DNA of 64,000 bases, taken from contig NC_016751.1 in assembly GCF_000255135.1 (NCBI RefSeq), positions 1,054,001 to 1,118,000 of the forward strand, read 5' to 3'. This document shows, in pieces, positions 1 through 64,000 of the stretch; the stretch's first letter is position 1; every line of letters starts with the position of its first letter. The notes under the pieces were generated by a model that ran no database searches, was not told the DNA's origin, and saw only the letters and a list, made by a program, of their open reading frames with translations. Both the position numbers and the translations under genes were made by a program. This stretch comes from Marinitoga piezophila KA3 (GTDB taxonomy: Bacteria; Thermotogota; Thermotogae; Petrotogales; Petrotogaceae).

Positions 1-44
1 TCCAATAATTCTAATTTTTTAAAAAAACTTGAATATTATAAATG

Positions 45-73
45 TCTTTTTCTTCTCGAAAAAGAGTTTTTTT
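45..73 (+). terminator. Rho-independent terminator of a gene upstream of the window
   Basis: An 8-bp perfect stem (TCTTTTTC/GAAAAAGA) with a 5-base loop is followed by seven T residues. It most likely ends a plus-strand transcript that starts outside the window. The stem is AT-rich and therefore weak. Confidence 0.5.
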
Positions 74-215
74 AATTAATCAGATTTTAGTAATACTTAA
101 TTAATTTTGATGATTTTTATTATACTATTTTTTCTCCAATATCCAAAACCCATGTTAAAAAAATACAAAATTTTAACTACTAAAATAATAAAGAATTTAA
201 TTTTGAGGTGAAAAA

Positions 216-719
216 ATGAAAACAGTAATAACCTATGGGACATTTGATTTATTTCATATAGGACATCTTAAATTATTGCAAAGAGCAAAAGAACTAGGAG
301 ATAGATTAATAGTAGCAGTTTCAACTGATGAATTTAATGCAATAAAAGGAAAAAAATCTATAATCCCCTACGATCAAAGAGCAGAAATCGTTAAAAATAT
401 TAAATGTGTTGATATGGTTATTCCAGAAAAAAATTGGGAACAAAAAATTGAAGATATTAAAAAATATAATGTAGATATTTTTGTAATGGGAGAAGATTGG
501 AAAGGAAAATTTGATTTTTTAAAAGAATATTGTGAAGTTGTATATTTACCAAGAACAGAGGGAATATCCTCTACAGAAATAAAACAAATTCTACAACATA
601 TCTCTAAACTATCTACCACCGAATTAAAAAAAGCTTTAGATATATTGACAAAAATAGATTTTGAAGAATTGAAAGAAGCTTTTCAAATTTTAGAACAACT
701 AAAAAAGAATTTATGGTAA
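216..719 (+). CDS. Cytidylyltransferase-family protein (glycerol-3-phosphate cytidylyltransferase-like)
   Basis: A small nucleotidyltransferase of the TagD/cytidylyltransferase superfamily, which transfers CMP or AMP to a phosphorylated alcohol to make CDP-glycerol-like precursors for the envelope. Visible motifs are GTFDLFHIGH (residues 8-17, with the HxGH nucleotide-binding signature) and RTEGISST (113-120), the family's RTxGxSTT-like motif. TagD-type enzymes are usually about 130 residues; this one has 167, with an extra helical, Leu/Lys/Glu-rich tail from about 128 to the end. GAGGTG at 205-210 lies five bases before the ATG and fixes the start. It appears to be monocistronic, bounded by a terminator upstream and an insertion-sequence remnant downstream. 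The substrate cannot be read from sequence, so glycerol-3-phosphate is only the family default. Confidence 0.85.
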   Translation: MKTVITYGTFDLFHIGHLKLLQRAKELGDRLIVAVSTDEFNAIKGKKSIIPYDQRAEIVKNIKCVDMVIPEKNWEQKIEDIKKYNVDIFVMGEDWKGKFDFLKEYCEVVYLPRTEGISSTEIKQILQHISKLSTTELKKALDILTKIDFEELKEAFQILEQLKKNLW

Positions 720-775
720 ATAATTTATTAGTAATAAATATTTAAGAAAAATAAGTATTGTATTTTACTTAGAAA

Positions 776-959
776 AGCGGACACTGAAAAATTATCAAAA
801 AATATTATAATAGAAAAAGAAAAAAATGACCACGTGAGTGAAAATAGAAAAAGATATAGATTGAATTCAAAGAATAAATAATAAAATTATGTGAAGTGTG
901 TAAAAAAGTATATGATTTGAGTCACGATATAGCATAAGTAATATAATTATTTATAAAAG
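776..959 (+). pseudogene. Decayed IS3-family element: left end and 5' part of orfA
   Basis: This non-coding stretch opens with GCGGACACTGAAAAATTATC (776-795), which resembles an IS3-family terminus. From the GTG at 834 it reads MSENRKRYRLNSKNK and then hits stop codons. Shifting frame at about 878 continues as IIKLCEVCKKVYDLSHDIA, followed by two more stops. Together the two pieces follow the N-terminal helix-turn-helix of IS3-type OrfA proteins (RKRYxxEFKxEIVKL...GKxVxDVAxE). At least one frameshift and several nonsense codons show it is dead. No orfB or right end is visible before the terminator near 978. The family assignment rests on recalled consensus, not on a search. Confidence 0.6.
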
Positions 960-977
960 AATCATACCTTTTAAAAT

Positions 978-1013
978 CTTCTGGAATTTTTATGAGATTC
1001 CAGAAGTTTTTTT
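978..1013 (+). terminator. Rho-independent terminator
   Basis: A 10-bp perfect stem (CTTCTGGAAT/ATTCCAGAAG) with a 9-base loop is followed by seven T residues. The same stem sequence recurs in the terminator after the next gene (2526-2568). Confidence 0.75.
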
Positions 1014-1024
1014 ATTTAATTAAT

Positions 1025-1053
1025 TTGCTTATAATAGAATTTTATGCTATAAT
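1025..1053 (+). promoter_or_regulatory. Promoter of the AAA ATPase/nuclease gene
   Basis: TTGCTT (1025-1030), a 17-bp spacer and TATAAT (1048-1053) form a good vegetative promoter, with an extended -10 (TGC before TATAAT). Transcription would start near 1060 and leave a leader of about 70 nt. That leader is rich in short inverted repeats, e.g. ATACAAA (1058-1064) with TTTGTAT (1101-1107) followed by a T run. Confidence 0.5.
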
Positions 1054-1128
1054 AAAAATACAAAGATATGTTTGCTAAATATATCTTTTGCAAATATACT
1101 TTTGTATTTTTTAATAGGAGAAGATACT

Positions 1129-2493
1129 ATGAAAATGATAAATCGTGAAAAAGAAAAAGATTTTTTAGAAAAAAAAATTTATTCAAATAAAAGTGAATTA
1201 ATAATTCTATATGGCCGAAGAAGGGTTGGAAAAACCTTCTTACTGGAAAAAACCTTTGAAGAAAAGGCTGTATTTTTCACTGCTGATCTTTCTAATACTT
1301 CATATCTAATCAATAGATTTTCCAGGGAAATAATATCCAAACTTCCAAATTTTCCCGGAAATATCCAGGTTAATCAATGGGATGATTTTTTTGGTTTATT
1401 GAAAATGTATTTACTACAAAATAGAGATAAAATAATAATATTCGATGAATTTCAATATATTCCATTTCAGGATTCTTCATTTATGTCTATATTCCAAAGA
1501 TGGTGGGATACAGAATTCAGTAAGATGAATGTCAATTTTATTTTATGTGGTTCATATTCCGGAATGATAGAAAAAATCGCACTTGAACACAATAGCCCAT
1601 TATATGGTCGAAGAACCGGACAATACAAAATATTACCCATGGATTTCTTTGATTCTTCAAAGTTTCTTCCTAATTTCAATATTGAAGATAAAATATATAT
1701 ATATAGTATAACTGATGGTATTCCACTATACTTAAAAGAATTTTCTGAATTTTCTAATTTTGAAGAGGCACTTTTTAATAGAGTGTTTTCACCAGGGGAA
1801 TTTCTCGTTGAAGAAGGAAAATTCTTAACTATGGAAGAATTTAAAAAGGATCCTTCAAATTATTTTTCCATTATGCGAGTAATTGCCGATGGAAAAACTA
1901 CACCTGTAGAAATTTCAAATTTCAGTGGTGTAGAAAATAGAAAGATTTCCACATACCTTTCAAAGTTGCTGGATGTTGAACTAATAAAAAAGGAATTTCC
2001 CGTTTCATTAAAAAAACCAAAAAGAAAACCGTTGTATTATATAAATGATGAGTATATAAAATTTTATTTTAAATATATTTTTCCAAATATAGATATAATT
2101 TATAGGGGACACGGAGAGCAACTTGTTAAAAGTATCCTTCTGGAAATAAATAATTATACATCATTTACTTTTGAAAAAATAGCAAGGCAATACATAGAAA
2201 GAGTTGAATCACCACAAAAGATTGGAAAATGGTGGAATAAAGATATAGAAATTGATATTGCAGCTATAAAAGAAAACAAAGTAATTGTTGGAGAATGTAA
2301 ATGGACAAATAAAAAGGTTGATAATAGAGTTTTGCAAAAGTTACAGCTGAAAACTCAAAAAATGATAGAAGAATGGAATTTTGAACCTGATGAAATTATT
2401 TATTATCTATTCTCAAAATCAGGATTTACAAACATTTTAGAAGCAGAAAATATAAAACTTATTGATTTAGAAAGCTTATCAGAACTTATATAA
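1129..2493 (+). CDS. AAA+ ATPase with C-terminal PD-(D/E)XK nuclease-like domain (archaeal ATPase/DUF234 family)
   Basis: Member of the prokaryotic ATPase family often annotated as ATP-binding protein with a DUF234 tail; cellular role unknown, and many relatives look accessory or selfish. Residues 29-36 are the Walker A motif GRRRVGKT and about 102-108 the Walker B IIIFDEF. The C-terminal third carries EIDIAAIKENK...GECKW (about 373-392), matching the D-(x)n-ExK nuclease core. An upstream in-frame start exists at 1072, but the ATG at 1129 is preceded by AGGAG (1116-1120) and the 19 extra residues are hydrophobic leader-like sequence not expected for this family. The gene has its own promoter and is flanked on both sides by terminators sharing a stem sequence, so it is transcribed alone. 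An IS remnant lies just upstream. Confidence 0.85.
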   Translation: MKMINREKEKDFLEKKIYSNKSELIILYGRRRVGKTFLLEKTFEEKAVFFTADLSNTSYLINRFSREIISKLPNFPGNIQVNQWDDFFGLLKMYLLQNRDKIIIFDEFQYIPFQDSSFMSIFQRWWDTEFSKMNVNFILCGSYSGMIEKIALEHNSPLYGRRTGQYKILPMDFFDSSKFLPNFNIEDKIYIYSITDGIPLYLKEFSEFSNFEEALFNRVFSPGEFLVEEGKFLTMEEFKKDPSNYFSIMRVIADGKTTPVEISNFSGVENRKISTYLSKLLDVELIKKEFPVSLKKPKRKPLYYINDEYIKFYFKYIFPNIDIIYRGHGEQLVKSILLEINNYTSFTFEKIARQYIERVESPQKIGKWWNKDIEIDIAAIKENKVIVGECKWTNKKVDNRVLQKLQLKTQKMIEEWNFEPDEIIYYLFSKSGFTNILEAENIKLIDLESLSELI

Positions 2494-2525
2494 AATTTAC
2501 TTTTAAAGTTTCATATAATATCAGC

Positions 2526-2568
2526 AAAAAACTTCTGGAATTATCCTTTTAAATTCCAGAAGTTTTTT
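2526..2568 (+). terminator. Rho-independent terminator
   Basis: A 17-bp perfect inverted repeat (2526-2542 with 2552-2568) has a GC-containing core CTTCTGGAAT and ends in six T residues. It closes the ATPase gene. The core repeats that of the terminator at 978-1013. Confidence 0.8.
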
Positions 2569-2580
2569 ATATTAATCTGT

Positions 2581-2591
2581 TATGATATAAT
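2581..2591 (+). promoter_or_regulatory. Extended -10 promoter element TATGATATAAT
   Basis: TATGATATAAT contains TGA directly before TATAAT (extended -10). No convincing -35 is present because the region 17 bp upstream is the preceding terminator's T tract. It sits 50 bp before the start codon of the next gene. Confidence 0.5.
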
Positions 2592-2640
2592 CAATATAGA
2601 GAATTATTAAACCGATTTATACAACCAAGAGGTGAAGTAA

Positions 2641-4398
2641 ATGAAAAAGAAAATACCATATGGAAAGCAAAATTTTGAGGTAATAAGAAAACAAAATTAT
2701 TATTATGTTGATAGAACAGAATATATAGAAAAATTGGAAAAATTAGATGAAACATATATAGTATTTTTAAGACCAAGAAAATTTGGAAAAACATTGTTTT
2801 TAGATACACTTGGAAAATATTATGATATTAATTATAAAAACAAATTTGAAGAATTATTTGGAGATTTATATATCGGCGAAAATCCAACACCATTAAAAAA
2901 TGAATATTACATATTATATATGGATTTTTCAGGAATACAAACAGAAAACAAGGATATATTAATAAAAAGTTTTAAAAACAATGTAATTGTATATCTTGAG
3001 AATTTTAATAGTAGATATAATTTAAAAATAAAAATAGAAAAGGAATTCAGTGAACCAGCAGATATAATAAGAGCATTCTTAAACAATGCAATTGAAGTAT
3101 TAGACAAACCAATATACTTATTGATAGACGAATATGATCATTTTGCAAATGAATTATTGAGTTTCAATCTTGATCTGTTCAGAAATAGCGTAACAAAACA
3201 TGGATTTGTAAGAAAATTCTACGAAGAAATAAAAAAAGGAACCAAGACAATTATAGAAAGAATATTCATGACAGGAGTAAGTCCAATAATGCTGGATTCA
3301 TTAACCAGTGGATTCAATATTACAAAGAACAAGACTACAGATATAAACTTCAATAAAATGCTTGGATTTACAAAAGAAGAAGTAATTCAATTACTTGAAT
3401 ATTATGAAATATACTCTGATAAATTATTAAAGGAAATGGAAGAGAATTATAATGGCTATCGATTCAATATAGAAGCAAAAGAAAAATTATATAATCCTGA
3501 TATGGTATTTTATTTCATAACAGAATATCAATCACAACAAAAACCTCCACAAAAAATAATAGACGACAATATATTAAGCGATTACAAAAAGGTTCAGAAT
3601 CTATTTAATTTAGGAGAATTACTCGGAGTGTCAATAGAAAAAGAGAACGGAAAGGAGTTAACAAAAGAAGAAAAAGAAAAAGAAAGCTCAAAAAGGATAA
3701 TAGGGAATCTATTAAATGAAATACTATTAACAGGAAGAACGGAATTAACAGAATTAACCACCATATTCAATCCTGGAAAAAGGATAGACATAAAAGACAT
3801 AAAATCATTATTATTCTATCTTGGATTTATGACATTTGAAAAAGAAGGGATAATAACATATTTAAAAATACCCAATTATTCAATGAGAAAGATATTCTCA
3901 GATTATTTCACAGAATATATAGAAGAAAAATTAACAGAATATATCGATTCAGAACCAATAGAAATAGCAGTAAGAAAAATACTAACAGATGGAGAAATAA
4001 ATACATTTGCAAAAGAAATAGAAAATCTATTAAGCAAACTGGATAATAGAATGTTCATGGGATTTGATGAAAAATATATAAAAATTTTGATGTATAGCTA
4101 CTTAATATTAACACCATTTGCAATGGTAAAGATGGAGTATCCAGTAGAAGGCGGATATGTGGATATAGCAATGTTCAAAAGATATGAAGAAGTGCCATAT
4201 GAAGCGATAATAGAAGTAAAATACATAAAACAGAATGAATATACCGAAAGTAAATTCAAAGAAAAAATCGCTCAGGCAAGGGAACAGATAGAAAGATACA
4301 AAAAATCATACGAATTAAATTCAAAAAATGAGAGAATGAAAAAATACATAATAGTCTTTGTTGGAAAAGAGGCTAAATTTGTTGAGGAAGTGAAATGA
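2641..4398 (+). CDS. AAA-ATPase-like protein with PD-(D/E)XK nuclease domain (PF09820/PF08011 type)
   Basis: A 585-residue protein with the architecture of a large, poorly understood family found in multiple copies in Bacteroidetes, clostridia and Thermotogota. The N-terminal AAA-like ATPase domain has the unusual Walker A RPRKFGKT (residues 44-51) and Walker B YLLIDEYDHF (about 159-168). The C-terminal domain shows GGYVDIAMF (about 503-511) and EAIIEVKYIK (about 520-529), the D and ExK residues of a PD-(D/E)XK nuclease. GAGGTGA 5 bases upstream supports the ATG at 2641. The downstream HAD gene overlaps its stop (ATGA), so the two are translationally coupled. Function unknown; defence or mobile-element maintenance has been suggested for such proteins, but nothing here proves it. 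Confidence 0.85.
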   Translation: MKKKIPYGKQNFEVIRKQNYYYVDRTEYIEKLEKLDETYIVFLRPRKFGKTLFLDTLGKYYDINYKNKFEELFGDLYIGENPTPLKNEYYILYMDFSGIQTENKDILIKSFKNNVIVYLENFNSRYNLKIKIEKEFSEPADIIRAFLNNAIEVLDKPIYLLIDEYDHFANELLSFNLDLFRNSVTKHGFVRKFYEEIKKGTKTIIERIFMTGVSPIMLDSLTSGFNITKNKTTDINFNKMLGFTKEEVIQLLEYYEIYSDKLLKEMEENYNGYRFNIEAKEKLYNPDMVFYFITEYQSQQKPPQKIIDDNILSDYKKVQNLFNLGELLGVSIEKENGKELTKEEKEKESSKRIIGNLLNEILLTGRTELTELTTIFNPGKRIDIKDIKSLLFYLGFMTFEKEGIITYLKIPNYSMRKIFSDYFTEYIEEKLTEYIDSEPIEIAVRKILTDGEINTFAKEIENLLSKLDNRMFMGFDEKYIKILMYSYLILTPFAMVKMEYPVEGGYVDIAMFKRYEEVPYEAIIEVKYIKQNEYTESKFKEKIAQAREQIERYKKSYELNSKNERMKKYIIVFVGKEAKFVEEVK

Positions 4399-5036
4399 TG
4401 AAATACAAATATCTATTTTTTGATATGGATGGAACTTTGTTTGAAACATCAAGAGGAATTATATACTCACTACAAAAGGCTTATAAAATTAATAATCTAA
4501 CGCCTTTACCTGAAGACAAAATAAAAAAATTAATAGGTCCTACACTTGATGAAATAATGAACATATTATTTGGTGAAGAAAATACAGAATTAAAAATGAA
4601 AGTACGAGAAGATTTTAGAATGACATATGCAAAAGAAGGCGTTTTTATGCTGGATTTATATCCTGAAGTAATGGATACACTGGAAAAATTATATTCCAAA
4701 AATAGAATAATGTACATAGTTACATCAAAACCAGAAATCTTTGCATCTCAAATTCTTGAAAAATTTAATATGTCAAGATTTTTCAAAAAAATCTGTGGAG
4801 TGCCTTTAGATGGTAAAATCCCTCCAAAATCAGAACGTTTAAAAAATCTCATAATAGAAGAAAATATTCCTTTAAAAGAAGGATTAATGATCGGAGACAC
4901 TTTAAGTGACGCAAAGGCTGCATGGGAAAACAATGTGGATTTTGCATGGATAAGTTTTGGTTTTGGCCATGAAAATGAAATTAAAAAATATGATTATAAA
5001 ATAAATAATTTCTCTCAATTACTTAATCTAAAATAA
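4395..5036 (+). CDS. HAD-superfamily hydrolase (Gph/PpaX-like phosphatase)
   Basis: A haloacid-dehalogenase-type phosphatase of 213 residues. Motif I is DMDGT (residues 10-14, nucleophile Asp10), motif II VTSKPE (about 109-114) and motif IV GDTLSDA (about 167-173). An alpha-helical cap between motifs I and II matches phosphoglycolate phosphatase or pyrophosphatase PpaX relatives; the substrate cannot be told from sequence. Its ATG overlaps the stop of the upstream ATPase gene by four bases, so it is co-translated with it, although a functional link is not obvious. A strong bidirectional terminator follows directly. Confidence 0.85.
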   Translation: MMKYKYLFFDMDGTLFETSRGIIYSLQKAYKINNLTPLPEDKIKKLIGPTLDEIMNILFGEENTELKMKVREDFRMTYAKEGVFMLDLYPEVMDTLEKLYSKNRIMYIVTSKPEIFASQILEKFNMSRFFKKICGVPLDGKIPPKSERLKNLIIEENIPLKEGLMIGDTLSDAKAAWENNVDFAWISFGFGHENEIKKYDYKINNFSQLLNLK

Positions 5037-5080
5037 ACAAATATAGCTCTTTTGGGAATCCAAAAGAGCTATATTTGTTT
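5035..5080. terminator. Bidirectional rho-independent terminator
   Basis: A 21-bp perfect inverted repeat (5035-5055 with 5060-5080) around a GAAT loop, with A/T runs on both outer sides. It lies between the convergent HAD and lacI-type genes and overlaps the last bases of the latter, whose stop codon begins at 5071 on the minus strand. It can serve both strands. Confidence 0.85.
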
Positions 5081-6055
5081 TACCGAACTTCTTTTTATTA
5101 ATTCAGTAGGAAGTATTATTCTGCGTTTCACTTTACTTCCTTTTCTTTCAATCCGTTCTATTATAAGTTTTGCTGCCATTTCACCCATTTCAAATCTTGG
5201 TTGCTTAATCGTTGTTAAAGGCGGATAGAGAAATTTAGAGTATCTGTCATCATCAAATCCTATTACAGAAACATCGTCAGGAATACTTAAACCGCTTTCA
5301 TATAATGCTCTCATTCCACCTAACGCATTTTGATCATTGGAAAAGAATATTGCTGTAAAGTTTTTTCCATGTTTTTCAAGATACTCTTTTATAGGATAAT
5401 ATCCCCCTTCAAATTCAAAGTTACCTTCTAAAACTGTTAACTCTAAGTTTTTCCGTTTTGCAAAATCCTTTACAGCCTGTTCTCTTTCATATGTTGAATA
5501 TGTATTTCTACTCGCCTGAACAAATAGTATCTTTCTATGACCCATTTTATACAAATATTTTATTCCATTATAAGCAGATTGGTAATTATCAATTCCAACG
5601 GAATCCACTTTTATATTTGAATCTTTTCTATCAACGGCTACAACAGGAATAGCTGTCTTTATTAACTTTTCTATATGTTCATCATCATTTTTAGTTGTAC
5701 AAATTATTATTCCATCTACTCTCCTTGAAAAAAACTGTTCAAGGATTTCCTTTTCTTTATTTATTAATTGAGAAGTTGAACTAAGAAAGCTATCATAACC
5801 ATTTGCCGTTAATTCAGTTTCTATTCCTTCTGCAATTAGATTATAATGATTTCCCCATAATGTTGGAACGAGAATTCCAATAAGATGATGCAACTTTCTT
5901 TTGGCAACTTGAGGTGGTTGATAATCATATTCTTTAAGTGCTTTAAGCACTTTTTTTCGTGTTTCTTCAGAAACATTATCAGCTCCATTTAAGACACGGG
6001 AAATTGTAGCAATTGAAATACCTATTTTCTTTGAAATTTCCCTCAAAGTTGCCAT
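5069..6055 (-). CDS. LacI-family transcriptional repressor
   Basis: A 328-residue LacI/GalR regulator. The N-terminal helix-turn-helix and hinge helix span residues 3-55 (TLREISKKIGISIATISRVL...), followed by a periplasmic-binding-protein-like effector domain with the family signature VIGFDD. It is the last gene of a minus-strand cluster with a GH1 glycosidase and an Opp-type transporter, so it probably represses that cluster and is released by an imported oligosaccharide. A fitting palindromic operator lies in the promoter of the cluster (13108-13127). The ATG is preceded by GAGGTGAT. Both the inducer and autoregulation are inferred. Confidence 0.92.
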   Translation of the reverse strand: MATLREISKKIGISIATISRVLNGADNVSEETRKKVLKALKEYDYQPPQVAKRKLHHLIGILVPTLWGNHYNLIAEGIETELTANGYDSFLSSTSQLINKEKEILEQFFSRRVDGIIICTTKNDDEHIEKLIKTAIPVVAVDRKDSNIKVDSVGIDNYQSAYNGIKYLYKMGHRKILFVQASRNTYSTYEREQAVKDFAKRKNLELTVLEGNFEFEGGYYPIKEYLEKHGKNFTAIFFSNDQNALGGMRALYESGLSIPDDVSVIGFDDDRYSKFLYPPLTTIKQPRFEMGEMAAKLIIERIERKGSKVKRRIILPTELIKRSSVKQI

Positions 6056-6073
6056 ATTATCACCTCTTTTTTA

Positions 6074-7546
6074 TCACAATAATTTATACGGATATTTTAC
6101 ATAATTCTCCATATAATCTGGAATTCCATTTTCCTGAATTATTTTCTGATACACAAGAAATCCCGGTTTTATTGTCCTCTTTTTACTTTCAAAATCAACA
6201 TGCACAAGACCAAATCTTTTTGAAAATCCATGTGGCCATTCATAGTTGTCCATAAAAGACCAATACATATATCCTCTTACATTTGCACCTTTTTTAATAG
6301 CATTATACACGCTATTAAGATGAGAAACAAGATAATATGGTATATATCTTCCTGTACTTTCTCCAATTCCATTTTCTGTAATAAATATTTCAGGAGAATT
6401 ATAACGTTCATTTAATTTCAGAATTATTTTCTCAAGACCTTCAGGATATATCTCCCATCCCATATCTGAAACAGGTCTTCCTGATTTTGCTATACTTCCA
6501 GGGACACATGCATATCCATAACCTGGAACAACATTCCAGCCATATTTTCCTTCTTTTCTTACCACAATTCTTGTATAATAATTAATTCCAAGAAAATCTG
6601 TTTTCCCATCCATATCTTTTCTATATACATGATTATTGTTTATATTAAAATCCACCATTCCCTTAAATATCATATCTGTATATTGAAAATTAGAAAAATA
6701 CATGGCTTTTTCTGCTGCTTCTTTATCGATCTCTGTTTCTGGATCAGCCCATGAGAATGAATAAATAAATCCCACTGGTTTGTTGCTAATTCTTTTTATA
6801 GCGTCATATGCCCTACAATGTGCTTCAGCCTGGTGTTTTTGGCTTTTTTTGTAAAATTCTTCATTAATAATTGCAGGGGGGAATCCGGCCTTTGGCTGGG
6901 TATAGCCTAATGAAGATACTATTTGCGGTTCATTCATAGTAGACCAAAAATCTACATAATCATCAAGTTCGGAGGCTATAAACGCGGCGTATTTTGTAAA
7001 TTCAACAACAGAGCGTTTTTCTACCCAGCCAAGAGGACCGTTATGTTCAAGATTCACCTTTACCGGGTCATGAATCCAAAGTGGCAATGTAAAATGGTTA
7101 AGATTTACCATTACTTTTATGCCTCTATCTTTTAAATCGCGTATCATTTCTTTATAATGTTCGAGGTTTTCCAAGTTCGCAATATTTCTTAATTGTTTAA
7201 GCGTATCTTCTGTAATCTCAACATCAATAATATCGTTATTATATTCATTCACCTTAACTCGAATGCTTTCTGTTGAATCTGGAAATATTCTTGACCACTC
7301 AATACCCACTCTTACTATTTTTACACCTAATTCTTTCATTAAATTATGATCATTCTTATATAATTCCCAATAATTAGGACCATTCTCAGGAAAATCACCG
7401 CTTACAAGTCCAGCTGAAATTATTCTCTTATCGTGTACCCATTCATACCAATCGCTATTTTCATCGATTCCTGTTTTTCCACCCATTTCAAATTGAAAAC
7501 CTGACATTGATATTCCAAAAAGAAAATCTTCATTGAATTTTAGCAT
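6074..7546 (-). CDS. Glycoside hydrolase family 1 beta-glycosidase
   Basis: A retaining GH1 enzyme of 490 residues that would hydrolyse beta-linked gluco- or galacto-oligosaccharides in the cytoplasm. The acid/base is Glu206 in TMNEP and the nucleophile Glu391 in ITENG. The N-terminus FLFGISMSGFQFEMG and several long insertions resemble archaeal LacS-type beta-glycosidases rather than typical bacterial BglA, which hints at an archaeal-like subfamily (inference by eye). No signal peptide is seen. GGAGGTG lies a few bases before the ATG. It sits between the transporter ATPase gene and the lacI-type gene, 15 bp from the former, which suggests that it acts on the sugar that this transporter imports. 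Confidence 0.93.
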   Translation of the reverse strand: MLKFNEDFLFGISMSGFQFEMGGKTGIDENSDWYEWVHDKRIISAGLVSGDFPENGPNYWELYKNDHNLMKELGVKIVRVGIEWSRIFPDSTESIRVKVNEYNNDIIDVEITEDTLKQLRNIANLENLEHYKEMIRDLKDRGIKVMVNLNHFTLPLWIHDPVKVNLEHNGPLGWVEKRSVVEFTKYAAFIASELDDYVDFWSTMNEPQIVSSLGYTQPKAGFPPAIINEEFYKKSQKHQAEAHCRAYDAIKRISNKPVGFIYSFSWADPETEIDKEAAEKAMYFSNFQYTDMIFKGMVDFNINNNHVYRKDMDGKTDFLGINYYTRIVVRKEGKYGWNVVPGYGYACVPGSIAKSGRPVSDMGWEIYPEGLEKIILKLNERYNSPEIFITENGIGESTGRYIPYYLVSHLNSVYNAIKKGANVRGYMYWSFMDNYEWPHGFSKRFGLVHVDFESKKRTIKPGFLVYQKIIQENGIPDYMENYVKYPYKLL

Positions 7547-7561
7547 AATTGCACCTCCAGG

Positions 7562-8476
7562 TTATTTTTTCACTTTAACATAATGATTTTTGCTAATAGC
7601 TTCATATATAGTTGATTTTTCTTTGTTTGCCTGATAATACAATTCTATTTCTTTTATTATTGTTTCCGGTATAAACTTTTCATTTTTATCCCATTTCCTG
7701 TCTATTTCTGGAACAGAATTAAGAAGCATTTTTGTATACGGATGTTGAGGATTGTTATATACTTCTACCGTATCCCCTTTTTCCACAATTTCGCCTTTGT
7801 ACATTATTAATGTTGTATCACTGAGATAATATCCAAGCGAAAGATCATGAGTTATAAATATTATTGACATACCTGTTTTTTCACTAATTTCAGCAAGAAG
7901 ATTAAGTACATCTATTCTTGTTGAAGCATCGAGCATACTGATTAATTCATCGGCAACAAGCACCTTTACATTCATCAACAAAGCCCTGGCTATTAACAAT
8001 CTTTGCAATTGACCACCGCTCAATTGATGCGGATATTTGCCAAGGATATTTGTTGGATTCATTCCTACTTGTGAGATAACCTTTTCTATTTTTTCCTTTC
8101 TGTTTTTCTCCTCTGGAAAAAAGTTATCAAATATCATATTAAATACTCTATTTATTTTAAATAAAGTATTAAATGATGAAAATGGATCTTGAAATATAGC
8201 CTGAACATTTCTATAATATTCCTTCACTTCATTCTTTTTTAAATCCCATATATCTTTATTTTCAAATAATATCTTTCCAGATGTTGGTTTTAATAATCTG
8301 AGAATCATCTTTCCAACAGTGGTTTTTCCGCTTCCACTTTCACCAATAAGGGATATAATTTCACCTTTATTTATTTCAAAAGAAACATTGTTTACAGCTT
8401 TAAATCTCTTTTTTGAAAAAAAATCAAGATCAAATTCTTTCGTAAGATTTTCTATTTTCATTATTATTTCATTCAT
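7562..8476 (-). CDS. Oligopeptide/oligosaccharide ABC transporter ATP-binding protein (DppF/OppF-like)
   Basis: One of the two ATPases of a Dpp/Opp-type importer. Walker A is GESGSGKTT, the ABC signature LSGGQLQR and Walker B VLVADELISML, where Leu replaces the usual Pro after the catalytic Glu. The preferred start is the ATG at 8476, five bases after AAGGTGA; a TTG at 8491 would add five residues but lacks a spaced ribosome-binding site. It overlaps the preceding dppD-like gene by eight bases. In Thermotogota, Opp-like systems often carry oligosaccharides; with a GH1 gene and LacI regulator here, a sugar substrate is more likely than a peptide. Confidence 0.9.
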   Translation of the reverse strand: MNEIIMKIENLTKEFDLDFFSKKRFKAVNNVSFEINKGEIISLIGESGSGKTTVGKMILRLLKPTSGKILFENKDIWDLKKNEVKEYYRNVQAIFQDPFSSFNTLFKINRVFNMIFDNFFPEEKNRKEKIEKVISQVGMNPTNILGKYPHQLSGGQLQRLLIARALLMNVKVLVADELISMLDASTRIDVLNLLAEISEKTGMSIIFITHDLSLGYYLSDTTLIMYKGEIVEKGDTVEVYNNPQHPYTKMLLNSVPEIDRKWDKNEKFIPETIIKEIELYYQANKEKSTIYEAISKNHYVKVKK

Positions 8477-9455
8477 TGTTTTCACCTTCAATTTTTTTCC
8501 AGTTCCAGCAAGCTATTTGATGATCTGAAGATAATTCCTCTATTTTAGGCGTTTTTGTTTTACATATTTCTGTTGCATATGGACATCTAAATCTAAACCT
8601 ACAACCTTCACCGATATTTAAAAGATTTGGTGGTGTCCCTTCTATACTGGTTAATTTCTTTTCCTTATATCTTATATTGCTTTTTGGTATGGAATTTACC
8701 AGTGCTTGTGTATATGGATGTTTTGGATTGTGCAATATTGTTTCTGTATCCCCAATTTCTGCAACCTGCCCTGCATACATAATCATTATTCTATCTGCAA
8801 TTTGATTTAGCACAGCAACATCGTGTGTAATAAATATCATAGATTTTATTATTCCCAAATCTCGAAATTTAACAAGCATATCACAGACATATCTCTGGGA
8901 ACTTACATCTAATGCTGAGGTTACTTCATCTGCTATTAAAAGATCTGGATCAAGTAATGTTGATATAACCATTATCATTCTTTGTTTCATTCCACCTGAT
9001 AACTCAACAGAATATTTGTTTAATACACTTTCATCCAGATTAACAAGTCTAAGTCTCTCTTTCACCTTTTCAAAAAATTTATTATCTGGATTAATCCCAT
9101 GTTCTTTTACAAGATCTGAAATAAATTTTTTTATTTTCTTAGTAGGGCTAAATGCATCCATTGCATATTGTGGAATTATAGAAATATCTTTAAACCTTAT
9201 CCTTCTCATTTCTTTTTTTGATAATGTCATGAGATTTATCCCATTTAATTTTGCTTCACCAGAAATATAGTTCATAGGCGGTTTTAAAAGAATTAACCCA
9301 TTTCCCAACGTACTTTTTCCACACCCAGACTCACCAGCTATTCCAAGAATTTCACCGGATTTTATATAAAAACTTACATTATCTATAGCTTTTACATAAC
9401 CTTTTAAGGTTTTATAGTATATTTTAAGATTATTTACTTCAAGTACTTTTTCCAT
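8469..9455 (-). CDS. Oligopeptide/oligosaccharide ABC transporter ATP-binding protein (DppD/OppD-like)
   Basis: Partner ATPase of the same importer. Walker A GESGCGKST, signature LSGGMKQR and Walker B LLIADEVTSALD are intact. The C-terminal cysteine-containing motif CRFRFRCPYATEICK is the oligopeptide/dipeptide transporter extension typical of OppD/DppD. The ATG at 9455 is spaced about 10 bases from GGGAGA and is preferred; the longer GTG start at 9464 sits right against that ribosome-binding site. The gene follows the DppC-like permease with essentially no gap. Confidence 0.9.
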   Translation of the reverse strand: MEKVLEVNNLKIYYKTLKGYVKAIDNVSFYIKSGEILGIAGESGCGKSTLGNGLILLKPPMNYISGEAKLNGINLMTLSKKEMRRIRFKDISIIPQYAMDAFSPTKKIKKFISDLVKEHGINPDNKFFEKVKERLRLVNLDESVLNKYSVELSGGMKQRMIMVISTLLDPDLLIADEVTSALDVSSQRYVCDMLVKFRDLGIIKSMIFITHDVAVLNQIADRIMIMYAGQVAEIGDTETILHNPKHPYTQALVNSIPKSNIRYKEKKLTSIEGTPPNLLNIGEGCRFRFRCPYATEICKTKTPKIEELSSDHQIACWNWKKIEGENNE

Positions 9456-9460
9456 TATTA

Positions 9461-10324
9461 TCACATCTCCCGTAATTTTGGATTAAATACTTCATCTAAT
9501 CCTGTGTTTATAAAGTATAGTGACGATACGAGTAATGTAATTACAAGTCCTGGAATAATAGCCCACCACCACATTCCAAGTTGAACTGCATTCCAATCTC
9601 TGGCAATTTGCATCATTAAACCAAGTGAAATGCCTTTTGTCGGACCAAGACCTATAAAGTCCAATGTAACTGCTGATAATACTGCGCCAGCAAATTGAAG
9701 TATAAATACCATAAATATATATGAAAACATATTTGAGGCAATATCTTCAATTATGATTTTCCCTGTTGGTAATGAAGAAATTCTTGATAGATTGACAAAT
9801 TCCTTGTTTTTTATTGACATAGTAAGTGATCTTATGGCTCTTGCTGTCCATGGCCAATTTGTAATACCAATAATGATACTTTCAAACACCATTCCTCTAA
9901 ATGAAAGGTATGAAGAAATTATTATTAATATTGCAAGTGTCGGAATTACAAGCATTACATTTGTAAGCATCATAAGTAATTCATCTACCCATTTACCTTT
10001 ATAGCCCGAAAGAAATCCAACAAATAATCCAATTATTGTAGCAAGTGTTCCACCAAAAAATCCAACAAAATATGAGCTCCTTAAACCATATACCAATTGT
10101 GTATATACATCATGACCAAAAATATCTGTACCAAGCCAATATTCCTTACCTGGCGGCATATATCCAGGACCTGCATATTCTAAAGGTCCATATTTTGACA
10201 AATGAGGGCCTACTAACCCCAACAGAAGAAAAAATAAAAATACAAAAAAACCAAATAAAACCTTTTTATTTCTAAGCATAAAATATAAGTAGTCATTATT
10301 CTTAATTTTTTCTTTTAATGTCAT
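9461..10324 (-). CDS. ABC transporter permease (DppC/OppC-like)
   Basis: Inner-membrane permease of 287 residues with an N-terminal transmembrane helix (about 24-46), the OppC N-terminal region with LGTDIFGHDV, and five further hydrophobic segments. The cytoplasmic EAA-type loop is degenerate (VNLSRISSLPTGKIIIEDIA). Its ATG comes one base after the stop of the DppB-like gene, with GGAGG just upstream. It would form the channel with the DppB-like protein and be powered by the two downstream ATPases. Confidence 0.9.
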   Translation of the reverse strand: MTLKEKIKNNDYLYFMLRNKKVLFGFFVFLFFLLLGLVGPHLSKYGPLEYAGPGYMPPGKEYWLGTDIFGHDVYTQLVYGLRSSYFVGFFGGTLATIIGLFVGFLSGYKGKWVDELLMMLTNVMLVIPTLAILIIISSYLSFRGMVFESIIIGITNWPWTARAIRSLTMSIKNKEFVNLSRISSLPTGKIIIEDIASNMFSYIFMVFILQFAGAVLSAVTLDFIGLGPTKGISLGLMMQIARDWNAVQLGMWWWAIIPGLVITLLVSSLYFINTGLDEVFNPKLREM

Positions 10325-10325
10325 A

Positions 10326-11315
10326 TCAAACCTCCTCGGTATATGAAAACCTTATTCTTGGATCTATAAATACATATATTAAATCAACTATAAAGTTTCC
10401 TAATAATACCATTATGACTATAAATAAGAAACAACCTTGAATAAGGAAATAATCCTGATTTTGTATAGCCTGCAATAATAAAAATCCTAATCCCGGATAT
10501 GAAAAAACTGCTTCTGTTGTTAATGATCCCAGAATAATCGTTCCAAGTTGCAACGCCAACCCTGTAACCTGAGGGAGTATTGCATTTCTGTATGCATATT
10601 TTCTTATTAATTTATCGGAAGCGCCTAATGCTTCCATATATTTTGAATAATTTGATCCCATTTCATATATAATCATATTTCTCATACCAATAGCCCAACC
10701 GCCTAGCATAACAAGAAATAGCGATAAAAACGGCAATGCAAGATGATATAAGAAATCAAGAATAAATTCAGATGAAAAACTTGGTGTCATTGTATAACTA
10801 TATGCTCCTGACAATGGAAATATTGGTATTACAAATCCCAAAAACCATGCCATTAACATTGCCATCCAAAAATATGGTGATGATGTAAGAAAAAAGAATA
10901 TAGGGATTATACTATTGTCAGTCTTTTTATTAATAGCTGCCAGAGCACCAAGTTTATTACCTGCTATCCAGCTTAAAACTATGGCAGGAACTAATAAAAA
11001 GAAGTCATATATTATAGATCCCTGTATTATATCCATTACTTTTCTTGGATAAAGAAAAACGCTAATACCCAGATCACCCTTAAATAATGCAACCCAGAAA
11101 TTTATATATTGCTTCCATAATGGTTGATCTAAACCAAATGCTTTTGTAAAATATGAATTTAATCTTTCTGTTGCTTCAGGCAATCCAGCAAATCTTGACA
11201 TTAATAGGGATATAGGGTCACCAGGCATAAACCTTGGAATAGCCCAATCTATGGAAACAGCAACAAAGAATGTTATTAAATATATGAAAACCTTTTTTCG
11301 TAAATATTTCCACAT
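10326..11315 (-). CDS. ABC transporter permease (DppB/OppB-like)
   Basis: A 329-residue permease with an N-terminal membrane segment (about 8-28) and five more. The family features visible are the early FMPGDP motif (about 29-34) and the cytoplasmic loop YMEALGASDKLIRKYAYRNAILP with its EA...G core. AGGAGG precedes the ATG. It follows the solute-binding-protein gene by about 68 bp, which contain a hairpin probably stabilising the upstream message. Confidence 0.9.
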   Translation of the reverse strand: MWKYLRKKVFIYLITFFVAVSIDWAIPRFMPGDPISLLMSRFAGLPEATERLNSYFTKAFGLDQPLWKQYINFWVALFKGDLGISVFLYPRKVMDIIQGSIIYDFFLLVPAIVLSWIAGNKLGALAAINKKTDNSIIPIFFFLTSSPYFWMAMLMAWFLGFVIPIFPLSGAYSYTMTPSFSSEFILDFLYHLALPFLSLFLVMLGGWAIGMRNMIIYEMGSNYSKYMEALGASDKLIRKYAYRNAILPQVTGLALQLGTIILGSLTTEAVFSYPGLGFLLLQAIQNQDYFLIQGCFLFIVIMVLLGNFIVDLIYVFIDPRIRFSYTEEV

Positions 11316-11340
11316 TATATTTCCTCCTGATTTTAATATT

Positions 11341-11371
11341 ATGCCCCAACTCCATTAAAGAGTTGGAGCAT
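11341..11371 (-). other. Intercistronic hairpin between binding-protein and permease genes
   Basis: The arms 11341-11352 and 11360-11371 pair with one C/A mismatch, but no T tract follows on the minus strand. It is better explained as an mRNA-stabilising or partial attenuation element. That would allow more binding protein than permease to be made, a common arrangement in ABC import operons. Confidence 0.5.
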
Positions 11372-11382
11372 AGTATAGAATT

Positions 11383-13068
11383 TTATTTTGCAGGTTTAAG
11401 TTTTAATATCATCATGCTTCCGCCTATTTGCCATCTTCCACTCCATAATGATGGCCATGCATATGGTTGATTTTCATCTGGATAATTTGTCCAGTATTTT
11501 TCACTTGCCTGGAACCACATACCGTTATACCAAACAGGAATTATTGGCATTTCTTCAAGCATTATTTTCTCTATTTCAGATGCAATTTTTTTGCCTTTTT
11601 CAAGATCCTTTGTTTTGTTAAATTCTGCTACTAAACTAAATAATTTTTCATTTTCATATCTTCCCCAGTTTCCACCATAGGCTTTTTCGTTCTTTATCTG
11701 CTGAGATTCAAATAACCAGTTGAAATATGTCCATGGTGTTGATGTTACATTACTTCCAAAGTTGTTTAATAATATATCGAATCCATCTGAATACATATCT
11801 TCTGCATATTTACTGTAATCAGGAAATTTTGGTTCTGTCTTTATTCCAATCTTTTCAAAATCAGCTGCAATTAATTTTATAGATTCCATCCAGTCTGTCC
11901 AACCAAAAGGAACTATAATTGTTAAACTGATTTTATCTCCGTTTGGCATTTCTCTGAAACCATCACCATCTATATCTTTGTATCCTGCTTCATCGAGTAA
12001 TTTTTTAGCTTCTGCAGGGCTGTATTTAAATCCATATTTTTCAACAACATCTTTATCATAATACTTCATCCATGAATCAACAGGTAAAAATCCAACTGGA
12101 TTTGCAGGTTCAACCTGATATTCAAAAACTCTTCTAATTATAGGAGCTACATTAATTGAATAAGCAAGAGCTTTCCTGAATTTTGGATCGTCCATAGGTT
12201 TTTTCTTTGTGTTTAAGAACAACAATGCTGTATTGTCTGATAACATATAAGGAGCATCTTTAAACCATGTTTTTATTCCATATATTCTTTTTATGGATGG
12301 AATACCTGGTAAGAAGAAATTACTTACATCAAGTTCGCCTTTCATTAGCATACCAAGAGCAACATTATTTGAGAATATCTTCAATTCAACCAATCTCTTT
12401 GGTGCAGGAAGTCCAAATACATCTTTACCCCACCAATTATCGTTTCTGACAAAAATCATTCTGTCATCTGTATGACTTTCTGCCATATACATACCTGAAC
12501 CAATAGGATTTTCATTTGCCAATGACATTAAACTATCAACAGGATATTTACTCCATATATGTTCTGGGATTATTGCAATCTGATATAACTGATAATCCCA
12601 TTCATGATATCTTGGTTCTGAAAATGTAAATAATACTTCGTAATCGCTAAGTTTTTCAACCTTATCTAACCAATTCCAGATTGATGCATATGGAATTCCT
12701 TTATTCTTTTTTGTGATTTCAAATGTAAATACAACATCATCAGCTGTCAATGCTTCACCATCTGTCCATTTTACGTTTTCTCTTAATTTTACATAATACT
12801 GATTATCGTTTTTCCAATACCCTTTTTCTGCTAACCATGGAACAAGTTCATTGCTTATAGGATCATAATTGAATAATGTTTCGTAAATTCCACCAATTGT
12901 TCCTGGAACAGCTGCCCATGGAACTAAAGGATTCCAGTTTGAAGGTGCGCTCCATAATCCTCCACCAAAGAAGAATGTTTCTTCTCTTTTAAATGTTTCA
13001 CCAAACATACTTACTGCAAATACCAGAAGAATTGCAATAATACCCATTCTTTTAAGCCAGTTCTTCAT
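11383..13068 (-). CDS. Extracellular solute-binding protein, family 5 (Opp/Dpp type)
   Basis: A 561-residue secreted receptor with an N-terminal signal peptide (MKNWLKRMGIIAILLVFAVS, cleavage likely after the hydrophobic core near residue 23). There is no lipobox cysteine. The region WTDGEALTADDVVFTFE is the characteristic SBP_bac_5 signature. It is the first gene of the LacI-associated operon and captures the substrate for the permease pair that follows. Family 5 proteins classically bind peptides, but thermotogal relatives often bind cello- or manno-oligosaccharides; with the GH1 gene in the same cluster, a beta-linked oligosaccharide is the best guess. AGGGGG lies 8-9 bases before the ATG. 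Confidence 0.92.
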   Translation of the reverse strand: MKNWLKRMGIIAILLVFAVSMFGETFKREETFFFGGGLWSAPSNWNPLVPWAAVPGTIGGIYETLFNYDPISNELVPWLAEKGYWKNDNQYYVKLRENVKWTDGEALTADDVVFTFEITKKNKGIPYASIWNWLDKVEKLSDYEVLFTFSEPRYHEWDYQLYQIAIIPEHIWSKYPVDSLMSLANENPIGSGMYMAESHTDDRMIFVRNDNWWGKDVFGLPAPKRLVELKIFSNNVALGMLMKGELDVSNFFLPGIPSIKRIYGIKTWFKDAPYMLSDNTALLFLNTKKKPMDDPKFRKALAYSINVAPIIRRVFEYQVEPANPVGFLPVDSWMKYYDKDVVEKYGFKYSPAEAKKLLDEAGYKDIDGDGFREMPNGDKISLTIIVPFGWTDWMESIKLIAADFEKIGIKTEPKFPDYSKYAEDMYSDGFDILLNNFGSNVTSTPWTYFNWLFESQQIKNEKAYGGNWGRYENEKLFSLVAEFNKTKDLEKGKKIASEIEKIMLEEMPIIPVWYNGMWFQASEKYWTNYPDENQPYAWPSLWSGRWQIGGSMMILKLKPAK

Positions 13069-13101
13069 AGATAATACCCCCTTTTAGATTGTCGTAATGT
13101 T

Positions 13102-13130
13102 ACTATATCATGAAACCTGTTTCATGAAAA
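13102..13130 (-). promoter_or_regulatory. Promoter with palindromic LacI-type operator
   Basis: On the minus strand, TTTTCA (13130-13125), a 17-bp spacer and TATAGT (13107-13102) form the promoter of the transporter operon. The spacer is nearly filled by the perfect 9+9 palindrome TCATGAAAC-CT-GTTTCATGA (13108-13127). A repressor bound there would directly block RNA polymerase. The start codon lies about 27 nt past the inferred transcription start. Confidence 0.75.
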
Positions 13131-13141
13131 ATATGCATCTT

Positions 13142-13162
13142 GTTTCACATTTTGTTTCATGA
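13142..13162. promoter_or_regulatory. Additional operator half-sites
   Basis: GTTTCACAT (13142-13150) and GTTTCATGA (13154-13162) repeat the half-site of the palindrome at 13108-13127 as direct repeats, 12 bp apart. They lie upstream of the -35 box and could be an auxiliary repressor contact. Confidence 0.4.
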
Positions 13163-13243
13163 GCGATTAAATGGAAATATTAAAAAAAATCTTATGAGTT
13201 TAGATATTTTTTAAAAAACATTCAAGTTTTTAACATTGCAATG

Positions 13244-13254
13244 TATGATATAAT
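13244..13254 (+). promoter_or_regulatory. Extended -10 promoter element of the Lon-like gene
   Basis: TATGATATAAT is an extended -10 without a clear -35. Transcription would begin near 13261, after the in-frame ATG at 13241, which therefore cannot be the start codon. Confidence 0.55.
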
Positions 13255-13282
13255 TAATATATACTGTGATGGGGGTGTGAAA

Positions 13283-15661
13283 ATGTTATTAAAGTATGAT
13301 GATTTCAAAATTAAGATGCCTCAATTAAACTTTGAAAATACAGAAAATATCCAATCAATTACAGAATATATTGGACAAAAAAGAGCATATGATTCAATGG
13401 TTCTTGGAATTGAAATAGAGGAAAAAACGCATAATATATTTATTACAGGTCCTGTAAATACGGGAAGAAGAACATTTGCAAGAAATGTGCTTACAAAATA
13501 TTCCTTGAATAAGAAAACACCAAATGATTATATATATGTATATAATTTTAAAGATCCTATGAAACCAAAGGCTATTTCTCTTAAATCTGGTGAGGCCATA
13601 ATCTTTAAAAAGATACTTAAAGAGACCATAGAAATATCCTTCGAAGCTCTAAAAAAGGGAATAGAAGGTGAGGATTTTTCTGAAAAAAGAACCCAACTTG
13701 AGGATGAATATTTGAAAGCAAGAAAAAGTGTATGGGATGACTTGAAAAAAGAGGTTGAAAAGTTAGGATTTAAACTACAATTTACAACTAATGGAGCCAT
13801 GACTATACCTGTTTATGATGGGAAAGAAGTTACAGACGAAGAATATGACAAACTTCCAGAAGATGTAAGAAATAGTTTTGAGGAAAAGACACCTATATTA
13901 AGGCAATTAATGGAAAAAGCTATGATTAAGATTACCGAATACGATAAGAAATATAGGGAACAATTAAGGAATCTGGAAAAGTATTGGGCATTATTTACCA
14001 TTTCAGGTATTTTTGAAGATCTCATTAATGAATACTCAACAAACTCGGATGTTATAGAATTCCTTAATGAGATAAAAAACGATATTGCAGAGAATTTTCA
14101 AGATATTTTATCAAGCGATGAGTCTATAACAAATTATTATAAGAAAAAATATTCAGTAAATGTCATAATAGATAATTCATCAATTAAAGGGGCTCCCGTA
14201 ATTGAAGCCAATGATCCAGCATATTCTTCTTTAATTGGAAAAATAGAGTATTTTTCTCATATGGGAATGTTAAAGACGGATTTTACAATGATAAAACCTG
14301 GATTATTACATAAGGCAAATGGAGGTTATCTTATTTTAGATGCAGAAAAGGTAATGAGAAGTCCATACGTTTGGGAAGCTTTAAAAAATGCTTTGATGAA
14401 TAATGAAATAAAAATAGAAAATCTTGAAGGTAAAATGGGATTAAGTGTTGTTCATACTTTAGAACCAGATCCTATTCCTCTTAATGTAAAAGTTATTCTC
14501 GTTGGAGAAGAATGGATGTATGAAGTGTTATACCAGTATGATCCAGATTTCAAGAAACTTTTTAATGTAAAGGTTGCATTTGACACAGAAATCGAATTAA
14601 ATAAAGAAAATGCAGAATATTTTGCAGGTTTTGTAAAAAATATTGTGAAGCAACATGAATTAAAGGATTTTACAAAAGGCGCTGTTGAAGAATTACTAAA
14701 ATATTCATGCAGGATAAATGAAAGAAACGATAGATTTTCCGCAAAGTTTGGTGTTTTAAAGAATATTATACTTGAAGCAAATTATATTTCTGATAGATAT
14801 AGCGATACAATTCCGTATGTTGATAAAAATGCAGTAATTAAAGCTATACAAAAACATGAAAATATGTTTTCATTGTATAGAGACAAGATTTTTGATTCAA
14901 TAAAAGATGGACAGCTTATTATTGACACAGAAGGTGAAAAGATTGGTCAAATAAATGGATTAACTGTTGTTGATTTTGATACGTATTCTTTTGGTGTTCC
15001 TGTAAAGATTACAGGAAATGTTTCTTCTGCAAAACAGGTAGGTGTTATTGATATTCATAGAGATGCAGATTTAAGTGGTAAGATACATAGAAAATCAACT
15101 TTTATTATAGAAAATTATTTTTATTCTAAATATAATCTTGATGAACATATGGTGTTTTCTGGTTCTATTAGTTTTGAACAGACATATTCCATGCTCGAAG
15201 GAGATAGTGCGTCACTTGCTGAAATACTCGTTTTACTTTCAGCGATTTCCAAAATCCCGTTGAAACAGTATATTGCAGTAACAGGTTCCATAGATCAACA
15301 TGGGAATATACAACCTGTAGGTGGAATAATAGAAAAGGTGGAAGGATTTTATTACACCTGTAAACTAAAGGGTTTAAAAGGTAATGAAGGGGTTATTATT
15401 CCTCATCAAAATATTAAAAATCTTGTTTTAAACAATGAAATAGAAGAAGATATTAAAAAGGGTAAATTTAGAATATATGCAGTAAAAAATGTTGATGAAG
15501 CTATTGAAATAATGACAGAATATACCGCAGGAAAATTAAATGAAAATGGTGAATTTGAGGAAAATTCATTTAATTGGCATATTATAAAAAGGATAAAGGA
15601 ATTGAGAAAGATAGAAGATGAAAAATCACATAAGAAGAGGTTCTGGCTATGGGGGAAATAG
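13283..15661 (+). CDS. Lon-like ATP-dependent protease (AAA_32/LonC-like family)
   Basis: A 792-residue protein with a divergent AAA+ module and a C-terminal Lon proteolytic domain with a Ser-Lys dyad: Ser642 in EGDSAS and Lys685 in VGGIIEKVEG. The P-loop GPVNTGRRT (about 56-64) has Arg where canonical Walker A has Lys, and the Walker B-like stretch is GGYLILDAE. Such degenerate P-loops occur in this non-canonical Lon family, so ATP use may be reduced or different. It lacks the N-terminal substrate domain of classical Lon. The ATG at 13283 follows GGGGGTG by five bases. The next gene, a recombinase, overlaps its end by 13 bp. Confidence 0.88.
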   Translation: MLLKYDDFKIKMPQLNFENTENIQSITEYIGQKRAYDSMVLGIEIEEKTHNIFITGPVNTGRRTFARNVLTKYSLNKKTPNDYIYVYNFKDPMKPKAISLKSGEAIIFKKILKETIEISFEALKKGIEGEDFSEKRTQLEDEYLKARKSVWDDLKKEVEKLGFKLQFTTNGAMTIPVYDGKEVTDEEYDKLPEDVRNSFEEKTPILRQLMEKAMIKITEYDKKYREQLRNLEKYWALFTISGIFEDLINEYSTNSDVIEFLNEIKNDIAENFQDILSSDESITNYYKKKYSVNVIIDNSSIKGAPVIEANDPAYSSLIGKIEYFSHMGMLKTDFTMIKPGLLHKANGGYLILDAEKVMRSPYVWEALKNALMNNEIKIENLEGKMGLSVVHTLEPDPIPLNVKVILVGEEWMYEVLYQYDPDFKKLFNVKVAFDTEIELNKENAEYFAGFVKNIVKQHELKDFTKGAVEELLKYSCRINERNDRFSAKFGVLKNIILEANYISDRYSDTIPYVDKNAVIKAIQKHENMFSLYRDKIFDSIKDGQLIIDTEGEKIGQINGLTVVDFDTYSFGVPVKITGNVSSAKQVGVIDIHRDADLSGKIHRKSTFIIENYFYSKYNLDEHMVFSGSISFEQTYSMLEGDSASLAEILVLLSAISKIPLKQYIAVTGSIDQHGNIQPVGGIIEKVEGFYYTCKLKGLKGNEGVIIPHQNIKNLVLNNEIEEDIKKGKFRIYAVKNVDEAIEIMTEYTAGKLNENGEFEENSFNWHIIKRIKELRKIEDEKSHKKRFWLWGK

Positions 15662-16578
15662 AGAGAAAGGAAATAAATAAATTTGACGAGATATTGCTTG
15701 AATTCCTAGAAGAACTCGATGATGTTACCGAGGATACAAAAAAGCAATATACAAAATCAATAAAATATTTTCTGGATTATTTGAGAAAACACAATATTCC
15801 AAAGCCTACACCCAGGACTGTAAAGTCCTGGAAGGCTTATTTATTAAGGGAAAAAAGTCCTTATACTGTAAATTTGTATCTTTCTGGTATACGCCGTTTT
15901 TTTGCATTTCTCGAAGATAAAGGGTTATATAAAAATATTGCTAAAAATGTAAAAGGGGCTAAAAGACCTTTTGGGCATCAAAAGGATATCTTAACCGATG
16001 AAGAGATACGAGAAATCTTTGATGCTATAGATACGTCAACGCTTAAAGGAAAACGCGATATGGCTATTATAAAAATGATGGCATACACAGGGTTGAGGGT
16101 TTATTCTCTTACGCAAATTCGAATTAAAGATATGGTTAAGAGAAATAATAAAGTATTATTGCATTATAAATCCAAAGGACACGTTAGCAGAGACTCTGTT
16201 ATTGCATTGCATAAGGAAGTATATGAAAGTATAAATGACTATTTAAAAGAAAGAAAGAAGGTCAAGAAGTATAGACCTTCTGACCCTCTTTTTATTTCAT
16301 TATCAAGAAACTCCTTTGGTAAAGCTCTTACAGAAAGAGCTATACAACTGATTATAGATGGATATTTTGATGAATTGGGATTAAAGGAATTTAGAGGAAA
16401 CAAAAAACTTTCTGCCCATTCCTTTAGACATACTGTTATTACAAAGGTTGCTCTTAACTATGGAATAGAAGCAGCAAGACAAATCGCCGGTCATAAAAAT
16501 ATTTCTACTACACAAATCTATTATCACGAAGCTACATCTGTAGCTCTTGATGCAGATGAAATGATAGATTTTGAATAA
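15649..16578 (+). CDS. Tyrosine recombinase (XerC/XerD family)
   Basis: A 309-residue site-specific recombinase with an N-terminal SAM-like core-binding domain (about 8-95) and a C-terminal catalytic domain. All catalytic residues are present: Arg150 (YTGLR), Lys176 (KSKGH), His257/Arg260 (AHSFRH), His282 (AGHKN) and Tyr291 (TTQIYYH). Size and completeness fit a chromosome-dimer-resolving Xer enzyme, and Thermotogota usually rely on one such protein. No dif site was recognised in the window. The ATG lies within the last codons of the Lon-like gene, with AAGAGG eight bases upstream, so the two are translationally coupled. Confidence 0.88.
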   Translation: MGEIERKEINKFDEILLEFLEELDDVTEDTKKQYTKSIKYFLDYLRKHNIPKPTPRTVKSWKAYLLREKSPYTVNLYLSGIRRFFAFLEDKGLYKNIAKNVKGAKRPFGHQKDILTDEEIREIFDAIDTSTLKGKRDMAIIKMMAYTGLRVYSLTQIRIKDMVKRNNKVLLHYKSKGHVSRDSVIALHKEVYESINDYLKERKKVKKYRPSDPLFISLSRNSFGKALTERAIQLIIDGYFDELGLKEFRGNKKLSAHSFRHTVITKVALNYGIEAARQIAGHKNISTTQIYYHEATSVALDADEMIDFE

Positions 16579-18489
16579 TTAAATTTCTCCTTCTTTCCAT
16601 AATTGTATAAATACCTTTACTATTTCTGGCGAAAATTGTTTTCCTGCATTTTCTTCAATTTCTTTTATAGCTATTTCAATATCAAGCGGATTTCTATAAG
16701 ACCTTCTTGAACGCATGGCATCCCATGCATCTGCAACAGATATTATCTGAGACATTATTGGTATTGCTTCACCCTTTAATCCATCAGGATATCCCTTACC
16801 ATCCCATCTTTCATGATGATGTCTAATTGCTATTGCAATTTCGCTAAGGCTTTCTGATTTTATTAAAGCATTATATCCATATTCTGGATGTTTCTTTATA
16901 TATTCATACTCTTCTTCTGTTAATCGGGATTTTTTATTTAATATTTCAATAGGTATTAAAAGTTTCCCAATATCATGCAGCAATCCTGCCCAATAAATCT
17001 TTTTTATAAACGGTTTCCCAAATCCCATTTTTTCTGCAATTTTTTTGGATAATTCTGCTACGTTTTTTGAATGATTTTTCGTATATTCATCATGCAATTC
17101 AAGGAAAGAAATAAGAGATTTAATAATATCTTCTCTAAATCTTTCTTCAATATCAGCTTCATTTTTTATCTTAAAGAATGTAGTTGCAAGAATTTTAAAT
17201 GATTCTATTAACTCATCGAGACTTTCTGTATTAATTTCATCTTTTTTGAAATAAAGGGTTATTATATATGAAAGATTGATATTTAAATTAATTGGTATAT
17301 CCAACGAATAAACTTCATTTTTGTTAATATTGTTTATCTGTAATCCTTTTTCAAATATTGTTTTTTCTTCATCATTTTCTATTTTTAATATTCTTCCATG
17401 GACTATTCCTGGAAAAACAAAATCGAGTATCTTAAAAAGTTCTTTGAGATAATTATCCTCCGATGTATATTCTTCTCTTCCAAGATCTGATATAGCTTTG
17501 ATAATTAATTTTAAAGAGTTTTGTAGCTTTTCGTTATGAAGATAAAGTTCTTCCAGCTCTTCATTTTGCGATGAGATCTCCTCATTTAATGATTGTAATT
17601 CTTCATTTTTTTTCTGTAATTCAAGATTTAACTTCCTCAGTAACATTGTACGTCTTTCTACCAGTTTTAAAAGAACTAAATGGTTTATTATTAAAAATAC
17701 TATAATCAACATTGAAAATAAAATAAATATTTTTAGCCATCTTGGAACAACCGGTTCATCTTGCACATATAGATATTTATTTATTACTTCATAATATTTA
17801 GAATCTGTATCTTCCTTTAATTTTTTTAATTCTGTATCAATGAGATTGGCTATATATTCTTTTTCCGGATAATCCTTTCTAAAAGCTATCATTACCTTTA
17901 CAGGGAAAAATATTATATCTGTTGGCGAAAGATTGTATTTTTCCGCATTTGTTAATCCAAAAGCTCTGTTAACCACTCCGGCATCTATCTGAGATTTTGA
18001 TAACGCCTTAAAAATATCCTCATATGTATTAAATTCAACATATGATACATCTATATCAAAATTTTTAAGCAACTCTTTTAATCCCTTTTCTTTATCTTCG
18101 TAAAAGATATCACCTTTTAAAACGCCTATTTTTTTATTTTTTAAATCAAACATATTATGTATATTAGAATTATGATTTGTATAAACTACAGCCCAATCCG
18201 AAATAAAGGATTCCTTATTAAAATAAAAATGCTTAGCCCGTTCTGCCGAATAGGCAATACAGGCTATAGCATCTATTTCACCATTATTCAATTTTTTTAA
18301 AAGATTTGAAAACGTATCCATTTCATAATTATGTTTAACATTATTTTGAGTAAGGATATAATCAATTAGCTCTGGAAATATCCCCGTTTCTTTATCTATT
18401 ATTTTTGGCGGATTATGATAAATCCCTATGGTTAATCCAAAAGATATTAGATTTATTAATAGGAATATATACAATAAAAGCCTCTTCAT
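16579..18489 (-). CDS. Membrane HD-GYP phosphodiesterase with fused periplasmic SBP_bac_3 sensor
   Basis: A 636-residue sensor protein. After a signal/membrane segment (about 2-18) comes a family 3 solute-binding domain (about 20-240), then a transmembrane helix (about 255-277), a long coiled coil (about 280-335), a poorly conserved linker domain and a C-terminal HD-GYP domain. The HD motif is LLHDIGK and the GYP motif GKGYPDGLKGE. HD-GYP proteins degrade cyclic-di-GMP, so binding of a small solute outside the cell would modulate second-messenger levels. It lies 29 bp after a chemoreceptor gene on the same strand. A second HD-GYP gene at 45236-47320 is paired with a separate binding protein. 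The ligand is unknown. Confidence 0.9.
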   Translation of the reverse strand: MKRLLLYIFLLINLISFGLTIGIYHNPPKIIDKETGIFPELIDYILTQNNVKHNYEMDTFSNLLKKLNNGEIDAIACIAYSAERAKHFYFNKESFISDWAVVYTNHNSNIHNMFDLKNKKIGVLKGDIFYEDKEKGLKELLKNFDIDVSYVEFNTYEDIFKALSKSQIDAGVVNRAFGLTNAEKYNLSPTDIIFFPVKVMIAFRKDYPEKEYIANLIDTELKKLKEDTDSKYYEVINKYLYVQDEPVVPRWLKIFILFSMLIIVFLIINHLVLLKLVERRTMLLRKLNLELQKKNEELQSLNEEISSQNEELEELYLHNEKLQNSLKLIIKAISDLGREEYTSEDNYLKELFKILDFVFPGIVHGRILKIENDEEKTIFEKGLQINNINKNEVYSLDIPINLNINLSYIITLYFKKDEINTESLDELIESFKILATTFFKIKNEADIEERFREDIIKSLISFLELHDEYTKNHSKNVAELSKKIAEKMGFGKPFIKKIYWAGLLHDIGKLLIPIEILNKKSRLTEEEYEYIKKHPEYGYNALIKSESLSEIAIAIRHHHERWDGKGYPDGLKGEAIPIMSQIISVADAWDAMRSRRSYRNPLDIEIAIKEIEENAGKQFSPEIVKVFIQLWKEGEI

Positions 18490-18518
18490 TCTTCACCATC
18501 CAATTCATTGTAATTTTA

Positions 18519-20171
<1,653 letters not shown>

Positions 20172-20210
20172 TCATCCCCTCCTTTGAGCATATATACATT
20201 TTATATTTAT

Positions 20211-20221
20211 ATTATATCATA
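20211..20221 (-). promoter_or_regulatory. Extended -10 promoter element of the chemoreceptor gene
   Basis: The minus strand reads TATGATATAAT, giving an extended -10 about 45 bp before the start codon. The expected -35 position falls in the T tract of the preceding gene's terminator. Confidence 0.5.
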
Positions 20222-20232
20222 CTTTTAGTTAT

Positions 20233-20262
20233 AAAAAGGACAGGATTAAAACCTGTCCTTTT
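20233..20262 (-). terminator. Rho-independent terminator after the guanylyltransferase gene
   Basis: On the minus strand AAAAGGACAGG pairs with CCTGTCCTTTT, followed by further T residues. The hairpin overlaps the last codons of the mannose-1-phosphate guanylyltransferase gene, with its stop codon in the loop. Confidence 0.8.
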
Positions 20263-21256
20263 CTTTAAGCTGTTTTACTATATCTCTAATTTTATTTATT
20301 TCAGTTTCTTTAGATATTAACAAACCATTTTCTGTATCAATTACTATTATATTTTCCAGACCTACAATACCTACATTTTTATTGGATTTTACAAATACAT
20401 TTTTGCTATTTACAAGATATACATTATCCTTATTATCTGAATATCCTTCCATTTCACGAACTGAAACCCAATTCCCCACATCTGACCATTCAAATTCTGC
20501 TTTTACTGTATATACATTTTTTGATTTTTCCATTAGAGCATAATCTATACTTATCTTTTCAAGTTTCGGATATTTTTCTTTTATCTCATCTATATTATAC
20601 GGATTTACATCCTTTAAGACTTCAAAGGTTTTGTGATGGTTCAACTCCATTTCTTTTATAAACACACTCTTCTTCCAGATAAACATTCCACTATTCCAGA
20701 AATAATTTCCTTTTTTGAGATATTCTACAGCTGTATTGAAATCAGGTTTTTCTTTAAAAGATGAAACCTTCATTACTTTATCTTCCAGCAATTCTCCTGA
20801 CTCTATATATCCGTATCCTGTTTCTGGTCTTGTTGGCATTATTCCAAGGGTTATTAGACCATTATATTCTTCAGCTGCTTTCACTGCTAAACCCACTGTT
20901 TTCCAGAACTTTTCTTTATCCGGAATATAATGATCTGCTGGAAGTATAAAAACAACTTCATTTTCATCTGCAACAAGTGTTCCTAAAAAACATGCTGGTG
21001 CTGTATTTTTAGCAATTGGTTCAAGTATAACATTTTTTTCTGGAATTTCAGGTAATTCTTTTATTGTCTGTTCTTTATACTTTTCACCTGTTACAACAAA
21101 TATATCTTCTGGGGATAATTTAAATTGTAATCTTTCAAATGTTTCTCTAATTAAGGATTTTTCAGAAAATATTTTTAAAAATTGCTTTGGTTTTTTAGAC
21201 GTACTTAATGGCCAGAATCTTTCTCCTGAACCACCTGCAAGAATTATTGCTTTCAC
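20246..21256 (-). CDS. manC: Mannose-1-phosphate guanylyltransferase
   Basis: A 336-residue nucleotidyltransferase making GDP-mannose from GTP and mannose-1-phosphate for glycan synthesis or mannosylglycerate-type solutes. The N-terminal signature AIILAGGSGERFWPLS with the FLKIFSEKSLIRET region is typical. Further motifs are FILPADHYIP, FKEKPD and WSDVGNW. At this length it is the short, single-function form lacking the phosphomannose isomerase domain of bifunctional enzymes. Its ATG overlaps the stop of the upstream beta-helix protein gene by four bases, so the two are co-translated. Confidence 0.92.
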   Translation of the reverse strand: MKAIILAGGSGERFWPLSTSKKPKQFLKIFSEKSLIRETFERLQFKLSPEDIFVVTGEKYKEQTIKELPEIPEKNVILEPIAKNTAPACFLGTLVADENEVVFILPADHYIPDKEKFWKTVGLAVKAAEEYNGLITLGIMPTRPETGYGYIESGELLEDKVMKVSSFKEKPDFNTAVEYLKKGNYFWNSGMFIWKKSVFIKEMELNHHKTFEVLKDVNPYNIDEIKEKYPKLEKISIDYALMEKSKNVYTVKAEFEWSDVGNWVSVREMEGYSDNKDNVYLVNSKNVFVKSNKNVGIVGLENIIVIDTENGLLISKETEINKIRDIVKQLKEKDRF

Positions 21257-23931
21257 TGATTTGCCTCCTTCTCCATTATTACTTTTCCCCTCTGGAATAT
21301 TTTTCCTCTTTCATCTATCCAACTTTTTTCTTTATTCCCATCAAATACATTTTTTATTTCTGTATTTTTTAAATATATATTATTTATCCCTTCAATATAT
21401 ATATCATATTCATTTTGCAAAAATGTTGAATTTAATATGAAGAATTTTTCTTCTAATGTATTGTCAAATACAAAAACTGCTCTTTTTGAATTTCTAAATT
21501 CTGAATTTTCAATATTTAAAGGCGTTTTATATATGTCCAATGAAACTATATTGTTTATAAAATCTGTATTTATCACAGAGATTTTCATATCTTTATATGA
21601 TTTTATTGATTTAAAATTATCCTTAAACATAGATTGTATAATACTTATATTTGAATTAAATGATTTTATTGCATATTTGCTATTAATAAAATCTGTAAAC
21701 TTAATCAATAATTGAGAATCATGAATTTCTATATCTGCTTTTTTGGAATCAGCAATAGATAAGTTATAAAGATATACATTTGAATTGTATATATTAAAAC
21801 CAACTTCATTATCAAAAAGCAGCGAATTTTTAAATTCTATTTTTGTGTTAATTATATCAAGACCCTTTTTATTTTCTGAAATTAATATATTATATAATAA
21901 CCCTGTTGAAAGACCTTTTGAATATATTCCTGTAATACAATTTTTTATTGAAATATTATATAATTCAAATTTATCTGTTGTTGGAAAAATACCAATATTT
22001 GCATTATATATATCTACATTTTTTAATTCTGAGCTTTTCAGTATCACTCCTTCAAATTTACTGGATAATGCGTTAAATATCACCTTACTTTTTATGGTTT
22101 TGAAATTAAGATTTTTTATAGTGACTTTTTTATCTGGAAATAAATATATTTTTACAATGCCATCTATTATTGTATTATTTAATTCAATATCATTTCTAAA
22201 TATATATGGAGATTGACTTTCTAAAAGTGTTTGTGGAACGGTTGTATATATTTTTTTGTGATACATAAACTTATCTTTTAATTTTATAGAAATTTCTTTT
22301 GTTTTGATGTTTTTAAATTCCCTCCATATAATCATTGTCGCAGAATTAGTTAATTCTTGAGGTGATATATTTACAATATATTTATATCCTTCAAATTTTC
22401 CGGTATATATATTGTTTTGAGTAATTATTTTATAATTATTATCTTTTGAATAATTTTTAAGAGTTATTTCAAATTGTCCTATTCCAATATTTTTTATTGA
22501 TTTTATTATAGGCGTTGATGGTGGAATTGTTTTTGAATATATTGTTTTTTGATGTTGTTTATCTATATATACAACAAAATGATATTCTTTTTCAGGAGAA
22601 AAATTAGAAAAGGTTATATTGCTTATTTTATTTAAATTAAAAAGAGAGATTATATTATTCTCATTATCCTTTATCACTAATTTTGGATTTTCTGATATTC
22701 CAATTTTTTCAACCTTTATCTGGATAAAATTATTTTCATCTATAACCTTATATTCCGGGTACAAATCCAGATTAATACTTAATGGTTTTGATTTATTATT
22801 AAATTTATCTATAGCTATTAGTGTTGCAACTGTTGATTCTGTTTCAAATTCAAAATTATTTGTGTTAAATGTATATGTACTTTCATCTGTAAACAACATA
22901 TAATGAGCATCTTCATTAGTTACAAGATTAAGTTCATATATATTATTTGCATACTTTATCTTATAATCTGAAATTTTCGGAGGTACAGTATCGACATAAA
23001 CCTCTACCATCCAGAATACATTTTCTAAAAGCTCTATTTTTAGTTTATTTTTCCCTTCCTTCAATAAATCTGGCGAAAATTCCTTGCCATTTATATATAT
23101 TTTCTTATACGGAAAATCAAAAGATAATTTTTTTGTATTTATATAATTATTTATTTCTGGTAATTCGGGCTTTACTATATTATATTGCTCACCTTTATAT
23201 CCACCAGAAAATACAGGAATTATTGTATATTTTATACTTTTAGATGTAGTAATATCTTTAAATGTTGTATTTTCAATAGTTTCAAAAAAATCTCCATTTT
23301 TGTATATTTCAAATTTAATAGGTTTTAATTCATTATATTCAAGATTAAATGAAACTATTGTAAAATTATCGATATTTATTTCATGAGAAATTATCTTTGA
23401 AATTGGCGCAGAAATCTTAAAATTTTTGGAATATGCTGAATTCCCTGAAAAAATCGCCTCAGCATTCAATATTCCACTTGCATATGGTGAAATATATAAT
23501 GAAAAATTTGATAATGTAGTTGTATATTCCTTATTATCAAATGAAATCTTCCAGAAATCCGGTTGATAATATTTATATGAAAATTCCAGGGATAATCTGT
23601 CAACATCGCTTCGATATAATTCTATATGAAAATCCGATTTCGGTAATACAATATTTTTTTCAATACGCTTGAAGTTAAAATAAGGAATTTCTATATAAAA
23701 ATTTTTAATAATCTTTCCCTTAAAATATATCTCCCCATTATACTTTCCTGGCAATAAATTCATCTCCATCTTCTTTGACGAAGTTAAATATTTATCATTA
23801 ACTTTTACCTTTAAATCTTCCACATTAATAAATCCAGGAAATTCAAGGGATATAATAACTTTTGAAGGCTTAAATAAAAGCCCTATTATTAAAATTAATA
23901 CCAAAAAAACTATAATGATAGTTTTTTTCAT
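21253..23931 (-). CDS. Large membrane-anchored envelope protein with C-terminal beta-helix repeats
   Basis: An 892-residue protein I cannot assign to a named family. It begins with a single strong hydrophobic segment (about 4-22, no lipobox) that could be an uncleaved anchor or signal. The middle (about 25-560) looks like strands of Ig/fibronectin-like modules rich in Asn, Lys, Ile and Tyr. From about 590 to 870 there are repeated short strands with the Asn/Ile/Phe periodicity of parallel right-handed beta-helices (PbH1-type), as in pectate-lyase-like folds. The ribosome-binding site overlaps the preceding gene's terminator. It overlaps manC downstream, which suggests a link to surface glycan or outer-sheath structure; this is inference. 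Confidence 0.65.
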   Translation of the reverse strand: MKKTIIIVFLVLILIIGLLFKPSKVIISLEFPGFINVEDLKVKVNDKYLTSSKKMEMNLLPGKYNGEIYFKGKIIKNFYIEIPYFNFKRIEKNIVLPKSDFHIELYRSDVDRLSLEFSYKYYQPDFWKISFDNKEYTTTLSNFSLYISPYASGILNAEAIFSGNSAYSKNFKISAPISKIISHEINIDNFTIVSFNLEYNELKPIKFEIYKNGDFFETIENTTFKDITTSKSIKYTIIPVFSGGYKGEQYNIVKPELPEINNYINTKKLSFDFPYKKIYINGKEFSPDLLKEGKNKLKIELLENVFWMVEVYVDTVPPKISDYKIKYANNIYELNLVTNEDAHYMLFTDESTYTFNTNNFEFETESTVATLIAIDKFNNKSKPLSINLDLYPEYKVIDENNFIQIKVEKIGISENPKLVIKDNENNIISLFNLNKISNITFSNFSPEKEYHFVVYIDKQHQKTIYSKTIPPSTPIIKSIKNIGIGQFEITLKNYSKDNNYKIITQNNIYTGKFEGYKYIVNISPQELTNSATMIIWREFKNIKTKEISIKLKDKFMYHKKIYTTVPQTLLESQSPYIFRNDIELNNTIIDGIVKIYLFPDKKVTIKNLNFKTIKSKVIFNALSSKFEGVILKSSELKNVDIYNANIGIFPTTDKFELYNISIKNCITGIYSKGLSTGLLYNILISENKKGLDIINTKIEFKNSLLFDNEVGFNIYNSNVYLYNLSIADSKKADIEIHDSQLLIKFTDFINSKYAIKSFNSNISIIQSMFKDNFKSIKSYKDMKISVINTDFINNIVSLDIYKTPLNIENSEFRNSKRAVFVFDNTLEEKFFILNSTFLQNEYDIYIEGINNIYLKNTEIKNVFDGNKEKSWIDERGKIFQRGKVIMEKEANQ

Positions 23932-23944
23932 ATTTTACCTCCAG

Positions 23945-23968
23945 GAAAAAAAGGAGCCGAAGCTCCTT
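23945..23968 (-). terminator. Rho-independent terminator with UUCG loop
   Basis: The minus strand reads AAGGAGC-TTCG-GCTCCTT followed by eight T residues, a classical stable tetraloop terminator. It ends the 705-residue protein gene and immediately precedes the next start codon on the same strand. Confidence 0.88.
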
Positions 23969-23985
23969 TAATTTAAATTTAAAAG

Positions 23986-26103
23986 TTATATTTCTTCGGC
24001 AATTATATATACAATTTCAAGTTGTTTTTCACCTTTTTTATCCTTCTTTACAGAAACCTGGAACCATAACAATAAGTCTCTTAAATATTCTTTTGAATCA
24101 TTTAAGAATAAGTCTTTACCCTTGCCATTTATCTTTCCGCTTTTAATTGTTCCGTCTTTATATTTAACATATACAATTGCATCATCTGCATATTTAAATG
24201 GTTCTACAAATTTCTGGGTAAATAATCTATGTGTTGCCGGTTCAAACGAAACTAACTTTCCACCATAAAATGTCCAGAAGAAAATATTCATATCTTCAGG
24301 TCTTTGGATAAATTTTTCTTCTACAATGTCAAGAGTTATTCTTGCATCTGGAACAAAATAGGCTTTATCGGAAATTTTCATATCATTTAATTTATCTTTC
24401 ACTTCATTCCAATAATCCAGAAAATCTGTATTTTCTGTATAATCAACCTTTTCATAACCATATTGATAGTATTCAAGAAAGTCTTTAAGTGATTTAAATG
24501 TTGCATAATCGCGTTTAACGTTTAATCTATCTTTAGTAAAGTAATATGCTATATTTCCATTTATATAATCATTTTTAATTACTTTATTTCTATAAATATA
24601 ATCAACTTCTGTATTAAACATTACACCTATTCCAGCTGGAACCTTTGAAGCATTAACCTCTTTGAACAATACTTTATATTTTTCAGGAATACCTTCAAAC
24701 CCATATTCTGCCAATTTTTTCATCATTTCTATTGTATCAACATTTACTGTATACCATTTAATTTTGAAGGAATCTGGATTGGCAATTTTAAATTTATTTG
24801 TCAATTTTAAAGTCACAGGAAGCTTTTCATTTTTTCTGGTTGGTTTAAAAACATGAGAGATATTTTTAATCCATATTTCATTTCCATTTTTTTCAATTGT
24901 ACCAAAACTTGAAAACTCAAATTTTTTACTATTATTATCAACAGTAGCAAGAGACTTATATCTTAGCGCAAAGTCTTTTCCATCAAATATTTCTTTCTTA
25001 TCCCATTTTAGCCTTTTGCTTACATATGTATTTTCTGCAATATTTTCAACATAGAATTTTTTATGCAAATAAATCTTTGAATTATCCAATGTAATTATTT
25101 CATTGCCATTATCTATATTAAACTTTATTATATCATTTGAAAGATTATATGGCTCAAGTATTTTAATTTTTCCGCTATTTGGTTTTAATGGTTCAAATAA
25201 TGCATATTCCCCTTCTAATGATTTTTTAGGAAGATAAGAAATCATGTTATTATACGTTCTTACAGGTATTTTTGCATTATCCGGTATTTTAACTGGAGCC
25301 TGTGTAAATAAATATGAAACCATTGTATAAAAATATGCTCTTGAAACAAGGGTATATGCATCTATCTTAGTTGTTTGATCAAAATATTTTATTAAAGGAA
25401 CTATTTTTCCTTTATCATTTGTTAAGAAGTATTTTTCAAAAACTGTTAAATATCCTGCTTCAGCCGGTGATTGTATTCCTGTATATACACTTAATCTTCT
25501 ATTTAACTCTTCTGCGTATGTCACGAGATTTTTAGATGAAGTCATGGGAATATACGGACCAAAGCTCCAATTATTTTCAAGGGCTTTTAACGTAAATATC
25601 TTAACAAAATATTTTATCATATCCAACTTTGTTATAGTATTTAATGGGTTTATAGAATCAAATAATGGTACTCCAAGCTTTTTTATAAAATAATTATTCA
25701 TATATTCCATATATCCAAAATCTCTTGAAAAATCGTATCCATCATTAACATATAATTTCTCCAATTTTGATTTTACATCTTCAAAGGTTGGAGAGGATAA
25801 TGGAAAATCCTTTAAAATTTCATCTTCAACGCCAAAAATTCTTGCTGCTACCACTGCAACTTCAACTTCTCTAACGGCATCTTCAGGATAAAAATTATAT
25901 GAAAATCTTGAATCAAGCATTTTAAAATTAGTTTCAGAATCTATATTTTCGTATATAACCGTTTTTAAAGCATCTCTTACAAAATTTTGATAATCTTTTA
26001 TTGAATCATCAATATTAAAAAACAAAAGTGGTTGTTTTGGTGAATTCACAGCTAAAACCAACACACTTAACATAAGCAATGCTAAAACAAAAATCTTCTT
26101 CAT
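23986..26103 (-). CDS. Secreted protein of unknown function, possible S-layer-homology-like N-terminus
   Basis: A 705-residue protein with a clear signal peptide (MKKIFVLALLMLSVLVLAVNS). I do not recognise a family. The region about 55-190 contains stretches resembling degraded S-layer-homology repeats (e.g. NPLNTITKLDMIKYFVKIF), and the rest alternates charged strands without obvious repeats. It is expressed from its own good promoter (TTGTTC-17-TATAAT) and closed by a strong terminator, which argues for an abundant single-gene transcript such as a structural envelope protein of the thermotogal sheath. The S-layer similarity is weak and by eye only. Confidence 0.6.
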   Translation of the reverse strand: MKKIFVLALLMLSVLVLAVNSPKQPLLFFNIDDSIKDYQNFVRDALKTVIYENIDSETNFKMLDSRFSYNFYPEDAVREVEVAVVAARIFGVEDEILKDFPLSSPTFEDVKSKLEKLYVNDGYDFSRDFGYMEYMNNYFIKKLGVPLFDSINPLNTITKLDMIKYFVKIFTLKALENNWSFGPYIPMTSSKNLVTYAEELNRRLSVYTGIQSPAEAGYLTVFEKYFLTNDKGKIVPLIKYFDQTTKIDAYTLVSRAYFYTMVSYLFTQAPVKIPDNAKIPVRTYNNMISYLPKKSLEGEYALFEPLKPNSGKIKILEPYNLSNDIIKFNIDNGNEIITLDNSKIYLHKKFYVENIAENTYVSKRLKWDKKEIFDGKDFALRYKSLATVDNNSKKFEFSSFGTIEKNGNEIWIKNISHVFKPTRKNEKLPVTLKLTNKFKIANPDSFKIKWYTVNVDTIEMMKKLAEYGFEGIPEKYKVLFKEVNASKVPAGIGVMFNTEVDYIYRNKVIKNDYINGNIAYYFTKDRLNVKRDYATFKSLKDFLEYYQYGYEKVDYTENTDFLDYWNEVKDKLNDMKISDKAYFVPDARITLDIVEEKFIQRPEDMNIFFWTFYGGKLVSFEPATHRLFTQKFVEPFKYADDAIVYVKYKDGTIKSGKINGKGKDLFLNDSKEYLRDLLLWFQVSVKKDKKGEKQLEIVYIIAEEI

Positions 26104-26150
26104 ACAGGTCCCTCCTTGAATATTTTTATGTCAGAAATAATATCGTCTAA

Positions 26151-26179
26151 ATTATATCATAATATTACAATTCGAACAA
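26151..26179 (-). promoter_or_regulatory. Promoter of the secreted 705-residue protein gene
   Basis: On the minus strand TTGTTC (26179-26174), a 17-bp spacer and TATAAT (26156-26151), with an extended TGA before the -10, make a strong consensus promoter. Confidence 0.7.
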
Positions 26180-26273
26180 ATTTTTTTCAAATTTTATATA
26201 AAATACGAATAATTTATCACTTGATATATTAATTTAAAGTTAAATGAAGGTGTCTTTTTTTACAAAAAAGCGA

Positions 26274-26302
26274 TTGTTATATGTTTTTTTTTATGATATA
26301 AT
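26274..26302 (+). promoter_or_regulatory. Promoter of the HAD-IB phosphatase gene
   Basis: TTGTTA (26274-26279), a 17-bp spacer and TATAAT (26297-26302) with the extended word TATGATATAAT. It lies 33 bp before the start codon. Confidence 0.7.
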
Positions 26303-26334
26303 ACTACTATAATATTTTCATTCAGGAGGCGTAT

Positions 26335-26991
26335 ATGAAGAAGTATGTAGCTTTTTTTGATCTCGATAAAACCATTCTTGATACTTACAGTCCAAAACTA
26401 TATTATAAATATGAAATAAAGCATGGAAAATTCCCATTATGGAAATACTATAAAATGGGAATTTATACTATATTCTATAAAATGGGAATTGAAATAAAAG
26501 ATATGGAAACAATGGTTAAGGAAATGGCTATGAAATATAAAGGACAAAATGCCGAAGAAGCTTTTAGTTTCGCAAGACAATGGTTTGAAGAAGATGGCAA
26601 ATATCACATAAGAGAAAGCATAAAAGAAGAAATAGAATTTCATAGATCAAATGGCGCTTATCTTTCTTTAATTTCTGCTTCACCAGACTCTCTTGTGGCA
26701 CCTTTTGCAGAATATTTGAAATTTGACGATATGATCTGTACAAAAACTATTGTTGAAAATGGTATTATTACCGGAGAAATAGGAACATATATGTATGAAA
26801 AAAATAAGGTTATAGAAGCTAAAAAATTATGCGAAAAAAACGGCTTTGATATTAAAGATGCATATTTCTACAGTGATTCCATTTCCGATTTACCGCTTTT
26901 GGAAACAGTGGGAAATCCTATATGTGTTAATCCTGATCTTAGATTAAAATGGATTGCTAAAAAACGAGGTTGGAGAATTATATATAAATAA
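26335..26991 (+). CDS. HAD-IB family phosphatase (SerB-like)
   Basis: A 218-residue phosphatase of the HAD subfamily IB, related to phosphoserine phosphatase. Motif I is FFDLDKT (Asp nucleophile and the Asp+2), followed by a C1 cap, the SASPDS motif II and SDSISDLPLL near the end as motif IV. The K after DLD marks the IB/TIGR01490-like clade, several members of which act on small phosphates or lyso-phospholipids. AGGAGG precedes the ATG. It stands alone between its own promoter and a strong terminator. The substrate cannot be decided. Confidence 0.85.
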   Translation: MKKYVAFFDLDKTILDTYSPKLYYKYEIKHGKFPLWKYYKMGIYTIFYKMGIEIKDMETMVKEMAMKYKGQNAEEAFSFARQWFEEDGKYHIRESIKEEIEFHRSNGAYLSLISASPDSLVAPFAEYLKFDDMICTKTIVENGIITGEIGTYMYEKNKVIEAKKLCEKNGFDIKDAYFYSDSISDLPLLETVGNPICVNPDLRLKWIAKKRGWRIIYK

Positions 26992-27026
26992 AAAAAAATC
27001 GGGCATTTTTATTGCCCGATTTTTTT
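26991..27026. terminator. Bidirectional rho-independent terminator
   Basis: AAAAAATCGGGCA (26993-27005) pairs with TGCCCGATTTTTT (27013-27025), with A and T runs on both sides. It separates two convergent genes and overlaps the stop codon of the minus-strand one. Confidence 0.88.
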
Positions 27027-27522
27027 ACCAGATATTCAATCTAAATCCCTGAATATCTTCGTCTGTACTTTCAAATTCCTCATCTTCTATTCTTTTATAT
27101 TCCCAGTCAAATAAGGTAAAGTAAATTTTCCCTTCTTTACATTCTGTAAATACAGAAGGTAAAGTATCTTCTTCATCTTCTTCACTCATTGCCTCAACGA
27201 TGAATGAATATGCGTTTGCATCTGTAATTTCTGCTATATCTTTCAATAATTTCACAGCATTATCAAATTCCAGATCACTTTCAAATGAAAACGGAAATGG
27301 GATTGGAACATCCATTGCATTAATATCATAATCTTCAAGCATTTCCTTTAAATCTTCTGCATAATCATAATCATATTCTCCAACCTTCTCAATAACCTTT
27401 TTAGTTGTTTCTTCATTTAATGATGTCCATAACATCACTGTAGGATGAATATGATCTCCATGAAATATTCCATCTTTTGCACCTTCTATTGCTGCTTCAT
27501 GATAATTTTTACATTCTGCCAT
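27025..27522 (-). CDS. Uncharacterised acidic protein
   Basis: A 165-residue, strongly acidic (Asp/Glu-rich) cytoplasmic protein without signal peptide or membrane segments. I do not recognise a family. Noticeable features are an N-terminal HGDHIHPTVMLWTS segment with several histidines and a Trp- and Asp-rich C-terminus. The rc sequence GAGGTGTTATTATG gives a good ribosome-binding site before the ATG, and TATAAT at 27565-27560 (minus) is a likely -10. Real gene on the strength of start signals, length and terminator; function unknown. Confidence 0.7.
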   Translation of the reverse strand: MAECKNYHEAAIEGAKDGIFHGDHIHPTVMLWTSLNEETTKKVIEKVGEYDYDYAEDLKEMLEDYDINAMDVPIPFPFSFESDLEFDNAVKLLKDIAEITDANAYSFIVEAMSEEDEEDTLPSVFTECKEGKIYFTLFDWEYKRIEDEEFESTDEDIQGFRLNIW

Positions 27523-27605
27523 AATAACACCTCATATCTCCTGAATTTTCTACGTTTTGATTATAACACTCTTTTTTTAATTTTTTATAAAATTAATAAT
27601 AGGTT

Positions 27606-27616
27606 TATGATATAAT
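27606..27616 (+). promoter_or_regulatory. Extended -10 promoter element of the YigZ-family gene
   Basis: TATGATATAAT, followed by a short leader of about 25 nt to the ribosome-binding site GAGGTG (27636-27641). No clear -35. Confidence 0.5.
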
Positions 27617-27647
27617 AAAATCGAATTTTTATAGCGAGGTGATTGAA

Positions 27648-28256
27648 ATTTACTATTCAATATTAAAACCTGTTGAAGTATCCATTAAAATAAAACGTTC
27701 TGAATTTATTGGAAATATTAAAAAAGTTAATTCCGAAGAAGAAGCAAAAGCATTTATAAAAGAAATATCTTCAAAATATAAAAATGCCACACACAATTGC
27801 TGGGCATACAAAATTTCTGAAAATAAATTCAATTATTCCGATGATGGAGAACCATCTGGAACAGCAGGAAAACCAATATTTGGAAAAATAGAAAAATTTA
27901 ACCTTTCAAATGTTGCTATTGTTGTGACCAGATATTTTGGTGGAGTAAAATTAGGAGTTCGTGGTTTAATTGATGCATATTCTGAAACAGCTGAGAAGGT
28001 TATAATTGAATCAAAAATAGCAAAATATATAGATTTAAAAATATATAATGTAATCACTGATTATTCTAAATACGCAGAAATAGAAAGATTATTAAAAAGA
28101 TTAAATGGCTGGAAAATAATAAATAATACATTTACAGATAAAGTATCTTTTGAAATAGCCATTGAAGAAGAATATGAAAAAGATATTGTTTCTATATTAT
28201 CCCAAAAAGGTGAGATCAATTATTTAAGAATAGAAGAAGTTGGTAAAGAAGTATGA
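27648..28256 (+). CDS. YigZ/IMPACT family protein, probably starting at AUU
   Basis: A YigZ-type protein with an N-terminal UPF0029 (IMPACT) domain and a C-terminal ferredoxin-like domain. Key signature: DDGEPSGTAGKPIF and VVTRYFGGVKLGVRGL. The family is linked to ribosome or translation-factor-related functions, but the exact role is unsettled. Start choice is unusual. The only near-cognate codon, GTG at 27639, lies inside the ribosome-binding site GAGGTG (27636-27641) and has no such site of its own, while ATT at 27648 is six bases downstream of it. An ATT start gives an N-terminus YYSILKPVEVSIKIKRSEF aligning closely with B. subtilis YvyE. If GTG is used instead, the gene starts at 27639. 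An extended -10 is present upstream. Confidence 0.85.
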   Translation: MYYSILKPVEVSIKIKRSEFIGNIKKVNSEEEAKAFIKEISSKYKNATHNCWAYKISENKFNYSDDGEPSGTAGKPIFGKIEKFNLSNVAIVVTRYFGGVKLGVRGLIDAYSETAEKVIIESKIAKYIDLKIYNVITDYSKYAEIERLLKRLNGWKIINNTFTDKVSFEIAIEEEYEKDIVSILSQKGEINYLRIEEVGKEV

Positions 28257-28262
28257 TATAAT
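28252..28262 (+). promoter_or_regulatory. Extended -10 promoter element upstream of alr
   Basis: TATGATATAAT overlaps the stop codon of the YigZ-family gene and lies about 59 bp before the alanine racemase start. No clear -35 is seen. Confidence 0.45.
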
Positions 28263-28320
28263 TCAATTTGAAAGGCAATTCATATTATACAAAATATATA
28301 TATAAGATTGGGGGAATATT

Positions 28321-29421
28321 ATGTTTGATAGAGGCACATACACAGAGATTAATATTTCCAATTATTTGTACAACATAGATTTAATTGAAAAAAAAGCTGG
28401 AACAAAAGCAATACCGGTATTAAAAGCTAACGCTTACGGACACGGGGCTATTCCTCTTGCAAAGGCATTGGTTAAAAGAGGAGTTGATATGATAGCTGTA
28501 GCCTTTTTAGGAGAAGGAATAGAAATTAGAAAAAGTGGTGTTAATATACCAACACTTGTATTCAATTATGTTAAACCTGAATATATAAAAGAAAATATGG
28601 AAAATTTCATCTATACACTTGGCTCCATTGAACAGCTCAATGGACTTATTGAATATTTTGGAAGCGATATTAAAAAAATTGATTTTCATATAAATATAAA
28701 TACAGGCATGAACAGAATGGGTTTTAAAAGAGAAGAAATAGACTTTCTCATTAAACAAATTAAAAAATATGATTTGAATATAAAGGGGATTTATTCCCAT
28801 TTTGCAACAGCAGATGCGCTTGATGAATTTGTAAAAGAACAATATTATAATTTTATTTCCGCTGTAGATTATATTGAAGATAATGGAATAGAATTGCCAA
28901 TAAAACATATATGTAATTCAGCCGCAGCTCTATTCTTTCCGGAATTTGCACATGACTATGTAAGACCAGGAATTGCAACATACGGATTACAACCTTCAGA
29001 TATAGAAAAAGAGGAGGGATTAAAACCTGTATTATCCTGGAAAAGTGTTGTTGCAAAAAGAGGTGTTTTAAAAGCTGGAGAAAGTGTAAGTTATGGCAGA
29101 ACATATTTTGCAAAACAGGATATACCAATAGCCACAATACCTGTTGGATATGCTGACGGATATTTTAGGCAACTTTCAAACAAGGGATATGTATTGATTC
29201 ATGGAAAAAAATGTAATATAATAGGGAGAGTCTGTATGGATCAATTTGTTGTAGAAACAACAAAGGTAGAAAACGTAAATCTTGGCGACGAAGTTATCTT
29301 AATAGGCGAACAAAATGGAAATAGAATCACTGCCGAAGAATTGGGAACCTTAGCTGAAACTATAAATTACGACATAACTTCAAAGATTACCTGGAGAGTA
29401 CCAAGGGTATATATAGACTAG
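28321..29421 (+). CDS. alr: Alanine racemase
   Basis: A PLP-dependent racemase converting L-alanine to D-alanine for peptidoglycan. The cofactor lysine is Lys35 in VLKANAYGHG and the second catalytic base Tyr258 in SYGRTY; the GRVCMDQ region near the C-terminus is also conserved. At 366 residues it has the normal length for the two-domain TIM-barrel/beta enzyme. GGGGGA precedes the ATG by seven bases. D-alanine ligase lies 3.3 kb downstream on the same strand, with a nuclease and topA between, all tightly packed, so D-Ala and D-Ala-D-Ala synthesis may be co-transcribed. Confidence 0.96.
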   Translation: MFDRGTYTEINISNYLYNIDLIEKKAGTKAIPVLKANAYGHGAIPLAKALVKRGVDMIAVAFLGEGIEIRKSGVNIPTLVFNYVKPEYIKENMENFIYTLGSIEQLNGLIEYFGSDIKKIDFHININTGMNRMGFKREEIDFLIKQIKKYDLNIKGIYSHFATADALDEFVKEQYYNFISAVDYIEDNGIELPIKHICNSAAALFFPEFAHDYVRPGIATYGLQPSDIEKEEGLKPVLSWKSVVAKRGVLKAGESVSYGRTYFAKQDIPIATIPVGYADGYFRQLSNKGYVLIHGKKCNIIGRVCMDQFVVETTKVENVNLGDEVILIGEQNGNRITAEELGTLAETINYDITSKITWRVPRVYID

Positions 29422-29431
29422 GAGGAAAAAT

Positions 29432-30472
29432 ATGAAAAACACTGGCGGTATAAGTTTAGGAGATATGTTAAAAGAAAAAGGGCAATTATCAGACGATATT
29501 ATAAACACTTCATATATTTCAGATTTAAAGGTTAATGATGTAAAAGATGTTGAAGGAAAGGTTTTAAGCAAACGCCTTCAAACAACAAAGGATGGAAAGG
29601 AATTTTTGCTTTTTACTCTGGGAGATAAAACAGGAACATTAAGAGCTATTGATTGGTTCAATGCCTCAAAAAACAATGAAAAAATAAATATTGGAGACAT
29701 TATCAGATTAAGAGGTAAAATAGTTGTATTTGATAGTAGATTGCAATTAAATGTTGATAAAGACAGTGAAATAAAAATCTTAAAAGAAGACGAAATAGAC
29801 CCTGAAAAGTTTATCAAGAGCAGCTCTAAAGATGTGGAATACCTAAAAAATGAATTATATGCAATTATTGATTCCATTAAGGATATAGATATCAAAAACC
29901 TGCTGACATATATGTTTATCAAGGATAAAAAATTCATTAAGCAATTTTTTGATTCACCTGCAGCTATTAGCGTTCATCATGCGTATAAACACGGATTACT
30001 TGAACACACAGTAGATGTCGCAAAATTATGTATTTCAATCTCTGAAAATTATATAGATATTGTCCAGAAGGACATTCTTATTGCAGGAGCGTTATTACAT
30101 GATATTGGAAAAATAAGAGAATACAAAATAACCCCTGCTGGTATAGAGAAAACAGATGAAGGCGAGTTAATAGGACATATTGCACTGGGAACAAATATGG
30201 TTATAGAAGCTGCAAAAAAAGTTAACAATATGCCTTCTGAAAAACTTGAACAGATACTACATATGATTGTTTCACATCATGGAGAACTCGAATGGGGTAG
30301 TCCAATAGTTCCCAAAACAATAGAAGCATTTATATTACATTTTGCTGATAATTTAAGTTCTAAAGTAGAGCAGGTTAGAAATCATATTGAAGAATCCAAT
30401 AACAAAGATTGGACAGATTATAACAAAAATCTTGGCCGAAAGATAAAAATAACAAAATTGGAGGACAAATAA
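29432..30472 (+). CDS. 3'-5' exoribonuclease of the YhaM family (OB fold plus HD domain)
   Basis: A 346-residue protein with an N-terminal OB-fold nucleic-acid-binding domain (about 25-110) and an HD phosphohydrolase domain (about 150-310). HD residues appear in AISVHHAYKHGLLEHT and in LLHDIGK, with IVSHHGE further on. This is the architecture of YhaM/CBF1, a 3'-5' exonuclease that processes RNA and some DNA ends. AGGAGG is nine bases upstream of the ATG. It is directly followed by topA with no gap. Confidence 0.9.
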   Translation: MKNTGGISLGDMLKEKGQLSDDIINTSYISDLKVNDVKDVEGKVLSKRLQTTKDGKEFLLFTLGDKTGTLRAIDWFNASKNNEKINIGDIIRLRGKIVVFDSRLQLNVDKDSEIKILKEDEIDPEKFIKSSSKDVEYLKNELYAIIDSIKDIDIKNLLTYMFIKDKKFIKQFFDSPAAISVHHAYKHGLLEHTVDVAKLCISISENYIDIVQKDILIAGALLHDIGKIREYKITPAGIEKTDEGELIGHIALGTNMVIEAAKKVNNMPSEKLEQILHMIVSHHGELEWGSPIVPKTIEAFILHFADNLSSKVEQVRNHIEESNNKDWTDYNKNLGRKIKITKLEDK

Positions 30473-32716
30473 ATGCCTAAAACTGCAAAAAAAATAGTAA
30501 TAGTGGAATCACCAGCCAAAGCAAAAACAATAGAAAAATATCTTGGCTCAGAATACAAAGTAGTGGCATCCAAAGGACATATTAGAGATTTGCCACAGAA
30601 AAAATTTGGTGTTGATATTGAAAAGGATTTCGAACCGGAATTTGAACTCATGCCTGGTAAAGAAAAGGTTGTAGAGGATCTTAAAAAAATAGCAAAAGGT
30701 AAAACAGTCTATCTTGCACCTGATATGGATAGAGAAGGAGAAGCTATTGCCTGGCATTTGAGTTATTTACTCGGACTTGATGAAAATGAAGAAAATAGAA
30801 TAATCTTTTCAGAAATTACCAAAAACACCATTCAGGAAGCCATAAAATCACCAAGAAAAATAGATAAAAATAAAGTTGGTGCTCAATTAGCAAGGAGAAT
30901 TCTTGATAGGATAGTTGGTTATAAAATAAGTCCTATTTTATGGAGAATTTTAAAGGATTATAATACCAGTGCCGGTAGAGTACAATCTGCCGCTTTAAAG
31001 ATACTTGTTGACAGAGAAAGACAGATATTTAAGTTTAAACCAAAAGAATTTTATAAGATATTTTTAAAGTATATGGAACAGGATATACCACTGGTAAAAA
31101 TAGATGGAAAAAAATTTAAAAAAGAAAGTATTTCAGAAAAGAAAAAAGAAGAAATATTCAAAGAACTGGAAAACGCTATTTACTCTGTTACTGCGGTTAC
31201 AGAAAAGGAAACAAAGAAAAATCCCCCTCAACCATTTATAACCAGTACATTACAACAAAGCGCAATTTCAAAATATGGCTGGTCATCACAAAAAACAATG
31301 CAAATAGCTCAAAAACTATACGAAGGTATTGAAACAAAAGAAGGCCCTATTGCCTTTATCACATATATGAGAACAGATTCAACAAGAATCTCAGAAGACG
31401 CTATGAAAAAAGCTCACGAATATCTCGAATCAAATTTTGGAAAAGAGTATACAGGTCATTTTAAGGTTAAAAAGTCAAAGAAAAAGATTCAGGATGCTCA
31501 CGAAGCTATAAGACCAACAGATGTATTTATGGATCCTAAAAAAGCAAAAGAACTTATCTCTGGCGATGCTTTAAAATTATATACATTAATCTGGAATAGG
31601 TTTATGGCTTCACAATCAGCTCCTTCAAAATATATTGAAAAAACATATACAATAAGCGATAACAATAAAAAATATGAATTTGAAGCTGTTGGAAGAAAAA
31701 GAATATTTGATGGATTTGAAAAATTCTGGAGTTCAAGCACAACTGAAAAAGAATATGAAATACCGGAAAAGGGTATATTAGAAAATATTGAATTAAAGGC
31801 AGAAAGAGATGAAACCAAGCCACCTTCAAGATATACAGAAGCTTCATTGGTAAAAGAAATGGAAAGTAAGGGAATTGGAAGGCCTTCTACATATGCAACT
31901 ATAATCACTACATTATTAAATAGAAAATATGTAATAAAAGAAAAAAATTCATTAATACCAACACTTGTTGGATTTGTAGTTTCAGATATACTCGAAATGA
32001 ACTTTCCGGAAATTGTTGACGTTAAATTTACCGCCCATATGGAAGAGAACCTGGATAAAGTTGAATCTGGAGAAATGGATTGGAAAACCCTTTTAAAGGA
32101 ATTTTATGCAGAATTTGAAAAATTCCTTAATGATACAGATAAAAAATTAAAAGAGCGTTCTATGGACTTTACATATAATACAGATATTTCATGTGAAAAA
32201 TGCGGTGAAAAGATGCAACTCCAATTTGGACGTTACGGATTATACTTAAAATGTCCAAAATGCGGTGAAAACAAAGGCATTCAAAAAGGCGCCTTAGGTG
32301 TTACCATTGATAAAAAGGTATATTTAGATGAATCATTTTTAAAAACAGAAAAAGGAAAAGAGGAAGGAATAGGCAGACAATGTCCAAAATGTGGCGGTGA
32401 ATTGGTAATAAAAAGCGGAAGATTTGGAAAGTTTATAGCCTGTTCAAATTATCCAGAATGCAAATATACTGAACCATTACCGGCAAGAGGTAAATGTCCA
32501 AAATGTGGCGGTACCGTTCATAAAATGAAAAGCAAAAAGGGGAAAGTATATTATAAATGTTCAGAATGTGGTGAAATGTTCTGGGATGAACCTTCCGATT
32601 ATAGATGTCCTTCATGTAACGGACCTTTATTCTATAAAAGAAAAAACAGAGAAGAAATGCTCTATTGTCCAGAAGAAAAGAAATACTTTAAAGAAAGTGA
32701 GATAAATGAACTATAA
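30473..32716 (+). CDS. topA: DNA topoisomerase I
   Basis: A type IA topoisomerase of 747 residues that relaxes negative supercoils. The N-terminal TOPRIM domain shows IVESPAKAKTIEKYL and the acidic DMDREGEAIAWH motif, and the active-site tyrosine is Tyr298 in YMRTDSTRIS. The C-terminus carries four zinc-ribbon-type cysteine modules: CEKCG...CPKCG, CPKCGGEL...CSNYPEC, CPKCGGTV...CSECG and a last, partly degenerate CPSCNG...YC. ATG follows GGAGG by seven bases and abuts the stop of the preceding exonuclease gene. The next gene, ddl, overlaps by 11 bp. Confidence 0.97.
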   Translation: MPKTAKKIVIVESPAKAKTIEKYLGSEYKVVASKGHIRDLPQKKFGVDIEKDFEPEFELMPGKEKVVEDLKKIAKGKTVYLAPDMDREGEAIAWHLSYLLGLDENEENRIIFSEITKNTIQEAIKSPRKIDKNKVGAQLARRILDRIVGYKISPILWRILKDYNTSAGRVQSAALKILVDRERQIFKFKPKEFYKIFLKYMEQDIPLVKIDGKKFKKESISEKKKEEIFKELENAIYSVTAVTEKETKKNPPQPFITSTLQQSAISKYGWSSQKTMQIAQKLYEGIETKEGPIAFITYMRTDSTRISEDAMKKAHEYLESNFGKEYTGHFKVKKSKKKIQDAHEAIRPTDVFMDPKKAKELISGDALKLYTLIWNRFMASQSAPSKYIEKTYTISDNNKKYEFEAVGRKRIFDGFEKFWSSSTTEKEYEIPEKGILENIELKAERDETKPPSRYTEASLVKEMESKGIGRPSTYATIITTLLNRKYVIKEKNSLIPTLVGFVVSDILEMNFPEIVDVKFTAHMEENLDKVESGEMDWKTLLKEFYAEFEKFLNDTDKKLKERSMDFTYNTDISCEKCGEKMQLQFGRYGLYLKCPKCGENKGIQKGALGVTIDKKVYLDESFLKTEKGKEEGIGRQCPKCGGELVIKSGRFGKFIACSNYPECKYTEPLPARGKCPKCGGTVHKMKSKKGKVYYKCSECGEMFWDEPSDYRCPSCNGPLFYKRKNREEMLYCPEEKKYFKESEINEL

Positions 32717-33605
32717 AATAGCCCTTATTTATGGCGGTAATTCAAATGAACGTGAAGTTTCAATAAGAAGTGCAAAAAATATAGCTATGGCCATTGTAAA
32801 AAATGGCTATAGCTTATGTAAGTATGATTTAAAAACAGATTGGGAAAGGTTTGTTAATGAATATAAAATTGCAGATCTGGTTTTTAACATTGTTCATGGC
32901 TATGAAGGTGAAGATGGAACTTTACAGAGAAAACTTGAAAAACTTGGAATTGAATATATTGGATCAGATTCCAGCACTTCTGAAAAGACCTTTGATAAAT
33001 GGGCGTTTATTCAAAGTATAAAAAAAGATTTCTCTGTTCCAAAATCCTTTTTAACAGACAAATATATAGAACCGCCTTTAGATTTTCCTTTAATTATTAA
33101 ACCAAGGAAAAGCGGCTCTAGCTTGGGGATTCATATATGCCATAATTTAGATGAATATAATAAATTTCTTAAAGAAGAACTCCAAAATTTTGGCGAAATA
33201 ATAATACAGGAATATATAAAAGGTCGTGAAATCTCTGTAAGTATCATTCAGAAAAATGATGAAACCTTAGTTCTACCTATTCTTGAAATAAAACCTAAAA
33301 ATGAATTTTATGATTATGAAGCAAAATATACAGAAGGATATACTGATTTTGAAGTGCCTGCAAAACTCGAAAAAGATTTAGAAGAAAAGATTATAAAAGA
33401 TTTTAAAAAGCTTTTTTTAATGATGAATATACGGGATTTTTGTAGAATTGATGCAATAATAAAAAATGATAAATATTATATTCTGGAAATAAATACAATT
33501 CCTGGAATGACTGAATTAAGCGATTTACCTCAATCAGCAGCAGCATATGGCCTTTCTTTTGAAGAATTGGTGGATATACTAATAAAAAATCATTTAAAAG
33601 ATTAA
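32706..33605 (+). CDS. ddl: D-alanine-D-alanine ligase
   Basis: An ATP-grasp enzyme of 299 residues joining two D-alanines for the peptidoglycan pentapeptide. Typical motifs are GGNSNEREVSIRS at the N-terminus, the ATP-grasp lysines in LIIKPRKSGSSLGI, the REISVSI stretch and the metal-binding EINTIPGMTE at the end. The start overlaps the end of topA by 11 bp, with AAAGTGAGA (32694-32702) as ribosome-binding site. A terminator follows immediately, closing the alr-exonuclease-topA-ddl run. Confidence 0.96.
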   Translation: MNYKIALIYGGNSNEREVSIRSAKNIAMAIVKNGYSLCKYDLKTDWERFVNEYKIADLVFNIVHGYEGEDGTLQRKLEKLGIEYIGSDSSTSEKTFDKWAFIQSIKKDFSVPKSFLTDKYIEPPLDFPLIIKPRKSGSSLGIHICHNLDEYNKFLKEELQNFGEIIIQEYIKGREISVSIIQKNDETLVLPILEIKPKNEFYDYEAKYTEGYTDFEVPAKLEKDLEEKIIKDFKKLFLMMNIRDFCRIDAIIKNDKYYILEINTIPGMTELSDLPQSAAAYGLSFEELVDILIKNHLKD

Positions 33606-33607
33606 AC

Positions 33608-33632
33608 AATCGGGCTTTTAGCCCGATTTTAA
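33608..33632 (+). terminator. Rho-independent terminator after ddl
   Basis: AATCGGGC (33608-33615) pairs with GCCCGATT (33621-33628) around a TTTTA loop, then TT and an AT-rich tail. The T run is short, so read-through is possible. Confidence 0.7.
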
Positions 33633-33665
33633 TATATTTAATATAATCGTACAGAGGTGATTTTA

Positions 33666-34679
33666 ATGTCAAGAGAATATATAATTCCTGTTTTTATACC
33701 ACACGCGGGTTGTAAAAAAATATGTGTATTTTGCAATGAATATTCTGCAACAGGAATAAGAAAAAAACCTGATGAAAATAATTTAAATGATATATTCAAT
33801 AGATATATTGAATATTTCCCTGAAAACGTAAATCCTTATATAGCCTTTTATGGAGCAACATTTACAGGAATGGACATAGAATTAATGAAATTTTACCTTA
33901 ACTGGGCAGAAGAAAAAATTAAAAATGGCTTGGCATATGGCATTAGATTTTCCACATCACCAGAAGAAATTACAGAGAAAAAAATGAATGTTCTAAAAAA
34001 TTATACAATTAATTTTATAGAAATTGGTATTCAATCATTTTATGAAGATATAATAAAAGCAGCAAACAGGCCACACGATTTAAATAACGTCTGGAATGCA
34101 ATTGAATTATTGGAAAAATATGACTTTGACTATGGCATTCATTTAATGACAGGTTTGCCAAAAAGCTCTTATTATAAAGACTTAAATTCTGCAGTAATTG
34201 CAACATTTATAGGTGCTAAAAGTGTGAGGATACATCCAACAGTTATTTTAAAAAATTCAACACTTGAAAAAATGTATAAAAACAAGGAATATACTCCAGA
34301 AACGCTTGATGAGGCTGTTGAAAAAGTAGCTAAAATGACAGAAATTATAGAAGCTAATGATAAAAAGGTAATAAGACTTGGTATATGTTTATACGGTAAA
34401 GAAAGAGAAAATGTTGTAGCTGGTCCTTATCATGATTCTTTTGGTGATCTTGTAAGAAGTAAAATAGCTCGAGATATTATTGAAACTTTTGCTAAAGATA
34501 AATTGATTGTTCCTATGCAATATAAAGCAAATTTTATTGGCTTTAAAAAGAGCAATAAAGAGCTTTTGGAACACAGCAATATAGAATTTCATAATGGCAG
34601 TAAATTTTTATTAAACAATATTGAACTTAAATATGCTGATATTCTAAAAATCTTATTAAATCAAAATTTCATCTTATAG
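33666..34679 (+). CDS. Radical SAM protein (Elp3-like, without acetyltransferase domain)
   Basis: A 337-residue radical SAM enzyme. The cluster-binding motif is CKKICVFC (CxxxCxxC) near residues 16-23, preceded by PVFIPHAG, a context typical of the COG1243/Elp3-related group. Later motifs such as GIQSF and IHPTVILKNSTLE are also shared with Elp3. The C-terminal GNAT domain of true Elp3 is missing, so a tRNA-uridine acetyl transfer role cannot be assumed. The ATG at 33666 lies five bases after GAGGTGA; the GTG nine bases upstream is inside that site. It stands alone between a terminator and the next gene's promoter. Confidence 0.82.
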   Translation: MSREYIIPVFIPHAGCKKICVFCNEYSATGIRKKPDENNLNDIFNRYIEYFPENVNPYIAFYGATFTGMDIELMKFYLNWAEEKIKNGLAYGIRFSTSPEEITEKKMNVLKNYTINFIEIGIQSFYEDIIKAANRPHDLNNVWNAIELLEKYDFDYGIHLMTGLPKSSYYKDLNSAVIATFIGAKSVRIHPTVILKNSTLEKMYKNKEYTPETLDEAVEKVAKMTEIIEANDKKVIRLGICLYGKERENVVAGPYHDSFGDLVRSKIARDIIETFAKDKLIVPMQYKANFIGFKKSNKELLEHSNIEFHNGSKFLLNNIELKYADILKILLNQNFIL

Positions 34680-34720
34680 TAAAAAAGATAATTTCAATTT
34701 TTCTATTTTAAAATTGCAAT

Positions 34721-34749
34721 TTGCTATTTCCTCTTTTTTTTATTATAAT
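34721..34749 (+). promoter_or_regulatory. Promoter of the iron alcohol dehydrogenase gene
   Basis: TTGCTA (34721-34726), a 17-bp spacer and TATAAT (34744-34749), 37 bp before the start codon. Confidence 0.65.
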
Positions 34750-34785
34750 AATAGATAAGAAGATTTTAAAAAAGGGGTGATTGAG

Positions 34786-35880
34786 ATGCTATACCATATG
34801 CCTACAAAATTGTATTACGGAAAAGATATTATTTCTAAACATAAAGATGAAATGATTTTAGGAGAAAAGGCTCTTATTGTTACAGGAAAACATTCTGCAA
34901 AACTTACAGGAGCACTTGATGATGTGATTTCTGTTCTTAATGAATTTAAAATCCCATATGTGCATTATGATGAAATAGGTGAAAATCCCACATATGATAT
35001 GGTTATAAAAGGAAAAGAACTCGGTATAAAGGAAAATTGTGATTTTGTTATTGCCATAGGCGGTGGAAGCCCTATGGATGCAGGTAAGGCTATTTCTGTC
35101 TTAATTGCGAATCCAGAGTTAACACCAGATGATTTATTTGATTCTTCAAAATATGAAGTTTCAGTACCAATTATAACAGTTCCAACAACTGCAGGAACGG
35201 GAAGCGAAGTTACAGAATACGCTGTTTTAACAAAACCAAACGGAAGAAAATCCGGTTTTAAAGATGTTCTAATATTCCCTGATGTTTCTTACTTAGATCC
35301 TAAATACATGACAAAAATGAGCAGGGAGTTAACTCTTACCACTGCTGTTGATGCGCTTTCACATTCCATTGAAGGTGTTCTTTCAAAAAAGGCTACATTT
35401 ATGTCTGATATCCTTGCAAAAGAATCTATCTCATTAATAAAAGAATATCTTCCAAAAGTATTAAATGATCTTGAAAACGTTGAATATAGAGAAAAACTGG
35501 CTTTAGCTTCAACATTAGCTGGAATAGTTATAGCCCAAACTGGAACAATATTACCACATTCTCTTGGATATAGAATTACCATTCACAAAGGAATAAGGCA
35601 TGGACAGGCTACAGCTATATTCCTTCCATTTGTACTTGAAGAAGTAAAAAAAGCAGAACCGGAAAAAGTAAAAATAATTGAAGATATATTTGGTTCAATT
35701 GATGAGTTCACAACCTTCTTAAAAGAACTTGGTATTTATAACTTTAAATTTGAATATAAAGACGATGAACTTGATTTATTTATAAATGAAGTTTTAAATT
35801 CATCACATGTAAAAAACACACCGGGTGAATATAATTACAACAAGATTAAAGATATGTATAATAAAATATTGGAAATGTGA
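34786..35880 (+). CDS. Iron-containing alcohol dehydrogenase
   Basis: A 364-residue group III (iron-dependent) alcohol dehydrogenase, interconverting an alcohol and aldehyde or ketone with NAD(P). The nucleotide-binding GGGSPMDAGKA motif (about residues 93-103), the TTAGTGSE motif and the metal ligands in DALSHSIEG and HSLGYRITIHKGIRHG are all present. GGGGTGA precedes the ATG at 34786; a GTG 9 bases earlier overlaps that site. It has its own promoter and is followed 25 bp later by a histidine phosphatase, so it may lead an operon through to the foldase gene. The physiological substrate is unknown. Confidence 0.92.
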   Translation: MLYHMPTKLYYGKDIISKHKDEMILGEKALIVTGKHSAKLTGALDDVISVLNEFKIPYVHYDEIGENPTYDMVIKGKELGIKENCDFVIAIGGGSPMDAGKAISVLIANPELTPDDLFDSSKYEVSVPIITVPTTAGTGSEVTEYAVLTKPNGRKSGFKDVLIFPDVSYLDPKYMTKMSRELTLTTAVDALSHSIEGVLSKKATFMSDILAKESISLIKEYLPKVLNDLENVEYREKLALASTLAGIVIAQTGTILPHSLGYRITIHKGIRHGQATAIFLPFVLEEVKKAEPEKVKIIEDIFGSIDEFTTFLKELGIYNFKFEYKDDELDLFINEVLNSSHVKNTPGEYNYNKIKDMYNKILEM

Positions 35881-35905
35881 TAAAATAATATTGGAGTGAT
35901 AAATT

Positions 35906-36547
35906 TTGAAAATATTTCTTATAAGGCATGGAATGACAGATTGGAATCTAAAAAGAAAATGGCAGGGCACTGTGGATATAGAATTAAACGATATAGGCAA
36001 AGAACAGGCAAGAAACCTTGGAAAAAGATTTAAACGCGAGAAATATTCAAAGGTTTATGCTTCACCTTTATCTCGAGCTTATAATACTGCTCTTGAAATA
36101 TCTAAAAATATAAATAAAAAACCTATAATTCATGAAGGTTTAAAAGAAGCTCACGTTGAATTGTGGAATGGATATCATATTGATGAAGTAAAAGAAAATT
36201 TCCCGGAAGAATTTAAATTATGGGGAAATGATCCGTGGGCATATATTAAGGGCGTTGAATCTATGGCAGAAGTTCAGGCAAGAGGAGTAAAAGCCTTAAA
36301 AGAAATTGTTAATAATACCTATAATGAAAATGTTGTAATTGTTTCACATGCACTTCTGATCAGAAGCTTAATTTGTTGGGTATTAAATCTTCCTTTAAAC
36401 CAGCATAGAAATTTTATGCTCGATAATGCGTCAGTAACAACTATAGAATTTGAAAATAATAGATATAGATTAATAAATCTCAACGAAACATGGCATCTTG
36501 ATATTGAAAGAATTATACATCCAAAAACAGTGGAGGAAGAAATATGA
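35906..36547 (+). CDS. Histidine phosphatase family protein (phosphoglycerate-mutase-like)
   Basis: A 213-residue phosphatase with the RHG catalytic motif FLIRHGMTDWN (residues 3-13, phospho-accepting His8) and the second histidine in VIVSHALLIRS. YASPLSRA and the acidic AHVELWNG segment complete the active site. Similar proteins act as cofactor-dependent mutases, alpha-ribazole phosphatases (CobC) or broad phosphatases; sequence alone does not decide. The start is a TTG preceded by GGAGTGA six bases upstream. Its end overlaps the next gene by four bases. Confidence 0.85.
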   Translation: MKIFLIRHGMTDWNLKRKWQGTVDIELNDIGKEQARNLGKRFKREKYSKVYASPLSRAYNTALEISKNINKKPIIHEGLKEAHVELWNGYHIDEVKENFPEEFKLWGNDPWAYIKGVESMAEVQARGVKALKEIVNNTYNENVVIVSHALLIRSLICWVLNLPLNQHRNFMLDNASVTTIEFENNRYRLINLNETWHLDIERIIHPKTVEEEI

Positions 36548-37260
36548 GATTATATACTTATTTTCTACCAGATGTAAAATTGGAAAATCATAAATATTAT
36601 TTTGTGGTTGATACTTTAAGAGCATCAACTACAATGGCCACTCTTATTTCTGTTGGAGCAGAAAGCGTTTCAATAACCGATGATCCTGATACAGCAATAC
36701 AAATAAAAAATATGGATAATAATGTAGTATTAGTTGGAGAAAGAGGCGGATTAAAAATTACAGGCTTTGACTTTTCAAATTCTCCAACAGAAATTTTAAG
36801 AAATGCTAATCAGGTAAAGGATAAAAAGGTTATTTTATGTACTACAAATGGCTCAAAAGCTTTTTTAAAAGCAAACGATATGGGAATTACCATTTCATTG
36901 TCTTTAATTAATCTTAAATCAGCTATTCAATATGTTTTAAGCAAAAAAATTGATGATATTGGAATTGTATGTTCTGGAACAGATGGATATGTTTCTCTTG
37001 AAGATGTATTTACAGCAGGTAGATTTTTATCTATATTATCAAAACAGGATATATGCTATTTCAACGATGAAGCATATATAGCATTAAATATGGCTAACAT
37101 TCCACATACCAGAATATTCCAGTATTCTTTACATGCTCAAAAACTCAAAAAACTTGGCCTTGAAAAAGACCTGAAAATGAGCTTTAATGAAGGATTGCTA
37201 AATGTAGTTCCTATCTCAAAGGCAAAAACAAATGAGTTTAAGCCAAAAATAGAAATTTAG
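36544..37260 (+). CDS. ComB-like 2-phosphosulfolactate phosphatase family protein
   Basis: A 238-residue member of the ComB family, Mg-dependent phosphatases that remove phosphate from 2-phosphosulfolactate in coenzyme M or sulfolactate metabolism. Family motifs visible are VVDTLRASTTMATL near residue 22, VGERGG, CTTNGSKA and CSGTDGYVSLEDVFTAG. No other coenzyme M genes are in the window, and Thermotogota are not known to make coenzyme M, so the true substrate may differ. It overlaps the upstream histidine phosphatase (ATGA) and is followed 13 bp later by the foldase gene. Confidence 0.8.
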   Translation: MRLYTYFLPDVKLENHKYYFVVDTLRASTTMATLISVGAESVSITDDPDTAIQIKNMDNNVVLVGERGGLKITGFDFSNSPTEILRNANQVKDKKVILCTTNGSKAFLKANDMGITISLSLINLKSAIQYVLSKKIDDIGIVCSGTDGYVSLEDVFTAGRFLSILSKQDICYFNDEAYIALNMANIPHTRIFQYSLHAQKLKKLGLEKDLKMSFNEGLLNVVPISKAKTNEFKPKIEI

Positions 37261-37273
37261 TCGGAGGTGTCCA

Positions 37274-38944
37274 ATGAAAAAGGTATTAGTTTTATTGTCA
37301 TTAGTAGTATTTGTATTAGCAGGTTTTTCTGAAGAAATTGTTGGTTATTTAATGAAAGACGGAAAGATTTTAAGTAATTATTATCTTACAGAAAAGGCTT
37401 TTAAAATTGAATATTTAAATTCCCTTCAACAAATGCAACAAAACGGTCAGCAATTTGATCCTATGAAAGAACCTTTTTACATGGTTTCTACAATAAAAAC
37501 AGCTTTAAGTTATAAAATTCTTGAATACTACGCAAACGAAAACAATTATAAACCCAATATGGAAGAAATAGACAGGAAAGTTGAAGAACTCGCTTCACAA
37601 TACTTATCAAATGAAGATACAAAAAAACAGATTATTTCTTACTTTGGCTCTGAAGATAGTTTCAAAGATTATATAAAAAACAATTTATTAGCTTCATATT
37701 ACTATAAATATATTGACTCAAAAATAGGAACAGTTACAGAAAATGAAGTTAATGAATATATAGAAAAAAACTTTGAAAAATTAAAAGAAGATAATGATAA
37801 AGTACTTACACAACATATTCTCGTTACAGATGAAGCTACCGCAAATAAAATATTAAACGAAATAAAAAGCGGTAAGATTTCATTTGAAGATGCTGCAAAA
37901 AAGTACTCTATTGATAAAAATTCTGCTGTTAACGGTGGAGAAATTAACTGGGTTACAAAAAAACAGGTTGTTGAACCTTATTTCTTAGCAGCCTGGAATG
38001 CGAAAATCGGTAGTATTGTAGGACCTGTAAAAACAGATTATGGTTATCATTTAATAAAGGTTAAAGATAAAAAGATTTATAATTCTCCAGAAGATATGGA
38101 AAACAATTCAGAAATTGTGGAAAAAATTAAATCCGACTTAAAAAACGAGAAATTATACAAATGGTATATGGACTATTCAAAACAATTTGATTTTGCGATA
38201 GTTTATAAACCTCTAATCTATGAGGATAGAATCCAAAAAGCTAAAACAATTGACGATTTAATGGATATAGAAAAAAAATTATTCGACGCAATAAAAACAG
38301 ATCAGGATGTACCAGAAGAATGGAAACTCAGTTATGTTACTTTAGCAAAAAAAATAAAAGAACAAATCCCTGAAATTATAGAACTTGAAAAATCCTTATT
38401 AGTTCTTGATAACAAATACAAAAACCTTGATGAAAAAGCTTTAGACGAAGAATTAAATAAAATAGAAGAGGAAATCTCTAAATTAAAGGACTCACCTGAA
38501 AAGAAAGAAAAAGATCAGCTAAAAACAAACCTTGAAAATTTATACTACATAAAAATAATGTATCCTTACTTAATAAACAAAACAAATACAGAATTAAAAG
38601 AAGATATAAAAGAAAAAGAAGATTATTCCAGAGAACTCAATAACAGAAATTTCATTATTTTAAAAGAAATTTATATGAAAAACAAAGATATGAATACACT
38701 TGTAGAATTATATCAGCTTAATCCAGAAGATCCCGAAATTGCATTTGATTATAATTATTCATATTACAACTATATCAAGCAATATATTCAATCACAACCA
38801 AAAGATGTAATTCAACCAGAGCTTGAAAAGCTTTTAAAAGCTTTTGAAGGAATTGTGGAAAAAACAGATAACCCGGAAATAAAGTCTCAGTCAGAAAAGA
38901 TTATAGAAGAAATAAAAACAACTTTAAAAAACATGATGCAATGA
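37274..38944 (+). CDS. Secreted peptidyl-prolyl isomerase, parvulin/SurA-like
   Basis: A 556-residue exported foldase with a signal peptide (MKKVLVLLSLVVFVLAGFS), an N-terminal SurA/PrsA-like chaperone region (about 25-170) and a parvulin domain (about 175-270) with the landmarks TQHILV, FEDAAKKYS, GGEINW and GYHLIKV. The remaining 280 residues are highly charged, helical and Glu/Lys-rich, with a tetratricopeptide-like feel, and are longer than in usual SurA. It likely assists folding of outer-sheath or periplasmic proteins. GGAGGTG precedes the ATG. It ends the run that begins at the alcohol dehydrogenase. Confidence 0.87.
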   Translation: MKKVLVLLSLVVFVLAGFSEEIVGYLMKDGKILSNYYLTEKAFKIEYLNSLQQMQQNGQQFDPMKEPFYMVSTIKTALSYKILEYYANENNYKPNMEEIDRKVEELASQYLSNEDTKKQIISYFGSEDSFKDYIKNNLLASYYYKYIDSKIGTVTENEVNEYIEKNFEKLKEDNDKVLTQHILVTDEATANKILNEIKSGKISFEDAAKKYSIDKNSAVNGGEINWVTKKQVVEPYFLAAWNAKIGSIVGPVKTDYGYHLIKVKDKKIYNSPEDMENNSEIVEKIKSDLKNEKLYKWYMDYSKQFDFAIVYKPLIYEDRIQKAKTIDDLMDIEKKLFDAIKTDQDVPEEWKLSYVTLAKKIKEQIPEIIELEKSLLVLDNKYKNLDEKALDEELNKIEEEISKLKDSPEKKEKDQLKTNLENLYYIKIMYPYLINKTNTELKEDIKEKEDYSRELNNRNFIILKEIYMKNKDMNTLVELYQLNPEDPEIAFDYNYSYYNYIKQYIQSQPKDVIQPELEKLLKAFEGIVEKTDNPEIKSQSEKIIEEIKTTLKNMMQ

Positions 38945-39019
38945 AAATATTTTCTCAAAATGTAAAAAAAGATTTAAATTTATCAGTTTCTTGTAACTGT
39001 TAATTAATATATCTAAGAT

Positions 39020-39107
39020 ATAATAATTTTGAAATCCCCATCCCCCGATTCCATATACATATATGGTTTCGTAAAAGCCCCGATTGTCGGGGCTTTTGTT
39101 TTTTTAT
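39020..39107 (+). ncRNA. Candidate small RNA ending in a strong terminator (or foldase-gene terminator region)
   Basis: TATAAT at 39020-39025 could start a transcript of about 75 nt near 39032. It would hold an unpaired C-rich segment (TCCCCATCCCCC, about 39036-39046), a perfect hairpin CCATATA-CA-TATATGG (39052-39067) and a terminator AAAAGCCCCGA-TTG-TCGGGGCTTTT (39073-39097) followed by G and seven T. This resembles Hfq-type small RNAs, and hfq is in the same window. No good -35 was found, so it may simply be the 3' end of the foldase transcript. The terminator itself is secure. Confidence 0.4.
39073..39107. terminator. Strong rho-independent terminator
   Basis: An 11-bp perfect GC-rich stem (39073-39083 with 39087-39097) with a TTG loop and T-rich tail. 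It separates the convergent foldase and lipoprotein genes; A residues flank it on the other side, so some bidirectional activity is possible. Confidence 0.88.
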
Positions 39108-39128
39108 TATTATTTAATCAATAAAAAT

Positions 39129-39704
39129 TTATTCATCAAATTCTCCTAAAAACATTCCCCAATATTCCCATGCTTCCCAATCAGGATATATTACTACTTT
39201 ATCCTCTTCTTTTTCATAATACACAACTCCTATATACCATCTGTCTTTTATATAATAAGCGCTTCTTGTAATATCATAATGTTTTGATGTTGTTTCACCT
39301 ACTGCAGTGAGATCAAAAGATAAATCTGCTGTTAATACCTTTTCTACATCAGGACAGATATTTTTTAAATCAGCCGGTGGTTCTGATTCTTTTTCATTTG
39401 TTATCTCAAGATTTTCAATCTTTCCTGTAACTTTTCCTGTACTACCATCATAAATTGGACAATGATAAATAAGCTCTTCTATAGCCCACTCCCATGCATC
39501 TTCGTCAAAATCTGTCATTCCTGTAACATTAACATTGTAAAAGTACTTTTCTAATACGGTTATAGAAGAATTTTCTGTAATGTTTTTCAAATCATCAAAG
39601 TAACTTTGGAATACGTCTGAATTATCCTGTTGTAAAAGATCTACACACCCTACAAAAAGAAAAGCAATGCTTAATAAAACAAGTATAAGAGTTACCTTTT
39701 TCAT
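39129..39704 (-). CDS. Putative lipoprotein of unknown function
   Basis: A 191-residue protein with a type II signal peptide: MKKVTLILVLLSIAFLFVGC, where the lipobox FVGC places the modified cysteine at residue 20. The mature part is acidic and contains Trp-rich stretches near the end (DWEAWEYWGMF). Spacing of strands suggests an NTF2- or DUF4878-like small alpha+beta fold, which is a guess. No family is recognised. AGGGAGG lies just before the ATG. It stands alone between a terminator and the cobalamin-riboswitch region. Confidence 0.75.
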   Translation of the reverse strand: MKKVTLILVLLSIAFLFVGCVDLLQQDNSDVFQSYFDDLKNITENSSITVLEKYFYNVNVTGMTDFDEDAWEWAIEELIYHCPIYDGSTGKVTGKIENLEITNEKESEPPADLKNICPDVEKVLTADLSFDLTAVGETTSKHYDITRSAYYIKDRWYIGVVYYEKEEDKVVIYPDWEAWEYWGMFLGEFDE

Positions 39705-39887
39705 ATAAACACCTCCCTGAAAATTTGTATTTAATATCCTTAAATTATAATTCTACTATAATTCCATTATTGATTCAAGTTTTAAAAGATATTAAAAAAA
39801 AATAAAAATTCTTAGTTTTAATTAGATTTTAAAATTTTATCAGGCATAATTCTACAAAATTAGAAAATATATACTATCTTTTCAGGT

Positions 39888-39916
39888 TTGTATGTAAAGA
39901 TCTAATATGGTAGAAT
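39888..39916 (+). promoter_or_regulatory. Promoter of the cobalamin-riboswitch operon
   Basis: TTGTAT (39888-39893), a 17-bp spacer and TAGAAT (39911-39916). Transcription would start near 39923, about 25 nt before the riboswitch P1 stem. Confidence 0.65.
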
Positions 39917-39947
39917 CATATAGAAAATTAAAAAAGTAAATACCTCC

Positions 39948-40108
39948 GGAATTAAAGGTGAGAAATCTTAAAAGGGAAGATGGTGAGAATCCATCACGGC
40001 CCCGCCACCGTAACCGGGTACGAAACCAACAAAAGGCCACTGGGAATTGTCCTGGGAAGGCGTTGGGAGTAGGATGATCCGGAAGTCGGGAGACCTGCCT
40101 TTAATTCC
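39948..40108 (+). ncRNA. Cobalamin (B12) riboswitch
   Basis: A complete cobalamin aptamer of about 161 nt. The closing P1 helix is a perfect 11-bp pair, GGAATTAAAGG (39948-39958) with CCTTTAATTCC (40098-40108). Core landmarks are GGTGAGAATCC (39982-39992), the CCCGCCACCGT segment (40001-40011), GCCACTGGGA (40036-40045), CTGGGAAGGC and the B12-box end GACCTGCC (40092-40099). The peripheral elements present fit the adenosylcobalamin-type class I. It precedes a succinyl-CoA-synthetase-like operon, an unusual target. Such switches normally reduce expression when B12 is bound. Confidence 0.95.
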
Positions 40109-40154
40109 AGAGCGATCCTGATCTCGCGGGAGATTAGGATGGAATTTTTATTTT
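40103..40154 (+). terminator. Riboswitch expression platform: intrinsic terminator
   Basis: ATCCTGATCTC (40115-40125) pairs with GAGATTAGGAT (40130-40140), one G-T wobble, around GCGG. AATTCC (40103-40108) can extend the stem with GGAATT (40141-40146), followed by a T-rich run. AATTCC also belongs to the riboswitch P1 helix, so aptamer and platform share bases. This suggests control by premature termination. AGGAT at 40071-40075 could compete for ATCCT as an antiterminator (speculative). Confidence 0.75.
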
Positions 40155-40169
40155 ATAGGAGGGATTTAA

Positions 40170-41192
40170 GTGAAAGTACATGAATTTATTGGTAAGGGTT
40201 TTTTGCAAGATTATGGAATAAAAGTGCCTCAATCGTATCTAATTACTTCTGAAAAAGACATTAAAGTAACATTCCTGCCTGCAGTATTAAAGTCTCAGGT
40301 GTTAGTGGGCGGAAGAATGAAAGCAGGCGGTGTATTATTTGCACATACAGAAGAAGAATTTTCTGAAAAAGCAAAATATCTGCTAAAAAAAGAAATAAAA
40401 GGCGAAAAACCTTATGGGGTTCTCGCTGAAGAAATGATTCCCATAAAAAAAGAATACTATATATCTCTACTACTTAATAGAGAAGAAAAAGAAATAAGTA
40501 TACTATTTTCCGAAAGTGGTGGTATTGATATAGAAGAAAACAAAGATTCAATTATAAAAACAAATTTTGAAAAATTTCATGAAGTAATTCCGGAAAAAAT
40601 CCAGAAAATATTGCCTAATTTAAGAAAATTATTTAGAGAAAAGGATTTAACCCTTCTTGAAATAAATCCATTAATCGAATCAGAAGGAGGAGAAATAATC
40701 GCTCTTGATGCTGTAATGCATCTTGATGATAACGCTATATTCAGACAAACCTGGGCAGAGGAATTTGTTGATGAAAAGTATCCTTTTCACTTTGTAAAAC
40801 TTGAAGGAGATATTGGAATTATCGGCTGTGGCGCAGGAATAGTTATGGCTACAATGGATGCTGTTAAATTACATGGTGGAGAACCAGCAGATTTTCTTGA
40901 TCTTGGTGGAGGAGCTGAAAAGGATATTACTCTTGAAGCTTTAAATTTATTAAAGAATTCTGGAATAAAAAAAGTAATTCTAAATATTTTTGGTGGAATT
41001 ACAAAATGCGATGAAATAGCCAGAGGACTCGTTGAATTTAATAAGGAAAATCCTGATATACAATTATTTATAAGATTAACGGGAACAAATGAAAACGAAG
41101 CAAAGGAAATTCTAAAAAAACACAATTTAAATTATTATGAAGATATGTATTCCATGATTCTTGATGCAGTGAAAGTGGGTGAGTATAAATGA
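40170..41192 (+). CDS. Succinyl-CoA synthetase beta-subunit-like protein (ATP-grasp acyl-CoA ligase)
   Basis: A 340-residue protein with an N-terminal ATP-grasp domain (about 1-200) and a C-terminal CoA-ligase domain (about 215-335). The latter is very close to SucC: GCGAGIVMATMDAVKLHGG, LDLGGGA and LNIFGGITKCDEIA. True SucC has about 386 residues; this one is some 45 shorter in the ATP-grasp part, so the substrate may not be succinate. The start is a GTG with AGGAGGG seven bases upstream. It overlaps the alpha-subunit gene by four bases and is the first gene behind the cobalamin riboswitch. Confidence 0.85.
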   Translation: MKVHEFIGKGFLQDYGIKVPQSYLITSEKDIKVTFLPAVLKSQVLVGGRMKAGGVLFAHTEEEFSEKAKYLLKKEIKGEKPYGVLAEEMIPIKKEYYISLLLNREEKEISILFSESGGIDIEENKDSIIKTNFEKFHEVIPEKIQKILPNLRKLFREKDLTLLEINPLIESEGGEIIALDAVMHLDDNAIFRQTWAEEFVDEKYPFHFVKLEGDIGIIGCGAGIVMATMDAVKLHGGEPADFLDLGGGAEKDITLEALNLLKNSGIKKVILNIFGGITKCDEIARGLVEFNKENPDIQLFIRLTGTNENEAKEILKKHNLNYYEDMYSMILDAVKVGEYK

Positions 41193-42025
41193 TTTACGGA
41201 AATGAAAGAGTTTGTGTCCAGGGTATTACCGGAAAATCTGGACGATTGCATACAAAGAAGATGCTCGATTATGGAACAAATATTGTATGTGGTGTTTCAA
41301 AAAACAATAAAATAAAGGATTTATATAATATTCCTGTATTAACCAATATGAAAAATGCTGTAGAAAAATATAATGCAGATACATCTGTTGTATTTGTACC
41401 TGCTCCATTTGCAAAAGATGCTATTTTTGAAGCTATTAATGCCGGCATAAAAAAAATTATAATTATCACAGAACATATTCCTCAACAGGATATGCTGGAT
41501 GTATATCATATTGCAAAGGATAATAATGTAAGGGTAATAGGACCTAATTGTCCTGGCGTAATATTACCTGGAATTTCAAAAATCGGGATTATGCCTGAAA
41601 AAGCTTTTAAGCCTGGAGAAATTGCTGTAATATCAAGAAGCGGAACTTTAATGTATGAAATATCAAATTATCTTTCTTTATATTCAAAAGGCATAAAAAT
41701 CGGAATTGGTCTGGGTGGTGATCCAATTATCGGAACATCTGTTGAAGAAGCTTTTGACTATTTAATTGAAAATAATATAAAAGAGGCTGTTATAATAGGT
41801 GAAGTTGGGGGGAATGATGAAGTTACAGGTATCAAAAATGCTCTTAAAAAAGGTTATAAAGGGAATATAAAGGTATTTTTTGCTGGAAGAACAGCTCCAA
41901 AAGGAAAAAGAATGGGACATGCCGGAGCTATTGTAGAAGGTTATGAAGGTAGTATTGAATATAAAGAAAAGCAACTTCTTGAAATGGGAATAAATGTGGT
42001 TAAAAATATACCAGATCTTTTATAA
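41189..42025 (+). CDS. Succinyl-CoA synthetase alpha-subunit-like protein
   Basis: A 278-residue partner of the preceding ligase. The CoA-binding Rossmann domain has GITGKSGRLHTKKMLDYG; then come IGPNCPGVILPG, the IGLGGDPIIGTS loop and the phosphohistidine motif RMGHAGAIVEG. These are the hallmarks of SucD-type alpha subunits forming acyl-CoA from acid, nucleotide triphosphate and CoA. It is translationally coupled to the beta subunit (ATGA overlap). A dicarboxylate or amino-acid-type transporter follows 67-76 bp downstream, which supports an organic-acid substrate. Precise acid unknown. Confidence 0.88.
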   Translation: MIYGNERVCVQGITGKSGRLHTKKMLDYGTNIVCGVSKNNKIKDLYNIPVLTNMKNAVEKYNADTSVVFVPAPFAKDAIFEAINAGIKKIIIITEHIPQQDMLDVYHIAKDNNVRVIGPNCPGVILPGISKIGIMPEKAFKPGEIAVISRSGTLMYEISNYLSLYSKGIKIGIGLGGDPIIGTSVEEAFDYLIENNIKEAVIIGEVGGNDEVTGIKNALKKGYKGNIKVFFAGRTAPKGKRMGHAGAIVEGYEGSIEYKEKQLLEMGINVVKNIPDLL

Positions 42026-42101
42026 GAAAAGTAAATATAAAGATAATAAATTTTGATATGATATAAATAACTATATTATTATAACAAAGGAGTTGAAGAA
42101 G

Positions 42102-43253
42102 TTGCTTTCAAATCCATATTTTCTTTTATTTTCATCAATTTTTTTAGGTATCTTTATAGGTAAGTTTAAAATAGGTAGATTTAAATTAGGGAGTTCGGGA
42201 ACCCTTTTTAGCGGATTATTTTTGGGGTGGTTGGCTACCACCCTCCTTTTAAAAGATAATAATCTTTCTTCAATCCAATTATTAAAGGCTTCATTTCACC
42301 AATTTTTTCTTTTTTCTTTGATTTTATTTATTTCAGCTGTTGGATTAATAGCTTCCAGAGATATTAAATTTATCATAAAAAAATTTGGAAGTAGATTTAT
42401 AGCCATGGCATTTGTTATAACTCTTTCTGGTTTCATTCTATCCTATTTTTTTGGAAAAATATCAGGATATAATATTTATAATTTTATTGGAGTATATTCT
42501 GGTGCCCTTACCAGTTCCCCAGGACTTGCAACAGCACTTGAAACTGTTCCTGATTTCCAGGATGAAATAACCTTTGGATATTCTGTTGGATATATCCCTG
42601 GTGTTCTTGCGGTAATTCTTTCTATGTACTTAATTCCTGTAATATTTAAAATAGATATTTCAAAAGAAAAAGAAAAACTGGCATCTGAAATAACTTTTGA
42701 AGAAGATAAAATTAACAATTTTGACTTCATGGCATTTTCTTTTGTAATAATTGTAGGTATTCTATTAGGTAAGATAAATATCAATCTTGGAATTATACAA
42801 TTTTCACTTGGCATGACCGGTGGAATATTGATTTCGGCTTTATTTTTAGGTTCATTAGGTAAAGTTGGACCTATTAATTTTAAAATGAACAAAAAAATCT
42901 TAAAAAGTATTCAAGAATTAGGATTGCTTATGTTTTTGTCATCTGTTGGATTGAAATCTGGATATAACACCTTTAACAATCTTAACGAAAAAACGCTTAT
43001 TTTAATGTTTTTCGCACTAATTATTGCTCTTTTTTCTATTCTAATAGGTTATATTATAGGAAGATATATTTTTAAACTTAACTGGATAATTTTATCTGGC
43101 GCCATTTGTGGAGGAATGACAAGTACTCCGGGACTTGGTGCCGCAATTGATGCAAATGAATCTGAAGAGGTTGCTTCTGGATATGGGGCAACATATCCAT
43201 TTGCATTACTGGGAATGGTAATATTTACAAAGATTTTTTCTTTATTAAATTAA
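42102..43253 (+). CDS. AspT/YidE/YbjL-family membrane transporter
   Basis: A polytopic membrane protein of 384 residues with about ten hydrophobic segments arranged as two repeats of the Asp-Al_Ex domain. Each half ends with the signature GALTSSPGLATAL (first) or CGGMTSTPGLGAAID (second). Relatives include the aspartate/alanine exchanger AspT and YidE/YbjL. The two cytoplasmic RCK/TrkA_C domains normally found between the halves are absent, making this a compact version. The start is uncertain: TTG at 42093 directly touches AAAGGAG, while TTG at 42102 is nine bases from it and is preferred. It follows the sucCD-like pair and may be in the same riboswitch-controlled transcript, though TATGATATAAA near 42057 could be a separate promoter. 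Confidence 0.85.
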   Translation: MLSNPYFLLFSSIFLGIFIGKFKIGRFKLGSSGTLFSGLFLGWLATTLLLKDNNLSSIQLLKASFHQFFLFSLILFISAVGLIASRDIKFIIKKFGSRFIAMAFVITLSGFILSYFFGKISGYNIYNFIGVYSGALTSSPGLATALETVPDFQDEITFGYSVGYIPGVLAVILSMYLIPVIFKIDISKEKEKLASEITFEEDKINNFDFMAFSFVIIVGILLGKININLGIIQFSLGMTGGILISALFLGSLGKVGPINFKMNKKILKSIQELGLLMFLSSVGLKSGYNTFNNLNEKTLILMFFALIIALFSILIGYIIGRYIFKLNWIILSGAICGGMTSTPGLGAAIDANESEEVASGYGATYPFALLGMVIFTKIFSLLN

Positions 43254-43258
43254 CACAT

Positions 43259-43298
43259 AAAAAATAACCCTGAAATTTGATTTTCAGGGTTATTTTTT
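43259..43298. terminator. Bidirectional rho-independent terminator
   Basis: AAAAATAACCCTGAAA (43260-43275) pairs with TTTCAGGGTTATTTTT (43282-43297). It lies between convergent genes and covers the stop of the minus-strand one. Confidence 0.88.
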
Positions 43299-43613
43299 AC
43301 TTGAAACTTCAAATATTATCTCCAATTTTAATTCTTTGTCCATAAAAGTAGGTGGATTTTCAGCCCATAATTCTTTCTTTGAAATATCCTCTGAAGAGTA
43401 TTTTTCAAAACATAATTCGCAACTTCCCATATGATAGAATTTTATATAATTTATTTTATCATTTTCCTCGAATAAAATAAATTCCTCATTGCTTTCTTCA
43501 TCTAATACCTTTCTCACTGGAATTAATGCATTTTCAGATATATTATCCATAGAACTTAAAAATTTATATACATCTTCATATGTTTTCATCCTCTTAAATA
43601 TTCTCTGATGCAC
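43290..43613 (-). CDS. Small uncharacterised protein
   Basis: A 107-residue soluble protein with no family I recognise. It contains a CELC pair of cysteines (SCELCFEKY) that might bind metal. The chosen GTG start follows AAGGTGA by four bases. An in-frame ATG eight codons later abuts AGAGG without spacing and is less likely. It sits 12 bp after rlmH on the same strand and is probably co-transcribed with rlmH and rodA. Confidence 0.65.
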   Translation of the reverse strand: MHQRIFKRMKTYEDVYKFLSSMDNISENALIPVRKVLDEESNEEFILFEENDKINYIKFYHMGSCELCFEKYSSEDISKKELWAENPPTFMDKELKLEIIFEVSSKK

Positions 43614-43625
43614 ACTTTCACCTTC

Positions 43626-44090
43626 TTAATAATGATATTTTTCGTTATTATTTATTTTAAATGCTCTATATATTTGTTCCAGTAAAAATAGCAGTATCAT
43701 TTCATGCGTAAAGGTCATCTTAGACATAGAAAGCAAAAAATCTGCATTGTTTCTTATATATTCATGATGTCCCAACGGTCCTCCAATAAAAAAAGATATG
43801 TTTTTTTTACCTATTCTCCATGTATCTATTTTTTTTGCAAAATCTATTGAGGATAATTCCTTTCCTCTTTCATCAAGAACAACCTTGAAAACATCTCCTG
43901 TAAAATATTTTAAAATCCTCTCCATGTCCTTTTTTTTATACTCTTCTGCTGATATTTTATTTAAATCATCTGATAATGGCAAAGTAATTAATTCCACTCT
44001 ATCATATTTAGAAGTCCATTTCAAATATTGTTCAAGACCTGTTTTTATAAATTTCGTCTTTGGTTTTCCAATAACATAAACCTTTATCAT
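43626..44090 (-). CDS. rlmH: 23S rRNA (pseudouridine1915-N3)-methyltransferase RlmH
   Basis: A 154-residue SPOUT-type methyltransferase that methylates pseudouridine 1915 in helix 69 of 23S rRNA. The cofactor-binding knot shows FFIGGPLGHHEY and the C-terminus LSMSKMTFTHEM...LLEQIYRAFKI...YHY, which is almost invariant in the family. Length is standard. The stop of the upstream rodA-like gene lies one base before its ATG. Confidence 0.96.
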   Translation of the reverse strand: MIKVYVIGKPKTKFIKTGLEQYLKWTSKYDRVELITLPLSDDLNKISAEEYKKKDMERILKYFTGDVFKVVLDERGKELSSIDFAKKIDTWRIGKKNISFFIGGPLGHHEYIRNNADFLLSMSKMTFTHEMILLFLLEQIYRAFKINNNEKYHY

Positions 44091-44091
44091 A

Positions 44092-45249
44092 TTAATTCAT
44101 TTCTCCTTTAAAATTCGTTTCATCATCTATATAATTTTCTTCTGCATATGATTCTGTTGTTGCAATACCTTTAGTTACCAAACCCAGCAAAAATGAAAAA
44201 ATAATTATCTGACTCCCTCCATATGAAATCAAAGGCAACGGAACTCCTGTAACCGGCATTATTCCCAAATTCATCCCTATATTTTCAAAGACATGAAAAA
44301 ATATAATCAAACTTGTTCCAAAATATATGTATTTCCAGAATCTTCTGGAAGTTTTTTGTGCATAAATATACATTCTATAAATTAATATTCCATAAAGCAA
44401 TATGATTACAGTTATTCCCAAAAATCCAAATTCTTCACCTATTACAGAAATAATAAAATCATTATGGTCTTCCGGTACAAAATCAGAAAGATTCATAAAA
44501 CCATTTAAATATCCTTTTCCAAAAAAACCACCAGAACCTATTGCTCTCATTGCCTGTAAAGTATTATATGCAACTCCAGCGGCATTTTTTTCAGGAAATA
44601 AAAAACCTATAATTCTGGCTTTTTGATAATCTTTCATAAAATAAAAGGCAAAAGGTGAGGAAAATAACATTAAAAACATTGAAGTTTTCCATGTTTTTTC
44701 ATGTTCACCAGAAACATAGGTTAACATAAACCATAGACCAAATGTAAATAACGTCATACCCAGATCCGGCTGTTTAAAGATTAATCCAAGCCCTAACAAC
44801 GTTGTTAGAGATAATATATAATATGCTTTTTTGTTTTTTTCTGCAAGGTATTTTGCAAAAATAATAAGTGTAAAGATCAAAAACAAATGAGAGGGCTGTA
44901 TTCCAACAGGACCAACTCTTATCCATCGTCTTGCACCATAGCGTGCTCGTTCAAATACCAAAACATATATTAAAAGAAAAATAGTAAAAGAATATAAATA
45001 GCCGATAATTCTTTTTAAAAAACTTTCTTTTAAAAAATATGCGGTAAAAAATACTATTATTCCTAACGTTGAAAATATTATTTGTTTATAATAATTATCT
45101 TCTATATACTCTCCATATGTAGCTGTTCTTACTGCAAAAACTCCTATTATCAAAAGTAAAAAATATATTAAAGGAATTATATACTCAAATTTTCTCATTC
45201 TTTCAAAAGGTTCTGTATAAATTCCTGACAAAGGATTATTTCTTATCAT
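44092..45249 (-). CDS. RodA/FtsW-family SEDS glycosyltransferase
   Basis: A 385-residue polytopic protein of the SEDS family, which polymerises lipid II into glycan strands. About ten membrane helices are evident. Conserved segments include QPSHLF, KQPDLGM, QAMRAIGSGG, the DFIISVIGEEFGF loop and the terminal LPLISYGGSQ. The order near rlmH and lack of division genes favour RodA (cell elongation) over FtsW, without proof. It overlaps the upstream HD-GYP gene by 14 bp. Confidence 0.9.
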   Translation of the reverse strand: MIRNNPLSGIYTEPFERMRKFEYIIPLIYFLLLIIGVFAVRTATYGEYIEDNYYKQIIFSTLGIIVFFTAYFLKESFLKRIIGYLYSFTIFLLIYVLVFERARYGARRWIRVGPVGIQPSHLFLIFTLIIFAKYLAEKNKKAYYILSLTTLLGLGLIFKQPDLGMTLFTFGLWFMLTYVSGEHEKTWKTSMFLMLFSSPFAFYFMKDYQKARIIGFLFPEKNAAGVAYNTLQAMRAIGSGGFFGKGYLNGFMNLSDFVPEDHNDFIISVIGEEFGFLGITVIILLYGILIYRMYIYAQKTSRRFWKYIYFGTSLIIFFHVFENIGMNLGIMPVTGVPLPLISYGGSQIIIFSFLLGLVTKGIATTESYAEENYIDDETNFKGEMN

Positions 45250-47320
45250 TGTAATTTTTCCTCCAACTTTCTTCTTTTAAGAAAGCTACAAATTTTATTG
45301 CTAAATCAGGATCAAATTGTGTTCCGGCATTTTTTTCAATTTCCTTTATGCTTTCTTCAAATGAAAGTGCCTTTTTGTAAGGTCTGTCTGTTGTCATTGC
45401 ATCAAAACTATCAGCAAGAGATATTATTCTTGAAATAAATGGTATTTCTTCGCCTTTTAATCCTTCTGGATATCCTCTGCCATCCCATCTTTCATGATGA
45501 TACTTTGCAATAATTGCATATTCATCCATATAACCACTTTGTTTAAGCAATTCATAACTTTTAGTGGAATGTGTTTTTACTATTTCATATTCTTCATCTG
45601 TTAATCTTGTCTCCTTATTTAAAACTGTTTGGGGAATAAAGAATTTTCCTATATCATGCAATAAACTGGACCAATAAACCTTTCTTATCATATCTTTATC
45701 CAGTTTAAGATATTCTGCAAATTCTGTTGCATAATATGCAACTCTTTCTGAATGACCTTTTGTATATTTATCATAATACTCAAGAGCTTTTACAAGAGTT
45801 AATACAACATTTTTATGGAACCTTCCTTCTTCTTTTGAAATTTGCTTTAATCTAACAAATGCAGAAGCAAGATGCGAAAGAGCCTCTACAAGTCTCATAG
45901 ATTCATTTGAAAAAGTCTTTCTGCCATTTTTTACACTTATATCCAGAGCAATTTGCCCAATAACATAATTGTTTATCTTTAAAGGCGCTAATAACGATTT
46001 TGAAATTGGTTTTGTCGCATCGGCTAATTCCTGAAGTTTTGTATCATCAAGCAATCCTTTATTTTTTTCAACAATATTTTCAACAACAGATACCTGTTTC
46101 GCATATATAAATGTTTTGTTATCAAACACAACATGTTTCAGCCGTTTTTCATCATGCCCAATTGCACTGATAACCTTCCATATATTTTTATCTTTATTAA
46201 ACAGAAAAATACTTCCATAATCGGCTTCAGGAACTATTTTTATAGCACTTTCAAGTAATTTGTCAAAAAAGACCTTTTCATCCATATCGGAAAGACTAAG
46301 ACGGGCAATTACCGTTATTAATTCTTCTAATTTTTCAAAATATGTCTCTAATCGCTTATTTAAATCACTTAATTCTTCATTCATTGCCGTAGTTTCCTGC
46401 AAATAACCTTCTAATTCCAATTTATGCGCATAAATTCGTTTAATCAGTGAATTAAATGAATTTTTTAGAGATTCAAATTCTTCTATTTCAAAATTCTGAT
46501 CAAACTCTTCCAGTAATTCATTTCTCATATGTTCTGTCAATGATTCAATGGGATTAATAATTTGATTATTTAAATGCTTTATTTCCAATTTTCTCATAAT
46601 TATTGATATTAATACAACAACAATCATACTTAATAATGTTACTAAAAAGAAGTTATATATATATTTACTATAATCTATTATTAAATAAACCTTTCTTCCA
46701 TAAAGTTCAAATGTTTTAAAAATTGCAAACGGCTTATTTTCTTTAGTCAAAGAAATTTTCTCATTTTTTGCAAGAAAAACCTTTAATTCATCAATTACCG
46801 CTTTGACATCTAATTTAACAACTAAAATCCCTTCGAAAAAACGACTTTCTCCGTAAAAATCATAAAAATACGGAAATAAATAACATATATTTTCATTGTC
46901 AACAATAACTTTAAACTCTGTTTTTTTCAATTCATCTATATGTTTATCAATATCAAATTGTTGAAACCCGGCTTTTTCTGGATATACAAAGGTAAATGTT
47001 TTTAACGACGGCTTATAGTCTCCTATACATGAGATAACAGAGTTGCTATTAACAACATTTTTTAGGATCTTTTCAGCATCAACAGATAAAGAATAAACAT
47101 TTGCAATAACTTCCATATTCGTAATAATTCTCTTCTTTTGAGTATCAATAATCTTTAATATCCTATTGTACTGGATTTCAACTTCATTGTTCATATAAAA
47201 ATATGTATTTAAAGCAAAAAAGATTGCCATTATTAAATATATGGCAGTGGTTGCAGCTATTAACTTTTTTCTTGTGTTTCTTCTAAACCATTGTTCTAAT
47301 TTTATTTTATTATTTTCCAT
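45236..47320 (-). CDS. Membrane HD-GYP phosphodiesterase with extracytoplasmic sensor and GAF domain
   Basis: A 694-residue signalling protein: transmembrane helix (about 17-40), extracytoplasmic sensor (about 41-215), second helix (about 216-237), HAMP-like linker and coiled coil (to about 330), GAF domain (about 335-490) and C-terminal HD-GYP domain. The catalytic motifs are LLHDIGK and GRGYPEGLKGEE. It would hydrolyse cyclic-di-GMP in response to an external signal. The gene begins within the last codons of a periplasmic binding-protein gene (11-bp overlap), implying that the two proteins work together. The sister gene at 16579-18489 has the same binding domain fused in one chain. Confidence 0.9.
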   Translation of the reverse strand: MENNKIKLEQWFRRNTRKKLIAATTAIYLIMAIFFALNTYFYMNNEVEIQYNRILKIIDTQKKRIITNMEVIANVYSLSVDAEKILKNVVNSNSVISCIGDYKPSLKTFTFVYPEKAGFQQFDIDKHIDELKKTEFKVIVDNENICYLFPYFYDFYGESRFFEGILVVKLDVKAVIDELKVFLAKNEKISLTKENKPFAIFKTFELYGRKVYLIIDYSKYIYNFFLVTLLSMIVVVLISIIMRKLEIKHLNNQIINPIESLTEHMRNELLEEFDQNFEIEEFESLKNSFNSLIKRIYAHKLELEGYLQETTAMNEELSDLNKRLETYFEKLEELITVIARLSLSDMDEKVFFDKLLESAIKIVPEADYGSIFLFNKDKNIWKVISAIGHDEKRLKHVVFDNKTFIYAKQVSVVENIVEKNKGLLDDTKLQELADATKPISKSLLAPLKINNYVIGQIALDISVKNGRKTFSNESMRLVEALSHLASAFVRLKQISKEEGRFHKNVVLTLVKALEYYDKYTKGHSERVAYYATEFAEYLKLDKDMIRKVYWSSLLHDIGKFFIPQTVLNKETRLTDEEYEIVKTHSTKSYELLKQSGYMDEYAIIAKYHHERWDGRGYPEGLKGEEIPFISRIISLADSFDAMTTDRPYKKALSFEESIKEIEKNAGTQFDPDLAIKFVAFLKEESWRKNYNDKK

Positions 47321-48020
47321 ATTTTTTCAGTATAATATTTATTTTCTGTTTATTCTTCAAAATTATATAATTTATCTTTTCCAGTAAAATCTTATCTTTT
47401 GTTGCAATACCAACATCTGATTTTTCAAATGGCTCTCCAACAATTTCTACAGGATATTTTTTTGAAAAATATAAAGCATTTACCAGATCAAAGAAAGCAG
47501 CATCTACATTTCCATCTAAAACCCCTTCAAGACACTCTTCATTTGAAGAATATACATGTAAATGTACTATTTTGCCGCTATTAATTAATTCAAGCGTTTT
47601 TTTATACCCCGTTGAATCTTTTTTTGCGCCAATAGCTATATTATCAAAACTTGTTATTTTTTTCTTATTATCTTTTAATTTTATTAAAACCAACCCTGTA
47701 GTTAAATACGGTATTGAAAAATAATATTTTTTTCGTCTTTCGGGAGTAATATGTATTCCGCCTATTATCATATCCACATTTCCTTCATTTAGCGCATTGT
47801 CGACCAGATATGGAAACGAAAAAATATAAATTTCTACATTTTCATGCAGCTCTTGAGATATCATTTTTACAATTTCTACATCAATTCCTTTTAAAATATA
47901 CCCATCTTCTACTTCTTCCATATATGCATATGGCTCTGTAAGTGAAATCCCAACCTTTAACACTGCATAAAATTGCACAGCTACTATCAAAAAAAAGATT
48001 ATAAATAACTTGCTCTTCAT
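47310..48020 (-). CDS. Periplasmic solute-binding protein, family 3, without transporter
   Basis: A 236-residue SBP_bac_3 protein with a signal peptide (MKSKLFIIFFLIVAVQFYAV). Landmarks are VGISLTEPYAYMEE, the GIDVEIVKMIS segment, MIIGGIHITPERRKKYYFS and DAAFFDLVNA. Family members bind polar amino acids. No ABC permease or ATPase is nearby; instead the gene overlaps an HD-GYP sensor gene, so it probably presents its ligand to that receptor rather than to a transporter. Two near-consensus -10 elements lie upstream. Confidence 0.87.
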   Translation of the reverse strand: MKSKLFIIFFLIVAVQFYAVLKVGISLTEPYAYMEEVEDGYILKGIDVEIVKMISQELHENVEIYIFSFPYLVDNALNEGNVDMIIGGIHITPERRKKYYFSIPYLTTGLVLIKLKDNKKKITSFDNIAIGAKKDSTGYKKTLELINSGKIVHLHVYSSNEECLEGVLDGNVDAAFFDLVNALYFSKKYPVEIVGEPFEKSDVGIATKDKILLEKINYIILKNKQKINIILKKYGK

Positions 48021-48109
48021 AATAACTCCCTTTCAATTTATGTTATAATATAAGTAAATTTAGATTATATCATCATAAACAGCAAATCCAAAATAAATCC
48101 CGTATAAAT

Positions 48110-48120
48110 ATTATATCATA
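48110..48120 (-). promoter_or_regulatory. Extended -10 promoter element
   Basis: The minus strand reads TATGATATAAT, about 90 bp before the binding-protein start. A near copy (GATGATATAAT, minus strand 48074-48064) is closer to the gene; either could be used. Confidence 0.45.
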
Positions 48121-48185
48121 AAAAATATGCATTATGAAATATTCGTTATACTAAATATATTTAACTTTGCGGAGGTTTTTTATAC

Positions 48186-48911
48186 ATGAAAATTTATATA
48201 ATTGGACCTGGAAAAGTGGGAAAAACTTTATATAATTGCTTAATAAAAAAATATTCTGATATAATATTAATAGGGAAGAATATTGATATATCAAATTACA
48301 GATTTGATGGCATTATAATAATTACAACACCCGATGATATTATTGAAAAAATATGGAATAAATTAAAAAATAATAACCTCGAAAATGTTCTCGCAATTGG
48401 TCATTGTAGTGGAGTATTGGACTCTTCTTTTATACAATCTGTGCCACATTTTTCCATGCACCCTAACTTTCCATTTAACTCAGAAAAAAAATGTGAAGAA
48501 ATACAAAATATAGTCTGGGGAATTGAAGGCAATGAAAAGGGATTGGAATATGCAAAAAAATTAGTTACAGACTTAAAAGGAAAATATATCATTATTCCCC
48601 AAAACAAAAAAATCCAATATCATCTTGCAGCTGTTATACTTTCAAATTTTTCATATGCTCTGGCGAAATTATCCATGGATTTATATAAAGATATGAATCT
48701 TAACAACATAGAGCATTTAATAGACCTTGCAATCTATTCATTAAATAATATAAAAAAAGTAGGTTTAAAAGAAGCTTTAACTGGCCCTGTTGCAAGAAAT
48801 GATATTAAAACCATTCAAAAAGAAAAAAAAATATTCAAAAGCTATTTTAACGATGAAAATATTTATGATTTTTTTATAGATACGCTATACAGGATAAAGG
48901 AGGAAAATTGA
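48186..48911 (+). CDS. Rossmann/DUF2520 protein, candidate ketopantoate reductase
   Basis: A 241-residue oxidoreductase-like protein. The N-terminal Rossmann fold has IIGPGKVGKTL (residues 5-15) and a TTPDD loop; GHCSGVLDS, HPNFPF and the helical DUF2520 C-terminal half with LTGPVARNDIKTI are characteristic. Architecture resembles 6-phosphogluconate-dehydrogenase-like reductases such as PanE. Its position directly before panB, one base apart, makes NADPH-dependent ketopantoate reduction a good hypothesis. GGAGG precedes the ATG, which opens a long plus-strand gene run. Confidence 0.78.
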   Translation: MKIYIIGPGKVGKTLYNCLIKKYSDIILIGKNIDISNYRFDGIIIITTPDDIIEKIWNKLKNNNLENVLAIGHCSGVLDSSFIQSVPHFSMHPNFPFNSEKKCEEIQNIVWGIEGNEKGLEYAKKLVTDLKGKYIIIPQNKKIQYHLAAVILSNFSYALAKLSMDLYKDMNLNNIEHLIDLAIYSLNNIKKVGLKEALTGPVARNDIKTIQKEKKIFKSYFNDENIYDFFIDTLYRIKEEN

Positions 48912-48912
48912 C

Positions 48913-49728
48913 ATGAGCATAAGAAAATTTCTAAAAATGAAAAAAAAGCAGGAGAAAATAGTAATGATTACTGCATATGATTATTTCTCCGCCAAAATCG
49001 CTGAAGCCGCAAATGTCGATATGATACTTGTTGGTGATTCAGCTTCAAATGTAATGCTTGGAAATAATGATACTATAAAAATAGGCATGGAAGAAATGAT
49101 AATCTTTGTCAAAGCTGTAAAAAAAGGCGCTCCTAACACATTTATTATAGGAGACATGCCATTTTTAAGCTATCAGGTTTCCGATAGCGAAGCTATCAAA
49201 AATGCTGGTTTATTACTAAAAGCTGGTGCTGATGCTATAAAACTCGAAGGTGGATTAAACGTCGTACCATTAATAAAAAAAATGGTGGATTTTGGAATAC
49301 CGGTAATGGGACATATAGGTTTTACTCCCCAATCATATAAACAAATAGGTATAACTTCAAAAGGCAAAACTCAAACTGAAGAAGAAGTTTTATTAAACAG
49401 TGCAAAAGCTTTAGAAAATTCCGGAGCATTTTCAATTGTGTTGGAAATGGTTACAGAACCTGTGGCAAAAAAAATCTCAGAAGAATTGGCAATACCCACA
49501 ATAGGTATAGGTTCTGGAAGATTTTGTGATGGCCAGGTTCTGGTATGGCATGATTTATTGGGTTTAAACAACGAATTTGAACCTAAATTTTTAAAAAAAT
49601 ACTTAAATGGTTTCGAACTATTTAAAGAAGCTATTGAAAATTATTCATCAGAAGTAAAAAATGGAAAATTTCCAGAAGCTAAACATGCATATAAACCTAT
49701 AGAGGAAGGCAGTGACCAAAAATTATAG
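48913..49728 (+). CDS. panB: 3-methyl-2-oxobutanoate hydroxymethyltransferase
   Basis: A 271-residue enzyme of pantothenate synthesis that adds a hydroxymethyl group from methylene-tetrahydrofolate to ketoisovalerate. Motifs visible are MITAYDYFSAKIAEAANVD, MILVGDSASNVMLG with the Mg-binding Asp, DMPFLSY, KLEGG, HIGFTPQS and GIGSGRFCDGQVLVWHD. AAAGGAGG lies about ten bases upstream of the ATG. The neighbouring DUF2520 gene probably supplies the next step; panC and panD are not in this window. Confidence 0.96.
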   Translation: MSIRKFLKMKKKQEKIVMITAYDYFSAKIAEAANVDMILVGDSASNVMLGNNDTIKIGMEEMIIFVKAVKKGAPNTFIIGDMPFLSYQVSDSEAIKNAGLLLKAGADAIKLEGGLNVVPLIKKMVDFGIPVMGHIGFTPQSYKQIGITSKGKTQTEEEVLLNSAKALENSGAFSIVLEMVTEPVAKKISEELAIPTIGIGSGRFCDGQVLVWHDLLGLNNEFEPKFLKKYLNGFELFKEAIENYSSEVKNGKFPEAKHAYKPIEEGSDQKL

Positions 49729-49736
49729 GAGATAAA

Positions 49737-50468
49737 ATTATACATTTTGATACTATTAACTCAACAAACATTTTTTTAAAAGAACATTGGAAGGATTTGC
49801 CATCTGAAACAGTAGTATGGGCTGACAAACAAACAGGCGGATATGGAAGAATGAAAAGGCAGTGGATTGCAGATAGAGGAGGATTATGGTTCTCCGTATT
49901 ATTTAAACCAACAAATATAAGACCCTATAATCCCTGGCACTATGTTCGATTATACAGTTTAGCCATACACGATATTTTAAAAGATAAATATAAATTAGAA
50001 ACAGTAATAAAATGGCCAAATGATTTGCTTGTAAATGAGAAAAAAATATGTGGTATTCTTGGCGAAGCTGTATTCACTGGTGTAACACCTTCAGCTATAA
50101 TAGTTGGCGTTGGATTAAATGTAAATAATAAAATTCCTGAAGAATTAAAAGATATAGCCACAAGTTATATTGAAGAAAAAAACAAAAAACTACATCTTGA
50201 GAAACTTCTAAAGCAAATTAATTCCCATGCATATTATAAATATTATTTAAAATATTTTAAAAGAGATAAAATATCCGCTTTCACAAAACAATGGATAAAA
50301 AAACTTAACATTCGAAATGGAGATTTTATAAAAATAATATTCCAAAATGAAGAAAAACGTGGTAAAATTATTTCAATACATGGTGATTATCTTGAAGTTG
50401 AATTTGAAAGTGGTATAGAAAAGGTATATGCTGGTGAGGTCTCATTAAGAAAGGAGCGTGTGGTATGA
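49737..50468 (+). CDS. birA: Biotin-protein ligase, monofunctional, probably starting at AUU
   Basis: Attaches biotin to acceptor proteins via biotinyl-AMP. Motifs: the early STN of FDTINSTN, QTGGYGRMKRQW (biotin/ATP binding), GGLWFSV, KWPNDLL with its catalytic Lys, and GVGLNVN. No N-terminal DNA-binding domain, so it is not the BirA repressor form. No ATG, GTG or TTG occurs in frame between the stop at 49713 and a TTG at 49797, and starting at that TTG would delete the conserved STN segment. ATT at 49737 is five bases after AGGAG (49727-49731) and yields an N-terminus matching other short ligases. It follows panB by eight bases and overlaps hpt. Confidence 0.9.
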   Translation: MIHFDTINSTNIFLKEHWKDLPSETVVWADKQTGGYGRMKRQWIADRGGLWFSVLFKPTNIRPYNPWHYVRLYSLAIHDILKDKYKLETVIKWPNDLLVNEKKICGILGEAVFTGVTPSAIIVGVGLNVNNKIPEELKDIATSYIEEKNKKLHLEKLLKQINSHAYYKYYLKYFKRDKISAFTKQWIKKLNIRNGDFIKIIFQNEEKRGKIISIHGDYLEVEFESGIEKVYAGEVSLRKERVV

Positions 50469-50995
50469 ATATATCCCCTGAAAATTTAAAGGTATTATTA
50501 ACAGAAGAACAGATTTTAAACAAAGCAAAAGAACTTGGTAAAGAAATTACAGAATATTATAAGGATATAGATGAAGAAATAGTTGCTGTTTGTGCTTTAA
50601 AAGGTTCTGTTCATTTTTTTGCTGATCTTGTAAAAAACATTGAACATGATATGGTATATCAGTTTGTAAGCATATCCAGTTATCACGGCGGAACACAATC
50701 AACAGGAAAAATCACAGTAAACAGCTGGTTAAATTATAGCTTAAAAGGAAAACACGTTCTGCTCATTGAAGATATAGTCGATACAGGAAATACCATAAAA
50801 TTTTTAATGTCTGAAATATTAAAAGAGGAACCTGCTTCTTTAAAATTAACATCCCTTCTTATAAAAAATGCTCATGATCACGGTATAAAAGTAGACTTCC
50901 CTGGATTCTATATAGATAATTACTTCGTAATAGGTTATGGTCTTGACTATGATGAAAAATACAGAAACCTGCCATTTATTGGATATGTAGAATAA
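50465..50995 (+). CDS. hpt: Hypoxanthine phosphoribosyltransferase
   Basis: A 176-residue purine-salvage enzyme converting hypoxanthine or guanine and PRPP to IMP or GMP. The PRPP-binding motif is VLLIEDIVDTGNT (residues 98-110), preceded by the flexible-loop segment SSYHGGTQSTG and the AVCALKGSVHFFADL stretch. Start overlaps the biotin ligase stop (ATGA) and is preceded by AAGGAGCG. A purine nucleoside phosphorylase gene follows, so the two salvage steps are adjacent. Confidence 0.95.
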   Translation: MNISPENLKVLLTEEQILNKAKELGKEITEYYKDIDEEIVAVCALKGSVHFFADLVKNIEHDMVYQFVSISSYHGGTQSTGKITVNSWLNYSLKGKHVLLIEDIVDTGNTIKFLMSEILKEEPASLKLTSLLIKNAHDHGIKVDFPGFYIDNYFVIGYGLDYDEKYRNLPFIGYVE

Positions 50996-51006
50996 TGTGA
51001 TATAAT
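50979..51006 (+). promoter_or_regulatory. Possible internal promoter before the nucleoside phosphorylase gene
   Basis: TTGGAT (50979-50984), a 16-bp spacer and TATAAT (51001-51006) with an extended TGA, overlapping the end of hpt. Confidence 0.5.
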
Positions 51007-51049
51007 AATAAATGAAAAATAAATATATTATATTTTGGAGGTGTTTTAT

Positions 51050-51883
51050 ATGAATTTTGACATTGAAGCATATGTAAAAAACGTAAAAGAAGCAGCTGAA
51101 TATATAAAAAGTAAAGTATCTGAAAAAACTGAAGTGGCAATTGTTTTAGGTTCAGGGCTTCATGGAATCGCAAATAAACTTGAAGATGCCCTTGAAATAA
51201 GCTACTCAGAAATTCCAAATTTCCCTGTATCAACAGCACCTGGACACAAAGGTTCATTAATGTTTGGAAAAATTTCTGGAAAAAATGTGATGTTAATGAA
51301 TGGAAGATTCCATTATTATGAAGGTTATACAATGAAAGAAGTAACATTCCCTATTAGAGTAATGCAGGAATTGGGTATTAAAATTCTTATTGTGACAAAT
51401 GCTGCTGGTGGAATGAATCCAAATTTTGAAGTTGGAAACCCATGTATCATTACAGATCAAATTAACTTCTTTGGAGATAATCCATTAATAGGTCCAAATT
51501 ATGATGAATGGGGACCAAGATTCCCTGATATGAGTGAAGCTTACGATAAAGAATTAACAGAAAAAGCTATCAGCGTTGCTAAAAAATTGGGAATTCCTGT
51601 TTATACAGGCGTATATCTTGGAATCACAGGACCAACATTTGAAACACCTGCTGAATTAAAAATGATGAGAAATTTTGGTGCAGACTTAGTTGGAATGTCA
51701 ACAGTTCCAGAAGTTATTGTTGCTAATCACGCTGGAATAAGAGTTTTAGGTTTCTCTGCAGTAACAGACAAAGCAGTTCCAGATGAATTAAAACCTGTAA
51801 CAGCCGAAGAAGTAATTGAAATCGCTAATAAAACTGGAGAAAAAATTGCCAATATAATTTTAGAATTATTGGGTGAATTATAA
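51050..51883 (+). CDS. Purine nucleoside phosphorylase (trimeric class)
   Basis: A 277-residue phosphorylase cleaving purine nucleosides with phosphate. Motifs of the low-molecular-mass trimeric PNP family are VLGSGLHGI, the phosphate-binding GHKGSL, MNGRFHYYEGY, TNAAGGMNP and GMSTVPEVIVANHAGIRVLG. GGAGGTG lies six bases before the ATG at 51050; the longer TTG start is the ribosome-binding site itself. It sits with hpt in a purine-salvage pair and is followed by a transglycosylase gene one base after its stop. Confidence 0.95.
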   Translation: MNFDIEAYVKNVKEAAEYIKSKVSEKTEVAIVLGSGLHGIANKLEDALEISYSEIPNFPVSTAPGHKGSLMFGKISGKNVMLMNGRFHYYEGYTMKEVTFPIRVMQELGIKILIVTNAAGGMNPNFEVGNPCIITDQINFFGDNPLIGPNYDEWGPRFPDMSEAYDKELTEKAISVAKKLGIPVYTGVYLGITGPTFETPAELKMMRNFGADLVGMSTVPEVIVANHAGIRVLGFSAVTDKAVPDELKPVTAEEVIEIANKTGEKIANIILELLGEL

Positions 51884-51884
51884 G

Positions 51885-52886
51885 GTGAAAAGGGTTATAC
51901 TTTTCCTCTTTACTATATTAATTACTATATCTGGTTTTTCAGAAAAAACAGACATATATAATAAAATATTCTATAAACCAGGATTACACATGGAGTTGTA
52001 TACCGACTCCATGTTTTTGACATTTGAATATACATATATTGGAAAATATTCTTATATGGATTCCAATGAATTACTAAGATATGTATGGACACAGGATAAA
52101 ACATTAATAGGCGGTCAGATGTATGTTGAATCAAACTATTATACGCATGCAATTTCTTCAAGTCATGCAATAGGGCTTTTACAACTAAAACCTATAGTAG
52201 CTGAAGATTTTGGCGCTCATAATCTATTTAACCCTATTGATAATATAACAACAGCCTCTTTATATCATGATTATCTAAACAAAACTCTTGGTACTGAAAA
52301 AAAGCAAATTGCAGGATATTATCAGGGACCAACGTCAGTATTGAAAAATGGCATAAATTCAGCGGGAAGCTATTATTATAATAAAGTAAAAAAAGCACAA
52401 AAAAAATATAAAAACACTTCTGTCTATTCACCTTATTTAATAAGCATTAGCGGAAATGTGAAAAAAAATTATATGAATCTAATTGCAAATGAAGGTTTTG
52501 CATACAAAAATTGGGAATTTTATTCAAACCAACATTTCGAAGTTACAACTGAAAATAAATTTGAATTCAATAATCTTGAAGTTAAATTTGGTGGTTTTTA
52601 CTTTCCAAAAACAAATTTCTCAATAGGTGCATTTTCAGATTATAATTTAAACATGGATACAATTGCAAGAATTGGCTATCCATGGGCTCAAAATGTAGTA
52701 TCATTTAACAATAATAATAAAATTTTAAAACAAATTTATATGTCATATGATTTTAAAAACAATATGTGGATGAAATTTTATATAGATAAAGATTTTCTTT
52801 TTATAACAGGTATATCCATATACGACATAAAACTTGGAATTTTATTTAATTCCTCCTATAGAATAGGTATATTTATGAGTTTATGA
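51885..52886 (+). CDS. Lytic transglycosylase with C-terminal strand-rich domain
   Basis: A 333-residue exported protein. After a signal peptide (VKRVILFLFTILITISGFS) comes a family 1-like SLT domain with the catalytic Glu82 in VESNYY, followed by SSHAIGLLQLKP and AGYYQG. The last 150 residues are made of alternating aromatic/polar strands ending FLFITGISIYDIKLGILFNS... and look like a small outer-membrane beta-barrel or strand bundle. GTG at 51885 follows GGGTGA by eight bases; the GTG at 51873 lacks a site. It directly precedes fliF, suggesting a role in opening peptidoglycan for the flagellum (inference). Confidence 0.8.
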   Translation: MKRVILFLFTILITISGFSEKTDIYNKIFYKPGLHMELYTDSMFLTFEYTYIGKYSYMDSNELLRYVWTQDKTLIGGQMYVESNYYTHAISSSHAIGLLQLKPIVAEDFGAHNLFNPIDNITTASLYHDYLNKTLGTEKKQIAGYYQGPTSVLKNGINSAGSYYYNKVKKAQKKYKNTSVYSPYLISISGNVKKNYMNLIANEGFAYKNWEFYSNQHFEVTTENKFEFNNLEVKFGGFYFPKTNFSIGAFSDYNLNMDTIARIGYPWAQNVVSFNNNNKILKQIYMSYDFKNNMWMKFYIDKDFLFITGISIYDIKLGILFNSSYRIGIFMSL

Positions 52887-52895
52887 GGTGGCTTT

Positions 52896-54446
52896 ATGAA
52901 CTTTTTAGAAAAGATAAAGGATTATTGGGATAATTTCCCTACAAATCAAAAGATATTGCTATCTATATTAGCCGCAGTTTTTTTAATAATAATAATATTT
53001 TTCATAATATTAAACTTAAGACCTAATTATCAGGTCTTAATAAGTGGTGTTGACGAACAACAGGGTGGAAAAATCATTTCAAAACTTGAGGAAATGAATA
53101 TCCCATATAAAGTTGGTGCTGGCGGTTCTATAATGGTTCCAGAAAAATACAATAAATACGAATTATGGATGAAATTAGCTTTAGGTGGTGTTCTTGGAAA
53201 TCAGGTTACAGGATATGAATTGCTTCAAAAACAGAGTTTCGGCGCTACAAGTTATGATAAACAGGTAAATTATCAAATAGCAATAGAAGGAGAGCTTGCA
53301 CGTTCAATTTCCACAATGAAAGGAATACAATATGCAAGAGTTCATATTGTAATGCCTGCAAGGACATATTATACACCTGCAGAACAATCTAAACCAAAAG
53401 CTTCTGTTTTACTATTTCTTGAACCAGGTGCATCTATAGATTCAAATCAGGTAAGAGCTATTATGGAATTTGTTGCAGGAGCTGTTCAAAATCTTGATCC
53501 AAAAGATGTAAAGGTTGTAGACAATTATTCTCATAATCTCAGCGCGCAGGTTTTAGCTGAAGGAAATATAGCAGATGCAGCTACAAAGTTTGATTTAAAG
53601 AGAAAAATAGAAGAGTATTATACACAAAAAATAGAAGACAAGCTTCAGGTAGTGTTTGGAATGGGCGCAATTGTTGTATTGCCAGAAGTAGATTTAAACT
53701 GGCAAAAAATAGAACAGGAAGCACGAAATGTTCAACCTGTAAATAAAACTTCAGGTATAGTTGTTAGTGAGCAAAAAGAAACGGAGGAAAAAACCTCCTA
53801 TTCTGGAACATCAAATGTTCCAGGCGTTGATTCAAATGTCCCTCCATATACAACACAAACGCCTGATAATCAGGGATCCGATACATATAAAAATTCAAAA
53901 AGTATAATAAATTACGATTTTAATGAAATATATAAAAAGGTTACCGAAGACAAAAATGGTGAAATTGCCAATAAATCTATTACTATATTTATAGACGAGG
54001 ACAAATCTCCTATTCCAAAAAACGAAACAACAATAGCTCAAATAAAAACAGCCATTTCAACAGCAACAGGAGCAACTCCTTCTAATATTACTGTTTTATT
54101 TACCAAATTTAATAAAGATTTAGAAGCAGAATACCAGAAAATGGTTGAACAGTCAAAAAGAGCAAAAACACTTACCATTATCATGGTTGCTTCTATAATA
54201 TTCATGATATTTATTGCATTATTTGTAATAGCAATAATCAATGTTAGAAAGAAACAGAAAGCAAGGAAAACCATTCTTGAAAGAAAGAAAAAGCTTGAAG
54301 AAGCAGCAACAAGAATTATTGAAGAAATTGAACCGGAAGAAGTGGAACTTACCGAAGAACAAAAATCATTTGAAAAACTTGCAAAAATCGTTGATCAAAG
54401 TCTCGATGATGTTGTAGAAATTGTAAAATACTGGATTAATCAATAA
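52896..54446 (+). CDS. fliF: Flagellar MS-ring protein FliF
   Basis: The 516-residue ring protein on which the flagellar motor and export apparatus assemble in the inner membrane. Two membrane helices are visible (about 22-42 and 427-449), enclosing a periplasmic ring-building region with the YscJ-type signature (QVNYQIAIEGELARSI, ARVHIVMP). The C-terminal cytoplasmic tail that binds FliG is acidic. GAGGTGGC precedes the ATG. It opens the fliF-fliG-fliH-fliI series. Confidence 0.96.
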   Translation: MNFLEKIKDYWDNFPTNQKILLSILAAVFLIIIIFFIILNLRPNYQVLISGVDEQQGGKIISKLEEMNIPYKVGAGGSIMVPEKYNKYELWMKLALGGVLGNQVTGYELLQKQSFGATSYDKQVNYQIAIEGELARSISTMKGIQYARVHIVMPARTYYTPAEQSKPKASVLLFLEPGASIDSNQVRAIMEFVAGAVQNLDPKDVKVVDNYSHNLSAQVLAEGNIADAATKFDLKRKIEEYYTQKIEDKLQVVFGMGAIVVLPEVDLNWQKIEQEARNVQPVNKTSGIVVSEQKETEEKTSYSGTSNVPGVDSNVPPYTTQTPDNQGSDTYKNSKSIINYDFNEIYKKVTEDKNGEIANKSITIFIDEDKSPIPKNETTIAQIKTAISTATGATPSNITVLFTKFNKDLEAEYQKMVEQSKRAKTLTIIMVASIIFMIFIALFVIAIINVRKKQKARKTILERKKKLEEAATRIIEEIEPEEVELTEEQKSFEKLAKIVDQSLDDVVEIVKYWINQ

Positions 54447-54457
54447 GAGGTGATTTT

Positions 54458-55468
54458 ATGGCTGCCAAACAAGATGTAAATGGCTTAAGGAAAGCAGCTA
54501 TTTTGATAGTTTTAATGGGACCTGACAGAGCTTCAAAATTATTAAAAGAATTAAATGAAGAAGAGGTTGAAATGCTAACTTTAGAGGTTGCAAACCTCGG
54601 AAAAATATCAGATGAAGAAAAAGACGCTGTAATGTCAGAATTCTTCGAACTGATGAAAGTAAAAGAGTTCATAAAAGAAGGCGGTGTAGACTACGCCAAG
54701 AAATTGCTTGAAGAAGCATTTGGTCCTGAACAGGCTATCAAAATTATAGAAAACCTTGTTACAAACTTACAGGTTAAACCTTTCGATTTCTTAAAGAGAA
54801 TCGATATTGCACAAATTACCAATGTATTGCAAAATGAACATCCTCAAACAGTAGCATTGGTATTATGTTATCTTCCACCAGGAGCTGCTGCTCAGGTTAT
54901 TGCAGGATTACCGGAAGACTTACAGGTTGATGTTATTAAAAGAATTTCTATTATGGATAGGGCAACTCCTGATGTTGTTAAGGAGGTGGAGTCCCGTATG
55001 AAAGACAGATTATCTTCATTTGCCGCTCAACCATTCAGTCAGGTTGGTGGAATAGAAACAACAGCTGAAATTATGAATAATATCGACAGAACTGTATCCA
55101 AAAACATATTTGACAGATTATCCGAAACAGATCCAAAACTTTCAGAAGAAATCAGAAAGAAAATGTTCGTATTTGAAGATATACTTAAACTCGATGATAG
55201 AACTATTCAGAGAATACTCAGAGAAGTTGATACCCGTGATCTTACTCTTTCACTTAAAGGTGCATCAGAAGAACTCAAAGATAAATTACTTGGAAATATG
55301 TCACAAAGAGCTCGTCAGATGATAGAAGAAGAATTGGAATTTATGGGTCCTGTAAGATTAAAAGATGTTGATGAAGCACAGCAAAGAATTGTTGCAATTA
55401 TAAGAAAACTCGAGGAATCTGGAGAAATCATAATTGCCGGTGGAGGAGGAGAAGAATTAATTGTATAA
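54458..55468 (+). CDS. fliG: Flagellar motor switch protein FliG
   Basis: A 336-residue switch protein transmitting torque and controlling rotation direction. The middle domain shows the EHPQTVALVL motif, and the C-terminal domain carries the charged helix that meets the stator (FVFEDILKLDDRTIQRILRE). Length and domain order are standard. GAGGTGA lies 5 bases upstream of the ATG, and fliH begins within its last codons. Confidence 0.97.
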   Translation: MAAKQDVNGLRKAAILIVLMGPDRASKLLKELNEEEVEMLTLEVANLGKISDEEKDAVMSEFFELMKVKEFIKEGGVDYAKKLLEEAFGPEQAIKIIENLVTNLQVKPFDFLKRIDIAQITNVLQNEHPQTVALVLCYLPPGAAAQVIAGLPEDLQVDVIKRISIMDRATPDVVKEVESRMKDRLSSFAAQPFSQVGGIETTAEIMNNIDRTVSKNIFDRLSETDPKLSEEIRKKMFVFEDILKLDDRTIQRILREVDTRDLTLSLKGASEELKDKLLGNMSQRARQMIEEELEFMGPVRLKDVDEAQQRIVAIIRKLEESGEIIIAGGGGEELIV

Positions 55469-56144
55469 TAAACGCATAATAAAGGGTCAATATGTAATAT
55501 TTGAACCACCGGAAGAGGAATTAGAACACGAAAAAGAAAGCGCAGAAGAAATTGCCAGAAGAATAATAGAAGACGCCGAAAAAAAAGCAAGCGAAATAAT
55601 TGAAAATGCAAAACAGGAAGCGGAGAGCATCATAAATGATGCTCACCTTGCTTATGCTGAAGAAGTTGAAAAAGGACGAAAAGAAGGGCAACAAAAAGCC
55701 CAGGAAGAAATAAATGCTTTAATAGAGCAATATTCTACCGAGTTAAACAAAATGTTAGAAGAATTTAACAATTCTCTCAACTTAGAAATATATAATGCAA
55801 GGATACTGATGTTTAATATTTTGAAATCTCTGGTTCATAAATTTCTTGATATTGAAATATTTTCTACTCCAAAATGGGTTGAAAATGCTTTAAATAAAAT
55901 ACTGGAATATTACATAGAAATGGAATTTATAAAAATACATGTAAGTTCAAATATTTTAAAAGACTATCCAGAATTAATAGAAAAAATAGAAAAAGTCGAA
56001 AAGGTTGAGATAATAGAAGATATTACTCTGCCAGATTTTTCAATAGCAGTACATACAAATATGGGTAAAGTTGTAATTAACAGGAACGAATTAATAAAAA
56101 CTGTAAGTAAAATTATAGAGGAAGAATTAAATGAAAACTCATAA
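55461..56144 (+). CDS. fliH: Flagellar assembly protein FliH
   Basis: A 227-residue regulator and stator-like partner of the export ATPase FliI. The N-terminal half is a long Ala/Glu-rich helix (EEIARRIIEDAEKKASEIIE) like the peripheral stalk of ATP synthases, and the C-terminal globular part is weakly conserved. Start is TTG at 55461, about ten bases after GGAGGAGGAG inside fliG. The overlap with fliG is eight bases and with fliI 14 bases, so all three are translationally coupled. Confidence 0.85.
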   Translation: MYNKRIIKGQYVIFEPPEEELEHEKESAEEIARRIIEDAEKKASEIIENAKQEAESIINDAHLAYAEEVEKGRKEGQQKAQEEINALIEQYSTELNKMLEEFNNSLNLEIYNARILMFNILKSLVHKFLDIEIFSTPKWVENALNKILEYYIEMEFIKIHVSSNILKDYPELIEKIEKVEKVEIIEDITLPDFSIAVHTNMGKVVINRNELIKTVSKIIEEELNENS

Positions 56145-57453
56145 CGATATACTGGAAAACATAAATCAACGTTTAAACGAACTGGATATATTTTCCCTTG
56201 AAGGAATAGTGGATAGAATAACCGGTGTGGTTATAGAATCCAGAGGACCTGATGTTTCTCTGGGAGATTTGTGTTCTATAACCTTAAAAGATGGAAGTAC
56301 TGCTCTGTGTGAAGTTGTTGGTTTCGTTGGAAACAAGGTTTTGCTCATGCCATTTGAAGATGTTCACGGATTATATGTTGGTGCCAGAGTAAAAAAATTA
56401 AATAGAAAGGTGTCCATTGGCGTTTCTAATAATCTTCTTGGTCGTGTTCTTGATGGATTGGGAAGGCCTATGGATGGTAAACCTCTATATGCAGAAAAAT
56501 ATCGTTCCATTTACTCACCACCACCAAATCCTTTAATAAGAAATAAAATAGAGGAACCTCTTCCTGTTGGAATTAGAGCTATAGATGGTTTAATTACACT
56601 TGGCAAAGGGCAAAGGATTGGTATATTTGCTGGAAGTGGTGTTGGAAAGAGTACATTACTTGGTATGATAGCAAGAAATACCTCTGCTGATATAAACGTT
56701 ATTTCTTTAATCGGTGAACGAGGTCGTGAAGTAAGAGAGTTTATAGAGCGCGATCTTGGCGAAGAAGGTTTAAAACGTTCGGTAGTTGTTGTTTCAACTT
56801 CAGATCAACCAGCCTTAATGAGAACAAAGGCTCTATTAAGCGCTACAACAATTGCTGAATATTTTAGAGATCAGGGATATAATGTAATGCTTATGGTTGA
56901 CTCACTTACCCGTTGGGCTATGGCACAAAGGGAAATAGGATTGTCCATAGGTGAACCACCAGCAACACGCGGATATACACCAAGTGTATTTGCTGAATTA
57001 CCAAAAATTTTAGAGAGAGCGGGTAATTCTGATAAAGGAAGTATTACAGCAATATATACTGTACTTGTTGAAGGTGATGATTTTAATGAACCCATTTCAG
57101 ATACAGTTAGAGGTATTGTTGACGGTCATATCCTTCTTTCAAGACGATTGGCTGAATCTTCGCATTATCCGGCTATAGATGTACTTGCAAGTATTAGTAG
57201 GTTAATGTCTACCGTTGCAAAAGAAGAACATCTTGAAGCTGCGTATAGGGTAAGAGACATAATGGCAACATATAATGATGCAAAGGATTTAATAGAGGTT
57301 GGTGCTTATAAAGAAGGAACAAACCCTAAGATAGATATAGCAAAAAGGGAAATAGATAATATAAATCAATTTCTCAGACAAAGAACAAATGAAAATCCAG
57401 ATTTCAATCAAATTGTAAATCAACTTATTGACTTAGCAAAAAAATTAAAATAA
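56131..57453 (+). CDS. fliI: Flagellum-specific ATPase FliI
   Basis: A 440-residue F1-beta-like ATPase powering the type III flagellar export apparatus. Walker A is GSGVGKST (residues 168-175); SLIGERGREVREF and MLMVDSLTRWAMAQREIGLS are diagnostic for FliI versus F1 subunits. The gene usually precedes fliJ, but here sugar transporter permease genes follow after 25 bp. Confidence 0.97.
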   Translation: MKTHNDILENINQRLNELDIFSLEGIVDRITGVVIESRGPDVSLGDLCSITLKDGSTALCEVVGFVGNKVLLMPFEDVHGLYVGARVKKLNRKVSIGVSNNLLGRVLDGLGRPMDGKPLYAEKYRSIYSPPPNPLIRNKIEEPLPVGIRAIDGLITLGKGQRIGIFAGSGVGKSTLLGMIARNTSADINVISLIGERGREVREFIERDLGEEGLKRSVVVVSTSDQPALMRTKALLSATTIAEYFRDQGYNVMLMVDSLTRWAMAQREIGLSIGEPPATRGYTPSVFAELPKILERAGNSDKGSITAIYTVLVEGDDFNEPISDTVRGIVDGHILLSRRLAESSHYPAIDVLASISRLMSTVAKEEHLEAAYRVRDIMATYNDAKDLIEVGAYKEGTNPKIDIAKREIDNINQFLRQRTNENPDFNQIVNQLIDLAKKLK

Positions 57454-57478
57454 TTAAATAGAGATAGGAGGAAGTTTT

Positions 57479-58843
57479 ATGCCAGCTGAGATTCTTATTC
57501 CCGTAATTGGCGTCAGTATAGCTGTAGTATTATTCGTGATTATGAAAGTTTCTAAATACTTCTTATCTCCACATGCCTGGAGAAGAACCAGAGAAAGTAT
57601 AACTGCATACCTTTATCTTTTACCTTCAATGATTGTTTTATCAATCTTTGTATTCTGGCCTATTATTTATTCATTTGTTTTGAGTTTCTTTAAATGGGAT
57701 TTTAAAAATCAGGCTAATCCACAATTTATAGGCTTTGATAATTACATTCAATTATTTAAATTAAAACACCCAGTTTCAATGACTTTTAACGTGGCTTTTT
57801 TAGGAACATTTTTCCTCATATTTGCTACAATATATTTCTTAACAGTATTGCTTGATTTGAAAAGGATTTCAGATAAAAAAGTGAAAAATATTATTATTTT
57901 AAATGCTGTTATAAGTGCTATAACCTTTATTTTATGGAATGTTATATCTTATCAACTTCAATGGATAATATTTTTATGGTTAGCCTTTTCCTATACAGCC
58001 ATCGCTGCTATGAAAAAAATAGAAGGAACTCCTGATAAATTATTATTAAGAATGATTATATTGATTACAGTATATGTTGCAGGAATCAAATTAATTCATA
58101 TACCAGAAATTGTTACTTATCTTAGTATGGCAAAAGAAGAAGCGGATTTTCTTAAAGCTATATGGAATACAAGCTATTACGTTTTATTGTCAATGCCAAT
58201 AACAATATTCCTTTCATTGGTAATAGCCATGTTATTCTATCAGGAAGTAAAAGGAAAGGTTGTATTTAGAACAATATACTTTATTCCTTTTGTTACCAGT
58301 GTTGTTGCTGTATCTCTTGTATGGCAATGGATATTTAACGATAACGGGCTTTTGAATTATATCCTTTCATTCTTTGGTGTGGAAAAGATTTTATGGTTAA
58401 AAGATGAAAAATGGACAATACCAACAATTGCTATAATCTCAATCTGGAAACTTGTTGGATATTATTCAATAATCTTCCTCGCTGGATTACAGAATATCGA
58501 TAAAAGTTATTATGAAGCAGCAGAAGTTGATGGTGCAAGCTCATGGCAGAAATTTGTTCATATAACATGGCCTTTATTATCACCAACAACATTCTTTATA
58601 TTAATAGTTTCAATGATTGGTGCATTTAAGGTCTTCTCTGAAATATTCGTATTGTATTCAGGGCTTCCTGGACCATATAATAATAGTGGTTTAACCGTAG
58701 TTTATTATGTATTTGAAAAGTTCTATGGTGAACAGCGTATGGGTCAGGCAAGTGCTGCGGCATATGTATTATTTGGTATAATACTCATATTTACATTTAT
58801 ACAATTTGTTGCCGGTAAAAAACGTGTACATTACGATTCATAA
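57479..58843 (+). CDS. Sugar ABC transporter permease (MalF-like)
   Basis: A 454-residue inner-membrane permease of the carbohydrate-uptake (CUT1) family. An N-terminal helix (about 7-23) precedes the SLPS-type segment LYLLPSMIVLSIFVFWP. Extra membrane segments between about 105 and 215 make it longer than the usual 300 residues, as in MalF. The EAA loop is EAAEVDGASSW. AGGAGG precedes the ATG. Its partner permease follows 18 bp later. No binding protein or ATPase gene lies nearby, so those must be encoded elsewhere. Confidence 0.9.
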   Translation: MPAEILIPVIGVSIAVVLFVIMKVSKYFLSPHAWRRTRESITAYLYLLPSMIVLSIFVFWPIIYSFVLSFFKWDFKNQANPQFIGFDNYIQLFKLKHPVSMTFNVAFLGTFFLIFATIYFLTVLLDLKRISDKKVKNIIILNAVISAITFILWNVISYQLQWIIFLWLAFSYTAIAAMKKIEGTPDKLLLRMIILITVYVAGIKLIHIPEIVTYLSMAKEEADFLKAIWNTSYYVLLSMPITIFLSLVIAMLFYQEVKGKVVFRTIYFIPFVTSVVAVSLVWQWIFNDNGLLNYILSFFGVEKILWLKDEKWTIPTIAIISIWKLVGYYSIIFLAGLQNIDKSYYEAAEVDGASSWQKFVHITWPLLSPTTFFILIVSMIGAFKVFSEIFVLYSGLPGPYNNSGLTVVYYVFEKFYGEQRMGQASAAAYVLFGIILIFTFIQFVAGKKRVHYDS

Positions 58844-58861
58844 TAAAGGAGGCCTTTAAAA

Positions 58862-61087
58862 ATGTCATGGAATAAATTCTTTAATACAATGGGAATTACA
58901 ATAGTTTATCTTTTAATTATAGGTGGAGCAATAATAATGGCAATGCCATTTGCATGGATGGTTGTTACATCATTTAAAAGCAGCAGTGAAATTGCTCAAT
59001 GGCCACCAAGGTGGACATCTAAAAACTTCAAATCAGAAATTATGGTTAATGTAAAAGGAACCTCATCTTCTGGAAGTTCTAAAAGCGGACTCAGTCTCGC
59101 AGAATTCAGAGCAGCACAAAGTGAAGATACATATAATCCATATAAAAAATTATTAATTATCGAAGATGACCCTGTAAGAAGAGGGTTAATAACCTTAACT
59201 TTTTCTAAACTTGATTATGCTGATAATCAGGAACTTAATAGTTTAGTAGAAAAAATAAAAGAGTATAATGCTAATTATCCATTAGTTCCTGATCTTTCTG
59301 CAGAAATCAACACATTGGATAATAGCCCTGAATCCTTTGAAAAATTCTATTTTAGCTTATATTCAACAGCAAATGGATTATTTAAAAAATCTCAATTATT
59401 AAAATATTTAGACAAAGAAATAAAAGATTCCATAAATTATATAGATAAATTTACAAAGGTATCCTTAGATAGACTTCCATATTTAAAAGTGAAAAGCACA
59501 GATTCCTCAGTGGTCAAAGAAGAAAAAGCAAGAAAAAAAGAAGAATTAAAAGAGTATCTTTTTTCTCTAAAAACAGAATTATCAAATGTTTCATCAGTAG
59601 TTGTTGAAATGTCCAAAGGAACAGGAATTGTAAGTGATAATGAAATAAATAAGGTTTTAGCCCTTTTAACAAATCTCGAAAGTAAATTTGTTTCATTTAA
59701 TGACATGTATTTAAGAAGGGTGAATAGGCTTCTTGAAAAAAATATTTATTCCTCAATAATTAACAGTAAAAATTCTCTGGAATTTAAAGTATTCTTTGAA
59801 AAGAATTATTCTGATATTCAGAAAAAAGCAGCAAAGATTAATATAATCCAATTTAACGTTCCAACTAAAGAAGATATGAAAGAAAACTTCTTAAAAGCTT
59901 TTCATAATTCCAATATTCCTGAAGAATTTAAAAAAGCTTTAAATGAAAATGATGATATATTTGAAATAAAAGATGAATTTGTTCTTGCACTTGAACATAA
60001 ATTCAATGAACATACATTAAATATATTAAAAATAAAATCTGAAGACCTTTCAAGAACTTTAATGGTCATAAGAAATCTTACAAAATACATTGATAAACTT
60101 CAACCTGATAATGTTGAACAATATTTAAATCCTTTTGATAAAGAATTTGTAAAAAATCAAAACTTTAAAGCTGAAGACCTCATAAAACTCGCAAAAATGA
60201 GAAAAGATTACAACAATATTCTTGAAACATTTAATAAATTGTATTCTGATTCTATCTCAGAAGTAAAATTAATTCAAAAACCGGAAAATGTTGAAAAAGT
60301 ATATTACAGAAATTACTCAAATATAGAAATATACTTTAAGGATACTTATGCAATATGGTTCCTTGAAGATAATCCTACTATGAAAGCTAAATTTACACCT
60401 TCACAGGTATTTGCAAATGTCTTCCAGAATTATGTTGATGCATGGCATGCTGCACCATTTTCAAAATACTATATAAATACTGTATTTATGGCAACTACTA
60501 CTACAATATTTGAAATCTTAATTGCAGCAATGGCAGCTTTTGCATTTGCCAAACTGGAATTCTGGGGTAAAAATGCATTATTCACGCTCTTCCTTGCAAC
60601 TATGATGGTTCCAGGAGAAGTAATGCTCGTTCCTAACTTTATCACAATAAGTAAATTTAGATGGCTTGATACATACTATGCGCTGATAATTCCATGGATA
60701 GTAAGCGTATTTGCTATATTCCTTTTAAGACAACAATTCTTAACCATACCAAATGATTTATGGGACGCTGCAAAAATTGATGGAAGCAGTAGCTGGAGAT
60801 TCTTATGGACTGTAATGGTTCCATTAAGTAAACCTGCAATTATAACAGGTGCATTGTTAAAATTTGTTGGTAGCTGGAATGCATTCTTATGGGTATTAAT
60901 AGTTACAAAGTCACCTGAAATGAGAACATTGGCTGTAGGATTGCAAACATTTACCACAGAATCTGGTACCATGTATAACCTGTTAATGGCTGCATCTACA
61001 TTCTCAGTAATACCAATTATTATACTATTTATATTCATGCAAAAATACTTTGTTGCAGGAATTGCACGTTCCGGATTAAAGGGATAA
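58862..61087 (+). CDS. Sugar ABC transporter permease (MalG-like) with a very large extracytoplasmic insertion
   Basis: A 741-residue permease; ordinary MalG has about 280-300. The first helix (about 10-33) and the P1-loop start KSSSEIAQWPPRW are normal. Then about 460 residues (from about 50 to 515) rich in Lys, Glu, Ser and Leu, mostly helical, are inserted before the normal transmembrane core resumes at about 540. The EAA loop is DLWDAAKIDGSSSWRFLW. I recall long MalG proteins in other Thermotogota as well, so this is a lineage trait rather than a fusion artefact, but the insert itself has no recognised domain. AAAGGAGG precedes the ATG. Confidence 0.88.
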   Translation: MSWNKFFNTMGITIVYLLIIGGAIIMAMPFAWMVVTSFKSSSEIAQWPPRWTSKNFKSEIMVNVKGTSSSGSSKSGLSLAEFRAAQSEDTYNPYKKLLIIEDDPVRRGLITLTFSKLDYADNQELNSLVEKIKEYNANYPLVPDLSAEINTLDNSPESFEKFYFSLYSTANGLFKKSQLLKYLDKEIKDSINYIDKFTKVSLDRLPYLKVKSTDSSVVKEEKARKKEELKEYLFSLKTELSNVSSVVVEMSKGTGIVSDNEINKVLALLTNLESKFVSFNDMYLRRVNRLLEKNIYSSIINSKNSLEFKVFFEKNYSDIQKKAAKINIIQFNVPTKEDMKENFLKAFHNSNIPEEFKKALNENDDIFEIKDEFVLALEHKFNEHTLNILKIKSEDLSRTLMVIRNLTKYIDKLQPDNVEQYLNPFDKEFVKNQNFKAEDLIKLAKMRKDYNNILETFNKLYSDSISEVKLIQKPENVEKVYYRNYSNIEIYFKDTYAIWFLEDNPTMKAKFTPSQVFANVFQNYVDAWHAAPFSKYYINTVFMATTTTIFEILIAAMAAFAFAKLEFWGKNALFTLFLATMMVPGEVMLVPNFITISKFRWLDTYYALIIPWIVSVFAIFLLRQQFLTIPNDLWDAAKIDGSSSWRFLWTVMVPLSKPAIITGALLKFVGSWNAFLWVLIVTKSPEMRTLAVGLQTFTTESGTMYNLLMAASTFSVIPIIILFIFMQKYFVAGIARSGLKG

Positions 61088-61089
61088 TT

Positions 61090-61437
61090 ATGGCTCAACG
61101 AAAAAAGTTTGTTGTTGGAAAAAAGAAAAAAGAAAAAAAGAAATTAAATATAGGCTTTATAATAATATACATAGCTGTAATATTTGTTATACTTTATTTT
61201 AGTATTCAAATGGTAAGAATGTTTATAGTGTATTCCAGTTTAACCGAGGAATACAAAAAAACTCAATCGGAATTCGAAAATCTAAAGGAACAATTGAAAG
61301 AGCTTGAAAAAGAAAGGGATATGATAAAAGAATTCCTTGAAAAGAAAGGTGTGACCCTTGAAAATGGAAAAATTAATTATAACAACATCCCACAAACCAT
61401 CGAAGGAACAAATACAACGGGCGAAGCAACTCGCTGA
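61090..61437 (+). CDS. DivIC/FtsL-like small membrane coiled-coil protein
   Basis: A 115-residue protein: basic N-terminus (RKKFVVGKKKKEKKK), one membrane helix (about 21-44), then a coiled coil (about 48-85) and a short polar tail. This matches septum-formation initiator proteins (FtsB/DivIC) or FtsL, which help assemble the division machinery; sequence conservation in this family is too low to say which. Start is two bases after the permease stop. The methyltransferase gene downstream overlaps its last 80 bases in another frame. Confidence 0.7.
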   Translation: MAQRKKFVVGKKKKEKKKLNIGFIIIYIAVIFVILYFSIQMVRMFIVYSSLTEEYKKTQSEFENLKEQLKELEKERDMIKEFLEKKGVTLENGKINYNNIPQTIEGTNTTGEATR

Positions 61438-62125
61438 ACAATATAATGGAGTATATAAAAACAGAAGGCATTTAAAAGCAAAAGATATATACTTTGTAGT
61501 TGAAAAGAACCTCACTTTAAAATTAAAAAAAGGTGATTTTGAATTTTTCTTTCATCCTTCTATTGTAAAAATAAGAATGAAAAATTATGTTGCCGACAAA
61601 AAGGATTATTTATTAAATAATCTTGAATTAAAAGGTAATGAAACAGTTCTGGATTTAACCTTTGGTCTTGGTAGTGAAGCATTATTAATAGCTTCTCAAT
61701 TAACAGATGGAAAATTAATAGGTGTAGAAGGATCTTTCCCTATATATCTTGTTGTAAAAGAAAGTATGCCATATTATCCTTTTAAAATAAAATGGATAAA
61801 AGAGGCTTCAAAAAGAATAGAAATAATACACGCAAATTATAAATCATTCTTAAAAAAACAAAAAGATAAAAGTTATGATATAATTTATTGTGATCCAATG
61901 TTTGAAAATCCTGTTTTTGAATCATCAGCTCTAAATCCTTTAAGAAAATTCGCAGTATATGACCCACTTGAAATTGAAGATATTGAGGAAATGAAACGAG
62001 TAGCAAAAGATAAGGTAGTAATAAAAGCCCACATTAAAGATTCTATATGGGATAAATATAAATTTGATAAAGTAGATGGAAGCAAAAATTCAGGGGTATA
62101 TTATGGAGTGATATACTTAAAATGA
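61358..62125 (+). CDS. Class I SAM-dependent methyltransferase (RsmJ-like)
   Basis: A 255-residue methyltransferase. The cofactor-binding Rossmann motif is VLDLTFGLGSEALL, followed by LIGVEGS and the catalytic-type YCDPMFENP, close to the DPMYP motif of RsmJ, which methylates 16S rRNA G1516. The N-terminal extension resembles a small RNA-binding domain. Start is uncertain: TTG at 61358 is six bases from AAAGGTG, ATG at 61364 is 12. Either way it overlaps the upstream gene by 74-80 bases. It overlaps miaA by four bases. Confidence 0.78.
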   Translation: MKMEKLIITTSHKPSKEQIQRAKQLAEQYNGVYKNRRHLKAKDIYFVVEKNLTLKLKKGDFEFFFHPSIVKIRMKNYVADKKDYLLNNLELKGNETVLDLTFGLGSEALLIASQLTDGKLIGVEGSFPIYLVVKESMPYYPFKIKWIKEASKRIEIIHANYKSFLKKQKDKSYDIIYCDPMFENPVFESSALNPLRKFAVYDPLEIEDIEEMKRVAKDKVVIKAHIKDSIWDKYKFDKVDGSKNSGVYYGVIYLK

Positions 62126-63030
62126 AACTAACGGCAATATTAGGTCCTACTGCAGTTGGAAAAACAAATATACTCACTAACCTCGGCGAAAAGTTCGAGG
62201 TTATTTCTTGTGATTCAAGGCAAATTTATAAATATATGAATATAGGTACAGCAAAGCCAACACCAGAAGAAAGAGAAAAAATTCCACATCACTTAATTGA
62301 TTTCGTTTCACCTGATGAACATTATAATGCATACATGTATAGAGTAGATGCATTAAAAAAAATAAAAGAAGTCCTTAATAAAGGAAAGATTCCTATAATT
62401 TCAGGCGGAACTGGATTATATTTTGATGCAGTATCACGAGGTTTTTTTGAAGCACCATCTTCTTTAAGTTTAAGAAGCTATTTAAAAAAATTAGAATATT
62501 CTCAGCATGGTATAATAAGAGAAATATTAAAAGATGTGGATCCAGAAAGTTATGTAAGAATACATCCCAATGATTTAAAAAGAAGCATTAGAGCGTTGGA
62601 AATATATATACTTTCCGGCAAAAGAATGTCAGACTTAATAAAAAGCCAGAAAACAGAAAATCCTTACGAATTTCAAATTATAATTTTAGACAGAGATAGA
62701 AAAGAATTACATGAAAGGATAAATACACGTGTTGAAAAAATGATAGAAATGGGTTTAATTGACGAAGTAAAAAATCTATTAAGAATGGGTTATAACAAAA
62801 ACTTAAATTCAATGAATACTATTGGATATAAAGAAGTATTAGAATATATTGAGGGAAAAGTTGATTATGATAAAATGATACATTTAATAAAAAGAAATAC
62901 AAGAAGGTATGCACGACGCCAGATTATTTATTTTAGAGGATATAAAAACGCTATATGGATAAATCTTTCAGAAGAAAAAAATCCTGTTGAAAAAATCAAA
63001 AAAATCATTAAGAATGGTTTTAATGAATAA
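62122..63030 (+). CDS. miaA: tRNA dimethylallyltransferase
   Basis: A 302-residue enzyme adding a dimethylallyl group to A37 of tRNAs reading UNN codons. The P-loop GPTAVGKT (residues 8-15), the DSRQIYKYMNIGTAKP segment, the HHLIDF stretch and GGTGLYFDAV are all family hallmarks, as is NTRRYARRQ in the C-terminal half. miaA-hfq-hflX is a widely conserved gene order, and all three genes are present here. Confidence 0.97.
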   Translation: MKLTAILGPTAVGKTNILTNLGEKFEVISCDSRQIYKYMNIGTAKPTPEEREKIPHHLIDFVSPDEHYNAYMYRVDALKKIKEVLNKGKIPIISGGTGLYFDAVSRGFFEAPSSLSLRSYLKKLEYSQHGIIREILKDVDPESYVRIHPNDLKRSIRALEIYILSGKRMSDLIKSQKTENPYEFQIIILDRDRKELHERINTRVEKMIEMGLIDEVKNLLRMGYNKNLNSMNTIGYKEVLEYIEGKVDYDKMIHLIKRNTRRYARRQIIYFRGYKNAIWINLSEEKNPVEKIKKIIKNGFNE

Positions 63031-63077
63031 AAAAACTTATATTACTTTTTTCAATATTATTTAAGGGGGGTATGACC

Positions 63078-63338
63078 ATGGCAGAAAAATTTAATTTGCA
63101 AGAACGTTTTTTAAATTTATTGAGAACAAATAAAATTGAATGTAAAATCTATTTTGAAGGTGGATTTCAGACATCAGGATACATAAAATCATTTGATAAT
63201 TTCACCATTCTTTTAGAGAAAAAAGGACAACAATCATTAGTTTATAAACATGCAGTAAAAATGATTGTTCCTATGAAATACGTAAAGCTTTTCCAGCAGC
63301 AACATCAGGAAAATCAATCAGGAGGTAATGAGAATTAA
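63078..63338 (+). CDS. hfq: RNA chaperone Hfq
   Basis: An 86-residue Sm-like hexameric protein that helps small RNAs pair with mRNAs. The Sm1 region (FLNLLRTNKIECKIYF...GYIKSFDNFTILLE) and the Sm2 motif VYKHAVKMIVP with the conserved Tyr-Lys-His are intact. A short Gln/Asn tail (QQQHQENQSGGNEN) follows. Of two in-frame ATGs, 63078 is chosen because AAGGGGGG (63063-63070) is seven bases upstream; 63072 is only one base away. Confidence 0.96.
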   Translation: MAEKFNLQERFLNLLRTNKIECKIYFEGGFQTSGYIKSFDNFTILLEKKGQQSLVYKHAVKMIVPMKYVKLFQQQHQENQSGGNEN

Positions 63339-64000
63339 GAAAGGTGTATTAGTTCTCATAAACAGCAAAAACTTAAGAGAAGATGTTGAGGAGATAATAG
63401 AATTATCCAAAAATATAAATATAGAAATCGTTGAATACATACATCAAAATTTAAATAAACCAGACCCTCTCACTTTTATTGGAAAAGGAAAGTTTGAAGA
63501 TTTGAAAGAACTTATTGCGTTTGTTGATGCAGAAGTGCTCGTTATAAATTCTGAATTATCTCCGAGACAATATATTCATATTTCAAAAGAGCTTAATATT
63601 GAAGTATACGATAGAACAGATGTAATATTAAAGATTTTTTCGGAGCATGCCGAAACTCAGGAAAGCAAGTTACAAATAAAACTTGCTACTCTCAAGCACA
63701 TACTTCCAAGGATATATGGTCTTGGAAGCGAAATGTCCAGAACCGGCGGGGGTATTGGAACAAGAGGTCCAGGTGAACAGGAAAAAGAATACAAAAAAAG
63801 AACCATAAAAAATGAAATATCTAAAATTCAAAATAAACTAAAAAAGATTAAATCCCAAAGAGAACTTACAAGAAAAAACAAAAAAGACATAATAAAAGTT
63901 TCCATTGTGGGATACGCAAGTGCTGGAAAATCAACTTTATTAAAAGAATTAAGCCATGAAAACAAGATAAAAATTTCTGAAAAAATGTTTTCAACTCTGT
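63328..64000 (+). CDS. hflX: GTPase HflX (5' part; continues beyond window)
   Basis: The reading frame from ATG 63328 stays open to the window end (about 224 residues). It shows the HflX N-terminal domain (FIGKGKFEDLKELI, ELSPRQYIHISKELN, VYDRTDVILKIF), the glycine-rich GGGIGTRGPGE linker and the G1 motif GYASAGKSTLL (canonical GYTNAGKST). HflX splits or rescues stalled ribosomes. GGAGG (63321-63325) is only two bases from the ATG and lies in the end of hfq, which it overlaps by 11 bases. Confidence 0.95.
   Translation, partial: MRIKKGVLVLINSKNLREDVEEIIELSKNINIEIVEYIHQNLNKPDPLTFIGKGKFEDLKELIAFVDAEVLVINSELSPRQYIHISKELNIEVYDRTDVILKIFSEHAETQESKLQIKLATLKHILPRIYGLGSEMSRTGGGIGTRGPGEQEKEYKKRTIKNEISKIQNKLKKIKSQRELTRKNKKDIIKVSIVGYASAGKSTLLKELSHENKIKISEKMFSTL

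Follow-up and report, generated by a model that had tools for sequence, protein, structure and literature searches.

A binding-protein gene overlapping an HD-GYP receptor gene in Marinitoga piezophila: a candidate NspS-MbaA-like relay

Marinitoga piezophila is a heat-loving, deep-sea bacterium, and in the 64,000-nucleotide stretch of its genome analysed here (the window) a gene for a free, secreted binding protein (SBP) runs into the gene of a membrane-bound HD-GYP receptor. The features of the locus are as follows:

44092-45249, minus strand: rodA (PF01098), one flank of the pair, overlapped by the receptor gene by 14 bp (ORF, Pfam)
45236-47320, minus strand: HD-GYP receptor gene, 694 aa, transmembrane helix (TM)-periplasmic domain-TM-coil-GAF-HD-GYP (ORF, Pfam, model, hydropathy)
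45302-45793, minus strand: HD-GYP domain, residues 510-673 (Pfam; list of PmGH ligands from PMC4159591)
45857-46285, minus strand: GAF domain, residues 346-488 (Pfam 21.5 bits, below the cut-off of 28.6; fold 3ci6)
46652-47206, minus strand: periplasmic domain, residues 39-223 (about 185), between TM 20-38 and TM 224-242 (model; TMs by hydropathy)
47310-47320, minus strand: overlap of the SBP and receptor reading frames, 11 bp (ORF coordinates)
47310-48020, minus strand: SBP gene, secreted, non-lipidated SBP_bac_3 protein, 236 aa (ORF list, Pfam, AlphaFold model)
47487-47489, minus strand: Asp178 codon, amino-group-anchoring position (alignment)
47736-47738, minus strand: Arg95 codon, carboxylate-anchoring position (alignment; role from PMC5431781)
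47751-47753, minus strand: His90 codon, a Thr/Ser position in ABC-linked amino-acid SBPs (alignment)
47964-48020, minus strand: probable signal peptide, about residues 1-19 (read, with its cleavage site, from the sequence)
48186-48911, plus strand: DUF2520 gene, divergent, the other flank, upstream of the SBP gene (Pfam)

The unit thus reads SBP-HDGYP-rodA, and by Pfam the SBP gene is followed downstream by the HD-GYP gene, rodA and a gene for an rlmH-type SPOUT methyltransferase. A sequence-only reading had described an SBP_bac_3 protein without any transporter whose gene overlaps that of an HD-GYP sensor by 11 bp; the coordinates are exactly as it gave them, and neither an ABC permease nor an ATPase gene flanks the pair. 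The free protein matches SBP_bac_3 (PF00497) with an E-value of 7e-21 and 74.7 bits against a cut-off of 26.4, and the sensor matches HD_5 (E 7e-41). Read by eye, the sequence ahead of the receptor gene holds no clear ribosome site. A promoter scan returned 34 sites where 35.8 are expected and is uninformative. A cobalamin riboswitch is the sole Rfam match in the window, with none of the c-di-GMP type passing the threshold.

In all six Marinitoga members that carry the SBP its first 40 residues are devoid of cysteine. The AlphaFold model (pLDDT 88) is bilobed, its nearest solved folds are amino-acid binding proteins, and it superimposes on 4oen with a Z-score of 24.5 (2.2 Å, 212 residues). Two of the positions that anchor an alpha-amino acid are retained: Arg95 is an arginine throughout the family to which this split SBP belongs (16/16) and in all 30 ABC-linked SBPs, and Asp178 is an aspartate in the same two sets (16/16 and 30/30) and in 8 of the 31 HD-GYP-fused SBPs. 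The third, Thr/Ser, is replaced by His90 in the entire split-SBP family (16/16) and in none of the 104 other aligned Thermotogota rows. A ligand of the amino-acid type is plausible.

The periplasmic domain of the receptor, modelled with block pLDDT values of 71-88 within the 694-residue model, is predicted to adopt a dCache-like fold. In the fold search the highest-scoring match to this region is the extracellular domain of a ligand-binding receptor, 5ere (Z 13.4), and the sensor of KinD (4jgo; Z 12.7, 178 residues, 3.2 Å) and the periplasmic domain of DvhD (9rc2; Z 11.8) follow; KinD, Mlp37, Mlp24 and DvhD are all matched at Z 11.4-12.8, CHASE4 domains at Z 11.3-11.7, and the extracellular domain of YycG is also among the matches, in a search that used the whole 694-residue model and leaves room for families absent from its match list. 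Pfam finds no Cache match in the receptor. The assignment of the GAF domain has fold support from 3ci6 (Z 14.1 over residues 322-497). By sequence the cytoplasmic half is closest, among solved structures, to PmGH (4MCW, E 3e-43) and next to V-cGAP3 (5z7c). Seven of the eight metal ligands of PmGH are present in the HD-GYP domain, and the eighth position (E185) is occupied by Tyr519, the usual residue there in the HD-GYP subgroup that does not include PmGH and that is marked by the Tyr-Thr motif. The catalytic pair D517/K559 and the GYP motif are in place, and D517, H523, H555, D556, K559, H584, H608, H609, D637, D640, R646, K649 and GYP are invariant in all seven orthologs. The receptor is probably a c-di-GMP phosphodiesterase, with 3',3'-cGAMP a possible substrate in place of c-di-GMP.

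The same input family and output domain occur on a single chain elsewhere in the window:

16579-18489, minus strand: fused SBP_bac_3-TM-HD-GYP receptor, 636 aa (ORF; SBP_bac_3 E 1e-10, HD_5 E 6e-40)

The position and both domains of this ORF agree with the earlier description, which had also taken the gene pair for a split version of it; neither this proposal nor the idea that both loci report the same solute found support. The SBPs belong to separate clades, neither HD-GYP domain is the other's sister, and the pockets differ, with R95/D178/H90 in the split protein and R/N/A in the fused one, which is without the Asp and the His. Among 75 HD-GYP domains the split clade has as its sister the domain of another fused receptor (G038 L088; 95/89). 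In the fused protein of the window the second membrane helix follows directly on the SBP; the split receptor, by contrast, carries a separate periplasmic domain. What does stand is the more general claim that SBP_bac_3 input and c-di-GMP enzymes form a recurrent design: fused receptors account for 31 ORFs in 19 of 27 Thermotogota genomes, and M. piezophila encodes seven SBP_bac_3 proteins, of which one belongs to an ABC operon, another to an operon of the Mrp/Mbh type, and the remaining five go with c-di-GMP enzymes. Two of these five are fused to HD-GYP and one to GGDEF, one lies beside a kinase and a REC-HD-GYP regulator (the tandem SBP-kinase-REC-HD-GYP locus L070), and one is the split pair. 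In the sister genus G007 an SBP gene overlaps a GGDEF sensor gene by 8 bp (L183), although no homology between the periplasmic domain of that sensor and that of the Marinitoga receptor was found (hhalign probability 6%). Two further candidate SBP/HD-GYP pairs (G023 L102 and G041 L098) were rejected as fused genes with a broken frame.

We favour, with rather more confidence than doubt, a relay of the NspS-MbaA kind: the SBP would dock on the receptor's predicted dCache-like domain and tune the HD-GYP phosphodiesterase. The free SBP would be secreted to the periplasm and bind a small carboxylated solute, probably amino-acid-like; in its loaded or its empty form it would dock on the predicted dCache-like domain, and TM2, the coil and the GAF domain would carry the resulting movement on to the HD-GYP domain. 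There c-di-GMP, or possibly 3',3'-cGAMP, would be hydrolysed, the ligand raising or lowering the activity. The working would resemble that of NspS-MbaA but with a phosphodiesterase-only HD-GYP output, and through this unit the cell probably adjusts c-di-GMP to a dissolved nutrient. Docking, ligand class, catalytic activity and substrate we infer.

The pair is retained as two separate ORFs in six of the seven Marinitoga members, with junctions that range from an 11-bp overlap to a 3-bp gap when the first in-frame start is taken. Since this junction is kept in six of seven members whose SBPs share 52-57% identity, it is more than chance. Gene order is, however, conserved throughout the surrounding region, so that adjacency by itself carries less weight than it might seem to. 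The receptor/rodA overlap measures 4 bp in the remaining six members. Beyond Marinitoga, rodA occurs without the pair in all seven sampled genera, six from the same family and one from another family of the order. In G007 (L225) rodA (2250-3341) directly abuts the DUF2520 homolog (3346-4134, 51% identity) exactly at the position of the pair; on this comparison of an empty with an occupied site, the SBP and HD-GYP genes look like an inserted two-gene cassette. The seventh member, G006, retains an intact HD-GYP gene with all the residues listed above, whereas its SBP survives only as decayed remnants; an 84-bp DNA match considered as one of these was rejected, as most of it lies within the receptor gene.

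An intact receptor without its SBP implies that the receptor may work alone, and it lends some weight to an explanation that we consider unlikely, albeit the best of the alternatives: the receptor senses its own ligand through the dCache-like domain, and the SBP, though co-expressed next to it, works with a different protein such as a chemoreceptor. It is established knowledge that a Cache domain usually binds its small molecule directly (PMC13090378), and in six of the ten genomes from family f10 the SBP gene has an MCP gene in its vicinity, separated from it by two or three genes. A point against the favoured relay is that the periplasmic domain has diverged fast, with 23-33% identity between M. 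piezophila and the other members against 52-57% for the SBP, which is not the simplest expectation for a tightly co-evolving interface. Against the explanation by a co-expressed neighbour, both genes form one unit between the same two flanks with overlapping or abutting frames, and the cassette contains no other signalling gene. Relaxed constraint in G006 after the loss of its SBP was looked for by dN/dS and not demonstrated: for the sensor region G001-G006 gives a ratio of 0.46 and G004-G005, in which the gene pair is intact, one of 0.25, but the HD-GYP ratio is raised as well (0.23 compared to 0.11). Seen from G003, G006 (30% identity) and G001 (29%) lie at much the same distance, and the comparisons G002-G003, G001-G003 and G006-G003 give higher sensor ratios at dS values of 0.73-1.09.

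The split-SBP family was found in 16 of 103 genomes, and in none of the 16 does a permease or ATPase gene lie directly beside the SBP gene. In the ten f10 genomes no HD-GYP gene lies near it in the stretches read; a neighbouring dehydrogenase gene points toward the SBP gene, and six of the ten have an ABC ATPase gene at a distance of 5.3-6.7 kb, past the MCP gene. A pattern scan of genome contigs with the SBP alignment returned a single locus, in Marinitoga lauensis, and missed loci that the genome search had found, so that members outside Thermotogota may have escaped it; no plasmid matched at 1e-20, and the phage matches comprise 17 records, all below 60% identity. The only relative of the receptor's periplasmic domain found outside Marinitoga is in G088 (probability 95%, E 7e-8) and has no adjoining SBP.

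The distant ATPase gene is one point in favour of another alternative, that the SBP serves a transporter encoded elsewhere and adjoins the HD-GYP gene without functional significance. HisJ and LAO are two SBPs that share one permease and set a precedent. The earlier reading had named, as the finding that would overturn its proposal, an ABC permease elsewhere that is clearly co-expressed with the binding protein, together with no interaction between that protein and the sensor; the M. piezophila genome encodes a single polar-amino-acid permease above the family cut-off (G000:C2:2082165), which already has its own SBP and ATPase so that none is spare, and three weaker matches fall under the cut-off. 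Around the SBP in the other 15 genomes no permease-profile match was found with a seed of a single, polar-amino-acid permease, which other kinds may escape. The trees differ in where they place the family relative to transport SBPs: in a quick tree of 117 rows, from which R95, D178 and another column were dropped and the H90 column retained, it belongs to a starred set of 52 rows with no ABC-linked member, whereas in quick and careful trees of 99 rows (18 'other' rows dropped) it stands beside the ABC clade, with values of 90 and 94/84, not starred. The latter grouping speaks for the shared permease, while the pocket differs from all 30 ABC-linked SBPs at position 90, and on balance we regard this explanation as improbable. 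Equally little credence is given to an inside-out arrangement as in DvhD or LapD, in which the HD-GYP domain reads c-di-GMP and the periplasmic domain in response retains the SBP or lets it go, because the active-site residues are intact in all seven orthologs and the partner gene encodes an SBP and not a protease-adhesin set.

The NspS-MbaA-like relay is preferred because the pair is kept overlapping or abutting in six of seven members while the site is empty in seven of seven other genera, because no transporter gene adjoins the SBP in 16 genomes and the one polar-amino-acid permease above the cut-off has its own SBP, because the periplasmic domain is of a fold class used by sensors and the HD-GYP residues are invariant, and because the genome has 14 GGDEF matches and comparable operons exist in L183 and L070. 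Counted against it are the intact receptor of G006, the fast divergence of the periplasmic domain, the region-wide conservation of gene order, the f10 SBPs without a nearby HD-GYP gene, the G088 relative without an SBP and the ABC ATPase gene found in six of ten f10 genomes.

A wider reading, which we put forward tentatively and consider doubtful as it stands, is a new kind of relay founded by the two-gene cassette. An SBP family devoted to signalling, marked by the Thr/Ser-to-His pocket and by the lack of an adjoining transporter gene in 16 genomes, would act in trans on different receptors: in Marinitoga on an HD-GYP phosphodiesterase, and in a second family of Thermotogota on something else, perhaps a chemoreceptor. 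The Marinitoga receptor would have arisen by joining the output module of SBP-fused receptors to a dCache-like docking domain. For most HD-GYP enzymes the controlling signal is not known. If the reading is true, no SBP-gated HD-GYP enzyme would precede this one, and its ligand would differ from those of transport SBPs. The SBP and the periplasmic domain are small, soluble parts from a thermophile and G006 is a natural SBP-minus member, which makes ligand-to-c-di-GMP signalling directly testable. The census further cautions against annotating SBP_bac_3 proteins as transporter parts, given that only one in seven lies in an ABC operon here.

Relays from an SBP to a c-di-GMP enzyme are, by the analogies drawn here, already known with other enzyme types. 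In the NspS-MbaA system of Vibrio cholerae a free periplasmic binding protein controls an inner-membrane c-di-GMP enzyme and the genes overlap (PMC8967002); the system also occurs in Sinorhizobium meliloti (PMC9993111). The Marinitoga pair shares with it a separate SBP gene that overlaps or abuts the gene of a membrane c-di-GMP enzyme, in six of seven members, and, judging from sequence and model, a receptor with a periplasmic domain between two TMs and a cytoplasmic c-di-GMP enzyme domain. MbaA is a bifunctional GGDEF-EAL protein, whereas the Marinitoga output is GAF-HD-GYP, so the working may be MbaA-like but the receptor is not an MbaA. NspS binds polyamines whereas the Marinitoga SBP is an SBP_bac_3 protein with amino-acid-type anchors, and the likeness drawn here is one of architecture. 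The fused SBP_bac_3-(GAF)-HD-GYP receptors of Thermotogota have the same input family and output module as the split pair, but on one chain, with no extra periplasmic domain and with a different SBP clade and pocket. SBP_bac_3 domains are also found in the diguanylate cyclase protein CdgH, where the domain binds L-arginine (PMC5431781), and in the c-di-GMP-turnover protein RmcA (PMC8846402). Both resemble the split pair in that SBP_bac_3 provides the input to c-di-GMP turnover, and differ in carrying the binding domain in cis and in having a non-HD-GYP output. The output of RmcA is GGDEF-EAL. DvhD of Desulfovibrio vulgaris combines a dCache periplasmic domain and HD-GYP in one membrane protein and is described as a c-di-GMP switch controlling a protease (PMC13090378). 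The Marinitoga receptor joins a periplasmic domain of predicted dCache-like fold and HD-GYP on one chain, but with GAF where DvhD has PAS; the account of DvhD drawn on here names no SBP as its partner (PMC13090378), and no protease or adhesin genes, a trait of DvhD and LapD, adjoin the Marinitoga receptor gene, whose neighbours are the SBP, rodA, SPOUT methyltransferase and DUF2520 genes. The GAF-HD-GYP half is shared with PmGH of Persephonella marina (4MCW), a member of the three-metal E/D-T-G group, the other subgroup being taken to hold two (PMC4159591); unlike PmGH, the Marinitoga receptor has Tyr519-Thr, the motif of the other subgroup.

The locus consists of three overlapping genes, the first two identified as ORFs with Pfam matches and the third by Pfam:

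47310-48020 (-), SBP_bac_3 protein (the split SBP), 236 aa
45236-47320 (-), HD-GYP protein (the receptor), 694 aa
44092-45249 (-), rodA

The SBP and HD-GYP genes overlap by 11 bp, as the sequence-only reading had it, and the HD-GYP gene overlaps rodA by 14 bp; an rlmH-type SPOUT methyltransferase gene then follows rodA. The split SBP is probably a free periplasmic protein, since it has a signal-peptide-like start and its first 40 residues lack cysteine in all six genus members that carry it. The genome of Marinitoga piezophila comprises 2,244,793 bases in two contigs (2,231,407 and 13,386), and a cobalamin riboswitch (125 bits) is located in the window at 39939-40116 (+).

Hydropathy places two transmembrane helices in the receptor at residues 20-38 and 224-242. 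The intervening periplasmic block (residues 39-223) is modelled by AlphaFold with a pLDDT of 71-88 across seven orthologs, the HD-GYP half of the same model being poor. Among the matches listed, its top fold match is 5ere (Z 13.4), followed by the dCache sensors KinD (4jgo, Z 12.7 over 178 residues at 3.2 A), Mlp37 (6iov, Z 12.3) and DvhD (9rc2, Z 11.8), and by CHASE4 domains (Z 11.3-11.7); because Z values within 1 were counted as ties, ‘dCache-like’ denotes a predicted fold class and not an established family. By fold, residues 322-497 resemble GAF domains (Z up to 14.1), with Pfam GAF_2 below cut-off. The HD-GYP domain is closest in sequence to PmGH (4mcw, E 3e-43), and the alignment reveals seven of the eight PmGH metal ligands (H523, H555, D556, H584, H608, H609 and D637) alongside the catalytic D517/K559 pair, D640, the GYP motif and the substrate-binding R646/K649, all of them invariant in the seven receptor orthologs, including that of the genus member G006. 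The position of PmGH E185 is occupied by Tyr519, and a tyrosine here marks a second HD-GYP subgroup that is taken to hold two metals (excerpt of PMC4159591). In another genome (G088, L202:7217-9313), an HD-GYP receptor that has no adjoining SBP carries a periplasmic domain distantly related to that of the receptor here (E 6e-12).

A search of 61 genomes recovered the full-length receptor in all seven genus members and SBP orthologs in six; taking the first in-frame start, the two genes overlap by as much as 11 bp or lie up to 3 bp apart. G006 retains at the SBP site 423 bp of decayed remnants, spread over several frames, which can still be aligned to the SBP of the genus member G001 (one alignment spans 214 columns with 32 gaps and 72% DNA identity), next to an intact receptor ORF. 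Using the rlmH-type gene as an anchor, we surveyed the rodA region of seven other-genus genomes, six from the same family and one from a different family of the order, and found no SBP or HD-GYP gene upstream of rodA in any of them; in the sister genus (G007) rodA abuts a homolog of the DUF2520 gene (48186 in the window), exactly where the pair is located in the window. Because of this arrangement, the pair appears to be two genes inserted in the ancestor of the genus, perhaps at the same time.

The pair had been proposed as a split version of the window's fused receptor, an SBP_bac_3-TM-HD-GYP ORF at 16579-18489 (-), and this relationship is not supported. In an HD-GYP tree of 75 rows (the seven split receptors, 36 SBP-fused rows, one SBP-operon regulator and 31 others) the split receptors form one clade (100/95), outside which the HD-GYP domain of the window's fused protein is placed; the sister of the clade is the SBP-fused receptor of another Thermotogota genome, G038 (95/89), an assignment that could change with more unfused HD-GYP domains. 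The HD-GYP domains being placed apart, the two loci combine related output modules with inputs of different kinds, and the pair is no split copy of the fused gene.

The SBPs themselves point in the same direction. We aligned 120 SBP rows, leaving out those below 200 aa, the Mrp-type class and a permease fusion, cutting tandem SBPs in two and adding close relatives. The split SBP belongs to a family of 16 members that forms one clade (100/100). Arg95 and Asp178 are kept in 16/16 of this family and in 30/30 ABC-linked SBPs; position 90 is Thr/Ser in all 30 of the latter and His in all 16 of the former, and His occurs there in none of the other 104 rows. By motif rather than superposition, position 90 would correspond to S72 of LAOBP, the hydroxyl of which contacts the ligand (excerpt of PMC5431781). 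Among HD-GYP-fused SBPs, Arg is present in 29/31, Asp in 8/31 and Thr/Ser at position 90 in none, and in the window's fused SBP the equivalents of Asp178 and His90 are Asn and Ala. Because the pocket residues differ, the suggestion of a small solute, perhaps an amino acid, for both loci survives in part: an amino-acid-like carboxylate, bound by an altered pocket, is a plausible ligand of the split SBP, whereas the fused SBP probably binds something else.

A profile search with the split SBP (E up to 1e-35) across 103 Thermotogota genomes found this His-pocket family in 16, six in the genus and ten in a second family, f10. The f10 genes (L080:8133-8858 and L215-L223) adjoin a gene for another binding protein of 324-364 aa (the one examined with Pfam is SBP_bac_6) that has no permease of its own beside it; a transposase gene intervenes in one genome. 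The SBP is faced from its opposite side by a gene of short-chain-dehydrogenase type, from which an additional gene separates it in one genome. No domain-profile match to a permease occurs in any of the ten f10 stretches (6-18 kb, one cut by a contig end); six contain an MCP gene two or three genes away from the SBP and, past it, an ABC ATPase gene 5.3-6.7 kb from the SBP. In the stretches from G001-G005, domain profiles mark the SBP and receptor and nothing else. The description of the split SBP as lacking any transporter is consistent with its own genome, where the sole permease above the TIGR01726 cut-off, at a score of 91.8 bits, already has its own SBP and ATPase, and three weaker matches reach 20.6-23.9 bits against a cut-off of 42.2. 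By gene content, no ABC permease elsewhere was seen to be tied to the split SBP.

PF00497 yielded 135 matches in 26 of 27 Thermotogota genomes (26 genera), falling in 124 ORFs that were classed with custom domain profiles plus a rule on neighbouring genes. ABC operons account for 31 ORFs (plus one doubtful), HD-GYP fusions for 31 in 19 genomes and Mrp-type operons for 17; fusions to GGDEF (7), to GGDEF and HD-GYP (3), to a kinase (2) and to a permease (1) follow, as do genes beside a kinase (3), HD-GYP (4), GGDEF (1) or MCP (1). The remaining 22 are ‘other’, some truncated where a contig stops; two (L096 and L156) group with ABC-linked SBPs. Two of the four ORFs beside HD-GYP proved to be frame-broken fusions; the other two belong to this genus. 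The anticipated co-occurrence of SBP_bac_3 and HD-GYP is thus widespread in fused form (19/27 genomes), but true pairs of an SBP and a membrane HD-GYP protein are confined to one genus in this census.

Other arrangements also occur. G007 has an SBP_bac_3 gene (321 aa) that shares 8 bp with the gene of a two-TM sensor carrying GGDEF and a HAMP match below cut-off (L183:4195-6709), a synthesis counterpart of the SBP/HD-GYP pair. The M. piezophila genome itself encodes an operon in which a tandem-SBP protein is followed by a histidine kinase whose periplasmic region is small and by a REC-HD-GYP regulator (L070:5100-9290, C2:2021099-2025289), an order repeated in another genome (G054, L188); an SBP-PAS-GAF-HD-GYP fusion that comes immediately after a GGDEF gene (L071:4026-6458); an SBP-PAS-GGDEF fusion flanked by MCP and Peripla_BP_6 binding-protein genes (L072:3644-5464); and an MbhD-SBP_bac_3 fusion in what looks like an Mrp/Mbh-type operon (L073:4451-5188), with similar ORFs counted in 17/27 genomes by a size-and-neighbour rule. 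A 1268-aa protein of G039, a further Thermotogota genome, has a permease domain surrounded by several SBP_bac_3 domains, with an adjoining ATPase gene (L139:4484-8290).

Among the papers listed in our literature search, from which the principal review on signalling SBPs was missing, none dealt with an HD-GYP enzyme that has a separate SBP, and this negative is weak evidence of novelty. An excerpt of PMC9602780 states that SBP-activated diguanylate cyclases and phosphodiesterases are known; within the PBP clan in c-di-GMP networks, only SBP_bac_3, in RmcA, had been studied according to a portion of PMC8846402. The closest working model is NspS-MbaA, in which an SBP controls a c-di-GMP enzyme and the genes of the two likewise overlap (PMC8967002, in part). 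By analogy, the split SBP is predicted to dock on the receptor in a ligand-dependent manner and would tune HD-GYP output in putative c-di-GMP turnover, making the pair a probable SBP-gated HD-GYP receptor and a variant of the known SBP-gated c-di-GMP enzymes.
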